Below are positions 1 to 64,000 of a stretch of 64,000 bases of DNA, piece after piece. The translations under genes and the position numbers were made by a program. The notes beneath the pieces were generated by a model. The model was not told the origin of the DNA, searched no databases, and saw nothing but the letters and a program-made list of their open reading frames with translations. This DNA comes from Urechis unicinctus (lineage: Eukaryota > Annelida > Polychaeta > Xenopneusta > Urechidae). Within the stretch, counting starts at the first letter, position 1; each line of letters opens with the position of its first letter. The stretch is taken from assembly GCA_034190875.2 (NCBI GenBank), contig CM067355.1:33797314-33861313 (forward strand), read 5' to 3'.

Positions 1-1650
1 TCTTAGTAGAATTGTTTGTAAGTTTTATACTATGATACAATCGTGAAAATAACAAATAGAATTCTGCAGGCCTGCATGGCTAATTAAGTTTGAATCTAAA
101 CTTTCAACGCCAGAAACTGAAATATATGCACTGCGACGTATCTCTTGCGTGATGACACCCCGAGACGCCGAGTAGAACCCACTCCATGAGCACCCAGCTA
201 AAACAGAGACCATACTAATACCATGTGCTTTTTCGATAAGCGATATTTAGATAGCATTTCTTAATGAACCGCATCGATCAGGGGTAAGCTTTTGCGCGGT
301 TTACGGTATTTTATCACAAGCTCATGATATATGTTGTTTTCCGGATGCTAAATCCAGCGGTCCCTTCAAAACTGATATGGCAAATTTCCTTTGATCGAGG
401 TCAACCACAACCGAGGAAAAGAAATAAAACGTCCACACAGGGCTGTACCTGTTACTGCTATTCCAGAATAAGTCTTGATGCCATATTTATGTGGCTTGTC
501 ATGGTTATATACCTTGAAATAGAGATTTACTTTCCGGCTAATCATACCTTCACCCAGGGAAAGATGCTGATGGGTTCAATACGCCTTGACCAAGCCATCG
601 ATCTTCATTTTTGTCAAACGAATTGAAATATCTGATGGGGTGGAATCGTCGGGCTATTAAACATTCCAACTCAAACCTAACATGTTTGTAAACTGAAGAT
701 CAATAGACTCACGCTCTCCATAAACCCAGTTTTGCATCGATATATCACCTTGATCGTAATTTGTTTCTTCAGTACCATCGCTGACATTGTCTTCATCTAT
801 TTCGAAACCTTCGAATTCACCCCCACTGTCTGAATCAATCTTAAGTTAATTGAAAAGCGACTCATGAGACGATAGATGCGTCGTGATTTTAACAGGTATA
901 TTCATTAAAGTTCAATATGGCACCAGCGTGTTCGTAAATAATGGATATAAAACTACCAAACGAAACAGGTCACGATATCCCATGATACTTCTAAACAATA
1001 GGTATCATTCGCAAATACAAATATCCCTTCAATATGTTGGATTTTAACGTGATCTTTTTTTAGCTTTTAGCATGCGAAACACTGAATATTTCGTCAGCTT
1101 ACGAAACCGAATATATCCGGGCGAAGCACTACTTGAACCCTCACTCCTTATGTTTCACTGCCCAGTCTGAGAAACGGTCTAAGTGATTGGTTGAGTTGAG
1201 CTGTCCAAGCAACACAATCATCCTCATATATCACAGCAGTTATATCACAACAGAATGTGAAGTAAAACCCCGGTATTTCACTTTCATTTGTGACTTGGTA
1301 TGACAAATTTTATGATCCTCCCCGTAAATCCACAAACATCAAAATGACTGTCCCCACGTGAGGCGTTGAAACGAACTGCCCTCCTCAGCCATTGCCTTCG
1401 CGTATAGATACATAATGAAAGCTCCCTAACCGCAGTGTAATGTTTAGGGAATTATGTACTGTTTACATATACAGTGGTAACTGTACAGTAGTTATATATC
1501 AGTTAATACATTACAGTCTTCGATGAGACCCATACCTAAACATTTACCCTTCCACGGGTGTCATCTGGGTTTGGCGGACGGGGTAGAATGTGTTGTGCAA
1601 CAGGCGATTGTTTTCAGTGGTTTAAGAAACAGTTGTTCCTAGAGGGTCTT
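1..1650. other. Intergenic DNA without a recognisable gene
   Basis: I see no supported gene here. The open frames are short, overlap on both strands and match no family I know. About 1190-1290 there is a weak resemblance to the 3' part of the SINE at 45.1 kb (a run reading roughly agcaacacaatcatc followed by a gtaaaaccc stretch), which may be an old SINE end. Confidence 0.6.
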
Positions 1651-1659
1651 TAAGGAAGC

Positions 1660-3310
1660 CAGAGTGACGCTACAGGGAATGAGGATAAGCGATGTAAAGA
1701 ATGGCAAAGGAATAGGAGGGATGTCATCACAGGGATTGAGGACCCGCTTTGTACAGGACCGTGAGTAAAGAATGGATGATGTCACAGGGAATGAGGACCC
1801 GCAGTGTACAGCACGGTGAGTAAAGGATGGATTATGTCACAGGGAATGAGGACACGCTTTGAATGGGACGGAGAGTAAAGGATGGACTATAGACGGAGAG
1901 TAAAGGATGGATGACGTCACAGGGAATGAGGACCCGCTTTGTACATGACGGTGAGTAAAGGATGGATTATGTCACAGGGAATGAGGGCACGCTTTGTATG
2001 GGACGGAGAGTAAAGAATGGATGATGTCACAGGGAATGAGGACCCGCAGTGTACAGCACGGTGAGTAAAGGATGGATTATGTCACAGGGAATGAGGACAC
2101 GCTTTGAATGGGACGGAGAGTAAAGGATGGACTATAGACGGAGAGTAAAGGATGGATGACGTCACAGGGAATGAGGACCCGCTTTGTACATGACGGTGAG
2201 TAAAGGATGGATTATGTCACAGGGAATGAGGGCACGCTTTGTATGGGACGGAGAGTAAAGGATGGATTATGGCACAGAGAATGAGGACCCGCTTTGTATG
2301 GGACGGTGAGTAAAGGATGGATTATGTCACAGAGAATGAGAACACGCTTTGTATGGGACGGAGAGTAAAGGATGGATTATGTCACAGGGAATGAGGACAC
2401 GCTTTCTATGGGACGGAGAGTAAAGGATGGGTTATGTCACAGGGAATGAGGACCCGCTTTGTATGGGATGGAGAGTAAAGGATGGATTATGTCACAAAGA
2501 ATGAGGACCCGCTTTGTATGGGATGGAGAGTAAAGGATGGATTATGTCACAGGGAATGAGGACACGCTTTGTATGGGACGGCGAGTAAAAGATGGGTGAC
2601 GTCACAAAGAATGAGGACCAGCTTTGTACAGGACGGTGAGTAAAGGATGGATAATGTCACAGAGAATGAGGACACGCTTTGTTTGGGACGGCGAGTAAAG
2701 GGTGGATTATGTCACAGGGAATAAGGACCAGCTTTGTATGGGACGGTGAGTAAAGGATGGATTATGTCACAGAGAATGAGGACACGCTTTGTATTGGACG
2801 GAGAGTAAAGGATGGATTATGTCACAGGGAATGAGGACACGCTTTCTATGGGACGGAGAGTAAAGTATGGGTTATGTCACAGGGAATGAGGACCCGCTTT
2901 GTATGGGATGGAGAGTAAAGGATGGATTATGTCACAAAGAATGAGGACCCGCTTTGTATGGGATGGAGAGTAAAGGATGGATTATGTCACAGGGAATGAG
3001 GACACGCTTTGTATGGGACGGCGAGTAAAAGATGGGTGACGTCACAAAGAATGAGGACCAGCTTTGTACAGGACGGTGAGTAAAGGATGGATAATGTCAC
3101 AGAGAATGAGGACACGCTTTGTTTGGGACGGCGAGTAAAGGATGGATTATGTCACAGGGAATAAGGACCAGCTTTGTATAGGACGGTGAGTAAACGATCG
3201 GTGACGTCACAGTGAATGAGGACCTGCTTTGTATAGGACGGTGAGTAAAGGATGCGTGACGTCATTGGGAATGCGGACTCTTCACGAATAGGATGGTGAG
3301 GAAGCGATGG
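1660..3310 (+). repeat. 55-bp minisatellite array with higher-order duplication
   Basis: About 30 imperfect copies of a unit near 55 bp lie head to tail. Each unit reads roughly: a GTCAC word, gggaatgagga, a C-rich word, gctttgtatgggacgg, and gagtaaaggatgg. Larger blocks are themselves duplicated: the variant containing ctttctatggg recurs about 440 bp later (near 2402 and 2842), equal to eight units, and a variant with an extra actatagacggagag recurs about 246 bp apart (near 1882 and 2128). Several copies contain the palindrome TGACGTCA (near 1911, 2157, 2597, 3037, 3201 and 3256). A diverged relative of the unit ends the window. The array finishes about 310 bp before the first exon of the NLR gene. 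Confidence 0.95.
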
Positions 3311-3621
3311 GAGGCACATTTTATGATTCGCTCATAATCATAAGATGTATTTACTATTCATAGATATGGTTGTCTATCGGGACATATTCAACAATCGCAA
3401 TAGTACGGCGATGATTGCCCCTCTCTACTACCTAACTCGCCCTGGCTCCAGGCCTCACCCTTTCAAATACGATATGAACCTCAATCTCGTGGACTACCAC
3501 CTTCCACTACCGCCTGTGACAACTACCCAACAGCCCATTTCAAATACGATAAGAACCTCACATAGGTAAAACTCATTCAATTAATCTCTAATAACGTTAG
3601 TGTTGATGTCCTAGTTGCAGT

Positions 3622-3768
3622 ATGGGGGCCATCATTGCTGCCATCTCTCGGCTGTGTTGCTGTTCGGATGAACCAGAACCTGTCACGGACGCTGGTGACT
3701 TCGAACTTCATGACTACATGAATGAAGAAATTACTCCGGGTTCATCAGTTCGTGATGACAATGATTCG
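3622..3768 (+). CDS. NLR gene exon 1: N-terminal lipid-anchor segment
   Basis: This is a putative first coding exon of 49 codons. It opens with ATG and a Gly second codon, and the N-terminus reads MGAIIAAISRLCCCSDEP. Gly2 with Ala at position 6 fits the N-myristoylation consensus, and the three consecutive Cys at 12-14 would be classic palmitoylation sites, so the product may be tethered to a membrane. The rest is acidic and probably disordered. The exon ends at a strong donor (gtgagttg at 3769) in phase 0, matching exons 2 and 3. The start is chosen because it is the only in-frame ATG before that donor and the lipidation signature begins exactly there. No promoter was identified. Splicing is inferred, not observed. 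Confidence 0.6.
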
Positions 3769-3967
3769 GTGAGTTGTTCTCGCCTAATATACTGTGCCGC
3801 TCATCTATGACTTTCCTATCAATGGAAGGTATACAACCAGAGGCAAATCGTAATTAGCTTCAACATGAAGTCATAAGCCTGATGGTTTTTCTGTATACTA
3901 ATTTATGTTTTTTAATGGGCTGGCTCTCTTGTTTCTGTTCACCCCGCCACCCCTGACCCACGTCACA

Positions 3968-4222
3968 TTCACACACATCCACACACACACACACACAAAC
4001 ACAAACACACACACCTACACACACACCTACACACACATTCACACACACACACATACACGCACATACACACATGCATACACCCACATACACACATACACAC
4101 ACGCGTGCACACACACATACACACACATCTACATACACTCACGCACACATACACGCTCATCCACACATACTCACGCACACATACACATACACATACACAC
4201 ACATACACACACGCACGCACGC
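3968..4222. repeat. (CA)n-rich microsatellite in intron 1 of the NLR gene
   Basis: An imperfect CA/ACAC tract with interspersed T and G lies between exon 1 and exon 2. It runs directly into the acceptor of exon 2 (gcacgcacgcag), so expansion could affect use of that splice site. Long open frames on both strands across it (His-Thr or Cys-Val repeats) are low-complexity artefacts. Confidence 0.95.
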
Positions 4223-4224
4223 AG

Positions 4225-4347
4225 ATCGAAGCCAACAGTCTTGACAACCCCTCAGAACGCCGGTCTGTAATCAGTGAACAACTTACCGATCATCCCGGAG
4301 AAATAGAATATGTCCGTTCTGCGTCTAGTCCTGACGATGATGATACG
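4225..4347 (+). CDS. NLR gene exon 2: short linker exon
   Basis: This is a putative 41-codon exon in phase 0, from an AG acceptor at the end of the CA tract to a donor gtgagttg at 4348. The encoded peptide is acidic and ends in an Asp-rich run (PDDDDT). The exon end and the first 45 bases of the following intron resemble exon 1 and its intron (both have gtgagttg, then a ctcat-tatgactttcc word), so exons 1 and 2 look like a tandem duplication. I recognise no domain; it probably forms a flexible linker between the lipid anchor and the CARD. The CA-rich acceptor makes this exon less certain than exon 3. Confidence 0.5.
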
Positions 4348-4744
4348 GTGAGTTGATATCGCTATATGTACTGCACCACTCATATATGACTTTCCGCAAG
4401 ACATTTCGTTTTAGTCAGTGCTATGACAATTAACTGCTTGCTTAAGCGCCCCTTTGAGCAGGATTATTTCTAGGAAACAGGCGCTATACAAATGTCATAT
4501 ATGTTATGTTACATATAAGTGGACGGTTCACACTCATGGGTTATCCATATTGACCCTATTGACAACATTGACTGGAGCCCAGTTTATCATATTATCTTAG
4601 TGGTCGCTTTCTTTAACCGCATGCTATTTATGATATCCCTCGTTGGTTGTTCCGCGTTTCTACTCGATGTACCAATTGAAAAGTAAGATTGTAAAGACGT
4701 TTAAGTACGACAAGAATATTTACATGCTTCTCCTTTCATTACAG

Positions 4745-6881
4745 CTTGCGGCTGACCACACAGGCGCTAATTCACCCAAATCATTTGATGAATGCCTCAC
4801 CGAAAGTAGGGAACGAATTGTTGAGGAGTTAGAGGACTTAGACGATATCCTAGGGTATCTGTTATCCAAAGACGCAATAACTGAGAACCAGACAGATGTG
4901 ATAAGGACTCAGAACACCGATAGGGACAAGGTTAGGGAGCTGTTGGATTGTGTGCATAGAAGAGGGGAGGAGGCCTGTAGAAGCCTTGCTGTCGGTCTGA
5001 GAGATACTGAACAGATACAACTGTGTCAGTTTTCCGCCAGCCTTAAGCTAGAGTTAGACCAGGTGCCAGTTAGAGATGTCCTCAGCATTGATCAGTATAT
5101 GACTGAGATGAAAGCTACCTATAAGCAGAAGATTAAAGATAGAAACAAGCAAGAAAAAACCCAGTACGGAAATAGCATCAGTTTAGACAAGCACGAACCA
5201 GTGATTATCAATCATGGACAACGACCACCGGACGCACAGACACGAAAGGGATTCGACGAGTTTCACATTCAAAAGACGGACAGAAAACAATTGACATTAG
5301 ACAATGTTTTTCTCACGGACACCGATAGACGTCGACCGCATTCAGTGCTCATGCTGGGTGGCCCCGGCATGGGCAAGACTTCACTATGCTTCACCATCTT
5401 GAATCGCTTTGCAATTGGTCAATGGGGGGGTCATCATTTCATATTTTTGATGTTATTGAAAGAGTTGGGTGACATGGGACTGTCGCTGACGTTAGCTGAC
5501 CTACTGTTTGACTACAACCAAACTGCACGGACTGAGAAACAGAAACAAAAGCTAATTCGACAACTTCAAAAACGACAAGACAGAATCCTGTTTATATTCG
5601 ACGGCTATGACGAGCACGACGAGTTTATGACGGACGAAGTGACTATTTCTGATCCATCAACAAAAGCTAAACCTGGTGTCATTCTGCGTAGCCTCGTTCG
5701 TGGAACCCTTTTACCACATTCCCAGGTCTTGCTAACCAGCCGTCCATTTCGTCAAGTTGACTTGAAAGTTAACAGGGTGGTGGAGATAGCGGGACTCTCT
5801 GACAAATCGATCTACACACTACTCAATGAGCTTCTTGTCGGCGAACTGGGGTCTGAAACCGCTGCATTTCTCAGGAATCACGATGACGTTAGAAGCATGC
5901 TATCAATACCAATTAACATCCAAAAATTTCTCAGCTATCTGATTTGGCTACGTGATAGCGCTACAGGTATTTTACCAAATCTTCCAAAAACCAAATCATC
6001 CTTGTATTCAAAACAAATGCTACCTGTACTTACGCAATGCCTTAGGTTGAAAGATATACATCTCTTTACTGAAGATGAAATATGGTGCCATGAATTCGTC
6101 CAGTCATTCCTCATTAAGTTAGCTGAATTAGCAAGCTCATCTTTCGGTCAGTTCGGAAAGAAACAAATCTTATTTCAGCGCAATGACCTTGTCAAATGCA
6201 AGCTTACTGAGCAGGAAGTCAAGATCGGTGGTTTGATGAGTATGTTCACAAAGCAGACCAAAACACCCCTTGGCATACGCCCGGTCGTCTGTTTCTACTT
6301 CAACCACCTCACCACCTTAGAGTGGTGTGGTGGGTTGGATACTGCGAGTCGCGATATCAAATACATGGAGAATCTCATCAAACATAATGACGGAAATCTT
6401 GACGTTGTCTTGATTTTCTGTGCAGGCTTATTAGGGGCCAATGAAGGCCAACTGATCCTTGATCGTCTATATCACATTTCTAAACGAGAATGTCAACAGA
6501 AAGCCCAAACCGTTTTGAACCAAATTGTCGGTTCTGACAGGTGTAAGAAAAACGGTGGCCCTCAATTTGCTATCGAAGTTTTTTTCGAGGCCTCATTCAT
6601 TGATCCTCGTCTCCTACTGCCATTGTTAGCTCCTGACGGACAGACACTTGAAATAGGTGATATAGCGATGTCTAACAGGCAAGCTGTAGGTTACTTTGTA
6701 GAGCAGCTGAACTCGTCACAGGACGAGCAGACGGGAGCAAAAGGGACACCTGGTAGCGAGATTGGTTTAGATACGGTGAGGCTTCACTTCACTCGTGCGG
6801 CTGACAGAACGGTCCAAAACAGCATGGTGACGGAAGTCGCCAAATTGAAGAAGCTCAAACACCTACTGATTGACACTGACG
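4745..6881 (+). CDS. NLR-like receptor, CARD-NACHT exon
   Basis: A long exon of about 712 codons begins after the acceptor tttcattacag and ends at the donor gtaggt (6882). Residues are numbered within this exon. About 12-90 form a death-fold helical domain that reads as a CARD (hydrophobic helices ending EEACRSLAVGLRDTEQ). A linker follows, then a NACHT NTPase: Walker A GGPGMGKTS near 204-212, Walker B ILFIFDGYDE near 280, and a sensor motif LLTSRP near 330. Downstream is mostly helical, consistent with the winged-helix/HD2 part. Such proteins are cytosolic pattern sensors that oligomerise on ATP binding and recruit partners by CARD-CARD contacts. The frame is uninterrupted and the NTPase motifs look intact, so the ATPase part appears functional. 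A start at the upstream ATG 4643 inside the intron is possible, but splicing from exons 1-2 fits phase better. The ligand is unknown. Confidence 0.85.
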
Positions 6882-7104
6882 GTAGGTGGTAGCGCCGGTT
6901 ATATCACATTACGCACGTGCACATTGCTGATCTAGTTGAACACTGCATACTTGATTTCATCACTATGAATAGCATGTGAGCTAAAAGATGGCAAATATTC
7001 CCTCCATTAAAGAACGCGTCCTTATTTGCGGTCATGACGTGAATTATAACGTCGTCATTTGTGTCAGTGATGTCACGCGTCTGGTGTTGTTGTGTTGTGC
7101 GTAG

Positions 7105-7260
7105 GTGACTGTGAGGTTGCCGTGGAGAGGCCGCTAGACATGTTGCTGGTACAGGGGTCAATGACGGGGGACAGCGCAGCCCGTGTTATAGAGACGAGCC
7201 GCACTAGCACGCTGTGTTTATATTCAAAAGTGAGTATTTCTATCATTGCAGTACCCAACT
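7105..7260 (+). CDS. NLR gene exon 4, end uncertain
   Basis: After a 223-bp intron, an acceptor gtgttgtgcgtag is followed by a frame in phase with exon 3 encoding about 42 residues (beginning DCEVAVERPLDML). A donor-like gtgagt at 7230 and an acceptor-like ttgcag at 7246-7251 would leave an intron of only 22 bases, too short for normal splicing. Reading through gives a stop TGA at 7260. Just past the stop another frame has leucine-rich text (RAILTLQQIHITP), so a frameshift may have cut the gene here. Alternatively this is a real short C-terminus, or splicing continues to the LRR exon at 25.7 kb. Confidence 0.4.
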
Positions 7261-8799
7261 GACGGGCCGTGCTATATTGACATTACAGCAGATCCACATC
7301 ACGCCGATTGGGCGCCGTCTATCCGGGTTTCCTTTTCGGATTCGATCTCGGGGTGTCTAATCACATTCGGAACTTTCAGCACATGCGCCCGGCCAACTTG
7401 CTACTCCAGGTCCTGTCACTGTATTACACTGATGTCCACTTATTACGTGTTCAATGTATACGTGTCGAAGCACATCACATATAACTCAGTTGAAATCAGG
7501 GGTGCGTGTAAACCGTATTTGTACTTTACAACCAAAGCTTCTCAACCCTACTACCTATCGCGGCGCGCAAAAGACCACCATGTGTTCACTTTTATAAGTT
7601 GACGACACAGGCAGTCGTGGGTGTCCTGTGATAGCACACCAGATGTGAGTTATGTATGGGATTAATGAGTCTCCGCAAGGTAGCCGTTGACACTTCCTGA
7701 GACGAATCACATCATCACGATCACCTTCACCTCTCCTCAATTATCATCGTATTTCTCATCGTGTTTGGCTATGAACAACTCAGAGTCATCTTTAGTTGGC
7801 ACTCTAATTATGTTTCCCCTCCATCTTGGTAAGTAACACCTTGATAAGTATAGATAACCACATTCAAAATTACTAATGGACCATTTACAATTTAGTAAGG
7901 GACCATTTACTAAACTTGAGTCGACTAAACTTGACATAGCCTGGAGAAAGTTCTACTCCCTCAGGCGTGAATGGATCAACTACGGGGAAGTTACCCCAGG
8001 GGATGCTCAATTTCTACAGGATACGTTATTCCTCAAGAACAGCTTCTATGGCTGCCACCACTAGCTCTTTTTAATTGCCACTTCCTCACCGTAGTTTTAC
8101 TCTCCCCCATCTCAAGTAACCACGCCCTTGTCACGTGTTAACTCTCCCGCATTGTAACTTACCATTCTATCATCGCAAGATAACTCTTCCTCGTCAGATA
8201 TTACTTGTGTTTGATCCTGGTCACTTCAGGGGTTCTTTCTTAGGTTGTTTCTGGAATGAGAAAGAGTTAAACTGAGATATCTGGCACGCTCGTGAATGGT
8301 AGGTGTTGTGTTGTTGTGTCTGGTCTCTGTTTGGCGTGTGGGTTCTCTCTTGCGAGTGTCTCGTATCTCTTTGCGTGTATGTCTATCGTATATATTGGCG
8401 TCTGTGTATTTAAGTGTGAGCGAGCCTCGGTATTTATAAGGAAATGGATTAAAGACATGTTTTAGTAATTTAGGGCAGATTGGCGTAACTGAACATGTTC
8501 GCATTTTCCTTTGTTTATCACTGATTGGATTATGTGACGAAGGGGGTTTCTGTTGACGATCGCTAGAGATTTGACATATTGACAATGTGAAGTGTTAGTT
8601 TGGAATAAGGAGCACCAAACATGTGGGTCTGAATGGGGCTAATTCTGCTTGTCCGAAAATGTAGGTTGTAATCAAAACATCTGAATTGTGGTGTGGCTTG
8701 GGTTGGAGCGCATATGAGCGTGGGCGCGAGCAGATGGTGTGCTTATGAGTGTAACCGTGTACGAGCGTGTCTTTAGGGGTGATACTTCTCTCCATCTTT
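7261..8799. other. Intron or intergenic stretch with weak leucine-rich remnants
   Basis: About 7262-7500 has short leucine-rich frames in different registers (for example PANLLLQVLSLYYTD near 7390), which may be decayed LRR coding sequence of the NLR gene. The remainder holds only short frames on both strands that I do not recognise and no clear repeat. Confidence 0.35.
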
Positions 8800-9835
8800 G
8801 GTGACCCCTCTCCCATCTTAAATTACCTCTCCCCATCTTGATTTACCCCCCCCCCACTTTTGCTCCCGATCTTAAGCTACATGTCTCCCATCTTTAGTTA
8901 TCGCTCCCCATCTTAAGTTACCTCTCCCCATCTTAAGTAACTGTTAACCGATTTTAAGCTAACTGTATCCCATCTTATGCTACCTGCCTCCTATCTTTAG
9001 TTACCCCTCCCCATCTTAGGTTACTTTTCTCCATCTTAAGTTACCTCTCCCCATCTTTAATTACCTCTCTCCATCTTAAGTTACCTCTCCTCGTCGTAAA
9101 CAACCTGTATCCCATCTTTAGTTACCTCTCCCGATCTTAAGTTACTTCTACACGATCTTAAGCTATCTGTCACCCATCTTAAGTTACCTCTCCCCATCTT
9201 AAGTTACCTCTGCCCATCTTAAGTTACGTCTACACGATCTTAAGCTACCTGTCTCCCATCTTAAGTTACCTCTCCCCATCTTAAGTTACCTCTCCTTATC
9301 TGAAGTTACCTCTGCCCATCTTGAGTTACGTCTACACGATCTTAAGCTATCTGTCTCCCATCTTAAGTTACCTCTCCCCATCTTAAGTTACCTCTCCCCA
9401 TCTTAAGTTACGTCTACAGGATCTTAAGCTATCTGTCTCCCATCTTAAGTTACCTCTCCCCATCTTAAGTTACCTCTCCTTATCTGAAGTTACCTCTGCC
9501 CATCTTGAGTTACGTCTACACGATCTTAAGCTATCTGTCTCCCATCTTAAGTTACCTCTCCCCATCTTAAGTTACCTCTCCCCATCTTAAGTTACGTCTA
9601 CAGGATCTTAAGCTATCTGTCTCCCATCTTAAGTTACCTCTCCCCATCTTAAGTTACCTCTCCCAATCTTAATTTACGTCTATACGATCTTAAGCTACCT
9701 GTCTCCCATCTTCAGTTACCTCTACACGATTTCAAGCTAATTTTTGCCCATCTTAAGTTACCTCTCCCCATCTTGAATTACCCTTCCCCATCTTCAGTTA
9801 CCTCTCTCCATCTTAAATTACCTTAGGTCATAATT
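8800..9835 (+). repeat. 20-bp satellite-like array (cccatcttaagttacctctc)
   Basis: About 50 degenerate copies of a 20-base unit, cccatcttaagttacctctc, run without interruption. In the central part a higher-order pattern appears: a variant reading ctgtctccc recurs alternately about 83 and 100 bases apart (near 9250, 9352, 9435, 9535, 9618, 9700). The strand is strongly pyrimidine-rich, with TTAAG or TTAAGC in almost every unit. No coding potential. Confidence 0.95.
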
Positions 9836-10420
9836 TGCTACGCATTATTTGAGACGCTTAGTTATGTCTAGTGATGTATTAAGTAGGCATTATATTATAT
9901 TACTGATTGAGTGATTGCTTGTAGGTATATTGAACGCTCATGCTTGTGACTGATTGTTTGTGCTGGTTGCGTAATCCCCTTACGGTGCATTTTGATACCT
10001 GTTAGTTATAAGAAATATATGAAGGCCTGTGTACAACCTCATCCCAGTGTTTAAAGTTTTTATATTAGGCAGAAACGAATGTATTTTCATGCTGAGGTTT
10101 ATCGCATGAGATGCAGTTAAACGAAATTACCTAGCCCTCCATAAAATGGAGGTACGCTGCAATTAAAAGTCGATATCCAGTTTCCCTTTTGCAGTTTATG
10201 GACTGGAGTGGAACTGTAATGAAGGCAATAGTCGAACCCGATGGGACTACATCATATGTGGGAGTAGGAAATGTTGTTCAGCGCACGAGAATACAATTTA
10301 TCCTGGCGAACTGAGCATAAGAAATAAATACATTCGGTCTCCAATCGTTTAAAACCTTCCCGTGACCACAACATCATTCGTTTACGTTCGCCAATGCTTG
10401 AGCTTCATATCGGGAATCAT
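9836..10420. other. Noncoding DNA
   Basis: AT-rich sequence with no supported gene or repeat. Confidence 0.6.
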
Positions 10421-10496
10421 AGCGTAGCTCAGTGGGGATAATCTACAACCGTTGTTTTCATAACGGACAGTCGTATCAATTTCGAGATAACAGTGT
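10421..10496 (+). pseudogene. tRNA-like or SINE-head remnant (low confidence)
   Basis: The words gcgtagctcagtgggg resemble a tRNA D-arm/A box, and about 50 bases on there is a poor B-box-like caatttcgag. A full cloverleaf cannot be folded with confidence, so this is at best a decayed tRNA or tRNA-derived SINE head. Confidence 0.25.
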
Positions 10497-11017
10497 TAAA
10501 ATCGACTCAGTGGAAGAAATTGGGATAGACGGTGTCACAAATCAAACGAAACAGTCAAGTAGGCGTGATCGCGTGAGGGCCAAATTTCGGTTGTTTTACC
10601 ATAATAGCATATCGGGTTAGACTAGGACTGTGTATCAATTTTTTTCTGTGGCAGTCCTGAATGACTCCCTGATCTGATCGTAAACAAACGGCATTACACT
10701 GGTCTGCATCCCAGACTCCAGGGGTTCCGCTACGCTTCTCGCGCAGTATTGAATATCATTAACATGTTAATCAGGGTCTTAGCCAGAGACCCTTCCACCC
10801 GTCAGGTAAGTCGTAAATTTGGACGGGCTTGAATTTCCCCCTGTGTCCACCCGGCAACCTGCCAGCCCGTCCACGCGCCTCCCAGGCCGGATACAAGGAA
10901 TCATCAGCCAAGCCAGTTTAAACGGCTCATTTAAAGACAAACAGCGACGCAGCGCGCTCGCCGCTCATCTACGATCAAAATAAATACTGTTCTGTTAGAT
11001 AACGCTTCTTATGACGC

Positions 11018-11223
11018 ATGGGGCACTTAAGTGTATAGAGGTAGTATATATGTGCCGCGCGACGGGGTATGTTTTTTCGGCCGACTTGTACGACGGGTTT
11101 TTGGGCTTCATACTTGTTCGACGGCCATGTTTTTCAGCTTCAATCTGTACGACGGGTTATACGTTCGCATAATACCTTGTACGACGGGGTATGCTTTTGG
11201 CCATTTTGACCTTGTACGACGGG
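11018..11223 (+). repeat. Dispersed repeat with TTGTACGACGGG motifs, copy 1
   Basis: This starts at ggggcacttaagtgtatagag and contains five or so spaced copies of a motif near ttgtacgacggg. About 110 bp of it recur at 51095-51225. The palindromic element is inserted in the last motif: the duplicated target GACGGG is part of that word. I know no family for it. Confidence 0.75.
11218..11223 (+). repeat. Target-site duplication, left (GACGGG)
   Basis: The six bases GACGGG directly precede the left terminus AGTAGTGATAG and recur directly after the right terminus (22597-22602). Six-base duplications are the hallmark of Polinton/Maverick integration. Confidence 0.8.
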
Positions 11224-11471
11224 AGTAGTGATAGACGTGCCCCTAACTACCACGTTTTTGACATCGAACTCTGGACGACGTGGATTGCGCAATATATTTT
11301 TCGCTGACGATCGCATGCGGATTCGGTGCGGTATTTTGATGACCTAATTCTATTTTTGGAAAGTGATTTCACCATCTGTTCCGTTATTTTCCGCCCTTGA
11401 AATCTTTGCGACCTTGGTGACCTCATGGAGGGGCGCTATTTTGGATGAGGTCATTTTTGGGAGTTTTATTG

Positions 11472-11757
11472 TCAATTCATTTGGATTGAGGTAAAACCAC
11501 GGCACAAGATGTGAGGGAAGCTGGCGAATTATAAATCGCCGACCGTTAGTGATTACATGAGGGTGGCCTTTGTGGTATTTATCAAAGAGTCTTGTCTCCA
11601 TTCAGGATATGCATCTCATTTTAAGAATCCTCAAAGAGTCCCTTCCGGTCGCCCATGCTAATTTGAATGTTCTCTATCAGGTATAAATAAGCTCCCTTCC
11701 ACTCTCATCGCACTTGCCACAGCAGCAGCAGCGTCCGCAGCATTCATAGTTTGAATC
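11472..11757 (+). repeat. Ngaro split direct repeat A1
   Basis: 286 bp from tcaattcatttgg to catagtttgaatc, repeated as A2 at 15816-16098 with one three-base difference in an agc run. It contains the likely promoter, with a tataaata word near 11680, and ends 19 bases before the gag start. Confidence 0.9.
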
Positions 11758-11776
11758 AGCAATTTATAGTAGAGTT

Positions 11777-12874
11777 ATGGCCATGGCGTGGCCTGAGACT
11801 TTGGCTCCTCTCTATGGAGACCCAAACGCTAGTGTACAACGTATAGCGCAAAAGCAAACTCCCCAGCAACCTCCTCAGCAGTCGGGATCGGACAACTTTG
11901 ATCGACCCACCGAATTCGACGAACAACTGCGGGAATTAGGTTTGACGTCCGACACAGCGAGCAAGATCATGTCGGCTGGATTTGACTCATGGGAGACGCT
12001 CGTGACCATGCAGCCAGAGGACCCCGCGGCCATCGGCATCAAGCCTCTTGGTCAGCAACGGTTGCTGCAACAACTGCTACGGGACCGTGTCGCCCGCAAG
12101 GCACCGCAATCTCCTTGCGGAGTCTCACCACCAAGCAAAGATCCGATGCAGGAACTAAACCTGGGACTGAGCGAATTACTCGGCAATTTAGGAACAAACA
12201 GTTGTGGCACCGGCAAGCGCCCGACCGATACAGGTGAGCGAGTTGATCTAAATCCACTTTCTTATCTACTTCCTGCCCAAAAACCTAAATTTCTGGACAT
12301 CGTGGACTTCATTGAGACCACTGGTGCTCAGGAACAGATTATCTCGGAGAATGTAGACCAGCAAGTACTTCTACGTACTGGTCCAAAGCCTAAAAAACTA
12401 GAGAACGTCACACCTATGCAGTGGAGTGCAGCAAACATACACATAATGATGCAGCTATTGCGAGAGGGGCTTCTGAAACAGGAGTCAATGCTGGACTATC
12501 TCGCATACACAGTCAAAGTCAGCGAACTGGCTGACAGGTACCTGTGGACATCAGTTCTTGCGTTTGACAGGTCCTACAGGAGGCTGCAGGCACAACACCG
12601 TTTCCGATGGGGGAGTGACAGTCCCCATCTGACGTCCATACATTTGCGACCACGTGGCCTCGACCTCCACCAACGTGCCCCAGGGAAAGGGACCTCACCC
12701 AGGTCCCAGACCGACAGTGCACCCTCTGTACACTGCCGCATGTTCAACAGAAACCAGCAGTGCCCTTACGGACAGTCCTGCCGATTCCTACATAAATGCT
12801 CCGCCCCCAACTGCAACGAGAACCATCCTCTCGCCCTTCACGGTAAAAACATTACCACGCCAAAAAACGCCTAG
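11777..12874 (+). CDS. Ngaro ORF1, gag-like protein
   Basis: 365 residues, intact. About residues 45-105 form a helical SAM-like segment (ELGLTSDTASKIMSAGFDSW). The C-terminus has a CCCH zinc finger with spacing C-x8-C-x5-C-x3-H (starting CRMFNRNQQC, about 318-339), followed by a second Cys/His cluster. Proteins of this kind bind the element RNA and form the nucleocapsid-like particle. The ATG at 11777 is the first after repeat A1. The RT frame follows within about 50 bases. Confidence 0.85.
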   Translation: MAMAWPETLAPLYGDPNASVQRIAQKQTPQQPPQQSGSDNFDRPTEFDEQLRELGLTSDTASKIMSAGFDSWETLVTMQPEDPAAIGIKPLGQQRLLQQLLRDRVARKAPQSPCGVSPPSKDPMQELNLGLSELLGNLGTNSCGTGKRPTDTGERVDLNPLSYLLPAQKPKFLDIVDFIETTGAQEQIISENVDQQVLLRTGPKPKKLENVTPMQWSAANIHIMMQLLREGLLKQESMLDYLAYTVKVSELADRYLWTSVLAFDRSYRRLQAQHRFRWGSDSPHLTSIHLRPRGLDLHQRAPGKGTSPRSQTDSAPSVHCRMFNRNQQCPYGQSCRFLHKCSAPNCNENHPLALHGKNITTPKNA

Positions 12875-12921
12875 CCGCAGAGCCAGCATTAACAGACCAT
12901 TACCGAACCAATGAAGATAAT

Positions 12922-14410
12922 TTGTGTCGCAATCTACAACCACCAAATATTACAACTACCCTCCGCGTCTCTGCTTGGGAAAGAGAATTATCAAATGATC
13001 CAGACTCCACCTTCCTCCTAGATGGGATCCGCAATGGATTCAGCATTGTTGACTCAACCGAATCTATACCTCCAGCTGAAATGAACAATTATTCGTCTGC
13101 TACTGACGCAAAAGCTCTGGTGGAAGAGCAATTAGTATAGGGAATTCGTGAAGGGCATTATGTCATCTCGCCCACAAAACCCCCTTTGATCAGTGCCATA
13201 AGCGCTATACCTAAACCGGATGGAACTGTACGTTTGATTCATGACTGTAGTCAACCTGAAGGGTCATCTCTTAACGATTATGCCAACCTAAATTATAAAA
13301 CAAATTATCAAACCATGCAAGACGTCGTTAATTTAATTGAACCAAATAGTTTTATTGCCAAAGTTGACCTCAAGGGAGCATACCGTAGTGTAAGTCTACA
13401 CCCGTCTCAATATCCGTTGACAGGTCTTAAATGGAAATTCGGAAGTCAATCGGAATTCACCTTCCTCTACGACACAAGGCTGCCGTTTGGGGCTCGAAAA
13501 TCGCCAGGAATCTTCAACAGGCTCACCCAATCTGTTAGGCGAATGATGGAACGCCGTGGGTTTAAGATTGTAGTGTATTTGGATGATTTCTTAGTGGTAG
13601 GTGAATCGCATTCTTCCTGTTTAGTTGCTATGAACACATTAATAGTTCTGTTGCGAGAGCTTGGCTTTGCTATTGCTTGGAAAAAAACCGAGGGCCCTTC
13701 TCAAGCGATGGTGTTCCTAGGAATTCAAATTGATACCATCTCTCTAACATTGAGCCTGCCAACTGATAAGGTTCAGAAACTCTTCCAGTTACTGACTGAA
13801 TTTAAAAACCGCTCTCGCGCCTCTGCTCGCCAGTTGCAGCAGCTAGCAGGCAAATTGTCTTGGGCATCACATGTTGTACACGGAGGTAGACGTTACCTGC
13901 AACGCGTCCTTGATCTACTGCGCCCGCTCCAGAAATCTTCGCATAAAGCTCGCCTATCTCCCGATTTTCTCGCTGATGTCGAATGGTGGCTTAATTTCCT
14001 ACCAACTTTCAATGGCAAAAGAGTGATTCTATCAAACCCGCCCGTATCGTTCGTGTATACTGATGCCTGTAATGACGGTGGCGGCATGATTACATCACAC
14101 GACTGGTGCTATCTCGACTGGCAGCTAGACTGCCCTGACATCAAAAGTCGCCACATCAATGTTAAGGAAACATTAACTGCAATTGCCGCAATTTATAGAT
14201 GGGCTCCTCTGTGGCAGAACCACCACGTGGTCCTGTACACCGACAACATTACAACCAGAGCTGCAATTAACAAAGGCGCTTGTCGCAACAGTCTCCTCAT
14301 GAGTCACCTTCGACAAGTATTCTGGTTGGAAAAACGCGGTTCAACTTCTCCGTGACTGCTGTCCACCTTCCCGGTACTGCAAACTATTATGCCGATGCCG
14401 TTTCCCGCTT
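12922..14410 (+). pseudogene. Ngaro ORF2: reverse transcriptase and RNase H, broken
   Basis: One frame runs from 12922 to 14355 with an in-frame TAG at 13138. RT motifs include KVDLKGAYRSVSLHP (palm motif with the first Asp), LPFGARKSPGIF, and the catalytic YLDDFLVVG near 13575. RNase H follows: FVYTDACNDGGG near 14050 and LYTDN near 14235. Near 14335 a frameshift moves the remaining RNase H end (HLPGTANYYADAVSRL) into another frame. The protein would copy element RNA into DNA. With one stop and one shift it is probably inactive here. Confidence 0.85.
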
Positions 14411-14584
14411 ACGACATAAAGGGAGCTTCCTCCATTGGCTGACGATCCTGTCCGCCGGTGCCCCACTCAGCACTCGTACCGTTCCCGTAATATTATCTGA
14501 TCACATGTCAGCTACTTCCCTCAATTATTTTATGCTACAGGTACCTCGCCTGATTCCCTGGCAGCCACCCTAGCCGCTGAAGTC

Positions 14585-15480
14585 GTCTACTACAGGTCTC
14601 TCACTTTTGCAGAGGCCACTAAGAAGGCGTATTCCTCTCATCTAGCCCGCTACCTCAAATTTTGTGAACTATTAAAGATGCCACCATTACCCGTCACAAG
14701 TAGTGTATGTATGTATGTACGCTGCTTATTTGGCCAACGACTTGAGTTATGCGTCGATAAGGAAGTATTTGAACATCACCCGCATTTTGCACATGGAGAA
14801 TGGTTTGGGGAACCCCTTGCAGGATAACTGGGAGCTACAGGGAGTCCTAAAAGGTATTAAGCGAGATAGGGTGCGTCGACCCTCCAAAAGCTACCCATTA
14901 CACCGGCCATTCTTCTACAAATTCGCAAGCACATGGACTTCTCCTCACCGCGAGATCTCGTGTTCTGGGCAGCATGCCTTGTAGCGTTCTACGGGCTGCT
15001 GCGCAAATCTAACATCATGCCACCTTCAGCGAGCCGGTTCAACCCCGAAAAACATCTATCTCGTTACGATGTGTTCGTTTCACCTCGAGGTCTCGCGTTG
15101 CGAATGAAATGGTCCAAAACCAACCAATATAAGGAGCGTGTTTGCTGGGTCCCGTTACCGTATCTACAAGGACATCCTTTGTGCCCGGTCACTGCCCTAT
15201 CGGCAGTGCTTATCCTGGACGGTACTGCACCTTCCTCGACACCTCTTTTCTCCTTTCCAACCCCGCGTGGACCCCACTTGCTAACTCAACAAATGTTCGT
15301 GCGCCGCCTCCAGTCCGTACTCGCCTTATCCGGCCTCCCTGTTACAAAATACTCTGGTCACAGTTTTCGTAGAGGAGGAGCAACCTGGGCGTTCACTGCC
15401 GGTATTCCAGGGGAGGTGATCCAGACCATGGGTGACTAGCGTTCCCAGTGTTACACGCGTTATTTAGATATACATATAAA
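14585..15480 (+). pseudogene. Ngaro tyrosine recombinase, broken
   Basis: The N-terminal core-binding helices read from about 14600. A short gtatgtatgtatg expansion near 14705 adds residues, and a frameshift near 14930 moves the catalytic domain into the frame that opens at 14933. Catalytic residues seen are Arg in YGLLRKSN and the HxxR box HSFRRGG near 15359. A TAG at 15437 lies just before the residues that would carry the nucleophilic Tyr (QCYTRYL downstream), so this copy ends before its active Tyr. The enzyme normally integrates the circular DNA copy. Confidence 0.85.
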
Positions 15481-15557
15481 TACCCGTTTTAATTACCTTG
15501 ATACCTTTGCCTCCAGGCTCCCTACTCACTAATCTACTACCCTACACTCTGTGGTCT

Positions 15558-15815
15558 TGGGCCTTTTTTGTTGTTGTCACATAATGCTTTTTTATTCATA
15601 TTTTGATTAACTATTATTATTAATATTCTTACATCACTTTATATAACTTATTTGCCTTTCATGTGCTCTTACTCATATTTTGAGCATATCATATCAACAA
15701 ATATCATTACCTGTGTTCTTGTTAATATTATGTAACTGTATGCTTTGCTGTTGCTTTGTGATCGCACATTAAAGGCCCGTAGTTTTCTCCACTTCTGGTG
15801 TTCGTGGTTTTATTG
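15558..15815 (+). repeat. Ngaro split direct repeat B1
   Basis: 258 bp from tgggccttttttgttgttg to gtggttttattg, identical or nearly so to B2 (16187-16444). It lies after the recombinase gene. A word attaaaggcccg near its end may serve 3' processing. Confidence 0.9.
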
Positions 15816-16098
15816 TCAATTCATTTGGATTGAGGTAAAACCACGGCACAAGATGTGAGGGAAGCTGGCGAATTATAAATCGCCGACCGTTAGTGATTAC
15901 ATGAGGGTGGCCTTTGTGGTATTTATCAAAGAGTCTTGTCTCCATTCAGGATATGCATCTCATTTTAAGAATCCTCAAAGAGTCCCTTCCGGTCGCCCAT
16001 GCTAATTTGAATGTTCTCTATCAGGTATAAATAAGCTCCCTTCCACTCTCATCGCACTTGCCACAGCAGCAGCGTCCGCAGCATTCATAGTTTGAATC
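15816..16098 (+). repeat. Ngaro split direct repeat A2
   Basis: 283 bp, the second copy of A1, sitting directly after B1. It is followed by about 88 bp of unique sequence and then B2. Confidence 0.9.
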
Positions 16099-16186
16099 TC
16101 CCATCCCTTTCCCTCCCTTAATTAATGGTCTCCGACTGGCTCTGCTTCTCCTATCTGCCACCTGCTTTTTCTTAGATAGTTATTAG

Positions 16187-16444
16187 TGGGCCTTTTTTGT
16201 TGTTGTCACATAATGCTTTTTTATTCATATTTTGATAAACTATTATTATTAATATTCTTACATCACTTTATATAACTTATTTGCCTTTCATGTGCTCTTA
16301 CTCATATTTTGAGCATATCATATCAACAAATATCATTACCTGTGTTCTTGTTAATATTATGTAACTGTATGCTTTGCTGTTGCTTTGTGATCGCACATTA
16401 AAGGCCCGTAGTTTTCTCCACTTCTGGTGTTCGTGGTTTTATTG
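16187..16444 (+). repeat. Ngaro split direct repeat B2
   Basis: 258 bp, the second copy of B1. It marks the 3' end of the retrotransposon and ends in ttttattg, the word also present at the target. Confidence 0.9.
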
Positions 16445-17052
16445 AGAAGGAGTTTGTAAATGGGTATTAAAAGTCAATTAGCGGTAATGGTGTTGAAAGA
16501 GAAGTGAAGGATAGTGTTAATGTTAGTGGAGTATTCACCATCTGTTCAGATATGAAGACGGTGTTTACGAGGTGATTTGTTGCTATTAACTTCCTTTATC
16601 CCATGACATGTGGTGATATATTGAATTGGTGACCTTAGGAGGCTAACGCGATGTACGGTATTCGAGTGAGTTCATTTGGGGCTATGTCCTTAGGAAGGTT
16701 GTTGACTTTCGACCTGCTGTGATGAATGGGCGGTATTTGGGTGAGGTCATTTTCGATAGTTTTATTGAGGAGATTGTAAATGGCTATTAAAAGTCAATTT
16801 TCGTTAGATATGTTGGTCGATTGAAGTTTTCACGTGAATGAATCTTACTAGCATATGAGTCTTACATAGGAGGGAAAAAATGACAGATGTCTTTAAGTGT
16901 GTTGTAACTCTCATTGAGAATATAACGACAGATGGATTAAAAGTTGACCATTGGATATTTCTCAAAATGGGGGTGGAGTTATGGGTTACAAATAGCGGAT
17001 GGTAACTTAACTTCCGAATAGTTTTCATCTGGAATATTTCCAAAAAGTCATA

Positions 17053-17529
17053 ATGGAACATATCCATAAAAATCATTTTGTTTCAACGGACCCATCAAAA
17101 TCAAAATTTACTAATTCCGACTATCCTATTTTAGTGAACGAAACGTTAAAAAATCCTGATTTGGAGGAGCAATTTGAACTTTATAAAATTATTTCATATA
17201 AGCGATTCGAATATGTAGTTGGCGTGACAGGGGAGTACCCCGGAGGATACATTTCAGCCCCTACCAAGTGGGTGAAAGCTATTACCAAGGGTGGGTCCCT
17301 CGTAACGGCGTATCCCGTACTGTGAGTATTTGCTTAAAGCACGCTATATCATAGTATAGATTCGTTGACTTTTTTGTATCTGTTGTAAGTCTATATTTCT
17401 TTGTATGCAGGGAACCCAAACATTTATTACCAGAGACCCGTGAGTACCGCAAATGTTTAAGATTCTCTGGAATTTTATTTTATTCTTAGAGATTAAAACA
17501 AAAATAATTTGTTTTTGTTTGTAGGATGA
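17053..17529 (+). CDS. Orphan spliced gene of the palindrome, left copy
   Basis: Exon 1 is 17053-17321 (starting MEHIHKNHFVSTD), exon 2 is only 29 bases (17411-17439), and exon 3 from 17525 supplies a stop at 17527. All three borders are GT-AG and phases agree, giving a product of about 100 residues. A poly(A)-like aataaat follows near 17571. I do not recognise the protein: it is mixed alpha/beta with no signal peptide or membrane segment, and has YVVGVTGEYPGGYISAP near the end. It is conserved intact in the mirrored copy, with a single Glu/Gly change, which argues it is coding. An opposite-strand frame across its 5' end is a shadow. Confidence 0.5.
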
Positions 17530-18004
17530 AGATAGAAGAAAATAGTTAAAATTTAAATATTTTTTAAAATTTAAATAAATATAAATACATAAATGTTATA
17601 CTGGTGTTTGTGTTATTAATCGGACTTGATGAATCTGTGGTATAATTACACAAGCTGGTAATGTGATTTACCGATCGTTGAATTCACGATGCGCATCTAT
17701 CTTAATTAAATAACGACTCATGTCAAACGATTTGATAAATTAGTCATTGTGAGTTTGCCCCCCTGTCCGTCGATTTCGCATTCACCTCAGATATTGTGGT
17801 GACATCATTCTATTTTTGGAAAGTGATTTCATCATCTGCTCGAATATTTTTCGTCCTTGAAATCTTTGCGACCTTGGTGACCTCATGGAGGGGCGCTATT
17901 TTGGATGAGGTCATTCTATTTTTGGAAAGTGATTTCACAATTTTCGTCGGATATGTCGTCATAGTTTGCTGAGCTAAGCTAAGTGATGGGATATAGAGGG
18001 TGTG

Positions 18005-18047
18005 TATAAAACGGGAGAGTGTCTCAGTCCTGCGTTCAGTTATAACC
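18005..18047 (+). promoter_or_regulatory. TATA promoter of the polymerase-like gene, left arm
   Basis: TATAAAA at 18005 is followed 19-33 bases later by initiator-like TCAGTCC and TTCAGTT, and by the ATG at 18048. The mirrored box lies at 20786-20792 before the ATG at 20749. The spacing is normal for a polymerase II core promoter. Confidence 0.6.
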
Positions 18048-19428
18048 ATGGCTGGGAAGAGACAGCTAGAAGCTTTCAACGATGTGTGCAAACGCAGTAG
18101 ACCGATGAGCGATGCGGATTTGTTAAAAGCCGTGAAACAAATCGAGATGGAAAGCAGTATGTATGATTTTATTTTCTATATCTGAATTATAGAATTACCA
18201 CGTATACGTCATTTATTTATTTATTTTTGTTACGCGTGTGTGTTTTAGTGTTGACGGGAGACGAAGATATTTTACATGTCGCTATGGACGCGTATGAAAT
18301 AGAACAGGCCAATGCAGCCTTGAATTTGTTAAACAACGCTCAACACACAGCCCCCCCGACACAAACTGGAAATGGCGCTACAGTCGACAACGCTAAGGGT
18401 AGGTCTATTAAAGGATAGGTCTATTACCGGTAGAATTGAGGAATGACGTAATGGAAAGCTTTATGATTTTGGGTGATATTTATATTGACAGATATCGATG
18501 ATTATGTCGACAGAAGCTGTGTTGGCTGCGAATGAACGAGCTATACGAACTCATACGCGATTTGGAAGCCTGCAAACTGTTTACAATTATAGTTTATCAG
18601 AAGATGTGCCCAACCTCAACCAGTATATATTTGAGGAATGCGATTCAGCCTTTAAAATCAACGGGAGTTATGGATTCTTATTACGTCACAAAGAATCAGA
18701 TGAATTGCGGTACTTTCATTCGTCCGTCAATAACCATCGTATGCTACCAACCCCTCTAGTCGTACGGAATGCCGATGATTTTGAGAGGGCTATGCGTGAA
18801 ATAACACAAACAGACATTTTAACCTACGCCCAGAACCAACGACCGGATTCGAAATGGAGTGTAGAGGAAGTGACTAATTTGACCATCTTTGTGAACCCAA
18901 TCGAAGATCACGTGATCGGCTACCCACCACCTGTTATACCGGATCACCTGAAAACAAACAGAGCCATCGACTTGTTAGACCGAAAGAAAACCACGGGTAA
19001 ACCGTATCAAGACCGATTGTGCTTTTTCAGGGCACTGGCCTTACACAGAGGAGCGAAGATCAGGAGTCTAGAGAACGCAGCAAAAACATTGTTAAAGAGT
19101 GCTTACCCCAAACAAAAGAAAAAAACATTTGCGGGTGTACCCCTTGAAGACGTCGAAAGACTAGCAAAACAATTCGAAGTGAATATCACCGTGTATACGC
19201 TAGACGAGAATCAAGTAAGTGTGTCTTGTAGTGATTAAACAGAAGTAACAACATAAACGATGTAATCATTTGATATCGAAATGGAAATATGAGATGTGAT
19301 CGATTTGTTATATGTGTTTCAGGTAGCTACTTTGGTCAAGCGAACGCGTACAAAATTCGCCTCGACCTTGAAATTGAACCTGTACGAAAATCACTTTAGT
19401 TACATCAAAAACTTTGACCTTTATAGCA
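18048..19428 (+). CDS. Polinton-type DNA polymerase B, N-terminal part, left copy
   Basis: Exon 1 is 18048-18156, exon 2 18249-18398, exon 3 about 18492-19214, exon 4 from 19323 to the palindrome centre. Exon 3 holds a conserved block with DRLCFFRALALHRG and, further on, a KTFAGVPLEDVERLAKQFEVNI segment, which precedes the DNA polymerase B domain in Polinton and adintovirus-type proteins; that is my basis for the name. The exon 2/exon 3 joint is out of phase at the best GT-AG sites, so the exact joint is unresolved. The polymerase catalytic domain is missing: the copy stops at the fold-back point. It could yield a truncated protein or be only a passenger. Confidence 0.65.
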
Positions 19429-19523
19429 GTACATATGTTTTCGTGGCGATGTAGTTTTTTCTCACTTTTCCACAGCTTCTGACAGGTACCACAAATATAT
19501 GATTTGCTATAAAGGTCAAAGTT
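19410..19523. repeat. Palindrome centre: 19-bp inner repeat and 76-nt loop
   Basis: aactttgacctttatagca at 19410-19428 is exactly inverted at 19505-19523, with a 76-base unique loop between. In the gene this word occurs once, in exon 4, so the arms appear joined at or near it. Confidence 0.85.
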
Positions 19524-20749
19524 TATCAAATGATTACATCGTTTATGTTGTTACTTCTGTTTAATCACTACAAGACACACTTACTTGATTCTCGTCTAGC
19601 GTATACACGGTGATATTCACTTCGAATTGTTTTGCTAGTCTTTCGACGTCTTCAAGGGGTACACCCGCAAATGTTTTTTTCTTTTGTTTGGGGTAAGCAG
19701 TCTTTAACAATGTTTTTGCTGCGTTCTCTAGACTCCTGATCTTCGCTCCTCTGTGTAAGGCCAGTGCCCTGAAAAAGCACAATCGGTCTTGATACGGTTT
19801 ACCCGTGGTTTTCTTTCGGTCTAACAAGTCGATGGCTCTGTTTGTTTTCAGGTGATCCGGTATAACAGGTGGTGGGTAGCCGATCACGTGATCTTCGATT
19901 GGGTTCACAAAGATGGTCAAATTAGTCACTTCCTCTACACTCCATTTCGAATCCGGTCGTTGGTTCTGGGCGTAGGTTAAAATGTCTGTTTGTGTTATTT
20001 CACGCATAGCCCTCTCAAAATCATCGGCATTCCGTACGACTAGAGGGGTTGGTAGCATACGATGGTTATTGACGGACGAATGAAAGTACCGCAATTCATC
20101 TGATTCTTTGTGACGTAATAAGAATCCATAACTCCCGTTGATTTTAAAGGCTGAATCGCATTCCTCAAATATGTACTGGTTGAGGTTGGGCACATCTTCT
20201 GATAAACTATAATTGTAAACAGTTTGCAGGCTTCCAAATCGCGTATGAGTTCGTATAGCTCGTTCATTCGCAGCCAACACAGCTTCTGTCGACATAATCA
20301 TCGATAATCTGTCAATATAAATATCACCCAAAATCATAAAGCTTTCCATTACGTCATTCCTCAATTCTACCGGTAATAGACCTATCCTTTAATAGACCTA
20401 CCCTTAGCGTTGTCGACTGTAGCGCCATTTCCAGTTTGTGTCGGGGGGCTGTGTTGAGCGTTGTTTAACAAATTCAAGGCTGCATTGGCCTGTTCTATTT
20501 CATACGCGTCCATAGCGACATGTAAAATATCTTCGTCTCCCGTCAACACTAAAACACACACGCGTAACAAAAATAAATAAATAAATGACGTATACGTGGT
20601 AATTCTATAATTCAGATATAGAAAATAAAATCATACTTACTGCTTTCCATCTCGATTTGTTCCACGGCTTTTAACAAATCCGCATCGCTCATCGGTCTAC
20701 TGCGTTTGCACACATCGTTGAAAGCTTCTAGCTGTCTCTTCTCAGCCAT
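19429..20749 (-). CDS. Polinton-type DNA polymerase B, N-terminal part, right copy
   Basis: The mirror of the left copy, with ATG at 20749, the same exons 1-3 and a canonical GTAAGT donor after exon 1. The start of exon 4 is deleted, but 76 bases beyond the fold point encode a C2H2/C2HC-like cluster (YICGTCQKLW then HRHENIC), the zinc-finger segment expected after exon 4 in this family. Residue differences from the left copy are few (AEKRQ versus AGKRQ; one Thr/Ser). The catalytic domain is absent. Confidence 0.65.
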
Positions 20750-22596
20750 GGTTATAACTGAACGCAGGACTGAGACACTCTCCCGTTTTATACACACCCT
20801 CTATCCCATCACTTAGCTTAGCTCAGCAAACTATGACGACATATCCGACGAAAATTGTGAAATCACTTTCCAAAAATAGAATGACCTCATCCAAAATAGC
20901 GCCCCTCCATGAGGTCACCAAGGTCGCAAAGATTTCAAGGACGAAAAATATTCGAGCAGATGATGAAATCACTTTCCAAAAATAGAATGATGTCACCACA
21001 ATATCTGAGGTGAATGCGAAATCGACTGACAGGGGGGCAACTCACAATGACTAATTTATCAAATCGTTTGACATGAGTCGTTATTTAATTAAGATAGATG
21101 CGCATCGTGAATTCAACGATCGGTAAATCACATTACCAGCTTGTGTAATTATACCACAGATTCATCAAGTCCGATTAATAACACAAACACCAGTATAACA
21201 TTTATGTATTTATATTTATTTAAATTTTAAAAAATATTTAAATTTTAACTATTTTCTTCTATCTTCATCCTACAAACAAAAACAAATTATTTTTGTTTTA
21301 ATCTCTAAGAATAAATAAAATTCCAGAGAATCTTAAACATTTGCGGTACTCACGGGTCTCTGGTAATAAATGTTTGGGTTCCCTGCATACAAAGAAATAT
21401 AGACTTACAACAGATACAAAAAAGTCAACGAATCTATACTATGATATAGCGTGCTTTAAGCAAATACTCACAGTACGGGATACGCCGTTACGAGGGACCC
21501 ACCCTTGGTAATAGCTTTCACCCACTTGGTAGGGGCTGAAATGTATCCTCCGGGGTACTCCCCTGTCACGCCAACTACATATTCGAATCGCTTATATGAA
21601 ATAATTTTATAAAGTCCAAATTGCTCCTCCAAATCAGGATTTTTTAACGTTTCGTTCACTAAAATAGGATAGTCGGAATTAGTAAATTTTGATTTTGATG
21701 GGTCCGTTGAAACAAAATGATTTTTATGGATATGTTCCATTATGACTTTTTGGAAATATTCCAGATGAAAACTATTCGGAAGTTAAGTTACCATCCGCTA
21801 TTTGTAACCCATAACTCCACCCCCATTTTGAGAAATATCCAATGGTCAACTTTTAATCCATCTGTCGTTATATTCTCAATGAGAGTTACAACACACTTAA
21901 AGACATCTGTCATTTTTTCCCTCCTATGTAAGACTCATATGCTAGTAAGATTCATTCACGTGAAAACTTCAATCGACCAACATATCTAACGAAAATTGAC
22001 TTTTAATAGCCATTTACAATCTCCTCAATAAAACTATCGAAAATGACCTCACCCAAATACCGCCCATTCATCACAGCAGGTCGAAAGTCAACAACCTTCC
22101 TAAGGACATAGCCCCAAATGAACTCACTCGAATACCGTACATCGCGTTAGCCTCCTAAGGTCACCAATTCAATATATCACCACATGTCATGGGATAAAGG
22201 AAGTTAATAGCAACAAATCACCTCGTAAACACCGTCTTCATATCTGAACAGGTGGTGAATACTCCACTAACATTAACACTATCCTTCACTTCTCTTTCAA
22301 CACCATTACCGCCAATTGACTTTTAATACCCATTTACAAACTCCTTCTCAATAAAACTCCCAAAAATGACCTCATCCAAAATAGCGCCCCTCCATGAGGT
22401 CACCAAGGTCGCAAAGATTTCAAGGGCGGAAAATAACGGAACAGATGGTGAAATCACTTTCCAAAAATAGAATTAGGTCATCAAAATACCGCACCGAATC
22501 CGCATGCGATCGTCAGCGAAAAATATATTGCGCAATCCACGTCGTCCAGAGTTCGATGTCAAAAACGTGGTAGTTAGGGGCACGTCTATCACTACT
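19505..22596 (-). repeat. Right arm of the palindrome (no Ngaro)
   Basis: About 3.1 kb, the mirror of the left arm. Compared with the left arm it lacks roughly 130 bp near the centre: the end of intron 3 and the first part of exon 4 of the polymerase gene. It has the canonical donor GTAAGT where the left arm has GTATGT after exon 1. Both arms keep the main frames open. Confidence 0.9.
21265..21740 (-). CDS. Orphan spliced gene of the palindrome, right copy
   Basis: The mirror of 17053-17529, with the same three exons (first exon 21740 down to about 21472), the same 29-base middle exon and the same stop. One residue in exon 1 differs (EQFGLYK here, EQFELYK in the left copy). Function unknown. 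Confidence 0.5.
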
Positions 22597-22602
22597 GACG
22601 GG
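22597..22602 (+). repeat. Target-site duplication, right (GACGGG)
   Basis: Same six bases as at 11218-11223, directly after the right terminus. The following bases read gacggg again after one extra g-rich step, so the exact edge could shift by a base or two. Confidence 0.75.
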
Positions 22603-22654
22603 GACGGGTTTTCGAGGTCCCTTGGCACAACCGTATCCAGAATAAGGCCAAGTG

Positions 22655-22687
22655 CCCCCCCCCCCCCCCGGGGGGGGGGGGGGGGGG
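22655..22687. repeat. C15-G18 homopolymer palindrome
   Basis: Fifteen C are followed directly by eighteen G. This would form a very stable hairpin or quadruplex and is also a typical site of sequencing or assembly error. Confidence 0.9.
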
Positions 22688-25600
22688 TTAACCAACGCCA
22701 TAATACTTGAACTATGGTGAATGGAGTTACGACCAGCTTCGCCTCCTTGCAAAACATGGTCCCAGCCCATGTCGATCGTATACCTTCTCCAAAATGATAC
22801 ACGATATGTTTGTGGTTTGTAAGAAAAATGACAACTAGAAGGGTGGCGTACATTGTGCACGGTCGATTGGAGCATCAATCTGAAATGTCTGCCTCGTAGT
22901 ATCGCTTTTATCACGATCTGACAAACTTTAGGTCTACACTGTTGGCTAAGAAATGAAGCTCTCAAATTGCAATTGGGTTGAATATCATATCGACGCAGTC
23001 TTTGACTAAGTTTTTATTTCTCCCATATGTTTGTACCAGCGCATAATGTGTCATTAATTTGTAATTAATTTCTTTTGAACAACGACTGTCTGATATTTCA
23101 CATAACGCACGCACACACGCACGCACACACGTCATTTTCATTTTTTCACCTCCCAATAGAAAAGGCTTATTTGAGAGTTAAAGTGAATATAACAAGGAGC
23201 GTGCGCTGACGGCAAGTGTGTCCTAACGATTATCTACATTGCGTTCCATTAATGATCAAAGTGTTGAATTGATATTCGATTAAACGAATCATGTGTCACT
23301 TTGGAAACCTGTGTGCGCATATTTACTTTCATTCATGCTTTCTTAAACATAACTTCTCCATAATCAAGACAGTTAACTGAAACAGAAGCTGGCGCTGTCG
23401 AGGAGTTATTAAATATGTATAGCAATGAGTCGGTGGTTTCCATCGCCAACATTACACTGGCTAACTTTTCCTTTCAAAGTAATAGGGCATGCACGTGGCA
23501 GATAAATCACAAGGTCGAGGTCCAACAACTTGACATCGTTACAAAACTTGGTGACGCAGACATGTTCATATCTTGGCGCGTTATTCGTCGCGTTTCTGCC
23601 GAACTTGGCACACACGGGATTTTTCAGTATAGCTTTTCTCTCTCAGCGATTTGGGGTATTTCGCATATCACCCAATGCTGCATAATCCCGCTGCTGGGAA
23701 CCGTTAATATACAGATTTGGTACAGTTCATCTGGTTAGTCATGTTCGGTCCATGAGTCGCAATGGCGTCGTCTGATATGGTCACCAATTAGTAACTGCAG
23801 AGTAGCCCAATTACACTGGGTAACATGTAACGCCTTTCATATTCTTCTTATGCAATGAACCACAAGGACATACTGTCTTTTATGACCAGTTCAATACGGC
23901 TAGATTAAATAACGTTAGTTTGAAACCTTCCCTGGTCATAACACCATTGTTATCGTCCTTGCCTTAAAAGGATTTAGAGCCGCTCTGTTCCAAAGTCAGC
24001 ACCGAGCACCAGTGGACTCGTTCTTGCATACAAAACGTAAATTAATGTTTTGTTCCTGATCCTGCTGATGATTCCCATGCATAATGTTGTGCATAAATGC
24101 TGGGTATTTTTGCATAAACTAGATGCTTCCTTAAAACAAACACCATATCGCGCAATGCTGCCTTAATTCTATAAACAAAATTGGCATCGACTCGGGATTG
24201 AAACAATAATGAGAAACCAACATAAAACCAGGGACAAATCTAAAACAGACGTGCGACTTTGGGATATAGGGGCCAATATTACGCAACATGGATGTTTTAA
24301 TTGAATAACATTGGTAAGTTATTGGTATAACTAATTATGGTGACTGATTATTTTCTAATGCTAAACTAAACTATTTGTTTTCCCACATCAGCAACTCGGT
24401 CTAAAGTTTCTGGAATTATCAAATATAATCATTCATTGTACGTTTTGCCTCAAGTGTTATTATTTTATTTGATTATCATTATTTGTTTATGAGGATATTG
24501 TTATGACAAACCAAAACATTGTGTTAGCCAGCGGGTATAGATAACAAACCTGACCAACAACCTATGGAAGGCATAGTCTATGCACTCGGACGCAGTGTGT
24601 TCGCCGAGACCCAAGACCGAACACATACAATAGCGAACATCGAAAGTTTTTTTTGTAAATGAGTATCTTATTGTGTTCTGCTCTGTTTAAAATGTTTTGA
24701 AATGTCATTAGTATGAATTAGAGAGAGGAATAAGGTCACACACGCGCCCGATTTGCAAACCACCCCAGACGTCTGTCTAGCGACGCCCAGTAGTGCCTGG
24801 ATCTAATTTAACGGGTTCTTTGCTGTTTTGTATCACCTTCATAATTTCTGACACTATCCATCATGGGATAAAATTATGGCTACATTTTATTTGTAATACA
24901 AGAAAAATTCTGTTGCCTCTGTTGGGATTTATGTGCTATGATTCAATGGTTTAGTACACTTGGATCTTCTGACCTGCCCCAAACACGGTTGATTGATTTC
25001 AAAATTTACAACATAATGTGTTAAGCTAAACTATGGATGACATCTTGTGTAAACATGAGCGCTTTCATCTCAACGTATATATTTTACAGTAATCCATCAC
25101 GCAATTAATCTTTTATTCAATTAAACTTTCCCATTCTTAGCAGCACCCCCACCGCCATGCCGCCATCTCCTCTCAAACCACCATTGTACCCGCCTGTCTC
25201 GTGCGAGGATAAATAAGAAGAGAAAGTCTACCGTTATTCTCATTAACTCAGTCTGGATCTGTTCGGTTCAAAAACAACGCTACCATAAACTGCATCACTT
25301 TGGATTAAGTTCATACCTATGACACCGACTTGTGCTTTCTTGTACATCGGCCATCTTGTCTTCTTCTTGCCTTAATTCAGACGACAAACATGTCGGATGG
25401 TATCAGTTTGTGGATTATTTATCTCTCACAAACGCCGCCATTCCGTTACCGCGCTCTTCAAGAATTGGGTAAATGTCGAATCAAAAACAACTCCGAACTC
25501 TGAACGCTGTCTCGAAAAGTTGGTCTCGTTTTGATTTAGTTCGTATATTCTAATCGCATAGTAATTAATTCATAATTATGTTTAGATAAACATTGTCGAG

Positions 25601-25690
25601 TTAATAATTGTATATGAATTGGTAAGTAACTAGAGTCTAGTTATGATTGATGTTGTGGTCGTTTGATGTGTGATGGTGAGGTTGATGTAG
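22688..25690. other. Noncoding DNA, probably intron
   Basis: No supported gene or clear repeat apart from a small CA/CG-rich tract at 23105-23130. If the LRR exon at 25.7 kb belongs to the NLR gene, this is intronic. Confidence 0.5.
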
Positions 25691-26509
25691 GACAGAATGG
25701 TGAGTGAGGCGTGTTATTGTGTCATGTGGAGTGTCAGCCTTGTCCCTGTCTCTGTTATACAGTACGTCTGTTACGTCCCCGGATCCACGCGGATGTCACC
25801 GGATATAGAGGAGGTCCACCTGAAGTACGTGTACCTCCACAGTGACACACTGACCAGCCTGGTGTCCTCGTCGTCCACGTCGTCACTACGCGTCATCACG
25901 GGGCTGCCGTATGATGCCGGCAGCGCGGCCGCCATACACCGCGTTATGGAGAAGACGCCCGCCTTACAGGCGTTAGGGCTGTGGCTGTTTACATCTAATG
26001 CTGCTGCCTGCAGGGAGTTGTCTTGCGTCGTGTCCGCCTCCAGCGTCGCGTGTCTGTCGCTGTATGTGGAGCCTGATGTCGCGCGTCACATGGAGCTCAT
26101 CAGAGACTTACTGGATAACGCGTCGTCTTTACGGGAACTCTGGCTGACGTTCTCCTCTCCACCGAGTGATGCTGTAATGGTTGACCTGGCACGGTGGGTG
26201 TGTCGACAAGGCCGCCTCATCAGACTATCACTCGCGTGTTATGATGATGATGACGCTATCAACGTGGCGTGTTTCCTGAGGCAGCTCGTCAAGACGCCTC
26301 ACAGCCTACGTCACATCTACACAAACGGCAAAGTCTGGTCATGGAACCGTGATGTAGTGACGCGCTTCACAGGCGACCTACAGGAGGTCAGGGAAGGTCC
26401 TGAGGCCGGGTTCTTCACACCGCTGGTATCCAGCGACTACCTACTCGCCTCCATCCCCAGGCACGTCAAGGAGGTCCTCACTCGGAGGTATGTCTCACCT
26501 CGCCATTAG
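25691..26509 (+). CDS. LRR-like C-terminal exon
   Basis: An open frame of 270 residues after an acceptor (gttgatgtag) ends at TAG 26507. It is GC-richer than its surroundings and has repeated L-x-x-L-x-L patterns spaced roughly 28 residues (for example TPALQALGLWLFTS, SLRELWLTFSS, RLIRLSLACYDDDD), typical of the divergent leucine-rich repeats at the end of NLR proteins. The first 30 residues are hydrophobic and may belong to the preceding repeat. It lies on the same strand as the CARD-NACHT exons, so it may be that gene's last exon, separated by about 18 kb of transposon-filled intron, or it may belong to a neighbouring paralogue. ATG 25697 is only the first in-frame Met. Confidence 0.55.
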   Translation, partial: DRMVSEACYCVMWSVSLVPVSVIQYVCYVPGSTRMSPDIEEVHLKYVYLHSDTLTSLVSSSSTSSLRVITGLPYDAGSAAAIHRVMEKTPALQALGLWLFTSNAAACRELSCVVSASSVACLSLYVEPDVARHMELIRDLLDNASSLRELWLTFSSPPSDAVMVDLARWVCRQGRLIRLSLACYDDDDAINVACFLRQLVKTPHSLRHIYTNGKVWSWNRDVVTRFTGDLQEVREGPEAGFFTPLVSSDYLLASIPRHVKEVLTRRYVSPRH

Positions 26510-27234
26510 TCACCCTCATGTATATATGTCTTGTTGTGATGCACATGAACAATGTTTACTTTTGTCATGATGTGATGCTGAGTCACGTGATGTGTCCGCC
26601 ATGTTGGATTTAATGTCGTCTTGTTTTATTGAGTCACTTTCCGGCTGTAAAAGTGTTGCAGTTTATTAACTTGTTGAAATGTTATCTTGATGTGTAGAAT
26701 ATAATTCACTCAGTTGTTTACATAGACTTAGCAGTTGTGTATTTATATATCACCTGATATTCTAGAAGTTATTTGACTCTGGAATTAGATGTCTTTGATG
26801 GCTCCATTGAACTTGCTGCTGTTAACTTTATCATATTGTATACCATGATATGTCATAGCAATAATTTAATTCTTATGAATGATGTTTTCATCTTTCCTTC
26901 TATTAGGACAGCCGTTTTGATATAACATTATAGACTGTTCAGTTCTTTTGAACTTATGTTATATAAATAACAGAATTCCTTATATGGATGGATTGAGAAT
27001 ACACGTTGATTTTCTCTGTCAGTTGTGTTACATAACACCAATTAAATTGATCTGAATCATTTATATTGGTCACTATGTATAAGTTAGAACTGTATCATAT
27101 AATGTATATCTTATGCTGTACGTAATGTCTAGTTAACTCTACAAAGCATTAAGCCTATGTTGCTATGAGTTACTGCTGATGAAGTTGTATTATTCTTGTT
27201 ATATTGTTGTGTGGTGATTTATTGAATGATTATT

Positions 27235-27240
27235 AATAAA
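27235..27240 (+). terminator. Poly(A) signal AATAAA after the LRR exon
   Basis: ttattaataaagttattgc, about 730 bases after the stop. A TG-rich stretch (cctgttgtgtgttgtgttg) follows about 20 bases on, as expected of a cleavage site. Confidence 0.6.
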
Positions 27241-27402
27241 GTTATTGCATTATTACCTGTTGTGTGTTGTGTTGACAGTACGCTTATGCATAATACATTA
27301 TATTTCTTTGAATAGTTCTTTAACTTTCCCAGGATGACCAGCAGAGTGTAGATGGTTTTATACATCAGTTCTCTGTGTAATCACAACACTTCCAAGACAG
27401 AT

Positions 27403-27466
27403 TCTTTCAAGGCACCATATTACACACTAGTGTTGGTGTGCTGTTAAACCCTATACTTACTTACCT
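27403..27466 (+). repeat. LINE/SINE 3' tail, copy 1
   Basis: Contains ggcaccatat-acactagtgttggtgtgctgttaaaccc, then tatacttactta. It matches the end of the LINE at 43.2 kb and, inverted, 34.25 kb. Confidence 0.75.
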
Positions 27467-30400
27467 GAAGTCCTTCACCTGCACATACTAAACTATACAC
27501 AATATCAATAGCTTACTGTACATTGGGAGTAATTGAGTATCAGTATTTCACATATATTACATGGGTCAGAAGTTTCATTGGCTGTTGCTCTCAGCATCAG
27601 TCTCTAGATTTTACCCCTCAAACTCGTCCACCCCAGCCATTGTCGGCTGTTGTTTATAGCTTATAAAGGAATCTATTCTTGTATCTTCTAATATATATAA
27701 CCCTTTAGACTGTCAATATTTACTATATTTGAAAGGGAATAGAATATTTTACTAGGCAAGAACATAGTTGCCAATAACAGAGGGAAACTGCTATAATCGA
27801 GTCTTTGATCAAACATGTTTATGCGTCCATAAAAGCAAATATACTGGTACATAGTCTTTTAAAGTTATTAAGGAAAGTTTTAGTCTATTTGATATGTCGA
27901 AAAGACTTGCATTGAACGGATTACAGGTCAGAATACTTGGCAAAATGAGATAGAATTGTTATATCATGCTCACTGAAAATTTTATAGTAAAATACAACGT
28001 TATGATTTTCGAGCGAGACCCACCTTACTAGAATCATAACGTATCGATACTGTTGGAAGATTTTCGTTGGCACAGTTCTGACATTATTTTAACGCCAACA
28101 ATTAACATATTGAAAAGATAAAGAACTGCCTCGACTTCAATGATCATCTTTTGATCCAGCTGTGAGTTATCAATCGTTCATATTCAACTTCCAACAATCA
28201 TCAATGTAGAAATGTGGTTATCCCGCTTGGATGAGTGGCGAAAGGGAAGTATTTTGTGTGCAGAGCTACAGACATGATAGACAATATTGTTGAAGTCAAT
28301 GGCCTAGGTCATGCCTTGATGCTGTTGAGATCGGTTGCAGTTTAGTTGGTTATCACATGAACAACCTCGCTATATCCTGTCTTTCGCCACCACCATTGAT
28401 CAAATCCTAGATGATTAGAATTAAGTCAATCATTTTTTACTTGCGAAGAAATTGATCTTAAAAAAGTTACCATGTTCACTATTTGAATCAGTTGTGTAAA
28501 GTATGTTTGCTAACTCTTGTTTGATTGAACGCTTTAGATGTTTAGCTTCCCCTGTACTGATTTCACGGTTCAGTGCTTTGAAAATAACTGAGCAAATTCT
28601 GTCTGCTGTCATTGGGTGTCCTGTAGTCTCTTATATAATGCTTAGCATTTCAAATATTTGAGTCCACAAACTCAAAATGATTATATTCAGGCTTTTGGTC
28701 AGGCGATGAGGAGATCCGACTCTGAGGCCAGGTGACTATAGTATTTGTTTAAGGCTTGTACATTCTCTCAGAAAAGTAACCCTTGGGCTTGTGGAAGCCA
28801 TATTTAGCTACACCACAAATTATTGCTTCTGTTAGAGATACAGACTTTGTCAGACACATGTGTCTTTCTATGTACTTATGAGGTAAGTCCCAACCACAGA
28901 GGTCCACGAAAAATAATAACTTCCCTGACAGCTGTCTGGGCTATGCCCTGTTTGTCAACCTTTGTGTTGTTTGCCCAAAACAACATCTCATCCCATTTTG
29001 TTCGGTTGTTGTCATAACGTTCCCTCTTAGAGCAAAACTCACGTAAATTGTGGTTGTGACTTTTGAGATGCGTCGGACTTACCAGTATTCAAACGAGAAA
29101 AACTACTTCTCTTCATCTCTAGTAGCGTTTGATTGAGGCACTTAATGGTTCAATTCCATGTCTTCATGGAGTCGAGGACTGTTGATAACAGTCCAGAGCA
29201 GCAGCATCGTTATCTCTGACCCCACGAGATTGGCGCTGTATTCTGGTTGAAATCTCAACAAATGACAGCTCACTGGGGGAGGCAAACAAAAACTTACGCA
29301 GATCAATACATTTGATCATAAGTTCACTAGGCGGGAGAGCTCCGTGTGCTTGGTTGTACAGTGAACGTAGACTTGCTTTAAACGGCAATCGGCTTCTTAG
29401 GCTTAAACAGAGAACAGAAGTCAGTAAAGCTGCTCAGACATACTGGTTTGCTTCTACATTGAGAAAGGGCTTTGAGAAGACGCTGCTGTTCCTGGTCGGA
29501 TAGCTTTGTGGCCCTTTGGGCTTTCTGAAATCTTTTGCCTTCGTTGATTCCTTACAAAAACCAATCTGACTGATATTAGCAGGCTGTACTCCCTTGGCAA
29601 AACATACATTCTAGACAGGTGGTTATGATGTGCACGAAAGCTTGCGTTATGCTGCTATTTCTTCTTTGTAGACATGCTCGTGTAGGCAAAGGACGTGACG
29701 CCAATTTTGGTAGTGAACAAACTACGACTGGGGCAAAGGTGTGTTTTAATGACATAACACTCTCCCCAACCTTGGTAACAAATTGAGCTATTCACTGGTC
29801 AATCATAAATATATCACTATTTATGGAACCCATTCAGTTTACACTGCAAGCAGTGATTGACTGACACAGAGAGTGACATAAAACAAATTACAATACACAA
29901 ATATATAAAAATGAGATAAACAATTACAAACAAATAAGTTGACTTAAAAAAAGGAAAGATAATTATCGGAAAATATATTCACACGCGGAAATACTGTGTG
30001 AAAAAAAACCAAATTACAAACCGACTATCATTAAATTGTTTACGAAATCACAAATCACAAATAATAACAGGAAAAACAATAGGTTTCGATCAAGAAATTA
30101 TAACAACTACAAAACACACCCACATACCGACAATCACAGAGTCCCTCTTGAGGACCATGAACACGGTTAAGATTTTTTTTTTTTGAACATGCATCATAAC
30201 GTTTTACAAAAAGGTAATTTAGTCAGCGCGTGATAGAATTCTCGTCAAACCTATTATACTGACATAAATACAACAACAAAAAGTGAATAGGGAACAAACT
30301 ATAAGTATTTGATCGTTCTTTGACTATATACTCAGATGAAATGAAATAATACACACATAAATAGGTTGATGACAGTTAACATACACAAGTAAAAGAAACA

Positions 30401-32270
30401 ATATTCGATACATGAAAGAGAAAGCTCGTAAAGAATTAACATACATAAAGATAAGAAAAAAAATGAAATTGACTACACGTACAAAATTCATGCGGCTACA
30501 TGTACAATGATACTATTGTTATCAATTATTCACCGATGTTTAATGGGGGGAATGGAATGGGGTTTAAGGTGAGTGGAGAGGATTCGGTGTAATGGGCATA
30601 AGGAGGAGGGGTAGAATTATTTTGGTTGCTCGAGGGTGCAAATTTCGTATGGGGTCTCGTTTTGATTTCTGTCAAACCTTTGCCAGCTAGCTCCCTGATG
30701 ATTACTGTTGTGATAAGCGGCTGCGCACGTCTCGCTCGAAAAATCCGTCTCAAAGACTTTTTATGGCCGTAGGGTACTCTCAGAGACGGCACTAAAGCTA
30801 GGGTCCGCGTTCGTCCGTCGGTCTCGTAGGTAAACGGAATAACTCAGTCCAAAACAACATTATCCCACAATAGGTACCCTTGCAGGCGGAAGTGATGGAG
30901 ATGGGAGGCAGCTGGATTAGTTATGCGACTTAAAGGATGACAAACGTTTGCACACAGTCGATTTTATCTTCGAGGAGGAGAAGATTGCCCTTCTGGACGT
31001 TATTCACATATATATTTCTTTATATAAATATGACTACTCCTTTTTTATGGAGATGTCTTTTCTCATAATTGCGGAATATACAATTAGTCATTTTAATTTA
31101 GACAGCTATGCTGTTTGTGGTACTTAAGCAGACAGAGTTTTGGTCTCTGTAGCATTCCCCCATTTAAAACTCAATATTACGACGTTTAACAGTTATGTCG
31201 CTTTAGAGGTATTTCAGCCAATAAGTCATTTTTTTCTCTTGTAGCATACACCGATTAATAACCATTTCATAGGTCATTATATTGACTTCCAACGACTATA
31301 TCACTTTTGAGGTACTTAGCCAACAGAGATATTGTCTGTGGCATTCCCGATTAATCAATATTCTATTCGTTTACCTGCAAGTGATATATCATCAGTTAAT
31401 CGTAGAACCGTACTCACGATAGAGTACTTCTCCTCCTCCAAAGATTAAACAGGACAAAAGCAAAAGGTGACCACATACTTGTCGGACAGACTGATAAAGC
31501 TTGAACTAGGATCGTTTTATATTACTATTATTATATTTTTTCCTCAAGATGTTGTGTTCGCGTGGGCTGCCGATGCTTGCTGACTGAGACTGAGAGAGTG
31601 AGAGTGGTCACATTTAAGGGGACAAGAGGCCCGTGTACGAGGCGATGTGTCAAGGGAATAGTGACATTACAATACGAGCCTTTTGAAGCTTACTCTGGAC
31701 GCGCAATTTGACTAAATCGGTTAAAGATCGAATACGGCCATACATTGAAATACAATAACAATTGTCGCGGGACGATTAAGTTTACAATAGAAGTGCGGGT
31801 ATCCCTCTGGATATACGCTGGGTTGTTGTTTACGAGGTAATGGCGCGTTTGTGGAGGATTGGAGTTTAGAACAAGAATGAGACATGCGTGCAATTAAATC
31901 CTTTTATCAACACATTGGGACAAAGCGGCTTTGGACCACAGGAATTTGACACTGTGTTTATGAAAGGTTCAGGCGTTGATTGCAAATGCAATTGGGTCGC
32001 GGTGAGATTGCATTCGGAAAGAATTTCAAGAACATTAATCCGAGGGGGAAGTTTGTAAAATTCCCATTTCGTGAGCTTGTTTTATCGCTGCCTTATTTAG
32101 GTGTGATAAATAAACCCAGTATGTATTGCCCTCGTGAAATCGGCAATTGAGTTTCGGTTGTTTTGTGAATCTGTCATGTGTTAGGTCTAAAATACTGGTT
32201 ATTTTTGTCCACTGGGGAGGTTTATTTTTCAGTTCAAATTTTGCCGTGGGAATTGAGTCAAAGTCATCGG
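27467..32270. other. Noncoding or unrecognised DNA
   Basis: Only short unrecognised frames. One minus-strand frame at 29164-29388 (starting MPFKASLRSLYNQ) looks protein-like and could be a transposon remnant, but I cannot name it. The stretch 31000-32270 may include the 3' LTR of the gypsy remnant that follows; no pair of LTRs is visible. Confidence 0.4.
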
Positions 32271-32273
32271 GGA

Positions 32274-32960
32274 TTAAAATGTCATTGGTGTTTGAGCTAT
32301 TGATGGGAGTAACTTTTGTCTTTGCTGTTGTTGGAACTTTACGTCTAGGGGCAGGGGTTTAGCATTTAATAAATTATTCGGCTGCGGTGTCTGTTTGCGA
32401 ATTCGCGGAGCAGGTGTGGGAACGTTTGTCGGCGGTCTATATAGCAATAGAAGACTGGTCATTGCTATCACTTGATGATGCGTCAGTATTCGGTATAACA
32501 GGTGCACTGCTAGGCTGTGTGTCTCTTTGTTGGCCATCGCAAGTCGGTTGCTGTGATGGATCAACGTTTAGGTTGTTGTCATCGTCCGTGCCAAAACTGT
32601 CATCCGGCAAATCATCTTCAGAGAGTTCTGAATCAGAATCTGCTGTGGGTAACGGATCCCACATGTTTACTTTAGACCTAACATGTCCCTTTTTCAATCG
32701 CATAACTTTGACAGGTTTCGGAAGGTATTTTCCGTCGGACAGTCTTTTTAATAGTACTGTGGTAGGCGTATTGAGTTCTGTGACTATGTATGGGCCATGT
32801 TAGGGTTTCGCTAACTTCTTTTTTGTGTTACGGATTCTAAATCTGGGTTGATAGATATACGCAACGTCACCTATTTGAACTGGGTTATTGGTAGATTGCG
32901 AGTCATAATGCTTTTTCATTTTCCTTTGCTGTTCAACGAGGTGGTGCACCTGCCCGTGGG
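32274..32960 (-). pseudogene. Ty3/gypsy integrase C-terminus remnant (1)
   Basis: Read on the minus strand, about 32960 to 32810 encodes HHLVEQQRKMKKHYD and VQIGDVAYIYQPR, the typical end of a gypsy integrase. After a stop the frame continues at 32703 with MRLKKGHVRSKVN and an acidic Ser/Asp tail. RT and the integrase core are missing; it is cut at about 32950, where a GalNAc-transferase copy begins on the other strand. Confidence 0.65.
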
Positions 32961-34170
32961 AGGTGACGACGCCGGCAGACACTTCATCCAGAAGAACACG
33001 CACCAGCCAGTCGACTTCCAGCCCCATCGCGAGGCGCCTGTGTTAGAGCAACCCAACCCGGACTGGATACGGCTGCAGGAGAAGATGAAGGAGGATGCTG
33101 CCCAGCAACTGAGTGATAAGGAGCGACAGAGGCAGGGTAATGAGATAGCTGGTCAGGAGGGTGTAGGAGGTCAACTGGCTGATGGAGGGGTCAACAAGTA
33201 CTTCCGTGTTTCTGGTAGAGCCGAGGTAGACGACGATCCAAATGCTCAAGGTGAGAACAGGAAGGGGATCACGATCCCGAGGAGCATAGCAAATATGACC
33301 TGGGTTTCCTGAGGAACGCGTTTAACCAGTACACCAGCGACCAGATGTCTGTCCACCGCACGCTGCCCGATGTGAGGGATCAAGAATGCCGGTCAGTGTG
33401 TTACAGAGACCACCTACCAGACACCAGGGTCGTGGTGATATTCCATAACGACGCCTGGTCCGTATTACAGCATCATCGACCGCTCCCCACCAGCCCTCCT
33501 CAGGGAGGTCATCGACCATTCCCCACCAGCCCTCCTCAGGGAGGTCATCGACCGCTCCCCACCAGCCGTACTCAGGGAGGTCATCGACCACTCCCCACCA
33601 GCCCTCCTCAGGGAGGTCATCCTTGTCACAACTTCTCAGATTTAGATCACCTCAGACAGCCACTCAAGGATTTTACTGACTCGTTGGAAAAGGTGCGACT
33701 GGTGGGCAGTAAGAAACTGGAAGGTTTGATCCGCGCTCGTCTGCTGGGAGCTGCCGTGGCTCAAGGAGACGTGCTCACCTTCCTCGACTCACACTGCGAG
33801 TGTACTCAGGGTTGGTTGGAGCTTCTACTGGCTCGCGTGGCTGAGAACCGCTGGTTCGTGGTGACTCCTGTCATCGACGCCATCGATGACGAGACCATCC
33901 GCTACCAGTACAGCTCTGCTAAGACCACCAGCGTCGGCGGGTTCGACTGGAACCTTCAGTTCAACTGGCATGGTATTCCTGACAATGAGAAAGCATGCGC
34001 AATTCAGACATGTCCCCGGTCAGGAGTCCTACTATGGTCGGCTGGAGAGAATACTGTAGGAATCTGAGGGGGCTTCGTCTCCTCAGAAGAAGAAGACCCC
34101 CAGAAGACCCCAACATGTCGTATACAGAACATCGGGATGTTGATGAGTGCACTTTAGCTTCAATACAGCG
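32944..34170 (+). pseudogene. Polypeptide GalNAc-transferase copy, frameshifted
   Basis: Recognisable in pieces: a stem region with KYFRVSGRAEVDDD; then EHSKYDLGFLRNAFNQYTSDQ; DTRVVVIFHNDAWS (start of the GT-A fold); RARLLGAAVAQGDVLTFLDSHCEC with the metal-binding DxH as DSH (near 33790); GGFDWNLQFNW; and PVRSPTMVG. These lie in order but in several frames, with shifts near 33270, 33470, 33630 and 33990, and the later WGGEN and lectin regions are not found. Such enzymes start mucin-type O-glycosylation in the Golgi. No introns interrupt about 1.2 kb, which suggests a retrocopy or one large exon, now dead. A four-copy internal repeat lies within it. Confidence 0.75.
33477..33624 (+). repeat. 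36-39 bp coding repeat inside the GalNAc-transferase copy
   Basis: Four copies of a unit reading catcgaccgctccccaccag then ccctcctcagggaggt. In one frame each encodes IDRSPPALLREV, the helix that normally occurs once in this family just before the metal-binding region. Confidence 0.9.
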
Positions 34171-34239
34171 TAGCATGAGGTCCCTCAGCGCGATGCAATC
34201 ATCAGTGCTCATCGACCGGGTAGACAATGCGCAAAGATA

Positions 34240-34300
34240 GTAAGGTAAGTATAGGGTTTAACGGCACACCAACACTCATGTGTTATATGGTTCCAAGAAA
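34240..34300 (-). repeat. LINE/SINE 3' tail, copy 2
   Basis: Reading gtaagtatagggtttaacgg then cacaccaacactcatg on the plus strand, this is the inverse of the tail at 43.2 kb. Confidence 0.75.
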
Positions 34301-34352
34301 GGTTAATAGATGAGATTGACCTGATTAAGCAACCGCCTTCTAGGATAAACGA

Positions 34353-35635
34353 AAATGGATATGGAAAAAATGGAAACGACTATCTTAGGACTACCAGCCG
34401 ATTGACTGAACCAGGCCATTCCAGCCTCTCGTCTAGGTGAAATCAAAAAGGATTTGCAGAGCACATTATCTAACAGCACAAAGCCGGCTGATAACAGAAA
34501 TTACCACCCAAAGTTTGACAGCGGTGCAGATAGCATGCACGTGTCACAAACCACTTCCGCGCATCCTCACAAAACAGACAGGAGGAATCAGCAGCCAGTT
34601 TATTATGGCACAACACCCGCATCAAATCTGAGGGATCACGACAGTGCATCGCAGCCGAGCTGCAATCATGAGGTCAATTTGGAAGAGGCACGAAACCATT
34701 ATGATGGACCTAGCACGAACCATGCTGACATAGCATACCCCCATGATGCTGTTGCTGTACCCCGTCGTGACATCCCCTACTTGGATCCCACGGCAATGAA
34801 CGCTGAACACAAATCACAGCGGGGCATATACCTCTGCCGAAGATGCACAACAAAGTCCACAACAATTGAGCCATTCCGGATACCTATTAGGAAACCAGCA
34901 TCGTACGATGGTTACCAGCCATGGGAAGAATACAATCGCCAGTTTAGAGTTTGGAAAGATTAAATTCGTGGACGGAAGAAGAAAAGGGAATGCACTTGGC
35001 TGCATCACTAACAAACCGAGCCCAGGAGGCCTTGTCTGAGGTAGAGCCAGGTGAAGAAACAAGCTACGACGCCCTAGCATGCATACTGAAACGTCGTTTT
35101 GGCATTGCTGAGGGGGCTGAAACGCATCAAGCAAGGTTGAACGCTACAAAAAGAAAGCGAGGTGAAACATTGAAAGAATTAGGAGAGCGCATCAGGTCCA
35201 TGGTGAACACGCATACGCATCCGAGGAGGCAGCAGTCGGGAGAATGAGGGCAAAGAAACATTTCTTAGAAAGTGTAGATGCAGAGACTCGGCATCATTTG
35301 AAACATTATAAGAAGCCAGCCACCCTAGAGGAAGAAGTGCAGATGGTCAGCAAGTACGAAGAAATCAACAGATCCGCGAAGCTGCTGAGTCACCTGAATG
35401 CATTGCCAAACCCAAGCCCCCTCCACCACCCGATATTTTGACAGAAATGCGACGAACGATGGAGGCTGTCACCCGTGACCTCAGAAGAGAAATAGTAGAG
35501 ATCAGGGATATGGCACAGAAAATAAAACCCCCTCTCAAATGCTACAGTTGCGGCAAGACTGGGCACTTTGCCAGAGATTGCAGAGTCAAGCCAGTAATGG
35601 CCGGCCAGAAAATAGCCCCGTGGGGGTAGGGGCGG
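34353..35635 (+). pseudogene. Ty3/gypsy gag remnant
   Basis: Gag segments lie in shifting frames: a matrix/capsid-like part with KPASYDGYQPWEEYNRQFRVW near 34890 and NRAQEALSEVEPGE near 35010, ending in a CCHC zinc knuckle CYSCGKTGHFARDC near 35540. Frames change near 34960, 35200 and 35440, and an early stop follows the first ATG (34353). Gag would package the element RNA. Not functional. Confidence 0.8.
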
Positions 35636-35865
35636 GGTTCTCTCCGAGCGCCCCAGGACGTCCGGCCTATGAGGTAGACAATATGAGGAAACAGTGGAAG
35701 GAGAATGTACGGACCTGACCTTATTGTTTGCTTATCATGCCATAAAACTTGTCTTTGAAACAACGCAACCACGCTGACTGCTGGGGCTGGCCACCATTGA
35801 CCCAGGGGACTTGAGCAAACACCCAGTATTGAGCATCATACGTTAATTAAAGAATACCGATCCAT

Positions 35866-36030
35866 TTGGATGCCCATCACTAAACAAATACCCATTGCTA
35901 TACCTCGCTGTCAAAAACACGTACCTATTGTTATACCAGGTCATTGCAAAAAAACCGACCCATTGCTATACCTGTCTTCAAAAAATAACTACCCATTTGT
36001 ATACCAAAATGTCAAAAAACCGACCCAAAT
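35866..36030 (+). repeat. About 40-bp tandem repeat between gag and protease
   Basis: Four degenerate copies of a unit near 40 bp containing acccattgctatacc and a tcaaaaa run. It separates the gag remnant from the protease remnant. Confidence 0.8.
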
Positions 36031-36164
36031 TGGCGGCACATCCCCACTAACTTCCACATAGTGAGAACCCCCCACGGGGAAAATAGGCCCCCAAACGCCC
36101 ATTAGCTGTTTCCGAGGTCCAGGAGACAGCTAAGCCAGACCCGATTAGCAATAATGAGCAACGG

Positions 36165-36524
36165 ACCCTGAAACTTGGAAATTTAGAACAAAATGAAAAT
36201 GGCATAGACAATGTAGAGGCATCTACTTTAGTTGACACGGGAGCCCCAATCAGTTTGAAATCCAGAGAAATGTACAGCAGCATGAATCCTCAACCAATAT
36301 CGATAGACAAGGGGTGGCGGGGAGTGAATATGGCGGACGGCACGCCTCTCGATATTGATGGGCTAGTTAACTGCGATATCTGCATCGGGGACACAACGCA
36401 GCCACATTCATTCCGAGTGGCGCCGATTCTCTTCGATGCCATTTTAGGGATGGATTTCTTATCCTACTGCCAACTGGACTTGCCAGCTAAAGAAATGAGA
36501 ATTATCGAGTTCCCGTTTGCCTAG
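36165..36524 (+). pseudogene. Ty3/gypsy aspartic protease remnant
   Basis: Encodes a retroviral-type aspartic protease: STLVDTGAPISLKS with the catalytic DTGA near 36233, and ILGMDFLSYCQLDL near 36445, the usual second hallmark. The frame ends at 36524 before any reverse transcriptase. It follows the gag remnant on the same strand and was probably part of the same element. Confidence 0.8.
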
Positions 36525-36607
36525 TACCCCATCATAGAAGCAACTGCTAAAGTGTGCAAGATACGACTAGCTGAAGAAATATCCATACCCGGTGTAATAA
36601 TATCAAC

Positions 36608-36725
36608 ATGTTGCTTTCTAGCTTCGATTTTAATAATAACCACCGCGCATGCGCTGGATCGCTTTCCGCGATACACAATACCGTAAACTTAACATTACGA
36701 TCCTGTTACATCTCCCCCTTTTAAG
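36608..36725 (-). repeat. Short LTR end and polypurine tract of a minus-strand gypsy element
   Basis: On the minus strand, a polypurine tract (aaaaggggga, complement at about 36713-36722) is followed by TGTAACAGGATCG, the usual TG start of a 3' LTR. The sequence to 36608 ends in CA (minus strand), giving a candidate LTR of about 100 bp; the true LTR may be longer and truncated. The integrase of the same orientation lies just upstream. Confidence 0.5.
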
Positions 36726-36934
36726 TTACTCACAAACTCACAGTAGTTATACATGTTTCAATAAAACAATATCAAATTTTAGTCTCTCTAGTACTCTACT
36801 TATAGAAGTCACTATATTAACATTATACAAGCGCTTCTTGAATATCACAACTAAATGGTATAACAGGGGAACACTACATAATCATTATCTGGAGAGGAGA
36901 CACACATTATGTATTAAGACATGAAACATATATA

Positions 36935-37800
36935 CTATAAATCAAGCCTTGTCACCGGCTTTACGGTTCTGCCTGCTCTTGTAGTAACAGTACGCGAATT
37001 GTCTGTAGCAGGGCTGTTGCTTATAGCACTAGATCCTTCAGTACGTTGTTCACTAACTGGAGTATTAACATGATCTCCAATGTTGACATCTGTAGGTACG
37101 GATTGTAGGTGTCGACGATTTCGTCGAACGACAGATCCCTGATCTGTTCTCACCACAACTGATCTTGGAGTTTCCGCCTGTGTTATAACTGTGGCACCGT
37201 TCCAGACCTTCTCATTGTCCGTCCTCACCAACACTTTCTGACCTTCTTTTAGAGGGGAGAGAGGGTCCTGATGCATGATGTCGATCATGATAATATTTTT
37301 GTGAAGCCTTTGCTTCTATGATCATTGTCCTGCACTTTGCTCTGAGATGGCCATCCTTGCTGCAGATTCTTTTGTAGAATTGGCAAGGTAGTCCTAATCT
37401 GTCTACCCATCATCAGCTGTGAAGGACTGAATCCTGTGGAAGTTGTTGGTGTCGCTCTATAGATCATAAGACCTAACATAGGATCTTCCTGTCGAAGAAT
37501 TGACTTTGCTGTCTTTACCGCTCTCTCAGCTTCGCCGTTCGCCTGCGGGAAATGGGGACTTGTAGTCACATGACTGAATCCATATTGAGCTCCAAACGAT
37601 GCGAACTCTTGAGATGAGAACTGGGGCCCGTTATCAGACACAAGCGTGTCTGGTACTCCCCATCGTGCGAAGATACTTTTCAACTTGCCAACGACACAGC
37701 GAGTCGTAGTACTTATCAGATGGACGATTGCGATATATCTAGTAGTAGTCAATCACTATGAGGTACATCAGTTTGTTGTACTCACACTCTCGTCCCTGTA
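36935..37800 (-). pseudogene. Ty3/gypsy integrase remnant (2)
   Basis: Minus-strand frames 37752-37285 and 37288-36935 encode the integrase core ([13 protein letters not shown], and [15 protein letters not shown] with the catalytic Glu) and the C-terminal domain (EGQKVLVRTD). The first catalytic Asp region (LIVIDYY) lies just upstream at about 37760 in a shifted frame, next to a stop. The rest of pol is lost at the 70-bp tandem array that begins at 37791. Non-functional. Confidence 0.8.
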
Positions 37801-38150
37801 GATGGGAGCTCACCCTCTCCCCCTCTTATTCCCCATCTATATGTGAGGCCCTCGACCTCTCGTCCCTGTAGATGGGAGCTCACCCTCTCCCCCTCTTATT
37901 CCCCCTATATATGTGAGACCCTTGACCTCTCGTCCCTGTAGATGGGAGCTCACCCTCTCCCCCTCTTATTCCCCCTATATATGTGAGGCCCTTGACCTCT
38001 CGTCCCTGTAGATGGGAGCTCACCCTCTCCCCCTCTTATTCCCCCTATATATGTGAGGCCCTTGACCTCTCGTCCCTGTAGATGGGAGCTCACCCTCTCC
38101 CCCTCTTATTCCCCCTATATATGTGAGGCCCTTGACCTCTCGTCCCTGTA
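37791..38150 (+). repeat. 70-bp tandem array, five copies
   Basis: Five nearly identical 70-bp units starting cgtccctgtagatgggagct, at 37791, 37861, 37931, 38001 and 38071, plus a partial sixth. The low divergence suggests recent expansion. It abuts the broken gypsy integrase. Confidence 0.95.
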
Positions 38151-38862
38151 GCTGGTCGTGATGGTGTTTGTATTTGAGGAAATTTGACACCCAAGGCCAG
38201 GACAACATGTTGATTGAATTCATTTTAAATTAACAATTATTTGTCGTTCACAATCCTCAATATCCTGAAACTCACAGTATTCGTGTAATAGTGAATAGAT
38301 TATGAACAGGACGACAAATACGCCATGCAAATGTGATCAACTTCGATGCCGTTTCATCTAAACAGACACATTATTTTGATGATCCTAACATACTTCTATT
38401 GTTAATCAGAACTGTCCTGTTTTGATATATTTAAAGTATGCAACTCCGCCCATCTTAGTATTATTAGATATATCATGCCAATTCCCCTTGATTTATTAAA
38501 ACAGTACACGAGCGCAATTCAACCATGAAGTTGGTTGTTGTTTGATTAACCAGTTTTCATTAAGATGTTGGTTGCTTGTTGCAGGAGAGTCATTAAGTTT
38601 GGTTAAGCATTGACCGGTGAATAGAGGGCTAGCCATTTCTCTGCAGATATTTGAACAATCAAGTTATGATTCGCTAGTGTACTGCGCAATTTAGGTGAAA
38701 GAAGAGGCGAGCCCCCTTCTTCCACTTCCGACAAGCCGGGTAGAAAAGAGGGCGTCCGTTTACGCTGCTCAGGTACTACACAGATATTGATCTGCCAGAG
38801 TCAGTTGCCATCTTCGGGCAAATTCGTATGTTGTAAGGGACAGGAAGCGGCCCTTTGCGTTA
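38151..38862. other. Noncoding DNA
   Basis: No supported gene or repeat. Confidence 0.55.
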
Positions 38863-38970
38863 GAAAATGGTCCAGATCCCAATTAGGAGTGGTTAGCGGG
38901 ATAATCCGAGTGGATGGAAAATGGTCCAGATCCCAATTAGGAGTGGTTAGCGGGATAATCCGAGTGGATG
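38863..38970 (+). repeat. 54-bp tandem duplication
   Basis: Two exact copies of a 54-bp unit starting gaaaatggtccagatccc, at 38863 and 38917. Confidence 0.9.
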
Positions 38971-41289
38971 GAAATTTCCAAGAGAATAAAATATGCATGT
39001 GCGATTGGTCATGTAACACAACAACAGCGCCAAGATTCACATTTCGTATAATTGAATATAATGATAGGAGGCACCAAGCCTACAAGTCTATGAATCCACT
39101 TCATGATACATTGTCAGTTATTGAAAGTTCCCCCGAAGCACACCTACGACAAGGTTTTTTTTTTTTGCGATAGACATATGACGTGCAATGAATCAGTAAC
39201 GTACGAATTCAACGGATTGTCAACCAACAAAACTCGGCAAGGAGTGTTTATATTCATCTCGGAATTATAATGTTATTAGTACAAGCATCATTGATGGAAT
39301 TATTTGTGACGGACGTAGCAGAGATCGCCAAGTTTATGCTTCATGAATACAGCCTGAGATCGCGGACTCAGACTCGAGTTGAGGGGACTCAAGTTACGAT
39401 TCTTTGTGAATACGGCCCCTGATCTTTCAACATAAAGCTTAAAACATGGAAAAGGCGGTCTATATGTCAAGTGGCTAGGAATGCTTTGGTAACCAGCTTG
39501 AATAATATACAGCTGCACATTTGTTTCTGGCTGACCTCCACATTAAATCAGCCAATTAATATGTAAGCATCCCTCTTACCAGTAAATGTCATACTACAGA
39601 ATTCTGCATTTCTTACACAGATTAAATGGTTGATAACAGACTCTTGCTTTTATCAGGACCGGTCCCTGCCGTGTAGCTGTTAACTATTCTGCCTTTCCAC
39701 TCCTAGGTTGGGAGGATCCATCTCAAGGTGTGACGACCTTACTGGTAATGTAGGGGGATGGGTCCCCTCATGACTGGGATGATCATGTTAATTAGCGGTT
39801 CATTGACTGAAACCTAGTGTACCTGACCTGGTAATTCAATCGTATCATTTCACCGGCTTTTGATTCTCTGTCCGATCTCGGCAACGGGTATGTGTCAGAT
39901 GGGCAAATGTTTTTTAGGGGAGCAGCACTAAAATAGTCTTCATACATCACCGTCCTGATATTACCTCGTTTGAAAGCTAAAGATTCTTCATCTATATATT
40001 GTTTTGAATTTTTTTTCTTCAATACCCTATCAATTAAAACATAAGCTGACGTTGCATTTCTCAACCTAGGTAACTATCACAAAACACTTGGCGAGGACCA
40101 CAGTCTTGTACTACATGTCCCGGGTGAGAGTGAAGCATAAAACGTTAGGATCCATCAGCAGCATATTTTTGACGTGCTGTGGAGCAGCTCGTATCAAATG
40201 TCAATGGAGGCTTCTGTTAGTGCTTATCCATTTAACTGTCGGTGCCTTTTACTTTTTTCTTTGACAGACCAACAACGATATCTAGGGACAGTAAACACTT
40301 AACATAACGCAGAGCTAAGTCTTGGTTTGGTTCAATAAATCCACCAGACAATCCGTGAATAAACAATCAAATAAATTCTTTCTGCAAATCATGGCCACCC
40401 AAATATAAATCATTTTAATTCAGCAAACTTATGCCACTTAGTCGGCAAAACTGGCCCTGCTTTTAAAAAAATCTACAATTTGGTCATTTTGTTGAGAAGA
40501 GTGAGATGCGTAAAGAAATGCTCAAATGTTAAGTTTGAATTTATATGCTTAGTATACAGTGTGGGGATGGTAAATTAACTTGCAATGGAACGAAGAACAA
40601 TGGTACTTAATATCAATTTGAATATGGATTTATCGTAATTTTGATATTGCACTGTTCCTCTCAACTGAAATCGTGACATGAGAAATATCTCGAATATTAG
40701 ATATTATCAATTCGTTTTCCAGAGTGGCCTGTGCTTTGTAGTTTCATCACGTTGCTTTACGGAAAGCAATAATTTGGTTTCTGTTTAATACACGTTGGAG
40801 AAATTAGAATCCACAAACCTGCATATCTTTTTCATATATTCTTGTCCCTCTTCCATCCACATTTTGTTCCAAAAGATATTGAAGAACTGGAAGTCATGTA
40901 CTCTGAATCCACTGATTTTTTAGGAGTCTTGTTTATCCACATGTATTGCAAAAGACCCCTGAAAGGTGAGAGTCATTCCTCTATTGATATAGTTTCCGTC
41001 TTTGTGATATCAGGAACAGTCGAATCGTAAAATCACCAATTGTAAACCACAACATTTGAAGTGCAGAAAATATCTTGTACCATTTAGCTTTTGCAGCTTC
41101 ACACTTGAGTCTACCCCTTTCACGGACTCAACCCATCATCATTAGCAACAGTCCCCATTCCATACACTAAAAAGGATAACACTTTGATGTATATTTTATT
41201 CACCAGCATGATATGTGCACAATATACAGTCGTTGATAAACTTAAGCCCTTCACACTTTGTTGATCGATAGTTGTTAAAGCTTCCCACA
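38971..41289. other. Noncoding DNA with a SINE fragment
   Basis: Short unrecognised frames only. At about 39771-39815, gactgggatgatcatgttaa and ttcattgactgaaa resemble the body of the SINE at 45.2 kb on the same strand. Nothing else recognised. Confidence 0.45.
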
Positions 41290-42040
41290 ACATGACGCAT
41301 CTTGAAATTGCTTCTTTACATACTACCTATGTACCGTAATCCCGCCTCTATTACCCATACGTATACTCCCAGCTTCTTTTATCAATCCATATCTACCCTC
41401 ATCTCCGACCTCATGAACTTGGATCCCCTCTAATGATTCTATATCTACTACACACCAAAATCAACCACCAGCCTCATTGATTGCTGCCCATCTACTACCG
41501 GCTTATATCTACAGCTAGCTTCACACGTCACTTCATATCTACTGTCACCCCACATAAATAGCTAGTTTCTCTGATCACTTCATATCAATTACCAGCTCAA
41601 AATGATCACTCAATATCAACTAAAATCCCGACTAATTGGTCCATCCAGCCTCAACAATCAAGCATATCTACTACCATCCTATATCAACTAACAGCCATCA
41701 TTACTTCTATCTACCAATCTCCACAAGTTTAGCTAACTTACTCCGCATATACTATCATTCCAATCAACTTCAAGCCCAACATTATCACACATATCTACTG
41801 CCTCACTAATCTCCACATCTACTACCACTCCACAACAACCAACAGCTACTCCAATCAACTACCAACTCACCGCATACTTACTATCATTCCACATCAAACC
41901 TGCCTTCTAATCGCCCTAACATTATCCACAACTAATATCTACTACCAGCCTCACTAATCTCTCTACTACCATCTACTACCACCTCCACAATCTAATACCA
42001 CAGATCAACAGCCACAATAATTACTCCATCATCAACTCAC
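41290..42040 (+). repeat. Degenerate low-complexity tract (tctactaccatc-like)
   Basis: A loose array of words such as atctactacc, catatctact and accagcctcac without a fixed period, poor in G on this strand. It directly precedes the LINE remnant. Confidence 0.7.
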
Positions 42041-42999
42041 CAATCCTCACCGAGTCACATTATTGCTCCAAACAATATTCCCGAAACACCACCCTGGCAA
42101 TGAACAAACCAACAATAGACACATCCCTTACCAAATATGATAAATTAAATGCAAATGACCTCTTGATGAAATTTAATGAACTTAAAGAACATCACAAAGA
42201 AAAGATACATATTTATACTGACGGATCCAAAGATGCAAACCGTGTGGGCGCTGGAGTCGTGTTCGGACCTCAGACCCACAAGGAAAGACTGCCTGGTGCA
42301 GCATCTGTTTTTACAGCCGAAGTTACCACAATAAGGATGGCATTGGTCCTTATTGCTCACCATCCCAATGCGGATTTTACAATTTTTAGTGATTCTTTAT
42401 CTGCCCTGGAGGCAATTGGGAATAAGTTATTATCGTGCCATATTGTTGTAGATATTTTAGAAAATCTTACTCGTTTATCCATGCTGGGGAAAAATGTTGA
42501 GTTTGTCTGGGTACCCAGTCACATAGGTATCCCAGGCAACGAAAGAGCCGATAGGACTGCAAAAGAAGCCCTACATGAGCCAGTGTCTGAAACCAAGATT
42601 CCCTTTACAGACTTAAAACCGCAGGTCGTCAAACTTTTTAAACAAAAATGGCAGGACCAGTGGGATGAATCCATTCCAAACAAACTTTACGAAATCCAGC
42701 CTCAACTTGGGGAATGGCCACACAGCTGCAGAGAGAGCCGAAGAGAAGAGGTCGTTCTTGCTCGCGCTCGTATAGGACACACCTATACAACTCATGCCTT
42801 TCTACTAAGGGATGAGCCCATCCCTGAATGTATTCCTTGTCAATGCGCCTACACCGTCAAGCACATTCTCATCGAATGTGCTGATTTGATTTTGATCCGA
42901 AATCGCTTTTTCCGGGTTCAAACCCTTTCAGAATTGTTTGAAAGGGTGAATCCATCCAAGATACTTGGATTCATAAGAGAAATTGGACTTTTTTTATAG
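42040..42999 (+). pseudogene. LINE (I/Jockey-type) ORF2 C-terminus: RNase H domain
   Basis: An open frame from 42100 to the natural stop at 42997-42999; similarity starts slightly upstream in another frame. RNase H catalytic residues are visible: Asp in IYTDGSKDANR, Glu in FTAEVTTIRMA, Asp in FSDSLSALEAI, and the last in GNERADRTAKEA. The C-terminus has the Cys/His cluster CIPCQCAYTVKHILIECA usual in this group. Endonuclease and reverse transcriptase are missing, so this is a 5'-truncated insertion, the common fate of LINEs. The domain itself is uninterrupted. Confidence 0.85.
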
Positions 43000-43215
43000 A
43001 TTTTAGATCATACAATTCTCATTAATTCAATATAGTTCAAATTAATATAATTCAATTAATATTATTCAATTAATGCTAATAGGTTTAATTTTTAGTTAGT
43101 TGGTTGTAAACCTTGACTTCTTATCCTTTCGTACTCGTATATACACCTCCTTAAGTAGGCACCATATAAAACACTGGTGTTGGTGTGCCGTTAAACCCTA
43201 TACTTACCCTTACCC
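43000..43215 (+). repeat. LINE 3' UTR and tail
   Basis: AT-rich with an attcaatta repeat, then ggcaccatataaaacactgg, tgttggtgtgccgttaaacc, and a short tacccttaccctta end. The last 60 bases recur at 27.4 and 34.25 kb. Confidence 0.75.
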
Positions 43216-43990
43216 TTACATACATCTCAATAACCAATCACATATCCCAAACACACCAAACTGCAAGACTAAGGTAAATTTATCACACAAACACCCAAAT
43301 CCACACTATCATTCTACAGCACCACATTCACATCGAACAGGACAACACAAACCCCTTACAGATTCCCCACACCACAACATATTTGTTCAACTGTGTTGCC
43401 CATAGACGCACTAAATCACTGCATAACACTGCACCACTCATCTCACTGCACCACTGCATAACACTGCACCACTCTTGCACTAAAACACACCTCTACGCCA
43501 ATAGAGAGAAGTGCAACATTATCCACATTATCTACCACAAACAAGTACCTAGCACCACCACATATCTACAACCACCTAACACCACCACACTTCTACAACT
43601 ACATAGAACCGCCACATATCTACAACCACCTAACACAACAAACCTAGATATCTACAACAACCATGGAGCATGGAATTATTGTCGTACAGATAGTAACATT
43701 CACTCACAAAATGCCCTGAATGGAAAATCTACGTACGTAGTTTTCTGTGGTTCAGCAATGCAATACTAGGTATATATCAATGTTTTTTTTTGATGACGTC
43801 GTCTGCTTGTTACCCTTCAGTAGAATCCTCTTTCGTAGTGTTTGGAGCTTTTGATTGGTGTTATCAGCAACATTAACTGGAATGGCCTGATATGAATAAG
43901 AGTGAAGTCAGAAAAACCTGACTAACCACGCTCATAGTTTGATATTTGGCGAAAGTAAATATTTAAAAACATCTTACAAATTATGAGTGA
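43216..43990. other. Noncoding DNA, AC-rich low complexity
   Basis: Words such as caccactgcataacac and catatctacaaccacctaac repeat loosely to about 43660. No gene recognised. Confidence 0.5.
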
Positions 43991-44440
43991 TTAAAATAGG
44001 GACGTTATTTTCTAGTTTCATCTATCCGTGTGATCACAATTTCTGTACAAGTCAACATGTGCATAAGCAATTAATGGAAGGTTTATGTGGGGTGGGGGAT
44101 GAAACCATCAGATTTGAGTCGAAACGCATATGAAATTAAACGCTGTGGGTGTGTGCAATGCGGATTCCATTCATCCACAAGACAGAAGATAAGGAAACGT
44201 CGCTCTAGAAGGGACAGTTGTTAGAAAGGCATTGTGTGAAACACAAAGAAGGTAATTGTTTGATTTATCATTGATAGAAATGAATTTTGTAGACACAGAT
44301 ATAGAATAGTTTATATTAACTGCTTTGGTTTTGTGATATGCAGTGTCTACATAGCTACTAGTCGACGCTCAGAACCAAGACACAGAGCTAGACGGTTACA
44401 AAGCTTATGTGAACAAAAAAGAAGGTAATTTTTTTTATTA
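43990..44440 (+). repeat. Duplicated unit with exon-like borders, copy at 44 kb
   Basis: Homologous to 53690-53910 and 55230-55340. It contains an acceptor-like atgcag followed by tgtctacatagctactag and ends in gaacaaaaaagaag with a donor-like gtaattt (about 44341-44423). An earlier aagaag|gtaatt lies near 44250. One frame through the 80-base block is open (VYIATSRRSEPRHRARR), but the other copies have stops in it. Confidence 0.5.
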
Positions 44441-45080
44441 TCATCACGTATTCCCCGTAGCTGTTGATAACGATGGTACTGTTCCGTGTGGTACTAGCTT
44501 GTGATTACGATTATACTGTGGCATTGTCTGTAGCTGATGATAAGGATGTTACAGTTCCTAACCGCGAAGTTTTGTAGCTGATGATAACGATGATGCTCTT
44601 CTGTGGAAGTGGTCATGGTAGAAAAGATTGGAGCTGACAAGGTGTGCTGGCTTTCTCACTTTGGTCGGGTCTTCCGCTATTCTCCATTTCCAAAGTAAAT
44701 ATGTGTCCGAGCGTCAGAACCTCCGTTAGGTTCGTTGCTGCGTGCTGGTAATGGAGATGTTTTCATCCGCAACAATACCAGTTCTATGAAGTTACTGGGA
44801 CAGAATTTATGTTCCCAATGATGAATGTCTATTTAGCTGAAGAGGTTTAGCATGGTAACTGTTGGTAAAGACACTCAATACCGAGCGTGTGATAGTCAAC
44901 TCCTAATTGCGCCACAAATTAAGCCCCGATGACTGTGCTGCGGCTTGTAGAACTTAATTAAAACTATCAGTAATGTCAAATATCTTTTTACCATGCAATC
45001 GATGCATTGGAGCATGCCAAATCATCACTAGAGGAAAGGCCTACGATGATTGACCACGCAAATTAAATAAACGTTCACTG
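44441..45080. other. Noncoding DNA
   Basis: A loose repeat of gtagctgatgataacgatg occurs at 44457-44600. No gene recognised. Confidence 0.5.
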
Positions 45081-45084
45081 TGGT

Positions 45085-45392
45085 GCGCGCTCAGATCGAT
45101 GTGCTCAAGGCAGAGCACTGCAGAGCACTGCGGAGCCTTTCAACCCACAGGATAATGGTTCGATACCAAGGTTTGAAAACCTGACCGGTTCCCTGTGACT
45201 CGGATGATCACGTTAAGTGGCGGTCCATTCTCTGAAAAGGGATGCATCCCACCCGGTAGTACCTTGCTGGACCTTCCATGCTCTGGGTAAAGGGTACTTG
45301 TGGGTAACTGTCTAAGCATCACAATCATCATCATCCACTACCGTCGTTGTTGAAAGAGACGTAAAACCCTAATATTACCATTACCTATCAAA
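45085..45392 (+). mobile_element. tRNA-derived SINE
   Basis: Contains an exact polymerase III B box ggttcgatacc (45157-45167) after a degenerate tRNA-like head, then a body with gatgatcacgttaagtggcgg, and ends near ttgaaagagacgtaaaaccc and a taatattaccattacc tail. A body fragment recurs at 39.77 kb. The A box is too degraded to place exactly. Confidence 0.6.
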
Positions 45393-45814
45393 TTGGGGAG
45401 CAATTTGCCCTATAACTGGAGGGAGTTAGCTGTCATGCACTTGTAGAAAGGCGGCCCCAATTGTATAATGTTCACTATGCCCCGGCATTGGGTTTTTATC
45501 CTTGTTGCTGTTTTGCATCTCATTTAATATCAGTACTGATTATAAATGAAGGCATATATCTAAATTAACCATTAACTACCAGTTGTGACATACGCTAGGT
45601 GACAAGAAAGCATAATGTTTTATAAACGATCCCTACACACATCCATATCTGCCCGGTAGGTTACTATAATTACCGCTATTCCACCCCAGCTCGCGTCAAT
45701 ACTCACCAATTTTAGACATGGAGTGTGCTGGTTCATTGATGGCGTTGCAATTCTTAAAAGGCGGCATGAAAAAGTCTCCTCTTGGTTCTTTGTAGGGTAT
45801 ATATTCCCCTCCCT
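45393..45814. other. Noncoding DNA
   Basis: Nothing recognised. Confidence 0.55.
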
Positions 45815-46085
45815 ACCACAAACGCTCCCTTTCGCTAATGCTCCCTTCTACTAACTCTCCCTACCACCAACACTCTCTCCCACCAACCCTCCCTGCCACT
45901 AACACTCCCTACCACTATCCCTCCCTTTCACCAACCATCCCATCCACCATCCCTCCCAACCACTAACGCTCCCTACCATCAACCCTCCCATCCATCAATC
46001 CTCCCTACCATCAACCCTCCCTACCCCGGAATGCTTGATGATGATGACGATCATGATGATGGGGGTTATGATGATGATGAAAATT
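45815..46085 (+). repeat. Pyrimidine-rich degenerate repeat and (GAT)n
   Basis: Loose array of ctccctaccaccaac-like words to 46027, followed by a (gat)n tract at 46033-46080. Confidence 0.85.
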
Positions 46086-46168
46086 TAATGAATTGTGACC
46101 GTCCTTATCAATTAGATATTATGTAATAACTGCAGAAAGCGTCGTCAACCAGTGTGGAGTCATAATGC

Positions 46169-46170
<2 letters not shown>

Positions 46171-46200
<30 letters not shown>
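46171..46200 (+). repeat. C30 homopolymer
   Basis: Thirty consecutive C. The true length is uncertain for any sequencing method. Confidence 0.95.
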
Positions 46201-46279
46201 TTAAATACCTAACCGTGATATCTGAAGTAAACGGCCACTATCCAAATTAAATAGTCCCGGTGTAGCAAGTAGAGCCCTT

Positions 46280-46650
46280 TGAAGTAAACATTCCCAACCC
46301 GTCTATTCCCATAACAATTAACATCAGCCCGTTTGATCTTCAATTAAAGCTAAAGGTAATTGTACCTCCACGCTTGCTGACGACACCACACATTTGTATA
46401 AATACCTCCGTCCCCAGAAGTTAAAAACACATTCAGCATTGGGGCAACGAAACAGTCACCGTCGTACGGACCTAGTTGGAAGGCCAACTCCGTACGGCAC
46501 ATAGAAGTTTGGAATTCCAGCTCAGCAGTAGCCTCTGGACATCACCAGAGTTACTCCATACCACAGTTTTGTAATATATATATTCGGACTTGCGGGATAC
46601 GGAATCCGTACCCCAACATTCAGAAATAAACCTCCTTTTTCTAGTTACCA
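46280..46650 (+). promoter_or_regulatory. Possible solo LTR or promoter block with hairpin
   Basis: TATAAATA at 46397, a strong stem-loop at about 46465-46498 (cgtacgga...tccgtacg with an inner gttgg/ccaac), a near-palindrome tacggaatccgta near 46600 and AATAAA at 46625 occur in that order over 230 bases, as in an LTR (TATA, transcript start, poly(A) signal). No partner LTR or internal genes are seen, so it may be a solo LTR or an unrelated promoter. Confidence 0.3.
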
Positions 46651-47174
46651 TTCAATTGACGTCTCATCTTCATCACTGCGACCATAAAGACTACGACGTT
46701 CACAGAGAAAGAATCATTGATTTCCCACATCTCCACACGGACCTCTTGCTGTTTTCTAGTTATAAACCGGCCCGTTTGTCTGTCTGTCTGTCTGTTGACT
46801 ACATTGTGCAACAGTTATGTGCACAGTATCCCTTCAAATCACTGCCTACGACATGTCTACGAGAAAGGTGATGGGAAACATGTTCCATTGGTCAGAGTAC
46901 CGCTTACGTAACACATGTATTGCTATCAAATATGCGAGTCTGAAGCCTGGGTCGAGTTTCCTTACGCCTTCAACACACTCCGCCCTGATTTTGACCCCAT
47001 TAAAGTTTGTCACCTACGCACACGACCGGTGACAGGCTGTCTCTGCCAAAGGCTCAGCTGACAGTTTAAGTACCGAGTATGCTGACACCTATCAACGAAC
47101 ACACCCAGTCGATCTTTGTCGTGGCCTTAGATGTAGTCAGTTATTCGTTGTAATAATTTATAGATCAAGTAGTT
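46651..47174. other. Noncoding DNA
   Basis: Short unrecognised frames only. Confidence 0.5.
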
Positions 47175-47410
47175 CTTTGGTCACTGAGTCAATGTGACAA
47201 ACTTATATGCAGTTTTATGGTCACTAAGTAATTGTGACAAACTCTGATACAGTTTGAAGGTCACTGAGTCCATGTGACAACCTCAGATGCAGTTTTATGG
47301 TTACCGAGTGTATGTGACAATCTTAGATACAATTGAATGGGTCCCCGAGTAAATGTGACAACCTCATAAACAGTGCTACGGCCAGTTAGTTATTGTGACA
47401 ACCTTCAAGT
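47175..47410 (+). repeat. 40-bp minisatellite, six copies
   Basis: Degenerate units of 40 bp built on ggtcactgagtcaatgtgacaa, with gtgacaa at 40-base intervals from 47194 to 47394. Confidence 0.9.
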
Positions 47411-47909
47411 GGTCAGCTAGTCCAGCCAAACATACTGGCACATTTCTATGATTGATGTGTTAATTCTAGCAGCCAGTCTCATGGAGAGGTGGGGGGGGGG
47501 GGAGCTCAATATGATGATTGTGTCTAGGGCTAATTGTACTAGAGTCAAGTGGGTTTCATGAAACACGCACCAGAGCACAGGTACGCCAGTCTTAAAACGC
47601 CCATCCTCTCTAGCCGCTTATGTATTAAGTCTTCAATGATTCAAGTGTATATTCACCAGCGGCTGACGTCAGTAATTGTTTAACTATTGAGTAGTAATAG
47701 TGTGTAATTATCCCCGTTCCCCGCTCTCGCGTCAGCTCGGCGCTTTAGTTCTCTGCTGGTCAGCTGATGTCATTTCCTGTGTCCTGTCTATCCCTCTACC
47801 TTCCCAGCTCCCTCTCTTTGGTCACCTCACTCGGGTTCCAGCCTCCTTACAGCGCGCTCATTTTGTATGACTTCAGGCAAAACCTGTACTTCGTGTAGAT
47901 TTCCTCTGC

Positions 47910-49056
47910 TTGGACACAAAAAAACCGTGGGGAAAGAACTGTTCAACAGACATGGCTTCGACGCCCTCAGCAACTCTTGCTACTACCACCATCTCTACGT
48001 CCATGACTTCTACCACCATGACGACATCAACTTCAGCTAATAGTGCAGGGCTCAGCCGTCCTGCTTCTCCACGTGCTTCTACGTCTGCGGCTAACTTCAG
48101 CGCCTACTACACTCGTCGAGCGCCCAGCTTCCTCAGCGGATTCCGTTGAAGAGGAGGATTTATTAAGCGAGCTAGTCACCTCAGCACGAGGAAAACAAGA
48201 TGGCTAAGAGACTCAAACTCTATAAGCTCAGAAACCAAATTGCCGCAACAAGGACACGCTTACAAGGTATGGACGATCTCATTAATTCTGCCGATCACTC
48301 ACAAACGACACCTCTGCCTACACCTCGGTTGGACACCCTCTTCTACCTCAATCAAGCACCCAGTTTAATTCCACTCACTTCCCCTCGTCGCACTTTCGTC
48401 ATGAAAGACAGCCGTTAAGCTCGGCAATGCCGTCACAACATAACGGTTGTAACATTCCATCAACGGCCCACTTCAGAAATTCAGAACAGCTCCTTCCACC
48501 ACCTAGCGGACCTCATGCCTCCTGTCTCAATACAGTGCACAACCAGTTTGTACTGCCACCTCCACCTGGACACAGTGCCGATAGCTTGTTCCTGCCTACA
48601 TCAAATAAGCACAAATTTTTATCTCCCGAACAATTCGTCCATCGAGCGGGCGTGTCAGAAATATCTTTTGAACAACTCTCAATGGCCGAGTTTGTCCTTG
48701 GTCAAACGAGAATTATCATGTCTAGCCTGCCACCAGAAATGCACGCCCGTCTTCAGCATCTCCAGGAAATAATGGTAATGGCGATGTCCTACCAGTGGTC
48801 CGCCGTACGATCTCTTTATGGCACGGCCCTTAAAGAGCTCAAAGAGGGCACACATCGGCTGTGGTCGGACTCCCTTTCCTTGTTGAAGGACGAAATGCTT
48901 CGCCCATCCCATTTGATATCTTTTCGGACCCCCACTACATTTCGACCCTCAGAAGAAATATGTTATCAATGGAATTTCGACCACAACGGCTGCCCAAGGG
49001 GACAAAGATGCAAATTCCAACACATCTGTAAAGAATGTTTTAAAGCTGGAGTTTAA
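47910..49056 (+). pseudogene. Second YR (DIRS-like) retrotransposon gag, broken
   Basis: A Thr/Ser-rich start (47910), a helical segment in a second frame (KLYKLRNQIAATRTRLQGMDD near 48210) and a third frame from 48427 to 49056. The C-terminal part resembles the Ngaro ORF1 layout: a helical region then a CCCH finger, C-x9-C-x5-C-x3-H, beginning CYQWNFDHNGC near 48960. Stops at 48148 and 48416 separate the frames. The product would be a nucleocapsid-like protein. It differs clearly from the 11.8-kb gag, so it is another family. Confidence 0.65.
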
Positions 49057-49176
49057 GAACAGCACAGGGCCAAATCTTGTAGACGTCGATACCCGGATGG
49101 CCACAACCATGGATCACAAACCACCCCCGCATCCAGTCAGTACAGCCACCAGTAGGCTTCTTTCTGGGATTGCTCC

Positions 49177-49600
49177 GTGTTATTACAAACCCTTACATTC
49201 TCTCTGCCCCCTTCTCTCCCTGTGGCCTCCAACCCCATCCCTACGATGGATCTCGAATGTATTATCAACACTCACGCCTCAATCAAAGCTACTGGGCTAC
49301 CTAACTTTCGAGCCGCAGAGATACAAGTAAGCTCTCGCTTACATGTTGATACATGGTGTGCACTATTGAATGATAACCATTTTACGGACATCGCCTTATG
49401 TGATTTACTTCGTTTTGGATTTCCTGTAAATTACACCGCCTCCAGACCGCCCAACGTGCCTGTCACCAACCACGCTTCAGCTATTCGCAACGCTATACAC
49501 TCGACAGCTACATCGCCACTGAAATCGCGAAAGGTGCAGTTCACTGCCGCGCCACACAGCGGCCGTCGCGTAACTGCGCGTCCTTTGGCGGGAACCCCAT
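49177..49600 (+). pseudogene. Start of the RT ORF of the second YR retrotransposon, truncated
   Basis: A frame with DLLRFGFPVNYTASRPP near 49400 matches the region before the RT domain in DIRS-type elements; EIAKGAVHC follows in a shifted frame near 49520. The reverse transcriptase core, RNase H and recombinase are missing, so the element is cut in GC-rich DNA near 49.6 kb. Confidence 0.55.
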
Positions 49601-49794
49601 TGACGCGCTGCGCACATTTTCGCGCCCGGTGCGATCGCGTCTGCGCCGCAACGAGTTGGTTTCAAAGAAATTTGTGCGCGCATAGCGACGAATTATTTCC
49701 GTTGAGTTTAGATCAAAGCCACACCTCATGTACGACACAATCCAAGTTCAAATATAAATGACCTAAGGTTCAGAAAGAAAATATACTTCCACTT

Positions 49795-50210
49795 GGAATA
49801 CAACCGAAAATCCGTTGTGGCTTCCCATAGACTACGTGGACCTATCATTTTTTAATTTTTCTGCTTTTTTACTGCACCATTTACCAAGTTGCTCAAAACT
49901 AGTACGAATATTATACACCGCACAGGGAATACAACCGAAAATCCATTGTGGCTTCCCATATTGGACCAATTTTTTTTATTTCGGCTCATAGTAAAACTCA
50001 TCGTTTAGTCAATCGGTTTTTTTATGGAGGTTCGAATATTGGAATACACCGCACTCAGGGAATACAAACGAAAATCCATTGTGGCTTTGTGGCTTCCCAT
50101 AGACTACGTGGACCTATCATTTTTTTAATTTCGGCTCATAGTACGTATACCACTGCACCATATTACCAAGTTTAGTTAAAAACTCATCGGTCAAATTTTT
50201 TTATGGAGGT
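49795..50210 (+). repeat. About 130-bp tandem repeat, three copies
   Basis: The word ggaatacaaccgaaaatcc followed by ttgtggcttcccata begins copies at about 49797, 49925 and 50057, each followed by a tttttatttcggctcatag-like part. Confidence 0.85.
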
Positions 50211-51094
50211 TTGACGTCATTCTGTAGAAAAATTAACAATAAATTCATAAATGGCTTGACGTAGAGTGCAGCGAGACATCAGTTTTTTCTTTATTTTTTG
50301 TAAAGCAGATACTGTGCTGTCTGTATGTTAAATATAATGCAATTCGCTGTATGAACTTTTCTGTAGAACCACAATATTATCAAAAACGCATAATTCCCAT
50401 TGGCTTAACATGTGGATCTTAAATTCGGCATACTCACAAATTTACACCGGTGACCTATACTTTTTATTTTACATTTTGAAATGGTACAAATTTAGATGAT
50501 TGACAGTGGTAGCAAGGAGCACATATTTTGTTGATTGGTGTCTGTAAGGGGTAGATCGATGTCCACATTATGATGATTGGCGTGTGACAGAGGTGGTTGG
50601 GTCCCCCACTTTTATGATTGGCGGTTATCAGAGATAGTTGGGTGTCCGATGATTGGCATGTATCAGAGGTGGTTGCAGCCCACATTTGGAGGATTGCTAG
50701 TATATGTAGATAGGTGCTTTCATTAGGAGATTAGCTTATATCAATTGTTGATTGGTGAAGTCATCTTGGGGAGTTTAAACAAACTTACACACCTACCCGT
50801 GTCTCCTATTGAGCAACACGAAAGCAGTTACTTTGTTAGCCCTACAAGACGAGATCGATTCAGACAACTACAAACACCAAACATACCCAAGTGATGGAGT
50901 TTTAGAGTGCAATGATGTTCACGGACAATTTTATCCCTTTGTGGCGGGCGATTTCATCCATGGTAATTAGTTAGAGTTCTATCAATTTGGAAGCGGTAGA
51001 AAGTCCGAAACGCAGCACCACGTTTGTTTACAAGTTCAAGCCCTCGTACATCGCGCATGCTCAGAATGACGTGACCCATCGACGACTAATACTA
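50211..51094. other. Noncoding DNA
   Basis: Loose gattggcgtgt-tcagaggtggttg repeats at 50500-50690. Nothing else recognised. Confidence 0.5.
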
Positions 51095-51225
51095 AGCCTG
51101 GGGCACTTAAGTGTATAGAGGTAGTATACATGTGCCGCGCGAAGGGGTATGTTTTTTCGGCCTCTCGACTTGTACGACGGGTTATACATTCGTATAATAC
51201 CTTGTACGATGGGGCCCCCCCGGGA
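51095..51225 (+). repeat. Dispersed repeat with TTGTACGACGGG motifs, copy 2
   Basis: Matches 11018-11100 and 11140-11200 closely (ggggcacttaagtgtatagag and cgacttgtacgacgggttat), with the middle part missing. It ends in a cccccccggg run. Confidence 0.8.
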
Positions 51226-52170
51226 TGCTAAAGCTATGCAGATGAGGTGGCGGGAAATCACGAGACCCAATATGTTCCAAAATGGCGGTCATCGTATCAC
51301 GATTTTTCAGAAATGATATATCGATGGCATTGAAGAATAGCGTCGAGTGGGGGTAAGTATTTTGGTGCGTAGGGACTTTGTACAGGTTCTTGATAAATGT
51401 TATTTTCTAGAGGCGTAGTGCAGCACTTTAACCCTAACGCGTTTTCTGCGACGCGTGGAAAATGATCGAAGCAGAACGGTATATATTCATATTACCGTTC
51501 GACCGGATCTATTACTTTGTGAGCACGAACAGTCAAATGCTTCTCTCAGTTTACGCCACTGACAACGTACGTTGGTTAATGTCAGTCTTCTATTCAAAGC
51601 AAGTAAATGATTGGGTTGCAGTCGTCACGGACTTTTACCCACAGCGAAAGCAATGTTTTCATCACCTGTAAAACTCAGTCCTTTCATGCATTTAACTTTT
51701 TGTCATCTCACTCTCCCTAACTACCCACGTCTCTGCCTACTGGGGATGTTTTCTCTTGCTTTTAGCCTCAGTGTTTATCGCCTTCACTACCTGGCACTCC
51801 AATGGAAGTCCGTAAGTTTCGTTTGCTGGCATGTTTGCATATTAGGTCTTTACGTCAGGATAAATATCCCAATTATCCACACTTATTCATATATTTTATC
51901 CCAATGTAGGCATATGCCACATACAAAGATGATAGGTATATTTCTAATTCTGACCTAAAAATAAGATCCAGTTCATGGAACATAAAAGAATCGTAAATCC
52001 GTATAACATTTCCAATTGCTGTCCAATAGAAAAATGTAAATATTTCCCGAAATCCTCAATAATAACTTTTTTCTCGTCTTGTAGTAAAAAGAAATGAGTT
52101 GAGAATGGTTAAGATATGGTCGATAACGGATGGAGATCAGTTGGTAGTAACTACCATGCCCACTTATCTG
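51226..52170. other. Noncoding DNA
   Basis: Short unrecognised frames only. Confidence 0.5.
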
Positions 52171-52174
52171 CTAT

Positions 52175-52184
52175 AAAAATGATA

Positions 52185-52243
<59 letters not shown>

Positions 52244-52396
52244 GAAGGAGAAGAAGAAGAAGAAGAAGAAGAAGAAGAAGAAGAAGAAGAAGAAAGAAGA
52301 AGAAGAAGAAGAAGAAGAAGAAGAAGAAGAAGAAGAAGAAGAAGAAGAAGAAGAAGAAGAAGAAGAAGAAGAAGAAGAAGAAGAAGAAGAAGAAGA
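52175..52396 (+). repeat. (GAT)n-(GAA)n compound microsatellite
   Basis: About 50 bp of gat repeats run into about 170 bp of gaa repeats. A frame encoding Met, Lys and Glu runs is an artefact. Long GAA tracts can form triplexes. Confidence 0.98.
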
Positions 52397-53689
52397 TGGT
52401 GTCTTAACCGTGTGGGTTTTATAGGTGAATATATTTCACATCTTATTATGATACGTAATAATATTACATCGTTTATTTGATTCGTATGAATTTGAACTGG
52501 TGAATTGTTCCGTACAATCTTGTTGAATTCGTATGGTCAATATGTCATACCAAACATACCATCTGTATAAAATTCACTTAAAGTTAAAGGTATCGTATCA
52601 AATACTTAACAGACATGTGTGCCATAACGCGCGTAAAAAAATTGGGACGTCAACCCAAACGTCACACATCACTGACCAGCGTTCGCCTTTATCTACCAAC
52701 TACTGCGTGGTTTGTTCACAGTTCAACTTTTCCCGTTCGTTCTGATATCTGTTGCTGTTTGACACCCATAGTGGGTTATCAGATTAAGCTCAGGTTCATA
52801 AAATATACCTTGCATTTCCTCGACAACATCATCAGCTGAAGAGCTTACTGAACAAGCGCTTCAGAACCTCGGCTCCGAGGTGTGTTGGAATATTTCATTT
52901 ACCTCTCGTTAGCCTCGTCTTATTCGTACTTGTGGGGACATTTTGACAGGTTTGAGATGTTGTGCTTGATTCGATATTGATACTGGTATTTTTGTTCGCT
53001 TCATCTGATGCTATTTCTATTATAGAATGAACAGTATTGTTGTATTGGTCAATCTCTCTTGTATATCATCACCATTCATAGTTAGATATTTTCGTTCATG
53101 GTAATATTCCATTGTTCAACATATACCACCACTTACAGCGCCCCACCCTAACACCAGCCCGCCATATTGCCATATTGCGAAGTAGCAACTTCTGAGGGGT
53201 TAGGGTCATGGGTCGATGGTTAACAACAGTTCGCCCGTCAAACAGGTTGTTTTCAAAGAATTATATTTAGAGCTCCTCTGCAAGAGTGTAGAGTTAACAG
53301 GGGAGTTGGCCACGACCTCGGCAGATATCCACTTTGTGAACAAATAACCAGAACGTTACATTGCAAGCTACGCAGTAAAGTGTATTTGTGTAATTTTAAG
53401 AGGGCCTGAATATGTCCAGTTTCAAACGGCCAAACTTGCCATCTTGGCTTCTTTCATCCCCCAACAAACGCAAACATACACGCATGCATTTACAAACCCA
53501 CAAACCCACCACCTCTCGATCCCTCCCATCCCTCAGTTAGATTTACAACTTTTCAGCCACTCGGGACTAAACCAATTTAGGCAAATGAAATTCACCCCTT
53601 TTCTCTCGTACCAGCTTAATTGTTGTCCAATTTTCATAAACCTTTAGAATCCTTTTAAAAACTTCTTTCTAACAAATTTTGGGCGATCA
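52397..53689. other. Noncoding DNA
   Basis: No supported gene or repeat. Confidence 0.5.
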
Positions 53690-53910
53690 AAGCACTTATA
53701 ATCAGTGTGATCGTGATTTCTGTACAAGTTATCATGCGCATAAGCAGTTAATGGAAGGTGTATGTGCGGTTGGTGGGCGGGGGTAAACCATCAGGTTTTA
53801 GTGAAACACATATGAAATATAACGCCTGGGTGTGTGCAATGCAGATTCTGTTAATCCACACAACAGAAGCTCAGGAAACATCGCTCTTGAAGAAACAGTG
53901 ATTTATTTAT
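53690..53910 (+). repeat. Duplicated unit, copy at 53.7 kb
   Basis: Homologous to 44020-44240: shared words include atttctgtacaagt, ttaatggaaggt, and gggtgtgtgcaatgc, same strand, with roughly 15-20% difference. Confidence 0.7.
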
Positions 53911-54759
53911 TTTTTTCTCCAGTCAAGGTTTTTCAGGCTTTTCTCCAGAACGGTTAAACATATCAACATGAAATTTTGGGGAATGATAGATCAAGTTGAG
54001 ACACAACTGGCGATCCAATTTGACGCGCATGCGCAGTGTTGGAGGCTTATGGGATGGATTTTTCGTCGATTTTTCCCCCATTTTCTGTAACTATCTCCTC
54101 CATAACTACTGCGGTTACGAACATATGAATTATATGGTTGTAACAAGCAATTATCGTAGCATGGAATAGGCGAAAAAAATACTTATTTTCACCTTTTGTA
54201 CTTTGTATAATGACATGTATTTTAGAGTACCTATCGCGATTTTTGCTACGACTTCTCTCCTCGCTGATATCTCTGAAACGGCTGTATTTACGGACATTAA
54301 ATTTTGTCAGTAATTAGAACTTGGCCTCGTGATAATGACTGTAACAGTATTTTAAGCATTCACAGTAAAAGAAAACTGTAAAAAGGACGTTTAGTTTGAA
54401 TGTTTTCTACTGCAGCAGCTTAACAGCAGGCTATCTGCAGTTCGTGTCTAAGTAGGCCAAACCTTACGTAATCGACCAGAGCCATTCATCGCTTACCTTG
54501 GCTGGCTTTAAGTGGTCATGTCAAAACAGGCCAAACCTTACGTAATCAATCAGCGCGGCATTCATCGCTTTCGCCGTGTATTGACTTGGTTTAGGGGTCA
54601 TGTCAAAACATCTAAGCGGCAGCAGCTTGTAATCTTATAATAGTGCGCGTTACCAGCTCTTCTCGGTCCGTGTATATACTGTCTTTATGTCTCAGCGACA
54701 GTGTGCACTGGATGTCCCGGTGCAATCAAAGCGGGTATATATACACAAACACGCATACA
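53911..54759. other. Noncoding DNA
   Basis: Contains a short duplicated block: ggccaaaccttacgtaatc occurs near 54456 and 54528 (about 72 bp apart). No gene recognised. Confidence 0.5.
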
Positions 54760-54888
54760 CGCACACATATATATATATATGTATACACACGGTTTCCGAT
54801 GCCAAGCTTCCGAGCGCCGGGCAGCTATCTATAAATAGCATATATATGTGTATATTTATAAGTGTGTGTGTTTATATACGTATATATC

Positions 54889-54966
<78 letters not shown>

Positions 54967-54997
54967 ATATATATGTATATACATATATATATACATA

Positions 54998-55051
<54 letters not shown>

Positions 55052-55059
55052 CACACATA

Positions 55060-55110
<51 letters not shown>

Positions 55111-55155
55111 ATACATATATACATATATATATACATACATATATATATTTATTTA
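54760..55155. repeat. (TA)n-rich imperfect microsatellite
   Basis: TA repeats interrupted by tgta, taca and ttta words. Frames on both strands encoding Ile-Tyr runs are artefacts. Confidence 0.97.
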
Positions 55156-55249
55156 TAGAAATGGCATGTTTAAGACACAAAGAATAGATATGGAAATGGA
55201 ATAATTGACGTGTGCATTCTGCAAATATCAATTGGTTTGGGTTTGTGTT

Positions 55250-55500
55250 ATGCAGTGTCTACATAGTCACAAGTCGACGCTCAGAATCAAGGCTACGCGC
55301 TAGACGAGTCGGTGATTAAAAGGCATTTTGTGAGCAACAAAGAAGGTAATTATTTAATTCATCAGTGGTAGTAAAGGAATTTTAAGACACAACTTTGGAA
55401 AAGTTTACGGGCTTGTGTTATGCAGTGTCTACATAACCACAAGTTGACCCTCAAAACCAAGACACCGAAGTAGACAAAACAGTGAACAACAAGAAGGTAA
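55250..55500 (+). repeat. Duplicated exon-like units, copies at 55 kb
   Basis: Two tandem units of about 170 bp, each with atgcag|tgtctacata at its left border (55252, 55424) and aagaag|gtaatt at its right border (about 55343, 55496). They are homologous to the block at 44341-44423. Their frames contain stops, so they are more likely noncoding exons or decayed duplicates than protein exons. Confidence 0.5.
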
Positions 55501-56642
55501 TTATTTTATTTATCAGTCACGTATCATGAGGAAATAAATCCAATTGGAATGTTGGCGCATTATTTCTTCATTGTATATTGGTGTCATGTGTGGCTACACA
55601 CACTGCCACATCGATTGACTACACATCCCCAGCTTTGTACTTATTGGTATATAACTGCCGACGCAGTTAGGTGTGTAGGCGTCATGTCTAAAAAGAAGCT
55701 AGCTTCAAATGGCCAAGCTTGCCATCTTGTCTTCCCGTTCTGTGATCTCCCCTTCTGTCTCAGTTAACTGAGCCAGCTTTTTAACCAGCTCACCCCTCTG
55801 GGTATACATGGCCATGTCAAGCCTCATAAGCTATCGGAGTGGCTGCCCATCTCATTTGGTCTATGTACCCACGTATGGCGTTATGAATACCACCCATGAA
55901 GATCGTTTCTGTCACGTGTTCTGCCACGACTGGTGGTCTCCTCATTTGTAGTATCTTTTCAGCTTCAGCTGCTGCATGGTCAATGCCTTGGAGGGCTATG
56001 GTTGCTTCTTGGGTCAACTTTTTTGTAACCACTCAGAGAATTCCAAACCAATATGGCTAGAATCACAAACACACCTATTGGCTAGTGTTGTAAACGCAAA
56101 CAGTATTCTGGTACGATAACTTACGATCCTTAGGTCATGGTAGGTCAAGCTTGATATTTGAATAATTGCGGTCGAGGTCTAGTGAATGACATTCTCTTGC
56201 TAAAACATTGTAAAAGTCATTGACAGCGTCCATAAGGAGCTCGCCTCAGTTTGATTCGTAACGTCTGGCACAATGGCCTCCTCTTCAGGGACTTCGTGGT
56301 CAAATGTTTGGTTGTCAAAATCCATGTGACGGTATTAAAGCTATATTCGTAATAGTTCATCTGTCAACATGTGTAGTATTTACGGTCTCCAGCTCCCCCT
56401 ATACTGAAGGATACGTGCGCCCCTTGGGCAGTCTGCAATTATAACTACCAAAACACTATCGACCAGAATCAACAACTTCTGATGCGCTTTTCTCGGCGAC
56501 CTCGGCCGATCTCAACCTTAGCGTTGTACAGAAACTTGTGCACGCCGTGGTTAAGAAAATGGCAATCAAGATTTCGATTTCTGGCAAGAGGTCATATCCA
56601 TCGATGACAGCGATGTGTATTACTGTAACTGTGACATATTGA
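55501..56642. other. Unrecognised DNA with a minus-strand frame
   Basis: A minus-strand frame at 56032-55817 (71 codons, Ala/Glu-rich, helical) continues past a stop in another frame as a coiled-coil-like segment to about 55700. It looks protein-derived but I cannot name it. It may relate to the viral-type fragment that follows. Confidence 0.35.
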
Positions 56643-56909
56643 AGGGCAACCGCCCAGTACCAGGGCATTGATACATCAGATGACAGAAATACGACCAAGA
56701 AACTGGTTGGGGCAGGAGACAAGGCTGAAACTGAGTTAGAGCACAAGGCCGACACCTACGGTAGGTTGTACATGCCGCTGGACTTAGAACTGTTCAAGAG
56801 CCACACGCGCTTCTACCACAGCGACAGACGTGAATACGAGCTCACGTTCAACGACTACAGTCGTGTGATTCACGCAACGGGTGTCACCAATGCCAGCTAC
56901 ACATTCTGA
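56643..56909 (+). pseudogene. Decayed capsid-like fragment of a Polinton/adintovirus-type element
   Basis: An 88-codon frame between stops. It contains GRLYMPLDLELFKSH and REYELTFNDYSRVIHATG, a pattern I associate with the major capsid protein of Polinton/Maverick-type elements (double jelly-roll). Similar but stop-interrupted text extends to both sides (about 56500-57000). Only a small part of the gene remains. The assignment rests on recognition of these motifs and is moderate. Minus-strand frames over it are shadows. Confidence 0.45.
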
Positions 56910-57169
56910 GTAGGACAAAGTCACCCAGCTAATCAACATTGTTGACCCTGGTGAATTGGAAATCGTTGTTTGAATCCTCGTGATGGGCACAACTATGACA
57001 TTGATTACTAAATCAACCAACCAATGAATTGACCAAACAACCATAGGTACTAATTTAACGCCAAAGTTGGTCTTGCCGAGCCCACTTGATCGCCGCTAGA
57101 CACTATGTTCATATCTTCCACGTTTGACCTGGAGTGGTGTGGCCTCTAAAGCAGTCAACAGCGATGATA

Positions 57170-57328
<159 letters not shown>

Positions 57329-58233
57329 AGAATATGTCGATCCAAAACATATAATTTTTCTAAATCAAATATTGGTGTAAAACGGACTATGGTGTTTATT
57401 TTACATAAATTGGAATAATTGCATAGCCTGACTCTAGGTCATGTTTTAGATTTCCTACACGGCAACTGACTTACGCCGGTCGATATATTTGATGAGAATG
57501 AAGTGACTTGTTGAAAGAAGATTGACACCTGATTCCTCAAAAAGGTAAGTCCACTTACTGTAACTATAACTTTTGCGGCGTTTGTTGTGAGATGTCTTAT
57601 GTTTTTGCTGAGTTTAAAAATTAATGACCTAATACTAGGAGCACTTATTTAACACCACAATCGGTCTTGCCGAGGCTACTTTGTTGGGGACTAGACACTA
57701 AAATCACATCTTCCACATTTGACTTGGAATGGGGTAGCCTCTAATGCGGTCAACAGCATTGTTGTCCATATATATCCGAAATATGTAGATTCAAAACATA
57801 TTATCTATTTGAATAATTATTGAAGCTACTGTCTTTTGGTGTACAACTGTCATTAGTGTTTATTTGTCATAAAAAACGATGTTTATGTTATCTGACTGCG
57901 TCTGATTTAGATTTCCGCACCCAACGGCAACTTACGCCCAGTAAGATAATTAACTGACTCGTTGAAAGAAGATCGACACCTGATTCCTCAAAAAGGTAAA
58001 ACAAACCTCCATAGTTTGTCAATAAGTGCGGTCCACCCATTCTAAATGTGCCTTTAGTGGTGTGTTTTTTCAGTTGTGTTATGTTTTTGTGTAGTTGAAA
58101 AATTAATGAGCACCTACCACGGGTACTAATTCAACCCCACAATTGATCCTCATGAGCCTACTTGGTCACGACTAGACAATTTAATAACATCTACCATATA
58201 TGTCTCGGAGTGATGTAATGCAGTCATCAGCGT

Positions 58234-58368
<135 letters not shown>

Positions 58369-59040
58369 GAATATGTAGATTCAAAACATAAATAAAAAAA
58401 TAATAATCATTAACACTATTCTCTTTTGGTGTCAAACGTGCAATGGTGTTTATTATTCATAAATTGGGATAATAACATTGTCTGACTCTGCGTCATATTT
58501 TAGATTTTCTCAACGGACGCTGGTCGAATTTATTTGATGAGAATCCACTGACTTGCTGAAGGTCAAAATATTTGATGAGAATCAACTGACTTGCTGAAAG
58601 AAGATCGACACCTGATTCCTCAAAAACGTAAAACAAACCTTCCTATTTTTGTCAATTAGTGCGATCAACCCTCTGTAAATGTGCCTTTTGTCGTGTGGTC
58701 TAGGGGATTTGATATTTTTATTCAGTTAGAAAAATGATGAGCACCCACCCCGGGTAATTATTTAACACCATAATTGATATTGCCGAGCCTACATGGTTGG
58801 GACAGCATTGCTATCCATATTCATCCGCCTTATAAAATAATCATTAAAACTTCTCTGTTTCGGTGTAAAACGGGCAATGGTGTTCAATACTTATAAATAA
58901 CGATGATTACATTATCTGACTGCGTCGTGTTTAAGATTTCCACATCCAACAGCGACTGACTTGCGCCGGGTCGAAATATTTGATGAGAATCAAGTGACTT
59001 GTTGAAAGAAGATTAACATCCCTTAATTCAAAAAGGTAAG

Positions 59041-59880
59041 ACAAACTTAATGTTTATCAATAAGCACTTTCAACTCCATTTTTGTAGTGTTTTGTGGGAG
59101 TTTTTGATCATTTACATAAGATGACTAAAATAAAGTCACCCCTTGATATTAGAATTTGAATGTAAATATGAACGCGCGTTCCCATAGTGTTCAGGTATTA
59201 TCGCTCAGTCTATTTCAGCATTGTATCATAGAAGCTGTAAGTTATAAAGTGCTACCTTGAAATATAAGCAATCGATCTGTGCAATCACTATAGATCAAAA
59301 CGGTGAACCGATCAGACTCGCTTTCTTGAATCACATGCCAACCGTTGAATTGAAAGAGTCATATAATAATATATTCATCACAGATTTTCATTGAATTTGC
59401 GCGATTGTGTTTCATTTTAAGCCTGCTTGCATCCGAGAAAATCGAATTATTTGATTATATAGTTCTACTTGTCTATCAGAGCTACCCAATACTCACATTT
59501 GCTTCCTTGTCAGCCCCCCGATAGCCGCATATCACAGGATTACCAGGCCTAACGTTTTTAACTGATGTAAGGTCAACCTGCCCTTCCAAGCCGTTGTGAA
59601 GTTTCAATCAACACCAATCTTCGACTTAACATTGCTAAAGAACCCCATTGACACATTGTCAACTAACTTTTAGATACACTCGCGATGCAACTGGTGGATT
59701 TTGAGTTAATGAAATATCTTTAAAGTAATTGTCTCGATCAGTACATTTTGAGGAAATGAAATATCTTCAAAGTAATTGTCTCGATTACTCAATGATACCA
59801 CCAGTGGCATCAACCTTGTACCATAATTTACTTATTCGGTGCCAAAGTCTGTATGCCAAGCCCTACTTGGGGTTTTTCCG
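59041..59880. other. Noncoding DNA
   Basis: A 25-base duplication (gaaatatctt-aaagtaattgtctcgat) occurs near 59709 and 59756. No gene recognised. Confidence 0.5.
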
Positions 59881-59884
59881 TGTG

Positions 59885-59920
59885 GGAGGGGGGGGGGTGG
59901 GGGGGGGTGGGGGTAGGGTG
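59885..59920 (+). repeat. G-rich tract, possible quadruplex
   Basis: Runs of G (10, 9, 5) separated by single T or A. A frame through it encoding Gly runs is an artefact. Confidence 0.85.
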
Positions 59921-60130
59921 TTCTGTAAAGTATACCCCATTTAGATCGGTATGATGTAGGACTGTGTAATACAGTCAACAATATTGAGGCCTAATTATTA
60001 TGAATTTGTAGATGTATAAATGACATTTGCAACATATTTCTTTTGGTCTAGAACTGACACAGGCATGTGTTACTTTTCAAACAGGTCGATTATATTATCT
60101 GGAACTAACTGCGTCATGTCTAGATTTCGC

Positions 60131-63477
<3,347 letters not shown>

Positions 63478-63504
63478 CTTTCATCCTCTCTCCCTCTCTA
63501 TCTC

Positions 63505-64000
63505 TCTCTACCATGTATGGATGGTGAGGGGAAGGGTGTGACTTCATTAGTAGTGAGGGTCTGCCGTGTATAGCATCATGGGGGAAAGGGTGTGACTTCA
63601 CAGGGAATGAGGATATGCCATAAATAGCAAGGTGGGGGAAAGGATGTGACTTCGCTAGGAATGAGGATCGGTCATACATAGGAGTGTGAGAGTAAGGGTG
63701 TGACTTCACTGGGAATGAGGATCTGCAATGTAGAGGCTTGTGAAGAAAAAGGTGTGACTTTATTCGGAATGAGGAGCTGCCATATATAGGATGGTGAGAA
63801 AAAGAGTGTGAAATCACTGAGATTAAGAATATGCCACATGATGGCACAGGAAAGGGTGTGACTTCACTGGGAATGAGGATATGCCATGAATAGGAGGTTG
63901 AGGGAAAGGGTGTGACATCACTGGGAATGAGGGTCTGCTATGTATGGCATCATGAGGAAATGGTGTGACTTCACTGGGAATGAGGATATGCCATGGATAG
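63505..64000 (+). repeat. About 56-bp minisatellite, runs off the window end
   Basis: About nine copies of a unit reading aagggtgtgacttcactggg, aatgaggatatgcca, and tataggatggtgag. It aligns with the 55-bp unit at 1660-3310 (shared gtgac-tca, gggaatgagga and gacggtgag-like words) on the same strand. The minus-strand frame across it is an artefact. Confidence 0.92.

Follow-up and report, generated by a model that had tools for sequence, protein, structure and literature searches.

The 64,000-nucleotide window of the Urechis unicinctus genome analysed here carries a non-autonomous palindromic derivative of a Polinton, in which the polymerase-B end of an element residing in the same genome is present twice in mirror image. 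The derivative occupies positions 11224-22596 of the window (11,373 bp; C14:33808537-33819909). It begins with AGTAGT and ends with ACTACT, as do Polintons with their 5'-(AGT)2...(ACT)2-3' termini, and a direct GACGGG is found on either side of the element, corresponding to the 6-bp target-site duplication (TSD) of Polintons. Together with an end sequence common to a full-length relative, these ends and the TSD bear out the proposal of the earlier note that the element derives from a Polinton. The features of the element are as follows.

11218..11223 (no strand): TSD GACGGG, left copy, read and computed
11224..11471 (+): outer 248 bp of the left arm, the tip of the terminal repeat, cut off from the inner arm by a nested insertion
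11472..16435 (+): DIRS/Ngaro-like retroelement of 4,964 bp, a later insertion, in the left arm only
16436..19428 (+): inner portion of the left arm, opening with the second copy of a shared 9-mer (16436-16444)
18498..19238 (+): exon upstream of the polymerase-B domain, left-arm copy, ORF of 246 aa
19275..19408 (+): 134-bp stretch that the left arm shares with the relatives; missing from the right arm by a deletion adjacent to the centre
19409..19428 (+): left-hand member of the innermost 20-bp pairing, terminating in TTTATAGCA
19429..19504 (no strand): loop of 76 bp separating the arms; it is polymerase-B gene sequence as far as the turn
19505..22596 (-): right arm; 19505-19524 is the innermost paired 20 bp, and 22349-22596 the terminal tip, ending ACTACT
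19561..20364 (-): the same exon, right-arm copy
22597..22602 (no strand): TSD GACGGG, right copy, read and computed

The arms, 3,232 bp (left) and 3,092 bp (right) in length, are similar to each other far beyond chance. The outermost 248 bp (11224-11471 and 22349-22596) match in inverted orientation with 100% identity, and the remainder differs by 10 substitutions over 2,824 compared columns (0.35%) along with small indels. The earlier note had described nearly identical inverted arms of ~3.1-3.2 kb that comprise essentially all internal sequence. The first part holds, as the arms meet at ~19.43 kb and end exactly at 11224 and 22596; the second is true for 6.4 kb, but not for the 4,964 of the 11,373 bp taken up by the nested retroelement. 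Chromosomal inverted duplication after insertion was ruled out, as the mirror symmetry in the window stops exactly at the element tips, adjoining the direct 6-bp repeat. By contrast, the symmetry at C11:54411771-54432133 continues ~3.2 kb beyond the tips of the inner element. It is also very hard to believe that the palindrome is an assembly artefact produced by duplicating a single read or haplotype in inverted orientation, given the substitutions private to single arms, the one-sided 134-bp deletion, the 5-kb insertion in one arm only, the direct 6-bp duplication bounding the whole, and its position inside a chromosome-scale contig of 43.8 Mb. An assembly inversion was rejected on the same one-arm-only changes and the TSD.

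The retroelement in the left arm possesses split direct repeats (A1, 11463-11757; B1, 15558-15815; A2, 15807-16098; B2, 16187-16444), and the 9-mer gttttattg is present at both of its sides. Its reverse transcriptase ORF (13186-14355) was identified by RVT_1 with an E value of 4.3e-20, while a gag-like ORF (11777-12874) bears a weak CCCH-finger match and a tyrosine-recombinase-like ORF (14933-15439) a phage-integrase match, both below the cut-offs. Neither this retroelement nor the flanking GACGGG duplication appeared in the earlier reading of the window.

An element of the parental type sharing both terminal and arm sequences, which the earlier note had suggested looking for, was found in the same genome. 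This full-length Polinton (C13:7386074-7407438; TSD GATGTG) matches the palindrome at 98.8% over 493 bp in the left end and at 97.9% over 233 bp in the right tip, and differs from the arms by 0.64-0.78% substitutions. Downstream of the exon retained in the arms, the full-length relative has an ORF with the polymerase domain (DNA_pol_B_2; 26.9 bits against a cut-off of 25.8; E = 2.9e-6). Its capsid ORF (L038:4439-5755) gave no Pfam match and 4,480 homologues at E <= 1e-3, among which are a listed member with Pfam PF21738 and an F54H12.2-like protein, both of which we take to be labels of Polinton capsids. The relative thus combines the polymerase B and the major capsid protein by which a Polinton is recognised. 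The integrase of the C13 copy was read by eye only, and rve was detected by HMM only in another Polinton inside C10 (L037:2410-3435). We also considered terminal repeats of 2-3 kb as the normal state of this family, and rejected it: the terminal repeat of the C13 copy, the one full-length copy that was read, is ~233 bp, and 12 of the 40 right-end matches are paired with a colinear polB-end marker within 30 kb.

As the palindrome codes only for exons upstream of the polymerase domain, it is not classed as an autonomous Polinton, which would encode polymerase B, integrase and capsid. A Pfam search of the arm ORFs gave nothing above the cut-off, and none of the 589 candidates in a protein search with the polB exon reached E <= 0.001. 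The centre of the palindrome is imperfectly symmetric owing to the 76-bp loop and the 134-bp stretch confined to the left arm. On the - strand, the loop ends with GTAC ahead of a shared TG. Thus, the sequence enters the polymerase-B gene as far as GTACTG and returns on the opposite strand, the TG overlap being a microhomology of 2 bp. As the earlier note had supposed, the strand switch lies inside the polymerase gene, within the ORF carrying the polymerase-B domain. All 20 fetched relatives (out of 38 exon matches outside the window) pass directly from left-arm sequence into the loop sequence in reversed orientation, i.e., unfolded, and the fold point is therefore resolved. When the genome was searched with a 71-bp query spanning the junction, the window alone, among 40 scored copies, matched the whole query; 37 of the other 39 match both halves in opposite orientation, as expected of the unfolded state, and two match one half only. 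Other copies with the same centre, for which the earlier note had suggested a search, were thus not found among the 40 scored, whereas other mirror elements were.

The arms differ less from each other (0.35%) than either does from any of 22 comparison rows (20 loci and the two arms of C10; 0.64-6.2%), and four variants are common to the two window arms only among the sampled rows. These values weigh against a head-to-head joining of two Polinton molecules or insertions, or a template jump between molecules, as does the fold offset of only 76 bp. What would fit such an event is that some differences between the arms recur elsewhere: both states of position 17768 are found among other copies (A in 12, C in 2), and the left-arm bases at 18055 and 18135 occur each in one of 21 other copies. 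On balance, we regard an origin from two molecules as improbable. Over 1 kb, the left arm is matched about equally well by the right arm and by a near copy at C2:10657442, which was left unfetched. This copy lacks both of those among the four variants private to the window arms that could be checked.

The best explanation, and in our judgement a fairly probable one, is snap-back copying of a linear Polinton followed by integrase-mediated insertion. A linear Polinton genome would be copied from one end by strand displacement, until the 3' end of the growing strand (...GTACTG) folded over, annealed to that strand through TG, and was extended along it as far as the terminal repeat. Once the second strand of this hairpin was completed, the result would be a linear palindrome bounded on either side by one and the same terminal repeat; the integrase of a full-length Polinton could insert such a molecule in trans. 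Later changes at the locus would have been the loss of 134 bp from the right arm near the centre, the scattered arm-specific substitutions, and the insertion of the retroelement into the left arm.

A nearly identical footprint is predicted if the mirror was formed in situ: the TSD would be intact, the arms identical, and the joint marked by microhomology. In that scenario, which we consider unlikely, an integrated Polinton was broken, its right end with the terminal repeat invaded the left repeat and copied the left arm inwards, and a microhomology joint sealed the product; in this way the repeat came to span the entire element, as has been suggested for Galileo. Such a route has been described for Galileo, and expansion of inverted repeats has been reported in Polintons (PMC3573991). 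The presence of the fold at one locus only among the 40 scored copies is in line with this scenario. Nevertheless, two broken ends would have been extended independently, so that an offset as small as 76 bp on arms of ~3.2 kb is unlikely to arise (roughly 2 x 76/3,200, or about 5%, by our estimate). That the offset at the centre is small and that the strand turns within the polymerase gene both point to a copying error over gap repair. Repair templated by the left terminal repeat would likewise keep the TSD. As to snap-back as an extrachromosomal event, the fold is single-copy among the scored copies, so that an existence of the palindrome outside the chromosome is a conjecture.

The non-autonomous mirrored class postulated in the earlier note does recur in this genome. 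In a related family, termed here C5-type, nine facing arm pairs were recognised by coordinates among 40 scored matches, with a spacer of about 0.9 kb and mosaic arms, and five elements matching the C5 type at five sites are bounded by five different 6-bp TSDs. Formation in situ does not account for palindromes spreading as palindromes in this manner. The C5-type family may share the same kind of fold origin, although its spacer and mosaic arms, as well as the long terminal repeats known from Polinton-like viruses, count against taking this for granted. One mirror of the other (right) Polinton end was also located by coordinates (C13:53451649/53458695). For each search, the 40 main rows were examined for facing pairs, by script in the exon, paired-end, C5-type and right-end searches and by eye in the search that gave C2:10657442; partial secondary rows were excluded (1 of 41 in the paired-end search, 48 of 88 in the C5-type search, and 36 of 76 in the one that gave C2:10657442). 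Beyond the window and C11, the seven paired-end elements form a biased sample, in that the query ends in 15 bases favouring the polB end. In the 14.9-kb C7 element, mirror symmetry was seen only in the outer 0.5 kb, and two deeper samples, taken at unequal depths of the arms, show no match to one another. Among four interior samples of the 24-kb C9 element, two matched mirror-arm sequence, one is mostly (TA)n, and one matched none of the sequences compared. It is attractive, albeit tentative, to speculate that mirror-image Polintons are integrated snapback (defective-interfering) genomes made from either end, some of which spread to many sites as parasitic palindromic lineages using the polymerase and integrase of full-length elements. 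If so, they would be fossils of replication, and animal Polintons would replicate as linear, end-primed molecules.

Polintons are regarded as virus-like elements copied by their own protein-primed polymerase. To our knowledge, Polinton replication in animals has never been observed directly. In the present case, a parent-type element, the product and the footprint of integration occur in one genome with a strand switch resolved to the base, which is the kind of scar expected of protein-primed replication; the question of how Polintons replicate can therefore be tested by a survey of fold points. The multiplication of Polinton-derived sequence that has no coding capacity would likewise be explained by palindromic copies. 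Long and nearly perfect palindromes may moreover destabilise chromosomes and give rise to double-stranded RNA that could enter silencing.

We found no description of a palindromic Polinton in the open-licence PMC titles and abstract openings searched, which does not imply absence from print. Polintons/Mavericks, equipped with pPolB, a retroviral-type integrase and capsid genes, share their ends and TSD with the window element. With L013, the closest fetched copy and a full-length Polinton of this genome, the arms have 99.2-99.4% identity, counting substitutions. Unlike Polintons/Mavericks, the window element has no unique region, carries the same end twice, and cannot encode its own replication or integration. 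Vertebrate Mavericks show the same end motif and a 6-bp TSD (PMC8097293). Long terminal repeats are not rare in Polinton-like viruses, for which repeats from 100 bp to 8 kb have been accepted (PMC12220804). Nevertheless, their repeats flank a full gene set, whereas the window element is the repeat itself, with a full-length relative bearing a repeat of ~233 bp. The first copies of Galileo found consisted of long TIRs only (PMC3573991). The window element, made up mainly of long inverted repeats, is likewise reduced as in Galileo/Foldback, but those elements employ a P-superfamily transposase and no protein-primed replication, while the full-length relative here combines a polymerase-B domain with a Polinton-type capsid. 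A Salmonella linear plasmid has palindromic ends, but its genome is not palindromic (PMC2652032). Snapback genomes of adeno-associated virus (AAV), which are defective, have a self-complementary end with a symmetric or asymmetric turn, occur in 5'-end and 3'-end versions, and have been proposed to arise by template switching (PMC8235507). The window element corresponds to such genomes in that one genome end is mirrored around a turn within a gene, here the 76-bp loop in polB. AAV is, however, a parvovirus with hairpin-primed single-stranded DNA, the snapbacks of which are seen in packaged particles, whereas the Polinton mirrors are chromosomal insertions with target duplications. Palindromic mutants, i.e., inverted dimers of one end, arise in protein-primed linear replicons such as yeast killer plasmids and adenovirus, for which no paper was recognised in our literature searches. 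As in the Polinton case, it is a linear genome with an end-bound protein that gives rise to inverted dimers of a single end.

Comparison of the window with itself demonstrated that two inverted arms start at positions 11224 and 22596 and meet at a centre near 19.43 kb. The tips of the element read AGTAGT...ACTACT, and GACGGG flanks it at either tip in the window sequence. A matching end motif and 6-bp target-site duplications (TSDs) are described for vertebrate Mavericks in PMC8097293. By its ends, TSD and sequence, the window element is a non-autonomous Polinton derivative, and a gene-content test did not find in it the genes of an autonomous Polinton.

The left arm is interrupted at 11471 and picks up again at 16436-16445, the intervening sequence being the following feature:

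Window 11463-16444: nested DIRS/Ngaro-like retroelement with split direct repeats

The repeats are ordered A1...B1-A2-B2. The insert carries a reverse transcriptase (Pfam RVT_1, E 4.3e-20), as well as a gag-like ORF with a CCCH-finger match and a phage integrase match (E 0.05), both below the cut-off. We take this layout as a whole to be that of DIRS/Ngaro-type retroelements. The 9-mer gttttattg, present at both outer edges of the insert and at the B1-A2 border, is more readily seen as a recombination core than as a target duplication. The insertion probably postdates the palindrome, because one arm alone carries the retroelement. Elsewhere in the window, one long ORF at 4634-6892 (+) bears CARD and NACHT domains, an NLR-like immune receptor architecture, and a tandem repeat array occupies 1727-3254 (unit ~55 bp; higher-order periods 110/135/245 bp).

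The genome (1.19 Gb, 926 contigs, labelled C with a number; the window is C14:33797314-33861313) was searched for related copies. Each search scored its 40 best candidates, so that the counts below are lower bounds in which top-scoring copies are over-represented. A full-length relative was recovered, with a further gene nested inside it:

C13:7386074-7407438: full-length Polinton copy (fetched pieces L013, L038 and L039)
L038:617-2248 (-): DDE_Tnp_4 transposase gene (Pfam) nested in this copy

The two ends of this copy differ beyond ~233 bp, its TSD is GATGTG, and its polymerase-B domain (DNA_pol_B_2) is barely over the cut-off. Homologue search identified a Polinton-type major capsid protein, on which Pfam gave no hit; among the best 120 homologues listed, those named by organism were molluscan (Littorina saxatilis, 63% and 59%; Mizuhopecten yessoensis, 58%). 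Visual reading also suggested penton-like, protease-like and ATPase-like ORFs, for which Pfam gave no match. A query from the right end, opposite the polymerase-B (polB) end, gave 40 scored hits among 1,019 candidates, 12 of which had a colinear polB-end marker, taken from hits of the exon, tip and junction searches, within 30 kb. Each arm of the window element holds two copies of a ~124-bp subterminal repeat (17792-17915 and 11332-11455, plus mirror copies; 91% alike). In the C13 copy, the tip of the native right end leads without a break into what lies after the inner copy of this repeat.

In the full-length copy, the fold site lies inside the polymerase-B-domain ORF (L013:5516-7024). Twenty relatives, two of them sharing one locus on C11, were fetched from the 38 non-window hits; in every one, the left-arm sequence carried on uninterrupted into the window's loop read in reverse. 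Beyond that, most of them read ...CATATGTACTG|TGGAAACC..., and a few have a one-base difference at CATATGTACTG|TGGAAACC or small deletions nearby. The minus strand of the window reads ...CATATGTACTG|CTATAAAGGTC..., where the CTATAAAGGTC side is the reverse complement of the stretch immediately upstream; the letters TG are common to both sides of the turn. Sequence comparison of the arms delimited two features around a loop of 76 bp:

Window 19409-19428 / 19505-19524: innermost pairing, 20 bp
Window 19275-19408: 134 bp absent from the right arm only

The structure of the product, a relative of parent type, the fold point and an integration-type footprint were thus all observed. We propose that, during end-primed replication of a linear Polinton, the growing 3' end would have snapped back, i.e., switched strands, and that the product would then have been integrated in trans. 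Alternatively, the mirror would have formed within the chromosome by gap repair, as proposed for Galileo in PMC3573991, which also mentions that inverted-repeat expansion, Polintons included, has been reported and which cites a 2007 review on repetitive sequences. A 71-base junction query had its single full-length genome match at the window (40 scored of 419 candidates), which agrees with gap repair; 37 of the other 39 scored copies matched both junction halves in opposite orientation, i.e., unfolded, and two matched one half only. The TSD predicted by gap repair is indistinguishable from that predicted by snap-back. Nevertheless, the small loop favours snap-back, because gap repair leaves the two arm ends independent, and the chance of an offset as small as 76 bp would then be ~5% by a rough estimate. 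We regard snap-back as the preferred reading and gap repair as less likely.

The arms differ from each other at 10 of 2,824 columns (0.35%), whereas 22 further rows (20 loci plus the two C10 arms) lie 0.64-0.78% from the arms at the nearest and ~6% at the farthest. Among columns with at least eight copies, four variants are common to both arms and absent in other copies. Of the 10 differences, each arm has three of its own, three more are matched among other copies and one is unclassed. In a 1-kb search, C2:10657442 was about as near the left arm as the right arm is (1,851 vs 1,856 bits), and it lacks two of the arm-shared variants, those located inside the 106 bp read. Of the copies seen, it is the most promising candidate for a near relative of the parent. 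The stretch C2:10656407-10657684 is nearly identical to the window's arm over the outer 1.3 kb, and is possibly a close relative of the parent.

A tip search, with 40 main hits among 1,387 candidates, detected facing pairs outside the window on C10, C5, C7 (two), C9, C2, C13 and C11. No TSD was present at the C13 pair (C13:60519246), where one was sought; TSDs were found as follows:

TSDs of facing pairs
C10: ATCTAT
C5: AATGGC
C7 (two): TGTGTG and TATATA
C9: ATTGAC
C2: CTTGAC

The C5 element (C5:30614238-30623574), read whole in pieces, has inner arms of 3.74 kb (98.3% identical), an outer 483 bp at 99.4% identity and a spacer of ~0.9 kb. Sequence of this C5 type is matched at ~97-99% by the 3.9-kb C7 and 2.7-kb C2 elements, and at ~98% by those parts of the 24-kb C9 element that were sampled, which are mutually inverted (99.3% over 700 bp). 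Both sampled places of the 14.9-kb C7 element match it at 92-97%; they come from differing arm depths and show no match to one another, which limits the symmetry demonstrated there to the outer 0.5 kb. A C5-type query yielded nine pairs, known from coordinates alone, at spacings of 4.0-9.2 kb (1,507 candidates, 40 scored); all nine are facing, and no pair of other orientation occurred within 30 kb among the scored hits. A query from the window's arm gave three facing pairs (40 scored of 1,156), namely the window, C17:8416193/8424130 and C11:6138265/6146156, the latter two including C5-type hits. An origin by a route other than the window's fold is possible for the C5-type family, and in Polinton-like viruses terminal repeats are known to reach thousands of bases (PMC12220804).

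In the C10 element (C10:11349962-11368979; L036, L037), window-type mirrored arms measuring 2.4-3.0 kb and 98.3-99.0% alike enclose part of a different Polinton. This part has a YqaJ recombinase, an rve integrase and a polymerase-B-like ORF (match slightly under the cut-off) truncated at the right arm; perhaps a second Polinton was inserted into the palindromic one, followed by deletion. At C11:54411771-54432133 (L017, L027, L033-L035), a complex ~20-kb palindrome (9.46-kb alignment at 98.5%) comprises a rearranged Polinton within C5-type sequence, its symmetry reaching past the tips of the inner element; by eye, its outer flanks had no matching 6-bp duplication. Among the 40 scored hits of the right-end query there was one mirror pair, C13:53451649/53458695, in which, from coordinates alone, the opposite Polinton end is duplicated. 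The locus, C13:53451649-53459715, is a native right-end pair whose tips point outwards, mirroring the other end of the Polinton.

By analogy, the window element may work like the snapback genomes of adeno-associated virus. Both 5'-end and 3'-end forms of these, with a symmetric or an asymmetric structure, are described in PMC8235507.
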